Part shown: in pieces, positions 1-64,000 of the stretch
Numbering within the stretch: the stretch's first letter is position 1
How the letters are laid out: each line of letters opens with the position of its first letter
Assembly (NCBI RefSeq): GCF_033115175.1
Contig: NC_084847.1
Location: 51,407,612-51,471,611 of the forward strand
Source: Lepus europaeus
Taxonomy: Eukaryota > Chordata > Mammalia > Lagomorpha > Leporidae
DNA: 64,000 bases
Direction of reading: 5' to 3'
Translations under genes and position numbers: made by a program
The notes under the pieces: model-generated
What the model saw: only the letters and a program-made list of their open reading frames with translations
Databases searched by the model: none
Told to the model about the DNA's origin: nothing

Positions 1-174
1 TCCCACTTTTGTTTTTCATAAAGCAAGTGTTGTATCGGATTACATCGGCCCCAAAAGTCCAGGAGGGGTGGAGGGAGGATGATCTGTCTTTTAGGGCTAG
101 TTCTGGCTGACATGGGGGTGACGAGTTACTCTCTGCTGGCATGGGGCGCTGCCTCAAGCTGTGATCTCCTGGCG

Positions 175-383
175 CTCACCCTCTCTTATGCTTTAAGTCA
201 TCTCTAGTTGACTTACAATACCCAACACCAGGCTAATGTGAAGTAAACAGTTGTTACACTGTATTGTTTAGGGAGTGAAGACAGAAAAAAAAAGTCGGTT
301 CATGTTCAGGACATGTGCCAATTGTTTTCCGAATTTTGATTGAATGCATGGCTGCAGAGCCCTCTGATAAGGAGGCCTGACTG
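175..383 (+). mobile_element. MER2 (Tigger-type DNA transposon) relic
   Basis: Matches my recollection of the MER2 consensus from ctttaagtcatctctagttg through ctgtattgtttagggag and catgttcaggacatg to the inverted-repeat end ggaggcctgactg. The 5' part is missing or unrecognisable. Confidence 0.75.
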
Positions 384-795
384 TTCCTATTTGCATATTT
401 GTACCGTCAAGGGAAACGGGGTGCAGAGATAAATACGTGATTTCTTGCTTTTGGGAGTCTGCCACCTAGTGGCAAATAGAGGCATGTGCACCATTCACTG
501 GGAGCAGAAGAAAATTAGAGTTGCGTTGGACAAGGGGGGTGGGGTGGGCGTTCAGACAGGAACCTGGAGAAGTTCAAGGGTGGACGGGATTCTAAGAGCC
601 AAGGCCAGGAGGCTGGGAGGGCCTGGTATCAGATGGGATCGCAGGACACAGCCAGGACAGCCGTGCACCGCGTTCAAGACTTGGTAGGGAGGCCATAGAC
701 TCTGGGAAGTGGGTAACCTGGCCAGGCCTGCTCATGCCTGCAGGCAAGGACACCCTGCACCAGCTGAGATGTCAGGGTTTGTGCACATCCCCGCA

Positions 796-1117
796 TTTTT
801 TTTTTAATATTTATTTATTTGTTTGAAAGGCAGAGTTACAGAGAGGCAGAAGCAGAGAGAGAAAGAGAGGTGCCTTCCAGCCACACTCCCCAAATGGCTG
901 CAATAGCCGGAGCTGGGTTAATCCGGAGCCAAGAGCTTCTTCCGGGTCTCCCAAGCAGGTGCAGAGGCCCAAGCACTTGGGCCATCTTCTGCTGCTTTCC
1001 CAGGCCACAGCAGAGAGCTGGATCGGAAGAGGAGCAGCCGGGACTTGAACCGGTGCCCATATGGGATGCTGGCACTGCAGATGGCAGCTTTACCCACTGT
1101 GCCACAGTGCCGGCCCC
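796..1117 (-). mobile_element. CSINE, full length
   Basis: Starts with a T run (reversed A tail) and gtttgaaaggcagagttaca; ends at the head gccacagtgccggcccc. Flanked by similar gcattt sequences. Confidence 0.9.
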
Positions 1118-2130
1118 CGTCCCTGCATTTCTTGCACACCTTAGGTTGTTTTGCTTCCAGTCATACAGGGGCAGCTTGTCTTCCCGGGGCAGAAGCCTTC
1201 AGAGCTGTGATCTGGGCTGAGGCTGGGAGAAACAAAGTGCAGGTGCGGGTGGACGGGCAGCTAACAGTGACGGGCGAAAGAGAGGAGCCGGGTGGGGGAG
1301 AGGAGGCATCCCGCTCACTGGAGGGGGGTGTCTCTGGGACCTTCTTCTGGAGACGGGAGGCACAGGGGAGCCCGGGGGGGGCAGCCAGGGACACTGGCAG
1401 CAGAGGCTTTGAACCAAGGATGGCGAAAGCTGCAGGAATTCAGCATTCAGTTTTACAGTGAGGCAGACATTTGCCCCCCTCCCCGGGGGGCCATTCGTGG
1501 TGGAGTCGGTAGCAGAGCGACATGGGGAGGCCCCCACCCCTCACAGCTACTGATCTGTTGCTCTTAGCATTGTGCCCCTTCTCTGAGCGGTACCTGAGTG
1601 CCCCGGGCTAGGGTTCAGATCTTAGGATACAGGGCCTGCTTCAGGGGCCCATGGCCCCGGGGACAAGCAGACAGGCACCCGTGCGGACAGTCAGGAATGA
1701 CCCTGCTGGCGCCCAGCAGCCGCAAAGGGTGTCTCAGGGGTGGCTCTCTGAAACCTGGCACAGCCCCTCCAGAGGGGGACACCGTGGGCCCTGGTGGCCT
1801 CCTCAGCGTTGGCAGGAGGGGGCTGGGAGAACGTGGGTCTCCCGCTGGGGCTCCTGGGAATGTGAGGTGACTTCAAGCAGAGCCTTGAGTCGCCTTTCAC
1901 TCCCTCAGCCAGTTCCTGGGGCCCTCTGGGGGAGGCGCCTTGGTGATCCTGGGGGCGGTGTTGACCCCACCAAGGGCCGCTGGGACTTTTCCCGAGACTC
2001 CTCGTAGGCCCCCTCCCCATCCGCTTCGCGGGGCCCTCACTGGAGGGTGCACAGAACACACCACCAGCAAAGCCAAGGCCGATTCACATCGGCCTCTCCG
2101 GTTCCCACTGGGGCCGGGCCTGGCTGCGAA
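1118..2130. other. MLXIPL 5' flank, no gene seen
   Basis: GC-rich unique DNA between two CSINEs. The stop-free frames here lack gene-like features. Confidence 0.6.
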
Positions 2131-2140
2131 TTCTGGAATC

Positions 2141-2446
2141 TTTTTTTTTTTTTTTTTGACAGGCAGAGTGGATAGTGAGAGAGAGAGACAGAGAGAAAGG
2201 TCTTCCTTTTTGCCGTTGGTCCACCCCCCAATGGCCGCTGCGGCTGGGGCATCTCGCCAATCTGAAGCCAGGAGCCAGGTGCTTCTCCTGGTCTCCCATG
2301 CAGGTGCAGGGCCCAAGGACTTGGGCCATCCTCCACTGCACTCCCGGGCCATAGCAGAGAGCTGGCCTGGAAGAGGGGCAAACGGGACTAGAACCCGGTG
2401 TGCCGGCGCCGCAAGGCGGAGGATTAGCCTGTTAAGCCACGGCGCC
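2141..2446 (-). mobile_element. CSINE, young subfamily, in MLXIPL 5' flank
   Basis: Poly-T then gacaggcagagtggatagtg; head ccacggcgcc. Target-site duplication ctggaatctt at both ends (about 2132 and 2447). Lies 420 bp upstream of the MLXIPL start codon. Confidence 0.92.
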
Positions 2447-2689
2447 CTGGAATCTTCTATAACCAGTCTTTTTGTGCCTCTGAGCCCCACCTGGAGGCAC
2501 GAACCCAGGTGCAGAGGCGCTGGCGGGCCCAGGTCTGAGGGTCCGCCCTTCAGGACAGCTCTTTTGGACGGAGTCAGGGCGGTTCCATCAAGACCCCGAG
2601 GGGTCAGCCAAGGGCAAAGGCGGGAGGCGGAGATTCGGAAAGACCTGCGAGCTGCAGGTAGCGTCGATCTCACCTGGTGCATTGAGTAA

Positions 2690-2866
2690 AGACGAGCCCC
2701 GCCCACCCTCCGGCGCGCCGGGGTGGGGCTCCGAGCCACGCCCACCAGGGCGGCCTATCGGCGCGTGGGGGCGTGACTATGCTAATGAGGCCGGGAGTGC
2801 TGAGCGAGCCGCTGCTGCCGCTCCGCCCGAGCCCCGGCGAGGCGACCGCGGACCGCGGCGGTGGCC
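2690..2866 (+). promoter_or_regulatory. MLXIPL: MLXIPL CpG-island promoter and 5' UTR
   Basis: GC- and CpG-rich DNA just upstream of the start codon and continuing through exon 1. It holds GC-box-like ccccgccc (2697-2704), gccacgccca (2734-2743) and an octamer-like atgctaat (2779-2786). No TATA box is visible. The transcription start is not determinable from sequence. It corresponds to the alpha (exon 1a) promoter; the beta promoter lies well upstream in mouse and human and is not expected in this window. Confidence 0.75.
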
Positions 2867-3159
2867 ATGGCCCGGGAGCTGGCAGGTCTGGCCGCGGACT
2901 TACAGGTCCCGCGGGCCGCGCCCAGCCCGGACTCGGACTCGGACACCGACTCGGAGGACCCGAGTCCGCGGCGCAGCGCGGGAGGCCTGCTGCGCTCGCA
3001 GGTCATCCACAGCGGACACTTCATGGTGTCGTCGCCGCACAGCGACTCGCTGACCCGGCGGCGCGACCAGGAGGGGCCCGTCGGGCTCTCCGACTTCGGG
3101 CCGCGCAGCATCGACCCCACACTCACTCGCCTCTTCGAATGCTTGAGCCTGGCGTACAG
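2867..3159 (+). CDS. MLXIPL: MLXIPL exon 1 (coding part)
   Basis: Encodes residues 1-97 and two bases of S98. It contains the acidic SDSDTDSED stretch, the [14 protein letters not shown] block of the low-glucose inhibitory domain and NES2 (86-95). The donor is tacag|gtgagg. Lies inside a CpG island. Confidence 0.96.
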
Positions 3160-6100
3160 GTGAGGGCCGCTCCGGAGAGCCCCGCGCCCAGCCCAGGCCC
3201 AGCCCCCGGCTGCACCCCGAGACTCCAGTCACACTCCGGGCACCTCCTTTCCCCGGACCCGGATGTCCCCTGACCCCGCTTCAGCCTACGCCCCCCCATG
3301 GGACCTGTGCACCCCTGGCCGCCGTCACCTCCTGTTGGGGCGCACGCATCTGCCTTCCGCAGGCCCACAGCGGGCTCCTCTCCCCGCTCCAAACGCCAGG
3401 CATCGGTGACGCTCCCAGAAGCTTGGGCCACCCTCGCCGGTGCCGGCCCTCCTCCTGGGACCCTTCCATCCGACCACCCTGCAGCCCATTCGGGCACCTG
3501 TCCATACCCCGAGTGGCGCCATGGTGGCCGCAGTGCACGGCCCCTGTGTCCGACGCCGACCCAGTCTCTCGTCCACCTCGCCCCCAGCGCCTGGACCCCT
3601 CCTTCTTGACCCGCTAGGTCAGGGGTGGCAGGAGGAGAGCGCCTGCCCCAGGCGGGCCGGAGAGGCTGCGCACGCCGAGGTCCCGCAGGAGGCGCGGGTT
3701 GGGTGCTGGGGGAGGCTTGGGCTTCCCCCGCACCAGTCTGGCCTGGGGCCCCTGTTGGCCACTCCCCAGGGCTTCTGCTCCACGCCCCGCGCCCCTCAGG
3801 AGGGCGCGAACCAGGGTCCTGGCCCAGTGCCCTGGAGCAAAGTTCCTCGGAGCCGAGGGATCAGGATAAATTATCAACCGAAGACCTTAGGGAAGTGAGG
3901 GGCCGGCCTTGATCTTTCCTCTGTGCAAATAGCCCTCTTCCTCCGCGGCGCCTCCTCCCCTTCTGAGAACCGCTGGCTACCGACCGGCACCTGCCGCGGG
4001 GCGAGGGGCGCGGATCACAGAGGAGCAATGCCTGCCCCGGTCGCATTGGCCCAGCCCAGACCCCACTGGCTGGAGGCGACATAACCTTGGCCCACACGTT
4101 CTGGCCCCGGGCCCAGGTCATGTTGCAACCTGATAGTCCAGGGCGCCAGACCGATGTGGAAAGTTCAAATTCCCGTCCCTTTCCCCCTCCCCTCCCTCCT
4201 CCCCGGACATCACGGGACTGCTTGGGACAGGGCATCTGAGGTCCCGGCGCTAGGGATGCGCCCTTCTCCCCGCACTCCCACCCACTGCCCCCACTTCAGC
4301 TTCCTGCTCTGCTGGGACCCGCACACCTGTGTCCCACCCCAGGCCAAAGGGTGATCAAAAAAAGGGAGGGTGGGGGAGGGGTGAGACAAGCCACAGTGCA
4401 CCCCAGAACTGCCACCCCTGAGTCGCGACCGGAAGGATGGAGCCAGGGGCAGCTGGAGTGGGCAGGGACTGTGCGTTTTCCCACTCAGAACATTCAACCT
4501 CTGGTCTTCCCCGGGGTGCAGACCCCAGCATCAGGGAGGGGAGTGGCTCTGTCCCAGAGGGGCCTTTGGATTCCCCGCCCCCACTTGGTAGAGGGAAAAC
4601 ATTGAGACTCAGACTGGGTCAGCATTTAAGCCCTCAAAGCCCCCCCCCCCCAATTATAGAGGTTTCCCTGGAAGCCCAGTGTCCCACGTGGGACAAGAAG
4701 TCCAGGAGGTGGTGGGAGGTGCTCTGGCCTGCAGAGGTGGCCGCCTTTGACCTCCCGCGGGGCAGTGTGGGCAGAGGCAGGACTTTCCAGGAGGCTGTGT
4801 TCCATGGGCCAGCGTGGGCGGACGCCCCGGGGCCGGGGTGTGTGTGTGGGAGTTCTGGGTGCTCCAAGGGACACTTGTTCATGGTCAGAACTGACTGCCC
4901 AATGCAGACAGGGGCCTCAGGCAGTCGGCAGGGGCGGGGAGCCAGCGAGAAGGGAGACCCTACCAGGCATCGAGGGCAAGGAGGGGTGCGGGGCCTGAAC
5001 CAGGAGTTCCCACGCTTTCTCCCTCAAGGGTCTCCGATTTTTTGATCCATCCCAAGAAGGTCCTTGCATTGGCTCTAAGCTTCTGGCTCCAGGCCTCTTC
5101 CCCCCACCCCAGCCCGTCTCCCCTGTCTCCTGAGACAGATGGTGTTTATCTAACTCCAGGGGCGAAGGGGCTGCCTTTGGGCAATGAGCCCTATCATGCC
5201 CTCCCCGCCACTGCAAACACAGGAGCTTGGAGACCGGAGAGGAGAAGGGACCAATGACCCGCGTGCCCAGGGGACAGTGGGAGAAGGAGCGGAGGAGTCA
5301 GAGGGGCACCCCCACCCCACCCCCATCCCTTGACCCCAGCATGGAAGATGCGCCCCTGGATACAGCGGGTCTGGCTTCTGCTGGCACTGAGGCCTCGGCG
5401 TTTCCCACTGAGCAAGGGGTGGAGGAGGTGGGCACAGGGGATTCGCGCACTGCCCTGGCTCGCAGCCCCCGAGGAAGGAGGGAGGGAGAGCCGGGCCGAC
5501 TTCCTGGAGGCAGCAGACTTGGCCCATGACTCTCAGGCCCCTGGGTGTCAAGCCCCACCCCCCTGGACTGGATGGACCACTAGGGTTAGGCTCAGGGCCA
5601 CATCTCCCCAGCACGTTTCTTGGGGGTCCTGGGGACTCATTGTCTTACACGCACACACACACACACACGCCCCACACTGTGCCCGGATTGCCGTCTTGGG
5701 CTTCTGAATACCATAGGGCACAGGCCAGGCGGTGACTGGCAGCTCTTAGGCCACCTCCGCTGTGTCCAGGCAAACTGGTCCTGAAGCCACAGGGCTTGGG
5801 TGACCCTGAGCCTGCCCCTTGCTCTTCCCAACTCTTAGGAAGGCCTTTAGGCCTTTTTTTTTTTTTTTTTTTTTTCCTACCAGACAGCGCTGGCCCGGCC
5901 AAGGACTGGGCTCGCCCACAGTCCAGGGCTGGCCGTCTCTCCTGTGGGATGCTCTGGGCCCAGGGCTGACTCCGGGGCCACGGTTGCGGGCAGGTTAGAT
6001 GAGGGGCCTTGGTGGCGGTCCCTGGCCCCTGGCCCCTGGCCCCGCCCTAGCTCCCGGCCGTGCATGTCATGTCCGACCCGCCTGCTCTCTTCCCGGCCGC

Positions 6101-9100
6101 AGTGGCAAGCTGGTCTCCCCGAAGTGGAAGAACTTCAAAGGCCTCAAGCTGTTGTGCCGAGACAAGATCCGCCTGAACAACGCCATCTGGAGGGCCTGGT
6201 ACATCCAGTGTGAGTGGGGCAGCACGGCGGGCGGGGGGAGGGGGACCCCTGGCCAGCTTCCGGCCCCCCGGAGGGGCGAAGGGCATATCGTCCCCGAGGG
6301 CACTTTCCGCTGGAGGCTCAGATTTGGGGAACAGTTCAAGGCCCATTTGGGGGTCCCCTTCGTCCAAGCGGGTGCCTTGCACGCCCGGGCATGGGGTGGG
6401 CACTGGATGCTCTTGGGGACCATTGCGTCACTCCTCAGAGAGATCATTGACCCTGAGCCGACCACTGCCACCTTTTCCTTGACGCTTTCACTCAACATCT
6501 AGCCAGTGCCCGCCTTGGAGATTTGGGAAGAGGGGCACCCCACCCCCCCCCACCGCCGCCAGAGAGGCCATGGTGGGTCGTGGAAGCGATTCTGGGCTTC
6601 AATTCCTCTTGGAGCTGGTTTGCCAGCCAACCTCTGCCCCCTTGCCGGCTATGTGACTTCGGGCAGGTGGCCTAACCTCTCTGAACTCTCATCTCTAAAG
6701 CGAGGCCAGTGGTCCTACCTGCCATGCTTGGTATGGGACGGCACTAAGTCCCTGTTCCATAATGGATGCACCCCTACAGGAGGTCACGTTCATTCATCTG
6801 GGGACACCCCAGTCCCGGGGCAGGCAGCCCTGGGCTGGGACCCTGTCCAGTACAGTTAGGTCCAGCGCTGAGCCGGGGACATACTCCCGGGGAGGCAGCC
6901 CACATGCTGTTGTCTGTCCTGGCCCCTGCTGGCCTCTGTCCAAGCAGAGAGAGAGGGTGTGAGTTTTCCGGTTCCTGTCCATCTGCGTGTTGGGCACCTT
7001 CGCAAATCCGCGGGATTAGAGACTTCCTAGCAACCCTGGGAGGTCCGTCTGACGGCTCCCGTTCTGTGGAGGAGCCACTGAGACCGGAGAGTGAGCGATT
7101 GCTTGTTCAGGTTCCCCAAGGAGAGCAGGAGCAGCCTGGGGCGGGGTGGCTGGCTGGCCGGGGGTTCTCCCGCTCAGAGCCCAGTGCTCCTGGCTGGCTG
7201 GGAACACGGCGCCCAGCAGAGCCAGGACTGAGGTGTGCAAGAACAGATGGCTTTCTGGATGTCTCCTCGGGGCCTCTGCCATTCCCGAGTCCTTCAGACA
7301 GGCCCTGGCGAAGCTGGGAAGCTGAGAAGCCGGAACAGAGCAGGGGGGAGTCAGTGTGCCCCCTCCCCATCAGCTTCCTGGGACGCATACCCATCACCCT
7401 GCTGAGCCGCAATGCCTCCTTCCCCACAGCCCAGACAGACCTCCCTCTCTGGCTGTTACTGCCCAGGTTGCTGACAGGCCCTCAGGCTCGGCACACCCTG
7501 TCTATGTGGCCTCAGTCATCTTTCCCCATCTGTAAAATGGGTATAAGTGTAGGTCTGAGGGCTTGCTGGAGGCGAGGAGCGATGATGATGACGATGGTGG
7601 TGGTGGTGACGGCTCACAGCAGGCACATGAGAAACAGCAGGACCCCCCCCCAACTCACAAAGGCTTGGAAGTGAACTTCAGGGGAGGGGGCTCAGCCGGG
7701 AAGGCCCTGCCACCCCCCTCTCTGCAGGCTCCCGGCCCCCAGCTCCTGTCTTGGTCACCCCCACACTCAGCTCCCAGGGCACTTTGCACTCGTCCCCTTC
7801 CCGGGAAGGAGGGAGGACTTTCCACCTTGCACTCTCTGTTGTTTGTTTGCTCTCCTTATCTCTGCACAGAACTGGAGCTCCGAGCAGCACCCTGCTCCAG
7901 CTCTGTATCCCCCTATGTCCCCATCCCGCTATCTGTCCCTGAGAAAGCTTAGGCGGCCAACTTATCGGCTTATCAAAGCCTGCCCCCCACCCCCGCCAGT
8001 CCCAGGAAGCCACAGTGTCGCAGCCCTTCTGTCCAGAACACCTGGGCCTGGCAGGGGGCAGCCAGGCTGCGCCCACTCAGCCCTTCGTCGTCGGCGGCTC
8101 GCTTCGTCCTCGCTGGTGCTCGCTTCTTCATGGGGTGGGGGGGCTCCCTTGCTCTCAGCCCTGGGAGTCTGCACCCCCACGGGCTCGCCCCCTTTACTTT
8201 CTGTCCAAGCCAGTCCCAGCAGCAGGGACCAAGCCCCAGCCCCTCCCCCGGGTCCTGCAGAGCTTTGTAAACGGTGCCAAAGGTCCGGCTAGGGGTGGGC
8301 GTTACTCCAGCGCCTAACACACCGCTAGAGCTCTGGGTTCCGGCTTCCCGCTAGTGCGCACCCTGGGAGGCAGCGGGTGATGGCTCAAGGACCTGGGTTC
8401 CTGCCACCCACGTGGGAGACCTGGATGGAGCTCCAGGCTCCTGGCTTCAGCCTGGCCCAGCCCTAGCTGTTTGCAGGCATTTGGGAGAGCGAACCGGCGG
8501 ATGAGAGATGTCTCTGTGCCTTTCAAATAAGTTAAATTAAAAAAGAAAAGTCCCGCCGGCGCCGCGGCTCACTAGGCTAATCCTCCATCTTGCGGCGCCG
8601 GCACCCTGGGTTCTAGTCCCGGTTGGTGCGCCAGATTCTATCCCGGTTGCCCCTCTTCCAGTCCAGCTCTCTGCTGTGGCCAGGGAGTGCAGTGGAGGAT
8701 GGCCCAAGTGCTTGGGCCCTGCACCCCATGGGAGACCAGGAGAAGCACCTGGCTCCTGGCTTCGGATCAGCGTGGTGCGCCGGCCGCAGCGGCCATTGGG
8801 GGGTGAACCAATGGAAAAAGGAAGACCTTTCTCTCCGTCTCTCACTGTCTAACTCTGCCTGTCAAAAAAAAAAAAAAGTCCTGATGCGTGTCATGTCCTG
8901 GTGGCCCCTCCTTGGGTCCTCATTAGTCACAGAGGAAGCTGGCTGGGGGCCCCAGGGGGGACTCCCCGCGATCCTCCCACCAAGGCTCAGCAGTTGTCCT
9001 GTCCATCAGAATGCCTGTGTGCCCAGCTCTGTGCTGGCAGCAGAGAAATGACGCTGGAAGCGCCCTGGGGGGCTTGGAGGGCAGGGAGGTCTTCCTGGAG

Positions 9101-12100
9101 GAGGGGCCCCATCTTGCAGGGTAGGGAGGGGCGGGCCCTGTGGAATCAGACCAGAGGGTGGGCTGTGTGGCTCCCAGGAGGGGCAGGCGGGACAAGCACG
9201 TGGCGCCCAGACCACAGGAGGCGCCGTGGAGGGCTCCAGACCTGCACTGACCGGGCTGCGGCGGGCAGATGGGTTGTAGACGGCGGGGAGGTGCTGGGCA
9301 GGCTTGAGGCCAGCTCGGGAGAGTGGGCCTCCAAAGAGACATCACAGATCCTAGGGCACTGAGCCGCCAGGTCTGTGGCTTAGGCAGAGGACGCTAGGAG
9401 CCCAGGACCAGCTTTGGTGGCAAGCGTTGGGACTTCCTGTTGGAGGGGCCTCAGGAAACTGGATGTGGGGCTGGGGGCTGGGGAGGGTGGCCTGAGAGAG
9501 GCTGGGGGCTGGGCTTTGCGGGGCAGCCAGGACAAAGCGGGGTGGGGGGGGGGCAGGAAAGCAGGGAGGGGGCAGCTGCTGGGGGCGGGGAAGAGCCCGA
9601 GAGCTGGGTGAGTGCGGCAGGTGCAGGTACCAGTGGGAGTTTTGGGGGTGGCCCAAAGGGAGCGAGCCTGGGGTAAAGCCAGTACTGCAGACGGGGGCTG
9701 GGGTAGGGCTCCCCGAGGTCGTGGACCTGGCCTGGGGTGTGTGTGGGGGGGAGCCCGCTGCAGGGATCCCAGCCTGGCCAGGGCCTTCTTGGGGCAGCTC
9801 ACTCGCTGTGGCCCCACAGCTGGAAGCTCCCAAGCTCCCGGGGTTGGGGGCGGGCACAGAGGTGTGGGAAGTCAGTGCACGCCTGCAGGAGGAAGATCTG
9901 GGAAGGTTAAAGCAGGCAGGAAGGCTTCCTGGAGGAGGAGGCACCAGCAGGTTTTCTAGGGTGCCCCTTGAGACCCAGTGCCCTTGGGCGGGGAGATGCA
10001 AAGGCTGGGGGCGCCCTGACCCGGCCCGGTTCCCTCAGATGTGCAGCGGAGGAAGAGCCCCGTGTGTGGTTTCGTGACCCCCCTGCAGGGGCCCGAGGCG
10101 GACGAGCACCGGAAGCCGGAGGTAGCGGGGACCCGCGACCCAGGACCCTTCCCCGGCAGAGGGACAGCGAGGGGCGGGAGGTGGGGGCGGGGCGCCGGGG
10201 CCGCCTTCTCTCTGAGCCCCCCACCCCCCGGACCCTCCGCAGGCCGTCGTCCTGGAGGGAAATTACTGGAAACGGCGGATCGAGGTGGTGATGCGAGAGT
10301 ACCACAAGTGGCGCATTTACTACAAGAAGAGGGTCAGTGGCCAGTCCAGGGACACCACCTCCCCAGCACAGCGCCCCCTGCCGGCCGCGGCCCAGCCCAC
10401 GCGCCTCGCGCCTTCTGCTGCGTTCCTGGAGGGCGACAGCGCCACCGTGCGGCCACGCGGTCTCCTCGCAGCCTGCTGCATCTCCTAGGATCTGGGTTTG
10501 GGGGGAAGCTCCCTGAAGCCCACCGAGGGCTCGCGTTTTGTGGCGGGCGGGAGCAAGGGATCGAAGGTCCGACTCTGTGTTCCTGCAGCTCCGGAAGTCC
10601 AGCAGGGAAGGGGACCTCCTGGCTCCCAAGCAGGTGCGTGCAGAGGGTGGACAGCTTCGGCCTTGGTGGGCAGGGCCGTGAGGGGCCAGCCAGGGACCTG
10701 AGGGTCACTGTGCCCTATTAGTGGAGCGCTTCTCCCCTTGGGAGGCCGCAGAACTGGGAGGACCCCCCTAGGCCACTGGGCAAGTGGAGGGAGGCCTGGG
10801 GGTGCCGAGGGTGCTAAGGACTGGGCCCCACCCTCCCGACCCCCCAACGCAGGTATAAAGGGGCAGGAAGTACCCCTGGGGGGAGCTGGTAGGGGCCCAC
10901 GAGATGACCTTGGCCTTCCAGGTGGCCGACTGGGTCCTGCAGGGACAGAGGAGGAGGGGCGGGTGTGTGTGGGGGTGTGTGGCTCTGGCTGAACCCCCCA
11001 CAGGGGTGACCCGGAGGGCCGGGCGGTGAGCGCTCTGTCCCACCAGCCGGAAACGGGGTGGCCGCCGCGGGAGCGATGGTGCCAGCAGCTCTTCTCCAGC
11101 GTGGTGCCCGTGCTGCTGGGGGGCCCCGAGGAGGAGCCAGGCGGCCGGCAGCTGCTGGACATCGACAGCTTCTTGTCCGACATCTCCGACACACTCTTCA
11201 CCATGACTCAGCCGGGGCCCTCGCCCCTGCAGCTGCCGCCCGAGGATGGTGAGGGCCGGGGAGGGTGCTGGGGGGACGGGAGGGGGGCCGAGGCCTGTGA
11301 CGATCCAGGCGGCCCTCTGCCTGTGGCCCCAATGGCACGCCACTGCCCCCTGCAGCCTACGTGGGCAATGCTGACATGATCCAACCGGACCTGACGCCCC
11401 TACAGCCGAGCCTGGATGACTTCATGGAGATCTCAGGTGGGCGGGGCCCTTCCGGGGCAGGGGGAGGAGGGTCAAGTCCAGGAAAGCCTTGGGGTGACTG
11501 TCAGACCTCAGGCCTGTCCCAGGCAGGTGGCCTGGGTGGATTCTGAAGAATCTTCCTGTTCGCCTTTAAAATATAGACTGACTGATTTGAAAGTCAGAGA
11601 GAGGTAGATAGATTTCTTCCATCTGCTGGTTCGCTTTCCAAGCGGCAGCAATGGCCAGGACAGAGCCAGGCTGAAGCCAGGAGCTGCTTCTGGGTCTCCC
11701 ACGTGGGCGCAGGGGCCCAAGCACTTGGGCCATCTTCTTCTGCTTCCCCAGGTGCACTAGCAGGGAGCAGTGTGGGAAGTGGAGCAGCCGGGACTCGAAC
11801 TGGCGCTCAGGTGGGATCTGGCATCGCAGGTGGCAGGCTTGTTTGAGAGGCAGAGAGACAGAACGGACAGAGCTCCCATCTGCCGATTTATTCCCCCAAT
11901 GTCCTCAACAGCCAGGGCTGGGCCAGGGCCAGAGCCGGAAGCTGGCCACTCGATCCAGGTCTCCCACGTGGGCGGCAGGGACCCCGTTATTTGAGCCATG
12001 CCTGCTGCCTCCCAGAGTTTGCATTAGCAGGGAGCTGGAGCCAGGAGCCAGAGCCAGGCACGCGGCTTTGGGCGGTGGCCATCTTAACCTCCATCCTGAA

Positions 12101-15100
12101 CAGGTGGCATGTAACCATTCTTAAACCAAGAATGTTGGTCCCCCTGGAGCCACAGAGTTCGCCTCTAGATCATTTGCATGTGCAAATAGTTCTTGGGGGA
12201 GCATGGGAGTTTGGAGCAGTGGGTAAGGCACTGCTTAGGGCTCCTGCATCCCATTCAAGTCCTGGCAGCACCACTTGCCATCCGTCTTCCTGCTAATGCG
12301 CACCTGGGAGGCAGCAGGTGATGGCTCAAGCCCTTGGGCCCCTGCCACCCACATGGGAGACCTGGATGGAGCTCCTGGCTCCTGGCTTCAGCCTGGCCGG
12401 GCCCTGGCTGTTGCAAGCATTTGGTAGTGAACCAGAGAATGGGAAAACTCTCTCTGCCTTTCAAATAAAACTGAAAATAAGTTATTTTGTTTTAAAAAGA
12501 ATGAATTTCAACCCTGAATATCTTGGGAAAAATGTGGTATCTTAAGGAAAAAATATTCTTGGGTCTGAGGTTGTGGCACGGTGGGTTAAACCACTGCCCG
12601 TGATGCTGGCATCCCATATCAGAGGGTCAATTCGAGGCCCAGCTGCTCCACTTCTGATCCAGCTCCCTGCTGATACACCTGGGAAAGCAGCAGAAGATGG
12701 CCCAAGTGCTTGGGCCCCTGCACCCACGTGGGAGACCCAGATGGAGCTCCTGGCTCCTGGCTTCAGACTGGCCGGGCCCTGACTGTTGTGAGCATTTAGA
12801 GAGTGAATCTGTGTCTGTCTGTCTACCTCTCAATTCAAAAGCAATTGTTTACATAAGATAGTAAGTTCCCCGGCCTCCCCCGCAGGGCCACCGAGTCCCT
12901 GGCTGCTCCCGCTGTGTGTGGGGGTCACATGTGCCCCGGTTCTCACAATAGTCCCACTGAGCTGTAGATGTCAGGCGGACGTCAGGGCTCGGCCTGTCTC
13001 ACCTGCTGCCTAGGGGACTAAAACAGGCTCCCTGGGATAGAGGCTCAGTTTTGGTAATTCCCAACCCCTCCCCCTCCCCCTCGCCCAGGGTGCTGTCAGT
13101 CAAGAGGTGGCGGCCTATAGGGTGGGGACTTGAAGCCTATGGGGGCGGGGACTAGGGAATGAGGAACCGCCCCCAGCCCTGAGCTGGGTGGGGGCTGCTG
13201 GGGGCAGAAGTCTTGATGGCCGTGCCCCGGGAACAGAGCAGCCTGCGAGAGCAGGAGCCCTGGGTGGGCACCCAGACCCCCGCCACAGGTAGGAGCTCAG
13301 CCCAGACCGGCTGGGGCTGGGAATCAACTGTCAATCCAGGGTGGCTGCTGGGTGGGGGTGGCCGTGGGTCACAAAGAACAGGCAGCCTGGTGTGGCCCCC
13401 TTGAGTGAGTGCTGTGTGCACTGCCACTCTGAGTGTCCCCAGGGGCCCCTCCCGGGGAGGTCAGACTGGAAACCCAGGGAGGGGCCAGGAGCCGCGGTAG
13501 GGGCACACTGGGTGAGGGAAGGCCTTGGAGGGGCTCAGGGCTCAGTGGGTGGCTGGGCCAGGAAGTGATTGCCCCAAGGTAGGGTGGGGACAGCATGGGC
13601 TGTCCATGGTAAGGGGACGGCTGGTGGCTCAGGACTGGGGCGGGCTTGCTGTGTGTGTGGTAGGCAGCTACAGTGAGCTGGAGCCTGGGCCCCCCAAGGT
13701 GGGGGGACCCACAGTCCCGGGTGGCATCAGTGACCCCTGGCCCTGTCCCACCCAGTCCCTCTATTTTATTGGACCGGCACAGAGACAGATCTCCCTGGTT
13801 CGCTCTCCGAATACCCACGACAGGCAGAGTCAGAAGCCACAAGCCCAGCCAGGTCTCCCACGCGGGTGGCCGGGACCCAAGCACCTGCTGCCTTGCAGGG
13901 TGCACATTAGCAGGAAGCTGGAGCCCGGAGCTGGACCTGGGAACCAGGCCCTCCTGGACTTGGGATGTGAACCTCCTGGGGTGGGGGGGGCAGCTGAGCC
14001 GCAGCACCAAAGGCCCACAGCAGCCGTGTCCGTCCAGTCTCTCGGTGGACAGCAAGGGGCCACCTGCTAGCCCTGTGCTGAGGAAAGACACACACGCACA
14101 TGGGTTGGACGCCCCCGGGTCCTGGGTCCCAGTGTCCTTAGCTGAGGTGGGGGGGAGGGGAGACTCCAGGGTGAGAGGCTCTCTTGGTGGGGGTGGGGGG
14201 CTGGAAGGGCAGAGTGAGGGCCCCCGGAGGCCTTGGGAGCTGGCGCAGACCACGGCTCGTCGGGTCAGAGAAAGGTGGCCGGAAGGGAGCGGGTAGGCGG
14301 GTGGCGCCCCGGCCCGGGATGTGGTCAGCCAGCTGCTTCCCAAAACCAGAATAGCCCAAGACTTACACAACCCGCACCCCAAACAATCCAGCCGCCCTCC
14401 TCCCCGGCGCCTTGGGCCTCCCGGCCCCCTCCCACTCCCAGTCCCGCCCCACCCGACTGTCAACCCCCCCAATAACACCCTGCTGTTGACCTCACAGCAA
14501 ACCCAGCTGGTCCCAGCGCCTCTGACCCCCTGACCTCGCTCACTTCTAACTCGCCCCGAACCCGTGCTGCCTTAGGGTGCCACAGCCCCCCACCCCACCC
14601 TCTCTGCACCCCATTCCTGGCCTCCAGCAGAACTGGCGTGGGGGGCAGACAGGGGCTGAGGATGGGGGCCCATTGGGCTTCTGGGGGTCTCTGCTCACCG
14701 CCCCCGCCGTGCCCACCCCAGCCCAGCCTCTGTCGCCGCTTCCCGTGAGACAGAAACGCCCCCAATTTCACAATCTCCTGTGTAAGCCCCCCCTTTTCCC
14801 GCCAGCACCCCCACCCCAGCCCCGGGGCCAGGGCCCAACGCCCTCTCTCCGCCCACTGCCTCCCAGCCCCCGCAGGAGCCCTAAGTGCCACCTCCCTGTG
14901 TGACTCAATTACAGATTTCTTCACCAACTACCGGCCCCCGCAGACGCCCGCACCCCCGAGCATCCCCGAGCCCCCCAGCTTTGGCCCCATGGCTGATTCC
15001 CTCTTCAGCAGCGGGGTCCTGGGCCCCGAGGTGCCCCCGGCCTCCACAGGTCCGGCCCAACTCTCAGCACACCACCGCCTGCAGGTGAGCCCACCTGGGT

Positions 15101-18100
15101 GAGAGCTGACCCCGGGGCCCTGCCTGTGTCTCAGCGTCCAGCTGGGCAGGGAGGACCCCGGGAAGCAGAACTGGACATGAGGGAGGTTGGGAGGGAGGCT
15201 GGGTGGAAGGCTTCCTGGAGGAGGGGGAATTGTGGGCCTCGGCGGGAAGAGATGGGCAGAGCGCGAACCAGGGGCAAGAAGGGCAGGGAAGCTGAGCGCA
15301 CAGGTTCAGGGCTCCCAGGAGCCCTCATTTTGGCTCGAGAGCTCCAGCTGTGCTTGACCTATTGCCCTCCTCGTTGTCACACCCCTTCTCCATCCTGGGC
15401 AGATCTCAGGGCTGTCAGAGTGGCCCACTGAGGAGGTCTCTTTCCCCCTCCCTTGCTGGAAGAAAGGGCAGTGTTTTGCTCACCAGCCCTGGCCACCGCC
15501 CAGGTGCACAAGCGCGCCCAGGTAGTGCCTGTGCAGTGAGCGAGAGGCTGGGGGAGGAACGAGAGATGCGCTGTGGCCGGCGGGGGATGTAGCAGGGAGT
15601 GGCCGGTGGCGTGGACGGGCTGCTGTGTGGATTCCAAGACGCACTGCTTGGTGTCTCCATGAATGGGCCGGTGGGTGGGTGAGAGGCTCGGGGGGCGGGG
15701 TGCACAGGTGGCTCGGGGATGGGCGGATCACTGATGGATGGGTTGGTGGATGAGTGATGGGTGGTGGGGCCGGGGCAGGGATAGGCAGGTGAGCGAGCTC
15801 TGAGAGGAGGGGGTGCCTGGATGGAGGATGGGTGGATGGAGCCTGGGTGGATGGAGCCTGGGTGGGTGGACTGGTCCGTGGGCAGACTGGCGCATGCGTT
15901 AGGAGACAGGCTGCTCATTGGGGCAATGAATGGAAGGCAGGAAATCTATTGTTCTTTGTGAGGCTGAGAGTCCCCTCTGCTCACCAGAGTAGAATCTCCC
16001 TGCTGTGTGTTGTGTATGTGTGTGTGTGACTGCATGTGCATATGTGTGTGCATGTGTGCGACCACACGCATGTACACGTATGTGTGCGACCACGCGCATG
16101 TATACGTATGTGTTCGACTACACGCATATACACGTATGTGTGTGACCACGCGCATGTATACGTACGTGTGCGAGTGTGTGCATGCATGTGGGTGTGCATG
16201 TGTGTGTATGTTGGAAGGCAGGGGTCATTTCCCCTCCCCCCCCCAGTGTCCGGTCCACACTTCACCCAGGGCAGGAGCTGTGTGGGGGCTGCAGGGGCCC
16301 ACTCTCTGCTCTCTATTCTCTGTCCACCCCTCTGCCCCCCCAACAAGGCTCGGAGCAGCTGCCCTGGCTCCTTGGACCCCAGTGCCTTCCTGAGTTCGGA
16401 CTTCCTCCTTCCCGAAGACCCCAAGCCCAAACTCCCGCCCCACCCTGCGCCCCCACCTCTCCTGCAATGCCCCAGCCTCACCAAGGTGCCGGGCCTGGAG
16501 CCCTGCCCCCCGGCCCCCTTCCCTGCCATGGGGCCCTCGCAGGCTGCTTTGCCGCAGGGAGAGTCTGTCTTCCCGCCCAGGTTCCCTTTCCCGACTGCCC
16601 CTCCTGCCCCAGGCGTGTCCCCGCTGCCTGCTCCCACCCCCTTCCTGCCCGCCCCCCAGCAGGTACAAGGCCCTGCCCCCACCACTTTCCCCCTGGGCCA
16701 CCTCCCCGCTGGGTACCCAGAGCCTGCCTTCGGGCCTGGCTTCGCAGTGCCTCAGGGCGTGCGGCCCAGAGGCAAGCCCCCCACCGCATCCCTTGGGGGG
16801 CAGAAAGCCAGCCCCCCGACCCTGGCCCCTGCCACAGCCCGGAGCAACAACCCCTGTCTCACGCAGCTGCTCACTGCAGGTGAGACCCGGGGCAAAGCGG
16901 CCCGAGGGGGAGGAGTGGACCAGTCATGGGAGGGGGGCTGGGGGCAGGCCCAGCAGGGAGGGGCGTGCAGGAGGTGAGGAGTTAGGGACCCCAGCCGGCT
17001 GTGCCTGAGAGGACTGGGGTCCCGGTCCTGAGCCATGATGGGGCTGGGGCCGGCCCGAGCGGCCCTCACGGTCCTGCCTGCGCACAGCCAAACCTGAGCA
17101 CGCCCTGGAGCCGCCGCTGGCCCCCGGTGCTCTCCTCCGGCCCACGGAGTCCCCCGTAAGTTGGTGGTCACTGGGAGGGAGGTGGTGGGGGGCCCGGGGA
17201 CTATCCCCACCCCCTAACCCTCTGCCCTGCTCCATCACAGCAGGAGCCCACCCCTGAATTCTCCTGCGCCTTCTATGCCCCCGCCCTGGCCCCTACGCCA
17301 CCCAGGAGACCGCCAGGCCCGGCTGCCCCGGCCGCTCCCAGACCCCTGATTGTCCCCAAGGTGGAAAGACTCTCGCCCCCGGCACCCAGCGGTAAAGAGG
17401 GGTCCCAGGGACTCTAAGGGACGGAGAGGCTGAGGGGGACAGGGCAGTGGGACCCTCTCGCCTGTGTGTCGGTCTGTCTGTGGGCCCCTCTGTCCCCCCT
17501 ACAGGCAGTGAGCAGCGGCTGTCAGCGGAGCTCAGCTCCGCGCCCTGCCCGGCGGCCCTGAGCCTGCGAGCCTCTCCTGCTCAACCCATCCAGAGCCGCG
17601 GCCGTCCAGACAACAAGGTGGGGGCGTCGTCCCCCTGGCTCCGAGCCCGGGTCTGCCACCCTCAGGCTCGCCCGGGTCCCCGCCTGGGCTCACCCGGTGT
17701 CTGCCCCCCAAGACCGAGAGCCGGCGCATCACACACATCTCTGCGGAGCAGAAGCGGCGCTTCAACATAAAGCTGGGGTTCGACACCCTTCACGGCCTTG
17801 TGAGCACGCTCAGCGCCCAGCCCAGCATCAAGGTGCAACCCCCATACCCTGGCTGGCGCCCCCTGCCCACCGCCACCACGGGGCCCCTTCCTGGACCTCC
17901 CTGCCCATGACCGCGTCTCCTCCCGCCGAGCGCTGTGCAACGGGAGGGTCCCCCCGACACACACACACATACACCCCGGGGTCCGGAGCCGGGGTAGAGG
18001 CGGCCCCCGGCGCCTGAGCGCGCCCTGCTGGCGGCCGCAGGTGAGCAAGGCCACCACGCTCCAGAAGACGGCCGAATACATCGTCATGCTGCAGCAGGAG

Positions 18101-19156
18101 CGCGCGGCCATGCAGGAGGAGGCCCAGCAGCTGCGCGACGAGATCGAAGAGCTCAACGCCGCCATCAAGTAGGCGCGCGCCGGGGCCTCCTGGGGAGGGC
18201 CGGGGCCGTCTGCCTCCCAGCCCTGAGCGTGTCCGCCTGCGCCCGCCCGCAGCCTGTGCCAGCAGCAGCTGCCCGCCACCGGGGTGCCCATCACGCACCA
18301 GCGTTTCGACCAGATGCGAGACATGTTCGATGACTACGTGCGGACGCGCACGCTGCACAACTGGAAGTTCTGGGTGGTATCCTAGCGCTCGTGCTAGCCC
18401 AGGGCTGCTCCCAGGGGAGGGACAGTGGGGGAGGGGGCGGGCTGTGGGGCTGCCTCCTGCTCCCTGACCCCTGGCTTCTCGGCCAGCACAAAGGGCCGTG
18501 GAGGGACTGGGAGAAGACCGTAGGAGTCAGAGCCTTGGTGGGGATGGGCCGGGCGCAGCAGCGCGAGTCACCGGAGCCCGTGGTTGGACGGTGTCCAGGC
18601 CCCACCATCCCCTGGTGAGCGCCGAGCGTCAGGGCTAGGGTGAGTGGGGCTGTGGGGGCACCAGCCTGACCTCAGACCCGCTCCTTGACCTGGGACCAGT
18701 TCAGCATCCTCATCCGACCCCTGTTCGAGTCCTTCAACGGCATGGTGTCCACGGCCAGCCTGCACAGCCTCCGCCAGACCTCGCTGGCCTGGCTGGACCA
18801 GTACTGCTCCCTGCCGGCTCTCCGGCCAAGTACGTGAGCCACCTTGCCCCAAGGGTGGAGGGGTCAGCCCTGCTCAGACCCCAGGTCCCTCTGGCCTCCC
18901 ACACAGCCTGGGATCTGCCCCACCACGCCCCCTACAGGGTCTCCCCACCACCACCACCAGCACCACTTGTCCGCAGCATCCAAGGGTGTAGGGCCTGACC
19001 CCAGGTGACAGTCTGTCTCCCCACTGCCTCCCCCTAGCCGTGTTGAACTCCCTACGCCAGCTGAGCACGACCACCAGTATCCTGACCGACCCGGGCCGCG
19101 TACCTGAGCAAGCCACGCGGGCAGTCACAGAGGGCACCCTTGGCAAACCGCTGTAG
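2867..19156 (+). CDS. MLXIPL: MLXIPL / ChREBP, carbohydrate-response element-binding protein (17 coding exons, 851 aa)
   Basis: Glucose-activated bHLH-leucine-zipper transcription factor; with MLX it binds carbohydrate response elements (paired E-boxes) of lipogenic and glycolytic genes, shuttling between cytosol and nucleus. Exons: 2867-3159, 6103-6209, 10039-10121, 10243-10332, 10589-10633, 11047-11248, 11356-11436, 14915-15084, 16348-16879, 17088-17155, 17241-17391, 17505-17617, 17713-17832, 18041-18168, 18253-18376, 18700-18829, 19038-19156. All introns are GT-AG and the joined length is 2556 nt in one open frame; the human protein has 852 aa. Seen in order: NES1-like [10 protein letters not shown] (5-14), NES2 [10 protein letters not shown] (86-95), a 14-3-3-binding helix region (~116-135), a basic NLS (158-173), phosphosites S140 and S196, the glucose-sensing LID/GRACE region (~37-300), a proline-rich middle (~301-645), bHLH (646-~700; H653, E657, R661), leucine zipper (~700-728) and a C-terminal dimerisation/cytoplasmic-localisation domain. 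ATG context gtggccATGg is Kozak-like. Confidence 0.97.
5648..5668. repeat. (CA)n microsatellite, MLXIPL intron 1
   Basis: acacgcacacacacacacac run, about ten CA units. Confidence 0.85.
5852..5875. repeat. poly-T tract, MLXIPL intron 1
   Basis: About 23 T residues with no recognisable SINE body next to it. Confidence 0.8.
6103..6209 (+). CDS. MLXIPL: MLXIPL exon 2
   Basis: Residues 98-133: [18 protein letters not shown] onward through WRAWYIQ. This is the conserved helix that binds 14-3-3. Acceptor ggccgcag|tggc; donor cagt|gtgagt. Confidence 0.97.
6590..6765 (+). mobile_element. MIR SINE relic, MLXIPL intron 2
   Basis: Contains the MIR core ctatgtgacttcgggcaggt followed by ctaacctctctgaactctca and a degraded 3' part. 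Confidence 0.7.
7490..7615 (+). mobile_element. MIR SINE relic, MLXIPL intron 2
   Basis: Contains tatgtggcctcagtcatctt and ccccatctgtaaaatgggta, the 3' half of MIR. Confidence 0.6.
8320..8548 (+). mobile_element. CSINE, older, 5' part degraded
   Basis: From ctctgggttccggcttcccg through gggaggcagcgggtgatggc to the tail tttcaaataagttaaatt. Confidence 0.8.
8553..8877 (+). mobile_element. CSINE, young subfamily
   Basis: Head gccggcgccgcggctcacta, tail gcctgtcaaaaaaaa; aaaagtcc repeated at both flanks. Inserted next to the older copy's tail. Confidence 0.92.
10039..10121 (+). CDS. MLXIPL: MLXIPL exon 3
   Basis: Residues 134-161: [18 protein letters not shown] and HRKPE. It carries S140 in an RRKS context, a known regulatory phosphosite, and the start of the nuclear localisation signal. 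Acceptor ccctcag|atgtg; donor ggag|gtagcg. Confidence 0.97.
10243..10332 (+). CDS. MLXIPL: MLXIPL exon 4, contains the ChREBP-beta start codon
   Basis: Residues 162-191, [19 protein letters not shown] and the following IYYKKR. The methionine at 178 (ATG 10291-10293) is where the shorter beta isoform starts in human and mouse. Acceptor cctccgcag|gcc; donor aagagg|gtcagt. Confidence 0.96.
10589..10633 (+). CDS. MLXIPL: MLXIPL exon 5 (45 nt micro-exon)
   Basis: Residues 192-206, [16 protein letters not shown]196 is the classical PKA site; the residue before it is serine here and proline in human as I recall it. Acceptor tcctgcag|ctc; donor aagcag|gtgcgt. Confidence 0.95.
11047..11248 (+). CDS. 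MLXIPL: MLXIPL exon 6
   Basis: Residues 207-273 within the glucose-response activation conserved element (GRACE), including [18 protein letters not shown] and [14 protein letters not shown]. Acceptor caccag|ccg; donor gatg|gtgagg. Confidence 0.96.
11356..11436 (+). CDS. MLXIPL: MLXIPL exon 7
   Basis: Residues 274-300, [20 protein letters not shown] then DDFMEIS. End of the glucose-sensing module. Acceptor ctgcag|ccta; donor tcag|gtgggc. Confidence 0.96.
11562..11838 (-). mobile_element. CSINE, MLXIPL intron 7
   Basis: tgatttgaaagtcagagaga through ggagcagccgggactcgaac; the head is truncated where the next copy begins. Confidence 0.85.
11839..12110 (-). mobile_element. CSINE, older, abutting the previous copy
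   Basis: ttgtttgagaggcagagaga, gggccagagccggaagctgg, cccacgtgggcggcaggga; head degraded. Confidence 0.75.
12198..12500 (+). mobile_element. CSINE, older
   Basis: gagcagtgggtaaggcactg through gcagcaggtgatggctcaag to ctttcaaataaaactgaaaa. Confidence 0.8.
12560..12850 (+). mobile_element. CSINE
   Basis: gaggttgtggcacggtgggt, ggcatcccatatcagagggt, agatggcccaagtgcttggg; A-rich tail absent or eroded. Confidence 0.85.
13757..14005 (-). mobile_element. CSINE, old, MLXIPL intron 7
   Basis: aggcagagtcagaagccaca, caggtctcccacgcgggtgg, gcacattagcaggaagctgg; strongly diverged. Confidence 0.65.
14915..15084 (+). CDS. MLXIPL: MLXIPL exon 8
   Basis: Residues 301-357, beginning DFFTNY, then a proline-rich stretch and [15 protein letters not shown]. 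Acceptor attacag|attt; donor ctgcag|gtgagc. Confidence 0.95.
15655..15880. repeat. degenerate GGAT/GGTG-rich simple repeat, MLXIPL intron 8
   Basis: Imperfect ggatgg, gtgggt and gatggg motifs over 220 bp, including a perfect direct repeat of gcctgggtggatgga near 15840-15872. Confidence 0.7.
16003..16215. repeat. TG/CA-rich repeat with 28-bp periodic core, MLXIPL intron 8
   Basis: A (TG)n-type tract containing four consecutive 28-bp units starting at 16068, 16096, 16124 and 16152, of the form gcatgtatacgtatgtg followed by tgcgaccacgc. Mostly alternating purine-pyrimidine. It ends about 130 bases before exon 9. Confidence 0.9.
16348..16879 (+). CDS. MLXIPL: MLXIPL exon 9 (532 nt, proline-rich)
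   Basis: Residues 358-534, the longest exon, encoding the proline-rich transactivation region with [18 protein letters not shown] near its start and [12 protein letters not shown] at its end. Acceptor caacaag|gctcgg, with a weak pyrimidine tract; donor gcag|gtgaga. Confidence 0.95.
17088..17155 (+). CDS. MLXIPL: MLXIPL exon 10
   Basis: Residues 535-557, [18 protein letters not shown] then TESP. Acceptor cgcacag|cca; donor tccccc|gtaagt. Confidence 0.93.
17241..17391 (+). CDS. MLXIPL: MLXIPL exon 11 (possible NAGNAG acceptor)
   Basis: Residues 558-607, [14 protein letters not shown] through [13 protein letters not shown]. The acceptor reads cacag|cag|gag, so splicing could start at 17241 or 17244. 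The first was used because human retains the matching glutamine. Donor cagcg|gtaaag. Confidence 0.9.
17505..17617 (+). CDS. MLXIPL: MLXIPL exon 12
   Basis: Residues 608-645, [16 protein letters not shown] through [12 protein letters not shown], the linker before the bHLH. Acceptor cctacag|gca; donor aacaag|gtgggg. Confidence 0.94.
17713..17832 (+). CDS. MLXIPL: MLXIPL exon 13 (bHLH)
   Basis: Residues 646-685: [20 protein letters not shown], then helix 1 GFDTLHGLV and the loop. H653, E657 and R661 are the E-box-reading residues of class B bHLH proteins. Acceptor cccaag|acc; donor atcaag|gtgcaa. Confidence 0.97.
18041..18168 (+). CDS. MLXIPL: MLXIPL exon 14 (helix 2 and zipper)
   Basis: Residues 686-727, [20 protein letters not shown], then the heptad-containing coiled coil ending EIEELNAAI. 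Acceptor gccgcag|gtg; donor atcaa|gtaggc. Confidence 0.97.
18253..18376 (+). CDS. MLXIPL: MLXIPL exon 15
   Basis: Residues 728-769, [20 protein letters not shown] through HNWKFWV, the conserved C-terminal domain. Acceptor cccgcag|cctg; donor tgggtg|gtatcc is a weaker donor. Confidence 0.96.
18700..18829 (+). CDS. MLXIPL: MLXIPL exon 16
   Basis: Residues 770-812, [20 protein letters not shown] through [10 protein letters not shown], the dimerisation and cytoplasmic-retention domain. Acceptor gaccag|ttc; donor ccaa|gtacgt. Confidence 0.96.
19038..19156 (+). CDS. MLXIPL: MLXIPL exon 17 (terminal coding exon)
   Basis: Residues 813-851, [20 protein letters not shown] through [11 protein letters not shown], then TAG at 19154-19156. 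Acceptor ccctag|ccg. Confidence 0.96.
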
Positions 19157-19611
19157 TCCCGGCCAGACCCGGCTGCCCTGGGGCTGCCTTCCCCGGGCAT
19201 GCGCTCCCCTGCTGCCCCAGGCCCTGGCTCTGCCCCTCCCCTGAGGATGGATTGAGCCAGGCCCCCCGAGTCTCATACTGTGCGCCTCCGAAGTGGGCCT
19301 CTGTCTTCCAATCTACCAAAATGGACACACGGAGGCTTCCAGCAGCCGACATCCCCAAGGCCTTAGCAACAACCATGACATTAGCACCTACACTGGTGAC
19401 TCTGGGAGTTCAAAGGCGGAAGAGGTCAACCCCACCTGCTCCCTGACAGTGGGGCACGGTGTGGGGGGCTGGGGAGGGCCCCTGGGGTGAAGCCAGAAAG
19501 ACCTGACCCTGGGAGAGACCAGGGCAGGCATCGCATGTGTGTGTGTGTGCGCATGTGTGAGTGTGTTTTGTAAAGAATTCTTAACCAATAAAAGCAAAAA
19601 CCGCCTTGCCA
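19157..19611 (+). other. MLXIPL: MLXIPL 3' UTR
   Basis: From the stop codon to about 20 bases beyond the first AATAAA. It includes a short TG-rich repeat at 19535-19566. The exact cleavage site is inferred. Confidence 0.75.
19587..19592 (+). terminator. MLXIPL: MLXIPL polyadenylation signal AATAAA
   Basis: First canonical AATAAA after the stop codon, outside any SINE tail, followed by a T/G-rich stretch (agttttgtccgtgtg) that could act as downstream element. Confidence 0.85.
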
Positions 19612-19817
19612 GTTTTGTCCGTGTGACTGTCACGTGCCTTGTTGGTGGCGGTGGGAGGAGTTGGGAGTCCCTGACCTTGACCTCTGACTCAGGGCGGTGG
19701 GGAGAGGTGGGCTGGGCTGAGAATAGGTACATGCGGGAAGACCAGTTAGCAGGCTGCTGTGTGTGTCCAGATGGGGTCAGGGCCTGGCTCCCATGCAGGA
19801 AATCCTCCTTCCAGGCC

Positions 19818-19820
<3 letters not shown>

Positions 19821-19866
<46 letters not shown>
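19821..19866. repeat. (GA)n microsatellite downstream of MLXIPL
   Basis: About 23 uninterrupted AG dinucleotides, 260 bp past the MLXIPL polyadenylation signal. Confidence 0.95.
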
Positions 19867-19867
<1 letters not shown>

Positions 19868-20226
19868 CCAGGGAGGCTGCCTTCGGGGCTGGAAGAGGGC
19901 GGAGCTAGGACGATGGGAGTGGAGGTGCCACTATTTCCGGCTGGCCTGATGGGGACCAGGCCGCAGCCTGCAGCTCTGTCTCCCCTTCTGTGGAGCTGGC
20001 GTTCAGTGGGACATCTGTACACACCTGCGGGTTGTAAGCAATGCACACACAGGCTTCTGTGGGCTGTCGGTTCTCATCTGAGCCGGCAAAGAACAAGCCC
20101 AGAAGTGCTTGGTGTTTCCCACAAGCCACACACCCCCCACTCTGAGTGCTTTGTTAAGTACTCACTCACTGCGTTCTCACAGCACCTGCCTTGGAGCCTT
20201 GCTGTGAGGACGGAGGTGTCAAAGCC

Positions 20227-20553
20227 AGGGGCCTGCCTTGTGGCACAGCGGGTGACGCTGCTGCTGGCCAAGCCTGCAAACCCCACATCCGAGCGCTGCT
20301 TCCAGTCCTGGAACTGCTCTGTTTCCGATCCAGCTCCCTGCTGATGCGCCTGGGAAAGCAGCAGGGGATGGCCCAAGGGCTTGCATCCCTGTACCCACAT
20401 GGGAGACCCGGATGGAGTTCCTGGCAGCCTGGCCCAGCCCCAGCAGATGCAGCCATCTGGGGAATGAACCAGTGGATACAAGATTCTCTCTCTCGCTCTT
20501 GCTCTCTCCCCCAGCCCATAACGCTGTCTTTAAAATACATATATTTTTAAAAG
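20227..20553 (+). mobile_element. CSINE
   Basis: ggggcctgccttgtggcaca to taaaatacatatatttttaa; full length but diverged. Confidence 0.85.
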
Positions 20554-20830
20554 GTGGGCATTTGGCCCAAAGTTAAGATGCTGAGTAAGACACCCACATC
20601 CCACGCCTGGGCTCCTGCCCTGGCTCCACTCCCCATCCTAGCTTCCTGCAAATGTGCCCCTGGGAGGCAGCAGACGATGGCTCAGGGAGTTGAGTCCCTA
20701 CATCCGGGCAACACGGCAGCGGCCAGGGTGTGGTGGTGCCCTGACGCGGGACAGGGAGGGCTGGGCGGCTCTCAGTGCAGCTACTGCCAGTGAGGAGGGA
20801 GAGCACCCCACCACCAGATGGCACAAGTGA
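20554..20830 (+). mobile_element. CSINE, old, degraded
   Basis: gtgggcatttggcccaaagt, cctgggaggcagcagacgat; the 3' half is barely recognisable. Confidence 0.55.
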
Positions 20831-20949
20831 CGTGGCGCAGGCAGCCCTGCCCAAGGACCCCCAGCACGTCCAGGGGTCCTGCTGTGCTGAGCCGGACGCC
20901 TGCGTTCATCCTGCTAGAGTGGGCTTGTGCACGCTAAGGCACAACTGAG

Positions 20950-21115
20950 TGATTACGTGTCACTTGTCACCACCGTGCCCGGTCTGGGAGACCATGTGTA
21001 AGTTCATTCCCATTTAGCAAGTGACAAACAGAGGCACAAGGAGGCCGAGTGATTTGCCCAAGGTTTCGTGGCCTTGGTCACCGAGTGGCTCGGGTGCTCG
21101 CCCAGACAGTGGGCG
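20950..21115 (-). mobile_element. MIR SINE relic (reverse)
   Basis: Reads as reversed MIR: cccatttagcaagtgacaaa, cagaggcacaaggaggccga, gtgatttgcccaaggtttcg. Confidence 0.7.
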
Positions 21116-21365
21116 GCCAGACCATCTGCTCTCAGTCCGTCCTCTGCACGGCGGGGTGGCAGGTGCACCCAGCGCCCTGAGCGTGCTGTGCTGCTGCAGC
21201 CAGACTGGAAGCTGCTCTGTGCAGGGGAAAATCCCGGCGGTCTGTGCGCGGCTGTTTTCACCCACTTACCCTCTTGCTGGAAAGTTCCCCATAAAACACC
21301 CCCACCCCCCCACCCCCGGTGCCCAACCCTGTGTTTCTCTCTAGATGCCTTCTCCCCTGGGGCAT

Positions 21366-21376
21366 CCTTTTTGTAA

Positions 21377-21411
<35 letters not shown>

Positions 21412-21485
21412 ATTGAGAGAGCGAGCAAGCACTCTTCCATCCCCTGGGTCACTCCCAGGCTGCGCACCAGCAGGGAACTGGAGCA
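21366..21485 (-). mobile_element. CSINE fragment with expanded tail
   Basis: Tail (AATA)n, then ttgagagagcgagcaagcac and ccagcagggaactggagcag; central part deleted. Confidence 0.6.
21375..21414. repeat. (AATA)n microsatellite
   Basis: Ten tetranucleotide units at the tail end of a minus-strand CSINE fragment, probably expanded from the SINE tail. Confidence 0.9.
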
Positions 21486-22140
21486 GAAGTGGGGGTGGGG
21501 ACCCACGCCAAGTCTCCCGGGGGGATGTTGGTAACCACTGCCCCCGTGGCAACCTTCCAGAACCGCTCTTTCTCCGGTGATGCAGAATTCTCGCTGAGCC
21601 CCTCCTTCCTCCTCCCTGATGGACAGGGCCCTCCCAGTCCCTGCCGTGGGACCCCCAGGTCCCGGGGACCACAGGATTCAGCCTCTCCGTGAGGACCCCC
21701 TCCATGCGGGCCCCCATCTCCCCAGAGCCACGCGTCAGCTCCTTCCTCTGAATGTCCTGCAGCCCCCCCCCGCCCCAGCTCCATAGCTAATACAGAACTC
21801 ATCAGTTCCCAGTCTGACCCCTTGACCCCTGGTCCCGTCTGTCCTCCCCACCCCCAGGCTGGGCACCACCACCCAGACGCTTGCGCAAGCCGGAAGCTGT
21901 TGTCTTCAGCCCCTCCCTGTGCCCCACTGCCCTGAGCTATCTGCTGTTACCAGGGCCCGGCCGGATGACCTAAGTGTACACCTGCATGGCCACCACCTCG
22001 GTCCCACAGGTTGTCACCTTCTACCTGAGCTCTTGCATGCACCGCTATGTCCCTTACTGCTGCTCCTCACTCACAGGTCACTTGAGGGGCTTTTAAAAAT
22101 CTTCACCAGCAGGTCCAAGCTGGACGGGTGATCAAGACAC

Positions 22141-22850
22141 CTGGGCCAGTGCTGCGGCTCAATAGGTTAATCTTCCGCCTTGCGGCGCTGGCACCCCGGG
22201 TTCTAGTCCCGGTCGGGGCGCCGGATTCTGTCCAGGTTGCCCCTCTTCCAGTCCAGCTCTCTGCTGTGGCCCGGGAGTGCAGTGAGGATGGCCCAAGTGC
22301 TTGGGCCCTGCACCCGCATGGGAGACCAAGAGAAGCACCTGGCTCCTGCCTTCGGATGAGCGCGGTGCGCCAGCTGCAGCATGCCAGCCACAGTGGCCAT
22401 TGGAGGGTGAACCAACAGCAAAGGAAGACCTTTCGGGGCCAGTGCTGTGGCTCAGCAGGTTAACACCCTGGCCTGAAGTGCCGGCATCCCACATGGGCAC
22501 CGATTCAAGACCCGGCTGCTCCACTTCCGATCCAGCTCTTTGCTGTGGCCTGGGGAAGCAGTAGAAGATGGCCCAAGTCCTTGGGCCCCTGCACCTGCGT
22601 GGGAGACCCAGAAGAAGCTCCTGGCTCCTGGCTTTGGATCGGTGCAGCTCTGGCCGTTGCAGCCATCTGGGGAGTGAACCAGCAGATGGAAGACCTCTCT
22701 CTCTCTCTCTCTGCCTCTCCTCTCTCTGTGTAAATCTGACTTTCAAATAAACAAATAAATCTTTAACAAAAAGGAAGACCTTTCTCTCTGTCTCTCTCTC
22801 ACTGTCCATTCTGCCTGTCAAAAAAAAATTAAAAAAATAAAAATAAAAAA
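22141..22850 (+). mobile_element. CSINE (outer element of a nested pair)
   Basis: Head gggccagtgctgcggctcaa at 22141; the body continues to 22434 and resumes at 22785 (tctctgtctctctctcactg) with an A-rich tail to 22850. Split by the next entry. Confidence 0.92.
22435..22770 (+). mobile_element. CSINE (inner element of a nested pair)
   Basis: ggggccagtgctgtggctca to caaataaataaatcttta-like tail. Target duplication aaggaagacctttc at 22421-22434 and 22771-22784 lies within the outer CSINE. Confidence 0.94.
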
Positions 22851-22854
22851 ACAC

Positions 22855-23092
22855 CTGTGTCCCACAGCCTGGCTCCCGGCTCCAGCTTCCTGCTGATGCA
22901 CACCCCGGGAGGCAGCAGGGCTGGCTCAAGTCCTTGGGTCCCTGCCCGCTATGTGGGAGACCTGGATGGAGTTTCCTGGCTCCCAGCTGAAGCCTGGCTC
23001 AGTTCTGACTGTTGTGGGCACTTGGGGATGAACCATCAGCCGTGAACATGCTCTCTCTCCTTCTCTGTCACTCTTTCAAATTAAAAAACAAA
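22855..23092 (+). mobile_element. CSINE, older, 5'-truncated
   Basis: ctggctcccggctccagctt, ggaggcagcagggctggctc, tail ctttcaaattaaaaaacaaa. Confidence 0.75.
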
Positions 23093-23480
23093 GGGGCCGG
23101 CACTGTGGCCTAGTGGGTTAAGCCGCCACCTGCGGTGCCGGCATCCCATATGGGCACCAGTTCGATCCCGGCTGCTCTACTTCCAATCCAGCTCTCTGCT
23201 ATGGCCTGGAAAAAGCAGTAGAAGATGGCCCAAGTCCTTGGGCCCCTGCACCTGTGTGGGAGACCCAGAAGAAGCTCCTGGCTCCTGGCTTCGGATCAGC
23301 ACAGCTCTGGCCATTGCAGCCGACTGGGGAGTGAACCAGCGATGGAAGATCTCTCTCTCTCTTTCTCTCTCTCTCCCTCTCTCCCTCCCTCCCTCCCTCC
23401 TCCCTCTCCTTCTCTCTCTGTGTAACTCTTTCAAATAAATAAATAAATCTTTAATAAATACATAAACAAATATTTTAAAA
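23093..23480 (+). mobile_element. CSINE with expanded CT/CCCT tract
   Basis: ggggccggcactgtggccta head; (CT)n and (CCCT)n at 23350-23425; tail tcaaataaataaataaatct. Confidence 0.93.
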
Positions 23481-23589
23481 TCAACATTTTGGCCGGTGAC
23501 TCCCACTTACAGCTAAAGCTAAGAACCCCATAGTGAGAAACATTGAGTTGCAAATAACATATATCTGGGGCTCAAGTTAGTTTCTAACA

Positions 23590-23805
23590 GTGGTTCTTTT
23601 CTGAAAGGCAGAGACAGACAGACAGACCCAGAGATCTTCCATCTACTGGTTCACCCCCTAAATGCCCATAACGACCAGAGCTGGGACGAGGCTGAAGCCA
23701 GGAGCCTGGTTTCCCTGGTAGGTGGCTGGGACCCCAGTACGTGAGCCGTCGTCTGCTGCCTCCCAGGGTGTGCTTTAGCAGGGAGCTGGAGTGGAGAGCC
23801 GAGGG
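23590..23805 (-). mobile_element. CSINE, older
   Basis: ctgaaaggcagagacagaca, aggctgaagccaggagcctg, gctttagcagggagctggag. Confidence 0.75.
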
Positions 23806-23945
23806 GCTGGAGTGGGGCTGTAATGGGTAACGCCTCTGCCTGTGCCGCCAGCATCCCACACGGATGTCAGTTCAAGTCCCAGATAATCCCCTTCTGACCC
23901 AGCCCCCCGCTAAGGTGCCTGGAAAGGCAGTGGAAGATGGCCCCC
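23806..23945 (+). mobile_element. CSINE 5' fragment
   Basis: ggagtggggctgtaatgggt, gccagcatcccacacggatg; ends after gcagtggaagatggccc. Confidence 0.7.
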
Positions 23946-24085
23946 AGAACCCAGACACTCTGACATGGGTGCGGGCATCCCCAGCAGTGTCTCCAGTGCT
24001 GCACCGGACATCAGTGCCAATCAGCGGCTCGTAAACTGTGACGTGCGTCAGAATCAAGTACAGGCTTGCTACGATGCAGATTTCT

Positions 24086-24425
24086 GGGCCGGCGCTGTGG
24101 CATAGCAGGTAAAGCTGCCGCCTGCAGTGCCGGTATTCCATATAGGCACCAGTTTGAATCCTGGATGCTCCACTTCCGATCCAGCTCTCTGCTGTGGCCT
24201 GGGAAAGTGGCAGAAGATGGCCCAAGTCCTTGGGCCCCTGCACCCATGGGGGAGACCCGGAAGAAGCTCCTGGCTCCTGGCTTCGGATCTGCCCAGCTCC
24301 AGCCACTGTGGCCATCTGGGGAGTGAACCAGCAGATGGAAGAACCCTCTCTTTGTCTTTCTCTCTCTCTCTCTCCCTCTGTCACTCTACTTTTCCAAGAA
24401 ACAATCCTTAAAAAAAAAAAAAAAA
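24086..24425 (+). mobile_element. CSINE, full length
   Basis: gggccggcgctgtggcatag head, ccaagaaacaatccttaaaa tail. Confidence 0.93.
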
Positions 24426-24793
24426 GGCCGGCACCGTGGCTTAACAGGCTAATCCTCTGCCTTGCGGCGCCGGCACACCAGGTTCTAGTCCCGGCTGGGG
24501 CGCTGGATTCTATCCCGGTTGCCCCTCTTCCAGGCCAGCTCTCTGCTATGGCCCGGGAAGGCAGTGGAGGATGGCCCAAGTGCTTGGGCCCTGCACCCGC
24601 ATGGGAGACCAGGAGGGAGCACCTGGCTCCTGGCTTCGGATCAGCGAGATGAGCCAGCCGCAGCGGCCATTAGAGGGTGAACCAACGGCAAAAAAAAGAA
24701 GACCTTTCTCTCTGTCTCTCTCTCTCTCACTATCCACTCTGCCTGTCAAAAAATAAAAATAAAAAAATAAAGAAAGAAAAGAAAAGAAAAGAA
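24426..24793 (+). mobile_element. CSINE, young subfamily, inserted at the tail of the previous copy
   Basis: ggccggcaccgtggcttaac head; gcctgtcaaaaaataaaaat tail extended with aaagaaaag repeats. Confidence 0.93.
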
Positions 24794-24849
24794 GAATGGC
24801 TGCTCTGCCTTGCTTTGCCCTACATTCTCTGGTGATGGCCAGATGGAGC

Positions 24850-24965
24850 TGCGCTTGTCCCCACCTGTGTGACCCTGGGAAGGTGACTTACCTTCCTAGA
24901 TCAGTCTCCAAAACTGGCCCAGGAATGGGAGAAGACAAAACAAAATGCCGCACTCCAAGACCACT
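24850..24965 (+). mobile_element. MIR SINE relic
   Basis: Contains ctgtgtgaccctgggaaggt then gacttaccttcctagatcag, typical of MIR. Confidence 0.55.
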
Positions 24966-24988
24966 ACCACAACTGAAATCCCTGGCGA

Positions 24989-25258
24989 AGGCGCTGGTGC
25001 AGTGGCGCAGAGGGCTAAGCCTCCGCTGGCCACACCGGCATCCCACATCAGAGGGCCAGCTTGAACCCCAGCCGGTCCACTTCCCATCCAGCTCCCCGCT
25101 AGCGCGCCCTCAGAAGGCAGTGGCGCCTGCCGGTGGGAGACCACGATGGAGCTCCTGGCTCCTGGCTCAGCCATCTGGGGAGGGAGCCGGCAGATGGGAG
25201 ATCTCCCTCTCCCTTTCTCCCTCTTTCGCTTTCAAATAAAAAAAACTAAATCCTTAAG
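24989..25258 (+). mobile_element. CSINE, internally shortened
   Basis: aaggcgctggtgcagtggcg, ccggcatcccacatcagagg, tail gctttcaaataaaaaaaact. Confidence 0.85.
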
Positions 25259-25341
25259 AAACGTCTGGTGAACAAAATTCTTTATAGTAGTTTTGTCTCT
25301 AGATGGGGGTTCTTGGAGAAAAGGGCCTTTTTTCTAATTTG

Positions 25342-25656
25342 TTTTTAAAGATTTATTTATTTGAAAGACAGAGTTGCAGAGAGAGAGAGAGAGAGGTCTT
25401 CCATCCGCTGGTTCACTCCCCAGATGGCCGCAATGGCCGGAGCTGTGCCAATCCAAAGCCAGGAGCCAGGAGCTTCTTACAGGTCTCCCTCATGGGTGCA
25501 GGGGCCCAAGGACTTGGGCCATCCTCTACTGCTCTCTCAGGCCATAGCAGAGTGCTGGATGGGAAGTGGAGCAGCCGGGACTCAAACTGATGCCCATACG
25601 GGATGCCGGTGCCGCGGGCAGTGTGGCTGCATCCACTACTCCACGGCGCTGGCCCC
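25342..25656 (-). mobile_element. CSINE, full length
   Basis: aagatttatttatttgaaag to ccacggcgctggcccc. Confidence 0.92.
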
Positions 25657-26065
25657 CTGGGCCTCCATTAGGGAGGCAAAGGCTCAGGATGCTGTGGACA
25701 CGGCCCCTCCCCTCACCCTGCCACCCCTTCCCCACCCCCCTGCCCACGGCTGAGTCAATGCCAGTTCCCCGCAGAAGACAAAGGGAAGGAAGTGAGGCTG
25801 CTCCCTTTGCTTCCTCCCCGAGGTTGTGGGTGCGTCTGGCTGTCCGCTGGTCCTCGGGCAGCTTCTGACAGCTCGCAGCCTGGACTGTGGGGAGAGCCAG
25901 GCTCCTCCGTGGGGATGGAAGCGTTTGAGACTGGACTCCACCCCCGGGCCTTGAACTTGCTCTGCGCTGCGCGGGGCTGAGACACCCGAGGGGCACGCGT
26001 CCTGGGAACAGTCCCTCTGCAGCCGGAGGCGCCCCATCCAAGCTCCATCCACCGATCTCCCCGAA

Positions 26066-26365
26066 GCTGCCTGAGTAGTGGCGTGGCCAGTAAAGCTGTC
26101 ACTTGCGGTGCCTGCATCCCATATGGGCTCCGGTTCGAGTCCCGGTCGCTCCACTTCTGATCCCGCTCCCTGCTATGGCCTGGGGAAGCAGTGGATGATA
26201 GCCCAGATGCTGGGCCCCTGCCAGCCACGCGGCAGACCGGGAAGAGGCTCCCGGCTTCGGCCTGGCCCCGTCCCGGCTGCGGTGGCCACTGGCCACTAAA
26301 CCAGCAGATGGAAGACCTCTCTTTTTCCTTATTTGAAAGGCAGAGTGACAGAGAAGGAGAGACAC
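26066..26365 (+). mobile_element. CSINE followed by a short reverse CSINE fragment
   Basis: tagtggcgtggccagtaaag, ggttcgagtcccggtcgctc; at 26325 it runs into ttatttgaaaggcagagtga, which is the 3' end of a copy in reverse orientation. Confidence 0.8.
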
Positions 26366-26705
26366 ATCCGGGCCTGGAACGACCAGCCTGCGGGATGGAG
26401 CCAGAGCCCGCGACCCTTCCGGGCCTCCCGCCCCTCTCCGCCATCTTTTCCCGTCATGCTCTCGGGCCGGGCCGAGGCGGCCCCGCATCCGACGCCGGGA
26501 CGCCCCTTCCCGGCTCCATCCCCACGGTCCCCTCTCGCTGGGGACGCCCTCCCGGACCGACCGTCCCCTCACGCTGGGGACGCTTCCCCAGAGACTAGTA
26601 ATGCCCACCACGCCTCTTGGAAGGACCCAGTGCGGCAATGGCTGCGATAAAGCCTTTAATGAACCACTACTGGTAAGTTACTCCAGGGCCGGCGCCGGGC
26701 TCCGG

Positions 26706-27358
26706 CCAGGCCCCGCCCCTCGTGCGCGCTCACAGCCAGACCCCGCCCCTCGAGGCGCCCCAACGGCCAGGCCCCGCCCCTCCAGTTGTCCCAGCGTCCA
26801 GGCCCCGCCCCTCGTGCGCGCTCACAGCCAGACCCCGCCCCTCGAGGCGCCCCAACGGCCAGGCCCCGCCCCTTGAAGCGCGCTCACAGCCAGACCCCGC
26901 CCCTCCAGGCGTCCCAGCGGCCAGGCCCCGCCCCTTGTGCGTGCTCACAGCCAGACCCCGCCCCTCGAGGCGCCCCAACAGCCAGGCCCCGCCCCTCGAG
27001 GCGTCCCAACGGCCAGGCTCCTCCCCTTGAAGTGGTCACAGCCAGACCCCGCCCTAGAGGCTTTCAAATGGCCAGGACCCTCCACTTGAAGCCCACTCAA
27101 AGCCAGACCCCGCCCCTCGATCCGTCCCAGCGCCCAGGCCCCGCCCCTTGTGCGCGCTCACAACCACGCCCCCCCGAGGCGTCCCAACGACCAGGCCCCG
27201 CCCCTTGTGAGCGCTCCCAGCCAGACCCCGCCCCTCGAGGCATTCAAACGGCCAGACCCCGCCCCTCGAGGCTTCTAACGGCCAGGCCCCGCCCCTCGAG
27301 GCACTCAAACGGCCCGGACCCGCCCCTCTGGGCGGTTCTAACGGCTAGCCCCGCCCAC
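26706..27358 (+). repeat. GC-box minisatellite upstream of TBL2
   Basis: About 22 tandem units of 29-31 bp. Most begin ccagaccccgcccct or ccaggccccgcccc and end in ctcacag, cccaacgg or similar. Two unit types tend to alternate (cgtgcgcgctcacag and cgaggcgccccaacgg), giving a roughly 61-bp higher-order period at the 5' end. I count about 16 perfect CCCCGCCCC cores, each a match to the Sp1/KLF GC box in reverse orientation. The units decay in the middle (27028-27110) and at the 3' end. The array stops about 75 bases before the TBL2 start codon, so it lies in the proximal promoter or 5' UTR. Confidence 0.92.
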
Positions 27359-27434
27359 GCGTGCGAGCGCGGCCCCGCGGAGACGTACGGGCTCCCGAGC
27401 GGTGCGCGGCTGAGCTGGCGGTGGCGTGTCCGAC
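27300..27434 (+). promoter_or_regulatory. TBL2: TBL2 proximal promoter / 5' UTR
   Basis: CpG-rich, TATA-less DNA between the decaying end of the GC-box array and the start codon, including ctagccccgcccacgcgtgc (27345-27364) and gcgagcgcggccccgcgg. The CpG island continues to about 27620. The start site cannot be fixed from sequence. Confidence 0.65.
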
Positions 27435-27564
27435 ATGGAGCTGCCGCAGATGCCGGAGTTAATGGGCTTGTCCCTGTTGGTTGGGCTGCTGGCCCTGATG
27501 GCGACGGCGGCGGTGGCGCGGGGGTGGCTGCGCGCGGAAGAGGAGAGGTGCGGCCCGCCTGCGC
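27435..27564 (+). CDS. TBL2: TBL2 exon 1 (coding part)
   Basis: Residues 1-43: MELPQMPELMGLSLLVGLLA and the rest of the membrane anchor. ATG context tccgacATGg. Donor gcgc|gtaagt. Confidence 0.95.
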
Positions 27565-30500
27565 GTAAGTGAGGCCGGGGCGTCGCTTGCAGGGACGCGG
27601 TGCCGCCTGGCCGGGCCGGTCCCTCGCCCCGGGCAGCCCTGGTTAGAACCTGGGTCCCGCAGAGTGGCCTTGCCGGGGCTCTACGGCTGTGCCCGGGGTG
27701 CGCGACTGTTAGAGCGAGGGCAGAGCGACTTAGCTCGGTGCACCCCTTGCTCCATGGTGGGCTTCGGGGGAGAGAGGTCCCCTAGCGTGTCGACGTGAGC
27801 GAGAGGGGAGGTGTGCAGGACCCCTTCGCAGAGATGGGGGGCCCCCAGGGGCAAGACGAGGCGTCCCCAGGCAGCGTGTGGGGGTCGGGAGCGGGGAGGA
27901 CAGGCAGACAGAGGCTCGATCCAGCTTGTAGGGTAGGAGCCCAAGCCACGCGTGTTCCGTGTGCCAGCCTTGTGCCTAGCCTGGTCCTCCGTGAGGTAGG
28001 GGATGCAGAAGTTGACTGGCACCGTTCCTGGCGAGGGGCTGGGTGCTCCCACACGTATTGGACTTCCTGTCATCCCTGGGTTCTTTCTGGGATGTTCCGG
28101 AGCCTCTAGCCCTGTTGCTTTGTGTGTGTTACCCCGTCCAATACTCTCAACCTGTTGAAGGAGTCCAAGGCCCCAGAGCGAGTTAAGAATGTTCCCAAAG
28201 CCAAGGCCACTAGGTAAGACGCACTTTATTCTGGCCAAGGATCCACACTCCCCCTGCTGTGCTGTGTTACCTGCCCAACTGCTGTCACACAGAGGCTGTT
28301 CTTTAAGATTTATTTATTTATTTGAAGGAGTTACAGAGAGGCAGAGAGAGAGAGAGGTCTTCCACTGCTGGTTCATGGCCCAAATGGCTGCAATGGCCAG
28401 AGCTGCGCCGATCCGAAGCCAGGAGCATCTTCTGGGTCTCCCACACATGTGCAGGGGCCCAAAGACTTGGGCCATCTTCTACTGCTTTCCCAGGCCACAG
28501 CAGAGAGCTGGATTGGAAGAGGAGCAGCCGGGACTCGAACCAGCGCCCATATGGGATGCCAGCACTGCAGGCAGTGGCTTTACCCACTATGCCAGGGCAT
28601 CGGCCCTGAATGAGGCTGGCATTTCTAATTTGCATTGAGGCGCTCTGTAGACAGGCAGCCTCCTCAGTGGCACAGTCAGAATCCACACCCAGGGGTCAGC
28701 AATGGTGCAGTGGGTTAAGCTGCCGCCTGCATCCCACATGAGCGTCGGTTTGAGTCCTGGCTGCTCCACTTCCCATCCAGCTCCCTGCTGATGCTGCTGG
28801 GAAGACAGCAGAGGACAGCCCAAGTGCTTGGGGCCCTGCTACCCACGTGGGAGACCTGGAGTTCCAGGCCCCTGTCTTCCACTGTGTGCTCAGTGGAGGG
28901 AAGATCTCTTTCTGTTTCTCCTCTCTCTTCCCTTCAAATAAATAAGTCTTTAAAAAAAAAAAAAAAAAAAGAATCCAAACCCAGGTCAGATTGCAAAGCC
29001 TGCGTGTGTGCCCACATCACGCTGTTGGGAAACACAACGGCCGGATCTGGTTTATCTCTTGCTGCTGCACTTAGCGCCTGGCCAATCACAGGTGGTCAGT
29101 GAACGCTTAGGAGGGAGAGACTGGGGGAATGACGCGGCCCCCACCTTGCAGGCCAAAAAGCAAACGGACTTGCACCTGAGAAGTCCTCGGGCTCCAAGAA
29201 GCAGAAGCAGCATCAGCGGATTCGCAAGGAGAAGCCCCAGCAGCACACCTTCAGCCACCGCCTCCTGGCCGCAGCGCTGAAGGTACGTGGGCACGCACGC
29301 ACGCACGCACACACAGCCCCCGTGCACAGATGCACCTGCAGGTCTCTGCCTCTGTGGAGACTCAGTGGGCGTGGCCCATGCCGTCCTGTCCCGTCCCCAG
29401 TTTGCTGGCTACCCCAGGCATCGAGGCCCCAGGGTTCCGCCTCTCCAGGTGCCCATGGGGTTCCCACTCAATGCTTCCCTGCAGAGCCACAGCGGCAACA
29501 TATCCTGCATGGACTTTAGCAGCAACGGCAAGTACCTGGCCACCTGCGCAGACGACCGCACGGTCCGCCTCTGGAGCACCAAGGACTTCCTGCAGCGGGA
29601 GCACCGGAGCATGAGGGCCAACGTGGAGCTGGACCACGCCACCCTGGTGCGCTTCAGCCCCGACTGCAGGTGGGGCAGCACGCAGCCGCGGCCCGTCCCG
29701 GGGGCCTGCCCGCGTCCAGTGTAGGGTAGCGAGGCGAGCTCCGGGGTCTCCCTTGGGGTGGTGTTAAGGGCCCCCAGCTAGCTTGAGCACTGCCCGTGTG
29801 CTCCTCGTCTCTAGGGCCTTCATTGTCTGGCTGGCCGGTGGAGACACCCTCCGTGTCTTCAAGATGAGCAAGCGAGAGGACGGGGGCTACACCTTCACAG
29901 CCACCCCAGAGGACTTTCCTAAAAAGCACAAGGCCCCTGTCATCAGCATTGGCATTGCCAGCACAGGTAAGAGGCACGCAGCGTGGAGCCTGCCCCCGGC
30001 GCAAGGTCATGGGCCCGCTTGTATGTGTTGGGAAAGACAGTGCGTGGGTGCTCGGCGTGACGCAGGGGCTCCTGGAGTCCTCCAAGCCACCGCAGGGTCC
30101 TTCCCTGTGCCGACCTGTGGCTGGGCGGGGGGCAGCGGCCGCCTCTGCGCCTCCGTGGGCGAGGCCGTTGCCCTCAGCTCCCGCCCCGCCTTGCTCCCTC
30201 AGGGAAGTTCATCATGACGGCCTCCAGTGACACAACTGTTCTCATCTGGAATCTGAAAGGCCAGGTGCTGGCCACCATCAACACCAACCAGATGAACAAC
30301 ACCTACGCTGCCATATCCCCTTGCAGCAGGTGAGGAAGGAGGGGTGTGGTGTGAGGAGTGGAGGAGAGAGGCTGGGCGGGCCTAGGCCGAGCCAGAGCCC
30401 AAGCTGCAGCGGCAAGTCCCACCCCTCCCACTGCAGTGAAGCAGGGAGGGGACCTCACGGGAGCTGCCCCAAGTCCAGAGTCTGTCATTTTATAATAGTT

Positions 30501-33453
30501 GGGGGTGCTGTGTTTCTTAGAGCAAGGCTGTGAGATAAATTGAGGTCCCCTATAGGAAAACACTTATTATTTTTTTAAAGATATATTTGTTTAAAAGGCA
30601 GAGTTACTGAGAAAGAGCTCTTCCATCCATTTGGTTCACTCCCTAAACGGCCACAGTGGCCAGGGCTGGGTCAGGTTGAAGCCAGGAGCCTGGGACTCCA
30701 ATCAGGTTTTCCACGTGGTACAGGGGCCCAGGGACCTGGGCTGTCTTCTGCTACTGTCCCAAGCACATTATGGAGCTGGATCGGAAGTGGAGCAGCCAGG
30801 ACTTGAACCAGAACCTGATTGGGTTGCCAATGTTGCAGGCAGTGGCTTAACCCACCGTGCCACAGGGCTGGGTCCAGAAGAGCACTTTTAAAGGGTACGG
30901 TGTTATTTAGGTAAGAGTTTGTTAGCTATTGGCCAGTGCCGTGGCTTAACAGGCTAATCCTCCACCTTGTGGTGCCGGCACACCGGGTTCTGTCCCGGTT
31001 GCTCCTCTTCCAGGCCAGCTCTCTGCTATGGCCCTGGAAGGCAGTGGAGGATGGCCCAAGTCCTTGGGCCCTGCACCTGCATGGGAGACCAGGAGAAGCA
31101 CCTGGCTCCTGGCTTCGGATCAGCACGATGCGCAGGCCGCAGCAGCCATTGGAGGATGAACCAATGGCAAAAAGGAAGACCTTTCTCTGTCTCTCTCACT
31201 GTCCACTCTGCCTGTCAAAACAAACAAACAAACAAAAAAAAAGAGTTTGTTAGCTTTCTTAAGGAGGGGACTTAGGGGGCTGCAGGAAGAAGATACCCTT
31301 GAATTTGAAAGGCGTCTGGTCTGTCTGGCAGGTTTGTGGGCTCATGTGGCTTCACTCCAGATGTGAAGGTTTGGGAGGTCTGCTTTGGGAAGAAGGGGGA
31401 CTTCCAGGAGGTTGTGCGAGCCTTTGAGCTGAAGGGCCACTCTGCGGCTGTCCACGCTTTCGCCTTCTCCAACGACTCCCGGAGGTGAGTGACGGCGCCA
31501 GTGAGCCGCTCCTGGCTGTTTTATTTATTTATTTATTTTTTATTTGAAAAGCAGAGTTAACAGAGACAGATCGCTCTTCCATCTACTGGGAGACTCCCCA
31601 AATGCCCGCAACAGCCACGGCTGGACCAGGCTGAAGCCAGGAGCCAAGAACTCCACCTGAGTCTCCCATGTGGGTGCAGGGGTCAAGCACTTGCACCATC
31701 TTCCACTGCTTTCCCAGGTGTATTAGGGGGCTGGATTGGAAGTGGAGCAGCCGGGACTCGTACCGGTACCCATATGGGATGCCAGCGTTTCAGGTACCAG
31801 CTTAATCCACTGTGCCACAGCACCAGCTCAATTTTTTTTTTTAAGATGTATTTATTTAGGGGCTGGTGCTGTGGTGTAGTGGGCTAAGCCTCCACCTGCA
31901 GCACTGGCATCCCATATGGCACCAGTTCTAGTCCCGTCTGCTCCACTTCTGATCTAGCTCTCTGCTATGGCCTGGGAAAGCAGTGGAAGATGGCCCAGTT
32001 TCTTGGGCCCCTGCACCCGTGTGGGAGACCCAGAAGAAGCTCCTGGCTTCTAGCTTCGGATTGGTTCACCTACGGCTATTGCGGCCATCTAGGGAGTGAA
32101 CCAGCAGATAGAAAACCTTTATCTGTGTCTCTCCCTTTCTCTCTCTCTCTCTCTACTGTAACTCTCCCTCTCAAATAAATAAAATCTATTTTTTTAAAAA
32201 GACGTATTTAGGCCGGCGCCACAGCTCACTAGGCTAATCCTCTGCCTGTGGCACTGGTACCCCGGGTTCTAGTCCTGGTTGGGCGCCGGATTCTGTCCCG
32301 GTTGCTCCTCTTCCAGTCCAGCTCTCTGCTGTGGCCCGGGAAGGCAGTGGAGGATGGCCCAAGTGCTTGGGCCCTTGGGCCCTGCACCCGCATGAGAGAC
32401 CAGGAGGAGGCACCTGGCTCCTGGCTTTGGATTGGCGCAGCGCCGGCCATAGCGGCCATTTCGGGGGTGAACCAACGGAAAAGGAAGACCTTTCTCTCTG
32501 TCTCTCTCTCTCACTGTCTAACTCTGCCTGTCAAAAAAAAAAAAAAAAATGTATTTATTTATTTGAAATGCAGTTAACAGAGAGATCTTCCTTCTGCTAG
32601 TTCACTCCTCAGATGGCTGCAATAGCTGAGGCTTGGCCAGGCCGAAGTGAGGAGCCCGGGTCTCTCTCTGGGTCTCCCCTGTGGGTGGCATTTCACAGCA
32701 GGGAGCTTGATCGGAAGTGGAGCAGCTGGGATTTGAACGGGCACTGGTATGGGCTGCCAGCTTTGCAGGCAGTGGCATAACCCACTGCGCCACAGAGCTG
32801 CCTCCCCGCGCACCAGCCCTCCTTGATGGCCGGGTCCTCCTGCCTGTCCCTCCTGCAGCTCTGCTTGGGTGGGACACTGACTCTCAGCAGGAAGTAGGCT
32901 TGACTTGCTAGCTGGAGGCCCCCAGGCTGTCCCGGAGCCCCGCCATGCCAGGCTGTGTCGCGGTTTGAGCTGTGATTTTCTGTGCCGCAGGATGGCGTCA
33001 GTCTCCAAGGACGGCACGTGGAAACTGTGGGACACGGACGTGGAATACAAAAAGCAGCAGGACCCCTACTTGCTGCGGACGGGCCGCTTCGAAGAGGCAG
33101 GCACCATGCCGTGCCGCCTGGCGCTCTCCCCTGACGCCCAGGTCTTGGCCCTGGCCAGCGGCACGAGCATCCATGTCTACAACACCCGGCGCGGTGAGAA
33201 GGAGGAGTGCTTTCAACAGGTGCACGGCGAGTGCATCAGCGACTTGGCCTTTGACATCACAGGGCGCTTTCTGGCCTCGTGCGGGGACCGGGCCGTGCGA
33301 CTGTTCCACAACACTGCCGGCCACCGGGCAGTAGTGGAGGAGACGCAGGGCTTCCTGAAGCGGGCCTCCAATGAGAGCACCCGCCAGAGGCTGCAGCAGC
33401 AGCTGACGCAGGCCCAGGAGGCCCTGAGGAGCCTGGGGGCCCTGAAGAAGTGA
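27435..33453 (+). CDS. TBL2: TBL2, transducin beta-like protein 2 (7 coding exons, 446 aa)
   Basis: WD40-repeat protein anchored in the ER membrane; the family member is known to associate with PERK during ER stress and to support ATF4 translation. Exons: 27435-27564, 29152-29282, 29485-29669, 29815-29966, 30203-30329, 31332-31484, 32991-33453; joined 1341 nt, one open frame, all introns GT-AG. The human protein has 447 aa. An N-terminal hydrophobic segment (about residues 10-32, LLVGLLALMATAAVARGWL) is the likely signal anchor. It is followed by a basic stretch (KSSGSKKQKQ, ~55-64), then WD repeats from residue 88 on (WSTKDF, IWNLKG, VWEVCF, LWDTDV, VYNTRR, LFHNT blades), and a C-terminal helix RQRLQQQLTQAQEALRSLG. 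The start is chosen because MELPQMPELMGLS matches the family N-terminus. It lies between MLXIPL and BCL7B as in human. Confidence 0.97.
28300..28606 (-). mobile_element. CSINE, TBL2 intron 1
   Basis: aagatttatttatttatttg to tatgccagggcatcggccc. Confidence 0.92.
28690..28970 (+). mobile_element. CSINE, TBL2 intron 1, internally deleted
   Basis: gggtcagcaatggtgcagtg to cttcaaataaataagtcttt and a poly-A tail. Confidence 0.88.
29152..29282 (+). CDS. TBL2: TBL2 exon 2
   Basis: Residues 44-87, QKANGLAPEKSSGSKKQKQ through HRLLAAALK, a lysine-rich linker between the anchor and the propeller. Acceptor ccttgcag|gcc; donor ctgaag|gtacgt. Confidence 0.96.
29284..29313. repeat. short (CACG)n/(CA)n repeat, TBL2 intron 2
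   Basis: gcacgcacgcacgcacgcac immediately after the exon 2 donor, then acacag. Confidence 0.8.
29485..29669 (+). CDS. TBL2: TBL2 exon 3 (first WD repeat)
   Basis: Residues 88-148, SHSGNISCMDFSSNGKYLAT, DDRTVRLWSTKDF, ending VRFSPDC. Acceptor cctgcag|agc; donor tgcag|gtgggg. Confidence 0.97.
29815..29966 (+). CDS. TBL2: TBL2 exon 4
   Basis: Residues 149-199, AFIVWLAGGDTLRVFKMSKR through APVISIGIAST. Acceptor ctctag|ggcc; donor acag|gtaaga. Confidence 0.97.
30203..30329 (+). CDS. TBL2: TBL2 exon 5
   Basis: Residues 200-241, GKFIMTASSDTTVLIWNLKG through NTNQMNNTYAAISPC. Acceptor ccctcag|gga; donor agcag|gtgagg. Confidence 0.97.
30570..30876 (-). mobile_element. CSINE, TBL2 intron 5
   Basis: aaagatatatttgtttaaaa to accgtgccacagggctgggtc. 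Confidence 0.88.
30928..31240 (+). mobile_element. CSINE, young subfamily, TBL2 intron 5
   Basis: ggccagtgccgtggcttaac head; (CAAA)n tail. Target duplication aagagtttgttagct at 30913-30927 and 31241-31255. Inserted about 75 bp upstream of the exon 6 acceptor side. Confidence 0.95.
31332..31484 (+). CDS. TBL2: TBL2 exon 6
   Basis: Residues 242-292, FVGSCGFTPDVKVWEVCFGK through GHSAAVHAFAFSNDSR. Acceptor ctggcag|gttt; donor cggag|gtgagt. Flanked on both sides by SINE-filled introns. Confidence 0.97.
31518..31830 (-). mobile_element. CSINE, TBL2 intron 6
   Basis: ttatttatttatttattttt to ctgtgccacagcaccagctc, 35 bp after the exon 6 donor. Confidence 0.9.
31859..32198 (+). mobile_element. CSINE nested in a reverse CSINE
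   Basis: ggggctggtgctgtggtgta head to caaataaataaaatctattt. Confidence 0.9.
32211..32549 (+). mobile_element. CSINE, young subfamily, nested
   Basis: ggccggcgccacagctcact head; gcctgtcaaaaaaa tail; flanked by gtattta copies. Confidence 0.9.
32991..33453 (+). CDS. TBL2: TBL2 exon 7 (terminal coding exon)
   Basis: Residues 293-446: MASVSKDGTWKLWDTDVEYK, then the last propeller blades and the C-terminal helix ending LGALKK; TGA at 33451-33453. The segment EEAGTMPC is one residue shorter than the human equivalent as I recall it. Acceptor gccgcag|gatg. Confidence 0.97.
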
Positions 33454-33899
33454 CTGGGCCAGCGCAGCGGGATGGGTCTGGGCCCCTGCTCCCCCGGCCG
33501 CCGACACTTTGCTTCCCAGGTGCTCCCTGGGGGGGACAGCTTCTGAAAGGAGGCGCCTGATTTTCTTACTGTTAGCCCCTGTCTTCTTTTTCTTATTGAA
33601 GTTGTTCTTGCCCACTTAGTTCTCTCTCTCTCTGCCTTCTTGTTGATGGATGACCACGGCCCTTCTCTTTCTCCCCGGGCCCAAAAGGCTTAATGTCTCT
33701 TTCCCCTGGAACAGAAGAGAGCGGCAGAGAGAGGAGGGAATGTGGTCTTTGACCTTGGGGCAACACACCCTGGCGCACAGAGCTCTCTGTGGACGTGGGG
33801 TGCAAACCCCAGGGAACACGGGAGTCCCGAGCAGCGCTTCTGCGCGGCCGGAAGTTGGGGGTGCACCGGGGGTCCGAGCAGGCCGGGCGCCTAAGGCCA

Positions 33900-33990
33900 T
33901 CTCAGAGCAGCAGAGGGACATCCTTCTGGGGTTCAGTTTTCTCATTTGTAAAATGCCGAATACGCCTCTCTGCCCAGCTGGTGGGCCTGA
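33900..33990 (+). mobile_element. MIR 3' fragment in TBL2 3' UTR
   Basis: ttcagttttctcatttgtaa followed by aatgccgaatac resembles the MIR 3' portion. Confidence 0.5.
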
Positions 33991-35119
33991 GAGAGGCATC
34001 AAGTCTCAGAATTCAGAGAAAACTGGACAAGGCAGTGATGCTCAGTGTCGTGAACTACGGAAGGTCGGCGTGGCTTGCAGCCACGTTTAGAAGGAAAGAA
34101 ACGCATACGTTGGACAGGCAAAGTTTTCTGGGAGACCGGATCCTGCAGTTTGTGTTTGGTTCTGCTTGAAGCTGCGTGGGAGAGTCGCGCGTTCCCTTAA
34201 GGGGGGGCTCCTCTGTGCCGGGGCGGGGCGGGGGCTGCGTCCTGGCTGGTGGGCCATCTTCTCAGTCCATCAAACGGTTCCTGTGGTGGTGACTGCGAGG
34301 CGTCGTGTGTCAGTCTCCGTAGGCTGCAGAGTCCAAGATGAAGGCACTAGGGGACCCGGGTGTCTGGGGAGGGGCCGGCTGCCAGGTTCATGTCGGTCAC
34401 CATGCGGGGCCCTCGCGAGCACTGGGACACGTGAGCGGCTACCATGGGGCCGGCACAGCTCTAGGGACGGGAGAGAAACAGGAATAAGACGTGCCCTCTG
34501 CCCTCAAGGCTGGCTGCAGGTCTAGGGAGTGCTTTTTTTGATTTTTGTATTTTTTTTGGTCAATTGACTGACAGTACAGCAGATGTTGTAAAATGCCAGG
34601 CACTAGCGGGGACTGAGTTTCTAGTTGAAGTTGAAGGCATGGATTTGATTGGACGTTGAGTCCTTAGGAGTTCGACTCTCTGGATTTGAGGACTGCCTGG
34701 GTGTAGGGAATCTGGGAAGTGAGGGATGTCGGGAGACCTGGCCTCTGGGCAATGTGCGTTCCTCCGGAGACCTCTTGCCCCCTGCGTGTGCCGTGCGCAG
34801 CGCCGTGAGGGCGTGCTCGCCATACAGTCTGGGAGTGACCTTTGCTACGATGCCTTTTGCATCACTGCCTCCCTCCCGCTGTTCCTGCCAGGACTGCCAC
34901 TCCTCATCAGAAAGTCCCTCTGGGTGCGCCGCAGCTGACAGATCCCGAGGCGGCCGCTACCATCCTGGTCCCAGCCACTGTCGCCCAGCGGCCTGCTCTC
35001 TTGCAGCTTCCTAAACGGCCCCCCTGCCTCTACTAACCTGCACTTTGCTAAGCAGTTGGGTGATCTTTGGGGAAAAAAAAAATGCAAGGCAGATCACGCG
35101 AGTCTGCCGCCACACCGGG

Positions 35120-35125
35120 AATAAA
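35120..35125 (+). terminator. TBL2: candidate TBL2 polyadenylation signal AATAAA
   Basis: First AATAAA after the TBL2 stop codon and outside a recognised SINE. A (GGCT)n microsatellite begins about 15 bases downstream, where a G/U-rich downstream element would be expected. Confidence 0.55.
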
Positions 35126-35139
35126 GTCCAAAACTCTTA

Positions 35140-35165
35140 GGCTGGCTGGCTGGCTGGCTGGCTGG
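35140..35165. repeat. (GGCT)n microsatellite near TBL2 3' end
   Basis: Six perfect GGCT units, 15 bases after the candidate TBL2 polyadenylation signal. Confidence 0.9.
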
Positions 35166-36079
35166 GCCCCCGTGGAATCTGGCTTCTTCCTCCTCTTTCC
35201 TGCTTCTCTTTTTGCTTTCTGTTGTTTCCTGACACACTCTGCTGGTCGCCCCAGCCTTGCTCTGGGCTTGCCCCCGGCCGCGGGTGCTCGTTCGCGCTGG
35301 CACACTTGTCGTGCCTGGCGCACGACCCAGCTCTCCTGACCATCCCATCTGAAGTAGCCCTTTTCACCAATTACGTCGCGGCCCTTGCACTCCCGTTCTG
35401 CCGGATCTGCAGCGTTCGCTCTCTGAAACGCTCTTGTTTGGATATATGTCTGCGGCGCCAGGGCTTGGTTCTGTCAAGGAGGTAGCATACACGCGTGGTA
35501 GGCCCCCTGCCGTCTGCCAATAAGACAGAAATGGTGAGGACTGCGGTGAGCCAGAGCACGGGCGTCCTAGTGGGAGGTGGGGCGGGGATCTAACAGAAGT
35601 CACTTGTTTCTGAGAAACTAGAAGTTGGCAACTTATTTGAAAGAAAAAAGAATTAAGCATGGCGTGGAGCAAGCAGAACTCCAGTGTGGGCCGGGTCTCA
35701 TCCTTCAGACCAGCCCCTGGGTTGTTGAGGAACCCCCCTGGGACGTGTGTGACCACCCCCCCGCCCAGGGCAGGATCCTGGCTCCTTGGATCCATGTCCC
35801 AAGTGCGGTGGTACCTGGGACAGCGTAAGCGCTCAATGTTGAACTCGAGCCAGGGCCGAAGGACAGAGACTGGTTTCCTCTCTGTGTGTCTTCATGCTGC
35901 CAGTCTCTGCTTTAGGCTCCTGGTAACACACATCTGACCGACTAAGGTATCTGTGCACATAGGGCCTGAATAGCGTACTGTGTCTGAAGCGTGAGGCTAA
36001 AGCCCCGTGCCCCGCTGTTCTTAGAAGCAGCTCTGGGGTCACTCTCCCATCGCACAGCCCGGAGAGGAAGCGACTGCGG

Positions 36080-36234
36080 GGTGTTGAGTCGCTGAAGGCA
36101 GGAGTCTTCAGTCCCGCCGTTGGCTGGTGGGAGACCTGGTGCAGACGGGTCACGCCAGCTCTGAGTTTGTTTCCTCGTTTGTAAAATGGGAATAAATTCT
36201 GTTCTTCCTACCTCGCCTAGCCTCGTGAGTTTCT
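36080..36234 (+). mobile_element. MIR SINE relic, split at its end by a CSINE
   Basis: gagtttgtttcctcgtttgt then aaaatgggaataaattctgt; the young CSINE at 36235 inserted into its 3' end. Confidence 0.65.
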
Positions 36235-36578
36235 TTCTTTTCTTTTCTTTTTCTTTTTTTTTTTTTTGACAGGCAGAGCGGATAGTGAGAGAGACAGAGA
36301 GAAAGGTCTTCCTTTTTGCCGTTGGTTCACCCTCCAATGGCTGCTGCGGCCGGCGCATCGTGCTGATCCGAAGCCAGGAGCCAGGTGCTTCTCCTGGTCT
36401 CCCATGGGGTGCAGGGCCCAAACACTTGGGCCATCCTCCACTGCCTTCCCGGGCCATAGCAGAGAGCTGGCCTGGAAGAGGGGCAACCGGGATAGAATCC
36501 GGCGCCCCAACCGGGACTAGAACCCGGTGTGCTGGCACCGCAAGGTGGAGGATTAGCCTGTTAGGCCACGGCGCCGGC
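36235..36578 (-). mobile_element. CSINE, young subfamily, inserted in MIR
   Basis: Pyrimidine-rich tail then gacaggcagagcggatagtg; head ccacggcgccggccc. Target duplication cctcgtgagtttct at 36221-36234 and 36579-36592. It carries a short internal duplication (accgggatagaatccggcgc then accgggactagaacccgg). Confidence 0.95.
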
Positions 36579-36835
36579 CCTCGTGAGTTTCTGATGCGAT
36601 GCATGGAGACAGCAGGGGAAGGTGACCGTGCCGACCTCCAGGACGGACAGCTGCCCTTGTGCCCGTGGAGGGGGAGTGGGCACAGCAGCTGCCGGGCTTC
36701 CTGTGCTTTACGGTTTTTTTTTTTTTTTTTTTTTTTTGCTTCTTGATAAAAATACTTGAGAGTGTGGCGGCAGCATTCGCATTTTTATAATGCTATTTCA
36801 ACTCCAGTGGGTTTAAAATTTTGGGGTAGAAGTTG

Positions 36836-37040
36836 GGGATTTATTTATTTTGGACACTCAGAGAAACAGCTCCTGACTGCTGGTTCACTGTGATGGAGCT
36901 TGGAGCCAGGAACCCAATCCAGGTCTCCCGTATGGGTGGCGGGAACCCAGTTACTTGAGCTGTCGCTGCTGCCTCCCAGCGTCTGCATGGACAGGAAGCT
37001 GGGAACTGAACCCAGGCACTCTGATGGCGGATGTGGGCAT
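36836..37040 (-). mobile_element. CSINE, old
   Basis: gatttatttattttggacac, tggagccaggaacccaatcc; strongly diverged, followed on the left by a 23-T run (36716-36737). Confidence 0.65.
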
Positions 37041-37092
37041 CTTAACACCGACTGTTTACATAATCTAGATCAGGCATCAAAAACTGAAAACG

Positions 37093-37219
37093 GGCTGGCA
37101 CTGTAGCTCAGCGGGTTACCCCATATGGGCACCGGTTCAAGTCCCAGCTGCTCCACTTGCGATCCAGCTCTCTGCTATGGCCTGGGACACCAGCAGAAGA
37201 TGGCCCAAGTCCCTACAGG
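37093..37219 (+). mobile_element. CSINE 5' half, interrupted
   Basis: gggctggcactgtagctcag to gaagatggcccaagtcccta, then abruptly an unrelated 80-bp sequence also seen at 53.3 kb. Confidence 0.8.
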
Positions 37220-37300
37220 CCCAAGGTCAGGCAGTGTGTATGTGTGCGGCATGGAAACCACTAGGAAGACCCTGTCCCCCTTGCCTAAGACTCAGTCCCT
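37220..37300 (+). repeat. unclassified dispersed repeat, copy 1
   Basis: Begins cccaaggtcaggcagtgtgt, continues gaagaccctgtccc, ends ctcagtccct. About 80 bp, alignable to 53323-53395 with few gaps. Confidence 0.75.
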
Positions 37301-37612
37301 CGGGGCCAGCGCTGTGGCAGTGGGTTAAGCTGCCACCGGCAGTGCCAGCATCCCAAATGGACATGGGCGCCAGTTTGAGTCCTGGCTGCTGCACTTGTGA
37401 TCCAGCTCCCTGCTAATGCACCTGGGAAAGCAGTGGGAGATGACCCAGGTCCTTGGGTCCCCGCACCTATGTGGGAGACCCAGGTGCTCCTGGCTCCTGG
37501 CTTCGGCCTGACCCAGCTCTAACCATTATGGACATTTGGGGAGTGAACCAGTGGATGGAAGTTCTCTCTCTCTGCCCGTGCCTCTCCTCTGTAACTCAAC
37601 TCTTGAAAGACA
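37301..37612 (+). mobile_element. CSINE
   Basis: ggggccagcgctgtggcagt to ctctgtaactcaactcttga. Confidence 0.88.
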
Positions 37613-37629
37613 GCTCTGGCATGAGAGTT

Positions 37630-37830
37630 GTGTGCTTGGAACCCCTGCAAACCCTATTCCCTGTCAGAGTGCCTGGTTCCAGCCGTGGGTGGCTACTTTG
37701 TGCTTCAGATTCAGCAGGGAGTGGCTCAAGTAGTTGGCCCCCTGCCACCCACATGGGACACGTGGATTGGGTTTGAGGCTCCTGGCTTTGGTGTGGCCTC
37801 GCCCTGGCCAGGTGTGAGTTTTTAGAAGGG
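37630..37830 (+). mobile_element. CSINE, old fragment
   Basis: gcagggagtggctcaagtag, tgccacccacatgggacacg; ends without a tail. Confidence 0.6.
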
Positions 37831-38085
37831 TATCAACAGAATGCCCCCTGCGTAGCCTGCAGGGAGTAGCTGGTAGGTTCCCATCAGCTCTTTGGTCACT
37901 TACAGAGAGAGTGAGCTCCAGCGTGAGATGAGTTGAGGAACCCAGGGCCACATGGACAAATGTGAGGAACTGGGCATCTTCGGGGTTGGGGCAGGGGTGG
38001 CCCGAGGAAGGTGGCTGATGAGCACGGTGGACGCCAGGGCAGGTGCAGTTGGGAGGGGCAGTAAGTTAACAGGCAACAAACCTCA

Positions 38086-38400
38086 GGCCGGGGACCAGCG
38101 TTGTGCCACCGTGCATCAAGCTGCTGCCTGCTATGCCAGCATCCTGCTTGAGCCCCAGTTCGAGTCCCGCGGGCTCCACTTCCGATCCAGCTCTCTGCTA
38201 AAGTGCCTGGGAAGGCAGCGGAAGATGGTCCCAAGTGCTTGGGCCCCCTGCCGTCCAGGAGGGAGACCTTGATGGAGTTCCAGGTTCCAGGCTTTGGCCT
38301 GGCTCAGCCTGGACCATTGTGGTCATTTGGGCAATGAACTAGTGGAGGGAAGAACTCTCCCTCTCTCTGTAACTCTTTCAAATAAATGAAGAAGAAAAAA
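38086..38400 (+). mobile_element. CSINE
   Basis: ggccggggaccagcgttgtg to actctttcaaataaatgaag. Confidence 0.88.
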
Positions 38401-39179
38401 AATCTCAGGAGGAGGCTGGCTGGGACTCGGTCACGGATGGGAGACAAATCAGCCATCACCTCCAGGTGTTGGCTGTTGGACTCGGGGCCTGAATCGGGGG
38501 CCCTGTGAGTCAAATTGTGGACGTGTTGAGAGCCAGCATCGCTCCTGGCACTTGTTCTGTCTTGGGTTTCCCTGCTGCCTTCCTCATCTTCACCCCAAGG
38601 GCAAGCAGTGTGTCTGCCTCACCCAACGTGTCCACTGCTGTAGGGCAAACAGCAGGTGCACCAGCGGTGCTCGGGTTATTGCGCATGAGCTGGGTTTCTG
38701 AAACAGATGTGTCCTCTTTGTGATCCTATTATTTCTCGACTCATTCTCCCCACCCCACCGCACCCCCCAGTCAAGCCCCCCCCCCAACACAGAAGGGTGC
38801 GTGCTTGTCAAGTCGTGGTACTGGTCAGATGGGCACAGTCCCAGGCTCTGTCGTGTCCAGAGTTCGCTGGGCCTTTCTCTGGGCAGCAGAAGTCTCCCTA
38901 GAGGAGGCTTCCTGCCCTCCAGGAACAGCGGCCACAGGACCCTCCCTGCTGGCAGGCGGGTGGGTGGGGGCGGTGTTTACAGAGTCTGTAGGCAGTGAGG
39001 CCTTGAGGCCTTGGCCACCGCCCTGTTTCCAGAGATCAGCTTCAAGGGCACTTTTTCTAGGTCACTTTGTTGTCTCTCTTTTAGCCTAGTGTTCATCAAA
39101 TGGCATCTTAAATACCTGTTTCCTGGTCTGCACGTTCTACTCAACTCCAAGCTCTTTGAAAGCAAAAACACACCGGGTG

Positions 39180-39422
39180 GTGTTCTGGGACAGCGGTTAA
39201 GCTGCCTGAGGTGCCCACACCCCGGTCCGCAAGCTGGGAGGATGGCTCAGGATCTGGGCCTCTGCCACCAACCGCGGGAGACCTGGATGGAGTTCCCGGC
39301 TCTGGGCTTCAGCCTGGCCCAGCCCTGGGAGTTGCAGGCGTTAGGGGGAAAGAGAACCAGTGAATGGAGGATCTCTCTCTCCCTTTTCTGTGTCTTTCAA
39401 ATCTTGAAAAAACAAAACCAAA
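39180..39422 (+). mobile_element. CSINE, older, 500 bp upstream of the BCL7B CpG island
   Basis: ggtgttctgggacagcggtt, ggagacctggatggagttcc, tail ctttcaaatcttgaaaaaac. Confidence 0.78.
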
Positions 39423-39639
39423 ACCTCCCATCGTCAGCACGGGGTTCAGAGCCTTCCATCAAAGAGGAAACCAGTGACCGCTGCATTAAATGGTGGCAGT
39501 GGAGTCGTGCCAAGAACGAACACGGGGACCCTAGGGTACCCCGGGAGGCTGGAGTTCGAACCGGATACTGGAGGAGCGAGCAGTTCCTCGGGTGAGCACC
39601 GAGAACAGCAGGCACACCCCAGACAGGTGTCAAACTCCC

Positions 39640-58413
<18,774 letters not shown>

Positions 58414-58705
58414 CGGCGTCTGCACCCTCCGCCTCCCGCCCCGCCTCTATTTATTGTTCTCTGGCTCTGGCCGGGCTGTGTTGCTGGGGTGAGGGCAAGC
58501 GCTGGGGTCCAGAGCCTGCACATAGGAACCGTCCAGCCTGGAAGCTGACAAAGGACTTGGGGTTGCAGCACCATCTTCTGTCCCTGGCACCTGTCTGCTT
58601 GCTCCCCCAGAGGAGCGCTCCTGTCCTCCCACACCCAAGTAGACTGGAGCCACCCCCAGGTGGCAGTCTCTGCCCCAGGACCTCTGGACAGAGCTGCTGG
58701 CATGT

Positions 58706-58707
<2 letters not shown>

Positions 58708-58762
<55 letters not shown>
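58708..58762. repeat. (GA)n microsatellite inside BCL7B 3' UTR
   Basis: About 27 GA units, 295 bases after the stop codon, so probably present in mature mRNA. Confidence 0.95.
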
Positions 58763-58767
<5 letters not shown>

Positions 58768-59303
58768 CTGTGTGGATGGCGCCCTCTAGAGGAGAGAGTG
58801 CCTAAGGATACTTGAACTTGAAAGGAGACTGTAGACGCTGGGATCCTCCAGGGTGTGTGGCCTCCAGGCTGCTGCTGGAGGAGACTGGGCCGAGGGAGGG
58901 AGGGAGGGAGGGCGAAGGTCCGTCTCCACCTCTCGCTGGTGCCTCTCTGCCCCAGCCCGAGGTGGTCCTGCCTCTGGTGGGCTCTGGCTGCTGGTGGTCT
59001 TTGTGCCCTCCCCCCCGCGCACTCCCACGCCGGCGGCTTTGTTCCCACCGTACGTGTCATTCCAGCACCCCCTGCCTCCTGCTATACACTCTGCCTCAGC
59101 AAGAAGTCGAGGTTCTGACATCAGCACCCACCCCCCACAGTACTGCTTCAGCTCAGACTTCTAGAAAGTTCCCTCTTCTTTCAAACCTGCATGTTTAATT
59201 GAACTTTGTGATTTTATTTTTTGTTTCAAAAAAAGTTTAAGAAAATGGAAATGAGCGACAGTGAGTGAAGACATATTTTAGCACTGAATAGAATATTTTT
59301 AAA

Positions 59304-59309
59304 ATTAAA
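59304..59309 (+). terminator. BCL7B: BCL7B polyadenylation signal ATTAAA
   Basis: Common variant hexamer in A/T-rich DNA, followed within 30 bases by T/G-rich cttgttggtgtctg, a good downstream element. No canonical AATAAA lies between it and the stop codon. Confidence 0.7.
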
Positions 59310-59997
59310 CTATTTGAAATACGTCTTGTTGGTGTCTGAGTGCCTCATTGTGGAAGGGGGCGGGCAGGGCTGGGGGTGCTGGGGGCTGGGCCCTTGGACG
59401 GGAGAGCGCTGCCAAGACTGCCTTGACATTGTCGTGTGGCCAGTGCTGTCCCTGTGTGTCTTCCACAGCCCCAGGCAGCAGGGAGGAATCCATGAGGTCT
59501 GTTTTTCAGGTGGAATGCGCATCACACGAAAGCTTAGCATTTGCATTGCAGGTGCACAGTGTAAGCTGCTCCCACCCTCCCCTCCCCGCGAGCCTTCTCA
59601 GGCCCCACAGGGCCCTCCCACCCCACAGGCACTCACTCCCTGTTTCCCACTCTTCCCAGGCCCCGGCAGCCACGGATTCCTTTTTGTTCTGAGTCCTAAG
59701 GAAATCAGTAGGGTCACAGTTTTAAAAATCTGGCGTTTGGTATGTTCAAAATTTTTCTAAGTAATGCCTTTGACCCCTCACCGGGGCTCCAGGTATCATG
59801 GACGGGACTAGAATCCAAGTTCTGCTGCCCGGCCTTGTTAACCCCTACTTGTTTTTTCTTAAAAAACTGGCCACTATTCAGTTGTGAAATGATTGTCACA
59901 GATTCCACGATGATATGTGGCACATAAGATAAGTGTGTTCTCTAATGTATTTAAGCAAAGGGAAAGTATAACCAATAAGAGGCCATCAAAAAATGGC

Positions 59998-60293
59998 CAG
60001 GGGTGGGTGTTTGGGGCAGCGGTTAATCACGTCCTGTCTTAGAATGCCTGGAGCAAGTCCCAGCTCCTTTGCTCCTGATCCAGCTTCCTGCGAATGCTCC
60101 CTGGAAGGCAGCAGGTGAAGTTCAAGTACTTGGGTGTCTGTCACCCACGTGAGAGCCAAAGGGAGCTCCTGGCTTTGGCCTGGCCCAGCCCCAGCCCTAG
60201 CATCTGGGGAATGAACCAATGGGTGGACGGTTTGTCACTCTGCGTTTCGAATAAACACATCTTTAAAAACTCAAAAAAAAAAAAATATGGGCT
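59998..60293 (+). mobile_element. CSINE, older
   Basis: gggtgggtgtttggggcagc to tttcgaataaacacatcttt. Confidence 0.82.
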
Positions 60294-60784
60294 CACCTAA
60301 CTAAACGTGTGGAATGAGGATTGCCACAGAGCGGTTTGGAGTATAGAGGAGACGAGGAGACGAGTGGACCTCACCTTTTTATCGGGGTTAGATTTCCGTG
60401 CCTGCGTTACTCGGCATGACAGGTGCTTGTTTTACAGATACTTGGTGCCCACGTATCCCACGTGGCCGCTGTCTTTTTAAGGAGTGTATGGTGTGGTGAG
60501 GTAGGGAGGGTGGACAGGAGCTGTGTCTCGGGGGGGGGGGGCGGGGGCGGGGCGGAGGGAAGAGGACTGTTAGGGTCCAGGGAAGAGTCTGGCTGGGCGT
60601 TGAAACCTCTGGTTGGGTGCAGACCTGAGGAAAGAGAGTAACCAGTGCAAGTGACGGACAGAGGTGGCAAAGCACTGGGCGTTGTGCAGGAGCGAACCAG
60701 GTAACTGGATCTGTAACTTCCCCCACATTTCAGGGAATTTGCAAAACTGGACAGTTAGCGAAAAGTCCCATAAATAGGTAAAGT

Positions 60785-60870
60785 GTATCCCCTCGGTTCA
60801 CCTGGTACCCGTGGTGGTTCGTTCCAGGACCCCTGCAGATACCAACACCCATGGGTGCTCACATCCTGTA
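60785..60870 (+). mobile_element. MER2 5'-end fragment
   Basis: Resembles the start of MER2: ggtacccgtggtggttcg, then ccaggacccctgcagatacc and atgggtgctca. Only about 85 bp is recognisable. Confidence 0.6.
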
Positions 60871-60873
60871 GAT

Positions 60874-61168
60874 AAATTGCCACAGGCGTGGGTGGTGGTG
60901 CACAGTGGGTTACGCTTCCCCTTGGGACGCCCACATCCCACGTTGAGTCCGTCTGCTCTGCTTCCAATGCAGCTTCCTGCTTAGGCATCCCAGGAGGCAG
61001 CCGATGATGGCCCAGTAATGGATTCCCGATACCTGGCTTTGTCCTGGCCCAGCCCTGGGGGTTGTGGGCATTTGGAGAGTGAACCAGCAGATGGCAGATA
61101 CATTCTTCCCTCTCTCTTGCTCTGCCTTTCAAGTAGATGAAAATAAGAAACATTAAAAAAAGAAAGAT
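60874..61168 (+). mobile_element. CSINE, older
   Basis: ggtggtggtgcacagtgggt to ctgcctttcaagtagatgaa. Confidence 0.8.
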
Positions 61169-61171
61169 GAG

Positions 61172-61508
61172 AGGGGCCAGCACTGTGGTACAGTAGGTTA
61201 ATCCTCCATCTGCAGCGCCGGCATTCCATGTGGGCGCTGGTTCGAGGCCCCGCTGCTCCATTCTGATCCAGCTCCCTGCTATGGCCTGGGAAAGCAGTGG
61301 AAGATGGCCCAAGTCCTTGGGCCCCTGCACCCATGTGGGAGACCCAGAAGAAGCTCCTGGTTCTGGATCAGCCCAGCTCTGGCTGTTGCGGGTGTTTGGG
61401 GGAGTGAACCAGTGAATGGAAGACCCCCGTCTCTCTCTCCTCTCTCTTTCTCTGCCTATGCCTCTCTCTACCTCTGCCTTTCAAATAAATAAATAAATAT
61501 TAAAAATA
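61172..61508 (+). mobile_element. CSINE
   Basis: ggggccagcactgtggtaca to tttcaaataaataaataaat. Confidence 0.93.
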
Positions 61509-61515
61509 TATATAT

Positions 61516-61849
61516 GGGGCTGGCACCATGGTGCAGTAGGTTAATCCTCTGCCTGTGGTGCCGGCATCCCATATGGGTGCCAGTTCTAGTCCCCGCTGAT
61601 CCTCTTCCAAACCAGCTCTCTGCTATGGCCTGGAAGAGCAGTGGAGGATGGCCCAAGTGCTTAGGCTCCTGCACCTGCATGGGAGACCAGGAAGAAGCAC
61701 CTGGCTCCTGGCTTTGGTTCGGCACAGCTCCAGCTGTTGCGGCCATCTGGGGAGTGAACCAACGGAAAGAAGACCTTTCTCTCTGTCTCTTCCTCTCACT
61801 GTCTATAACTCTACCTCTCAAATAAATAAATAAAATCTTAAAAAAAAAA
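61516..61849 (+). mobile_element. CSINE, tandem with the previous copy
   Basis: ggggctggcaccatggtgca to caaataaataaataaaatct. Confidence 0.93.
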
Positions 61850-63204
61850 TAGAATGGTGGCTTCCATTGGGCAACAGCAGAACCATGAGTAAGGTGGAAA
61901 TGAGGAAATAAGACGAGTTGATTGGGTAACATCAGGTCAAGTCTTTCTGTAAGAGTCCAAGCAGAGGGGACTTGATTACTCTGCCTCGGGGAGACCGGAT
62001 CTCTTCTTTTTCAGGAGAAAATGGTCTGTGTGTGTCCTCTGGAAGTATCCACTGGATGCTGCGACATTGAACGGGAGTGACTCCCTTTTGGTTTGGTTGG
62101 GGTTTAATGCAGGAGCCTCCCATAATGCATGTTCAACAGAGGGCTAAGTCTTCACTTTCCTCTCAGAGTCAGTCAATATCAAGCATAAAACTGGGGCAGC
62201 AGTTAAGGTGCCTCCTGGGACTCTGCATCCCACACTGGAGAACCTGGGAGCAAATCCTGCCTCCACTTCCTATCTGGCTTCCTGCCTATGCACTTGGGGG
62301 GTAGCGCGTGATAGTTCAAGTGCTTGGGTCATCCATGTGGGAAGCCCAGATGGAGAGCCTGGCTCCTGGTGGCCAGCTGGGGAGTGAACCAGTGGGTGGA
62401 TAATTCCATTTCTCTCTCTCTTTCTCTCCCTCTGGGTCTTTGGGATGTCTGAGTCTGAGGAATGAGCAGGACAGCCCAGAAACCAGCCCCAGCCAGAAGC
62501 TGGAACTTCCCTGGGCAAAGGTGTCTGTGTCAACACGGTTGGAGGATGGGTGCGTGGCAAGGCAGAGCTCCCTGGCACACAGAGCACAAGAGATGGCCGT
62601 GCCGACGAGCTCACGCCAGGCCAGGCAACGGCTCGCTGGGGATCTGCAGAAGAGATGCTGGGGGTGTCCCCACGTGCTGGGACCCCTGCGGCCAATCAGC
62701 CGGAGCCACCGAGCACCTTCTGCTGCAGATCCCGGGAACTGACAGATCCTGATCCCGGTCCTCTGTTACGGCTTGTTTAACCAGATGTTGGCAGAGAAAA
62801 GGCCTTGGGTTAGGCTACAAGGATGATTCATGAAAACTCGAGAGTTCAGAGCCAAAGGACAGGGCCTGGGAGAGCGGCACCGGGAAGGAAGTGTAGGATT
62901 CAGATGAGGGTGGGGGAGGGGAGAGGGAGGGAGGGCGGGAGGGAGGTGCACTTGTGCACTGGGGAGGAATGAGTGTGGTGGATTCTGGGAGTGGGGAGGC
63001 AGTGGTCCCTTTGGGGCCGGCTTGCTGGGACTTGGGAATCCTAAGACTGGACACAAAGAATGAACTCAATTAGAAGACAGAGGGTTTAAACGGAGGCATT
63101 GAGAGTGGAAATTTTAGAACAGGAAACCATTGTGCTAGCTTAGTCCCTGGTTTGTTTGTTTGGTTTTTGGACAGTGTCAGGACAAGATGTTAAGATCTTG
63201 TGGT
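61850..63204. other. downstream intergenic DNA
   Basis: Apart from one old CSINE this stretch shows no recognised repeat and no supported gene. 62880-62950 is a purine-rich gggaggg tract. Confidence 0.6.
62186..62445 (+). mobile_element. CSINE, older, no tail
   Basis: aactggggcagcagttaagg to cagtgggtggataattccat. Confidence 0.72.
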
Positions 63205-63812
63205 TGGGGGCAGGCATTTGGTCTTGCGGGGGTCAATCCAGCAGGGACACCCAGCTCTTGATTCCAGCTTCCTGCCAATGAAGGCAGCAGTGGTGATGGC
63301 TCAAGAAGCAGTGTCTTAGCCGGCACTGCGGCTCACTAGGCTAATCCTCTGCCTGCGGCGCCGGCACACCGGGTTCTAGTCCCGATTGGGGCGCCGGATT
63401 CTGTCCCGGTCGCTCCTCTTCCAGTCCAGCTCTCTGCTATGGCCCGGGAAGGCAGTGGAGGATGGCCCAAGTCCTTGGGCCCTGCACCCGCATGGGAGAC
63501 CAGGAGAAGCACCTGGCTCCTGGCTTCGGATCAGCGCGGTGTGCCATCCGCAGCAGCCATTGGGGGGGTGAACCAATGGAAAAGGAAGACCTTTCTCTCT
63601 GTCTCTCTCTCTCACTGTCCACTCTGCCTGTCAAAAAAAAAAAAAAGTGGTGTCCCTCTCTCCCCGCCGCCGTGGGAGACCTGCATTGAGTTTCTGGCTC
63701 CTGGCTTCAACCTACAGCACCATCCTTTGTGTGCCTTAGGGGAATGAACCAGCAGATGGGAGCACTCTCTCTCTTTCTCCCTCTCATAAAAATAGGTAAA
63801 TAAAAAATTAAA
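63205..63812 (+). mobile_element. CSINE (outer), older, split by a young CSINE
   Basis: gggggcaggcatttggtctt to 63316, resuming at 63647 with gtgggagacctgcattgagt and ending ctctcataaaaataggtaaa. Confidence 0.75.
63317..63646 (+). mobile_element. CSINE, young subfamily, nested
   Basis: agccggcactgcggctcact head; gcctgtcaaaaaaaa tail. Confidence 0.92.
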
Positions 63813-63825
63813 CAATTACATTCTA

Positions 63826-63915
63826 GGGACTGACGCTGTGGTGTAGCAGGTAAAGCCACCGCCTGCAGTGCTGGCATCCCATATTGTTGCTGGTTCGAGT
63901 CCTGGCTGCTCATCT
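63826..63915 (+). mobile_element. CSINE head fragment
   Basis: gggactgacgctgtggtgta to gttcgagtcctggctgctca, then cut off by a T run. Confidence 0.85.
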
Positions 63916-63916
63916 T

Positions 63917-64000
63917 TTTTTTTTTAAGATTTAAAAAAAATTTTTTTTTTAATATTTATTTATTTATCTGAAAGTTAAGAGTTACACAGAGAGACAACCC
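63917..64000 (-). mobile_element. CSINE, runs off the window end
   Basis: aatatttatttatttatctg then gttacacagagagac: the tail end of a reverse copy whose head lies beyond 64000. Confidence 0.85.

Follow-up and report, generated by a model that had tools for sequence, protein, structure and literature searches.

A tandem array of GC boxes lies just upstream of the first coding exon of TBL2 in Lepus europaeus, raising the question of whether the array belongs to the promoter of this gene or is a G+C-rich minisatellite that merely adjoins it. The array was studied within a 64-kb stretch of genomic DNA (the window, to which all positions refer unless stated otherwise) and together with other GC-box arrays of the same genome. 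Its position and sequence indicate that it is likely to form part of the TBL2 proximal promoter, with many potential Sp1/KLF sites.

Structure and setting of the TBL2 array

The 22 units delimited here (Table 1), when rejoined, reproduce the window sequence from 26704 to 27373 letter for letter, and TRF independently reports a repeat with a period of 31 bp and 20.6 copies at 26703-27328. The head-to-tail array described upstream of TBL2 in an earlier, sequence-only reading is therefore real, and its estimates of about 22 units and about 16 intact cores are matched by 22 units, 16 of which contain exact CCCCGCCCC. The unit lengths, previously given as 29-31 bp, run from 27 to 32 bp, with the end of the degenerate last unit placed by hand at 31 bp. 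The same reading had correctly set the array close before the TBL2 ATG (27435), at a distance of 75 bp; the true gap is 61 bp, and the end point then used, 27358, falls inside the last unit, 76 bp from the ATG. The unit consensus is GGCCAGGCCCCGCCCCTCGAGGCGTCCCAAC, and every exact CCCCGCCCC is found on the plus strand, which is the coding strand of TBL2.

Table 1. Positions of the array, its two parts and the neighbouring TBL2 features in the window
Feature	Position	Strand	Description
GC-box minisatellite	26704-27373	+	22 tandem units, each 27-32 bp long; CCCCGCCCC exact in 16
Distal part (units 1-10)	26704-27010	+	Cores intact in 10/10 units; mean best-partner similarity 0.949
Gene-proximal part (units 11-22)	27011-27373	+	More worn, cores intact in 6/12 units; mean best-partner similarity 0.877
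TBL2 exon 1, coding part	27435-27564	+	Begins MELPQMPELMGLS...; GTAAGT donor at 27565
TBL2 exons 2-7	29152-33450	+	Matches of human TBL2 protein; exon 2 follows TTGCAG; other exon ends approximate
CpG-island stretch with array and exon 1	26251-28000		CpG o/e 0.75-0.91; G+C 0.68-0.74

Start-to-start spacing of the boxes is 30 or 31 bp, save for two gaps of 121 and 57 bp that represent four damaged units (11, 12, 13 and 16); the remaining two damaged units are 21 and 22. Only CCCCGCCC, without exact CCCCGCCCC, is present in units 12 and 22. Two main unit types, ending in GTGCGCGCTCAC and GAGGCGCCCCAAC, are found among the distal units 1-10. Units 2, 5 and 9 are identical to each other, while GTGCGCGCTCAC or a near form ends units 1, 4, 8, 15 and 17. 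TRF also gives periods of 61, 92 and 123 bp, which fit unit types that recur in blocks. Helical phasing of the boxes was considered and rejected, as they are in phase only at an assumed turn of 10.2 bp (0.97 for the first ten), with a value of 0.30 at 10.5 bp.

TBL2 itself was identified by seven ordered plus-strand protein matches between 27435 and 33450, at 60-93% identity to a human TBL2 query, and its first exon ends in phase 1. CpG o/e is 0.76 in 26704-27358 and 0.84 in 27359-28000, both within the same island. Upstream it is 0.33-0.48 in the 500-bp bins starting from 24001 to 25501, 0.56 in the bin from 25751 and 0.67 in that from 26001, and downstream it is 0.24-0.35 in the bins from 28001 to 28751, then 0.53-0.65 from 29001; the island limits derive from overlapping 500-bp bins and are approximate. 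A string search of 26381-27440 found no TATAA, TATAT, CCAAT or ATTGG. A 10-bp Sp1 consensus has 17 matches in the array and no match in 27374-27600. The array thus combines tandem units, most of them with a GC box (16/22), with a location just upstream of the first exon and inside its CpG island, two of the features that characterise promoter GC-box minisatellites. The earlier proximal-promoter proposal is supported in part, by TBL2 downstream, the CpG island, the lack of TATA and CCAAT strings, the Sp1 consensus matches and the slow core described below, and the promoter role itself is predicted from these. No known RNA family was found in the window at gathering score, and a bacterial-type promoter scan of 27300-27500, a scan type unsuited to this genome, returned nothing. 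Literature searches returned no paper pairing TBL2 with a VNTR and, among the matches listed, no title on the TBL2 promoter.

Several further elements occur in the flanking sequence. A SINE at about 26080-26390 is presumably of rabbit type. Two 36-bp tandem copies, 81% alike, are situated just upstream of the array (26521-26592), each with a short GTCCCC...GGGGAC inverted repeat. The minus strand of the CpG island contains AAAAGATGGCGG at 26438-26449, which we take to be a YY1-like start-site motif and which could mark an antisense start.

GC boxes in other minisatellites of the genome

GC boxes within minisatellites are common in this genome. On both strands of the window, CCCCGCCCC occurs 34 times against 2.99 expected and a maximum of eight in 100 shuffles; 18 of the 34 boxes sit outside the TBL2 array, so the window is motif-rich in any case. 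A three-box spaced pattern matches ten times in the window, always within the array, and not once in 100 shuffles; it reads identically backwards, which makes a reversed-pattern control uninformative. The 2.93-Gb assembly holds 225 matches to this pattern; among the matches listed, which run to contig C9, about 22 separate places were counted by eye, several of them less than 2 Mb from a contig end. One such minisatellite, with a 30-bp unit, has pattern matches over 6 kb (G000:C5:786945-792975, L039-L045 in part); its L043 part contains 49 boxes, and of the 96 units there, 23 have CA at the core CpG. The window also holds a far longer minisatellite at 51018-53207, comprising about 132 copies of the 17-bp unit GTACCCGTCCTCCAGGG, with higher periods of 33 and 50 bp.

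The TBL2 array has one full-length match in the one assembly, and ten other matches are 67-77% alike. That these other arrays might be copies of it was dismissed on the grounds that their unit lengths (18, 29, 31, 33, 34 bp etc.) and spacers differ. Copies of the same unit, such as an interspersed repeat or transposon would leave, were not found among the arrays examined, all of which have other units, and a search scoring best candidates only found no second genomic match for the 306 bp upstream of the array.

Control arrays were drawn from 21 screened entries, consisting of TBL2 and 20 loci. L012 and L038 (no three-box row), L016 (a 6-bp repeat), L036 (three copies) and L015 (irregular) were left out, as were L024, L028, L032, L035 and L039, which are other cuts of L021, L026 and L043. 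L014 yielded no row in this screen and was added for the wear analysis. The final set comprises eight control arrays, seven with a core/spacer ratio; L013 was analysed and kept outside the pooled CpG count. CpG o/e is 0.18-0.66 in the eight control arrays, compared with 0.77 in the TBL2 array.

A promoter-like position of a GC-box cluster, as judged from sequence features, recurs at least once among the loci examined. L015:4729-5163 (G000:C2 near 11,859,190), found by similarity, has 13 copies of CCCCGCCCC on one strand and one CCCCACCCC, and lies in a discrete CpG island, for which three bins give o/e values of 0.78-0.96. Downstream of its boxes, on the same strand, is a short ATG-bearing exon-like stretch ending in a donor (ATGCCAAG|GTGAGG). 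L015 resembles TBL2 in having a one-strand GC-box cluster in a CpG island followed by an exon-like stretch, but differs in its irregular box spacing of 5-58 bp and in the 257 bp that separate the end of its last box from the ATG.

Wear of core and spacer

Wear was assessed in 21 units of the TBL2 array and in ten further arrays from this genome by aligning the units to the consensus of their own array and counting changes on neighbour-joining trees of the units. Outside CpG, the TBL2 array shows 0.57 changes per site in the core and 1.88 in the spacer, a ratio of 0.30. The nine core columns account for six of the 54 inferred changes over 31 columns in 21 units (binomial P 0.0015). The counts are few, and this P value and those below are too small because the units are copies of one another. 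Among the 31 possible nine-column rotations of the unit the core ranks second lowest, and the slow block extends to the CCAG preceding it.

The core CpG is retained as CG in 18 of 22 units and is TG/CA in none, whereas the CpG that directly follows remains CG in 11 and has become TG in six (Fisher P 0.008). Change is thus slow in the core compared with the rest of the TBL2 unit, and the mutable core CpG has escaped where the neighbouring CpG has not. CpGs in the spacers do carry transitions, so germline hypomethylation of the array is not proven.

Among arrays with several exact boxes, the TBL2 ratio is the lowest of eight defined values. The other seven span 0.46-6.0 (L009 0.67, L010 0.46, L011 0.66, L021 6.0, L026 1.10, L037 0.99, L043 1.08), several of them resting on a handful of changes; L018 shows no spacer change, which leaves its ratio undefined, and L014 (1.64) has only two exact boxes and was left out of this comparison. 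L009, L010 and L011 lean in the same direction as TBL2, and four arrays do not. Pooled over the eight control arrays (326 units), the core CpG is CG in 224 units and TG/CA in 64 (one-sided P 0.013 against TBL2), with 57 of the 64 TG/CA contributed by L021, L026 and L043. The other five arrays (99 units) have 87 CG and seven TG/CA (P 0.28), and the core-CpG contrast between TBL2 and other arrays is weak.

L013:4347-5292 (G000:C23 near 10,297,600) is a 34-bp array with the consensus CCCCAGCCCC in the place of the GC box and a CpG o/e of 0.11. None of its 27 units has the exact core, and its core/spacer ratio is 0.24, indicating that retention of a GC box is not required for a C-rich block to change slowly. 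The wear pattern in the TBL2 array matches the trace expected of selection for GC boxes and is suggestive of it, but falls short of proof given the shared ancestry of the units, the similar slow block of L013 and the ability of conversion between units to mimic the same outcome.

Candidate roles and comparison with known promoter repeats

The most likely role of the TBL2 array is that of a homotypic Sp1/KLF platform in a TATA-less promoter. In its full form, this explanation, which is probable though well short of certain, would have a GC-rich minisatellite growing through tandem duplication inside the TBL2 CpG-island promoter, so that the array would now belong to the proximal promoter. With one GC box in each intact unit, it could offer a dense platform for zinc-finger factors of the Sp1/KLF type, and this platform may keep the region open and drive TATA-less initiation in the short stretch between the array and the ATG. 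For the array we infer factor binding, activity, the start site and selective maintenance of the core, as opposed to its survival through chance or conversion.

Alternatively, the minisatellite may be a passenger, a common G+C-rich repeat with chance GC boxes, and non-repeated elements from 27374 to exon 1, or upstream of the array, would do the work. Such arrays are indeed frequent, with 225 three-box matches in the assembly and about 22 places among the matches listed, and the eight other multi-box arrays at CpG o/e 0.18-0.66 argue that a minisatellite can contain GC boxes without having any promoter role. The slow C-rich block of L013, which has no GC boxes, and the dependence of the core-CpG contrast on three of the eight control arrays point the same way. 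The contrast between core and spacer within the TBL2 array speaks against a passenger, as does the lack of any match to the 10-bp Sp1 consensus in 27374-27600. This explanation is judged unlikely, yet it merits serious consideration.

Much less probable is a role of DNA structure, in which a quadruplex or R-loop of the G-rich strand would hold the promoter in an open state or indicate where antisense transcription starts. The minus strand carries 53 G runs at least three bases long, and the GC skew is -0.35 across 26750-27249 and becomes positive from bin 27250-27749 onward. Both are compatible with such a role, but the array has only one canonical G3+N1-7 quadruplex motif, and a loop made of the 20-odd bases that separate the boxes would be of unfavourable length for quadruplex formation. 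Most improbable of all, TBL2 transcription could start further upstream, with the array then lying in a 5' intron or in untranslated sequence. About 30 bp before the array is a good match to a donor site (CTG|GTAAGT, cut after 26672) that could serve such a transcript, GGTAAGT being found only twice on the plus strand of the window. The small open frame preceding this donor (26638-26672), however, ends in phase 2 and, since the first exon of TBL2 has phase 1 at its end, would be out of frame if joined to exon 2. On account of this phase it was rejected as an alternative coding first exon (ATG to donor), and it would be at most a non-coding or unrelated exon.

A more elaborate version of the Sp1/KLF platform, speculative and doubtful, would make the TBL2 promoter of this lineage self-renewing. 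Units would be replaced by duplication and conversion, worn boxes would gather on the gene side and fresh intact copies on the far side, and selection would keep the GC-box core, while animals would still differ in array length, in steps of one to four units, and the level of TBL2 would depend on that length. If the array is active, a gene of the Williams-Beuren region would be preceded by sixteen exact GC boxes that are almost evenly spaced, and this naturally occurring series could help to establish what number of such boxes a single promoter is able to use; if inactive, the array would be an ordinary feature of G+C-rich mammalian promoters. Comparing core and spacer wear within an array also offers a cheap selection test for repeated binding sites, applicable to all promoter minisatellites.

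The early promoter of SV40 contains 21-bp repeats, three units with two GC boxes each, upstream of the start, and thus resembles the TBL2 region in its tandem GC-box units, although SV40 is a virus. Among cellular genes, human minisatellite VNTRs are reported to be enriched in promoters and CpG islands (PMC8096271), and a tendency towards G/C richness is described for promoter microsatellites (PMC3566118). The tandem GC boxes of the G+C-rich ALOX5 core promoter are stated to bind Sp1 and Egr-1; basal transcription is said to require them, and their number to differ among individuals (PMC13179450). ALOX5 shares the tandem arrangement with TBL2 but has eight boxes, five of them in tandem, whereas the TBL2 array has 16, in units about 31 bp long, with predicted Sp1 sites. 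The XRCC5 promoter VNTR, which is similarly a promoter minisatellite with a putative Sp1 site per unit, has a 21-bp unit in zero to three copies at -160, compared with 22 units of 27-32 bp in TBL2. More copies there are associated with lower expression (PMC4829605), and the sign of any effect of length on TBL2 could consequently not be assumed. The proposal of the earlier reading that repeat number could vary between animals and tune TBL2 expression is a hypothesis that would allow either direction of effect. In CSTB, the unit of the promoter repeat CCCCGCCCCGCG likewise includes CCCCGCCCC; it is 12 bp long, with two or three copies in healthy individuals and an expansion in EPM1 (PMC10814315), as against the 22 longer units of TBL2 in one assembly. 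A tandem arrangement of GC boxes is known from a few human promoters, and the TBL2 array, which has more copies, is of a kind already represented by ALOX5, XRCC5 and CSTB and is unusual mainly for its number of boxes.
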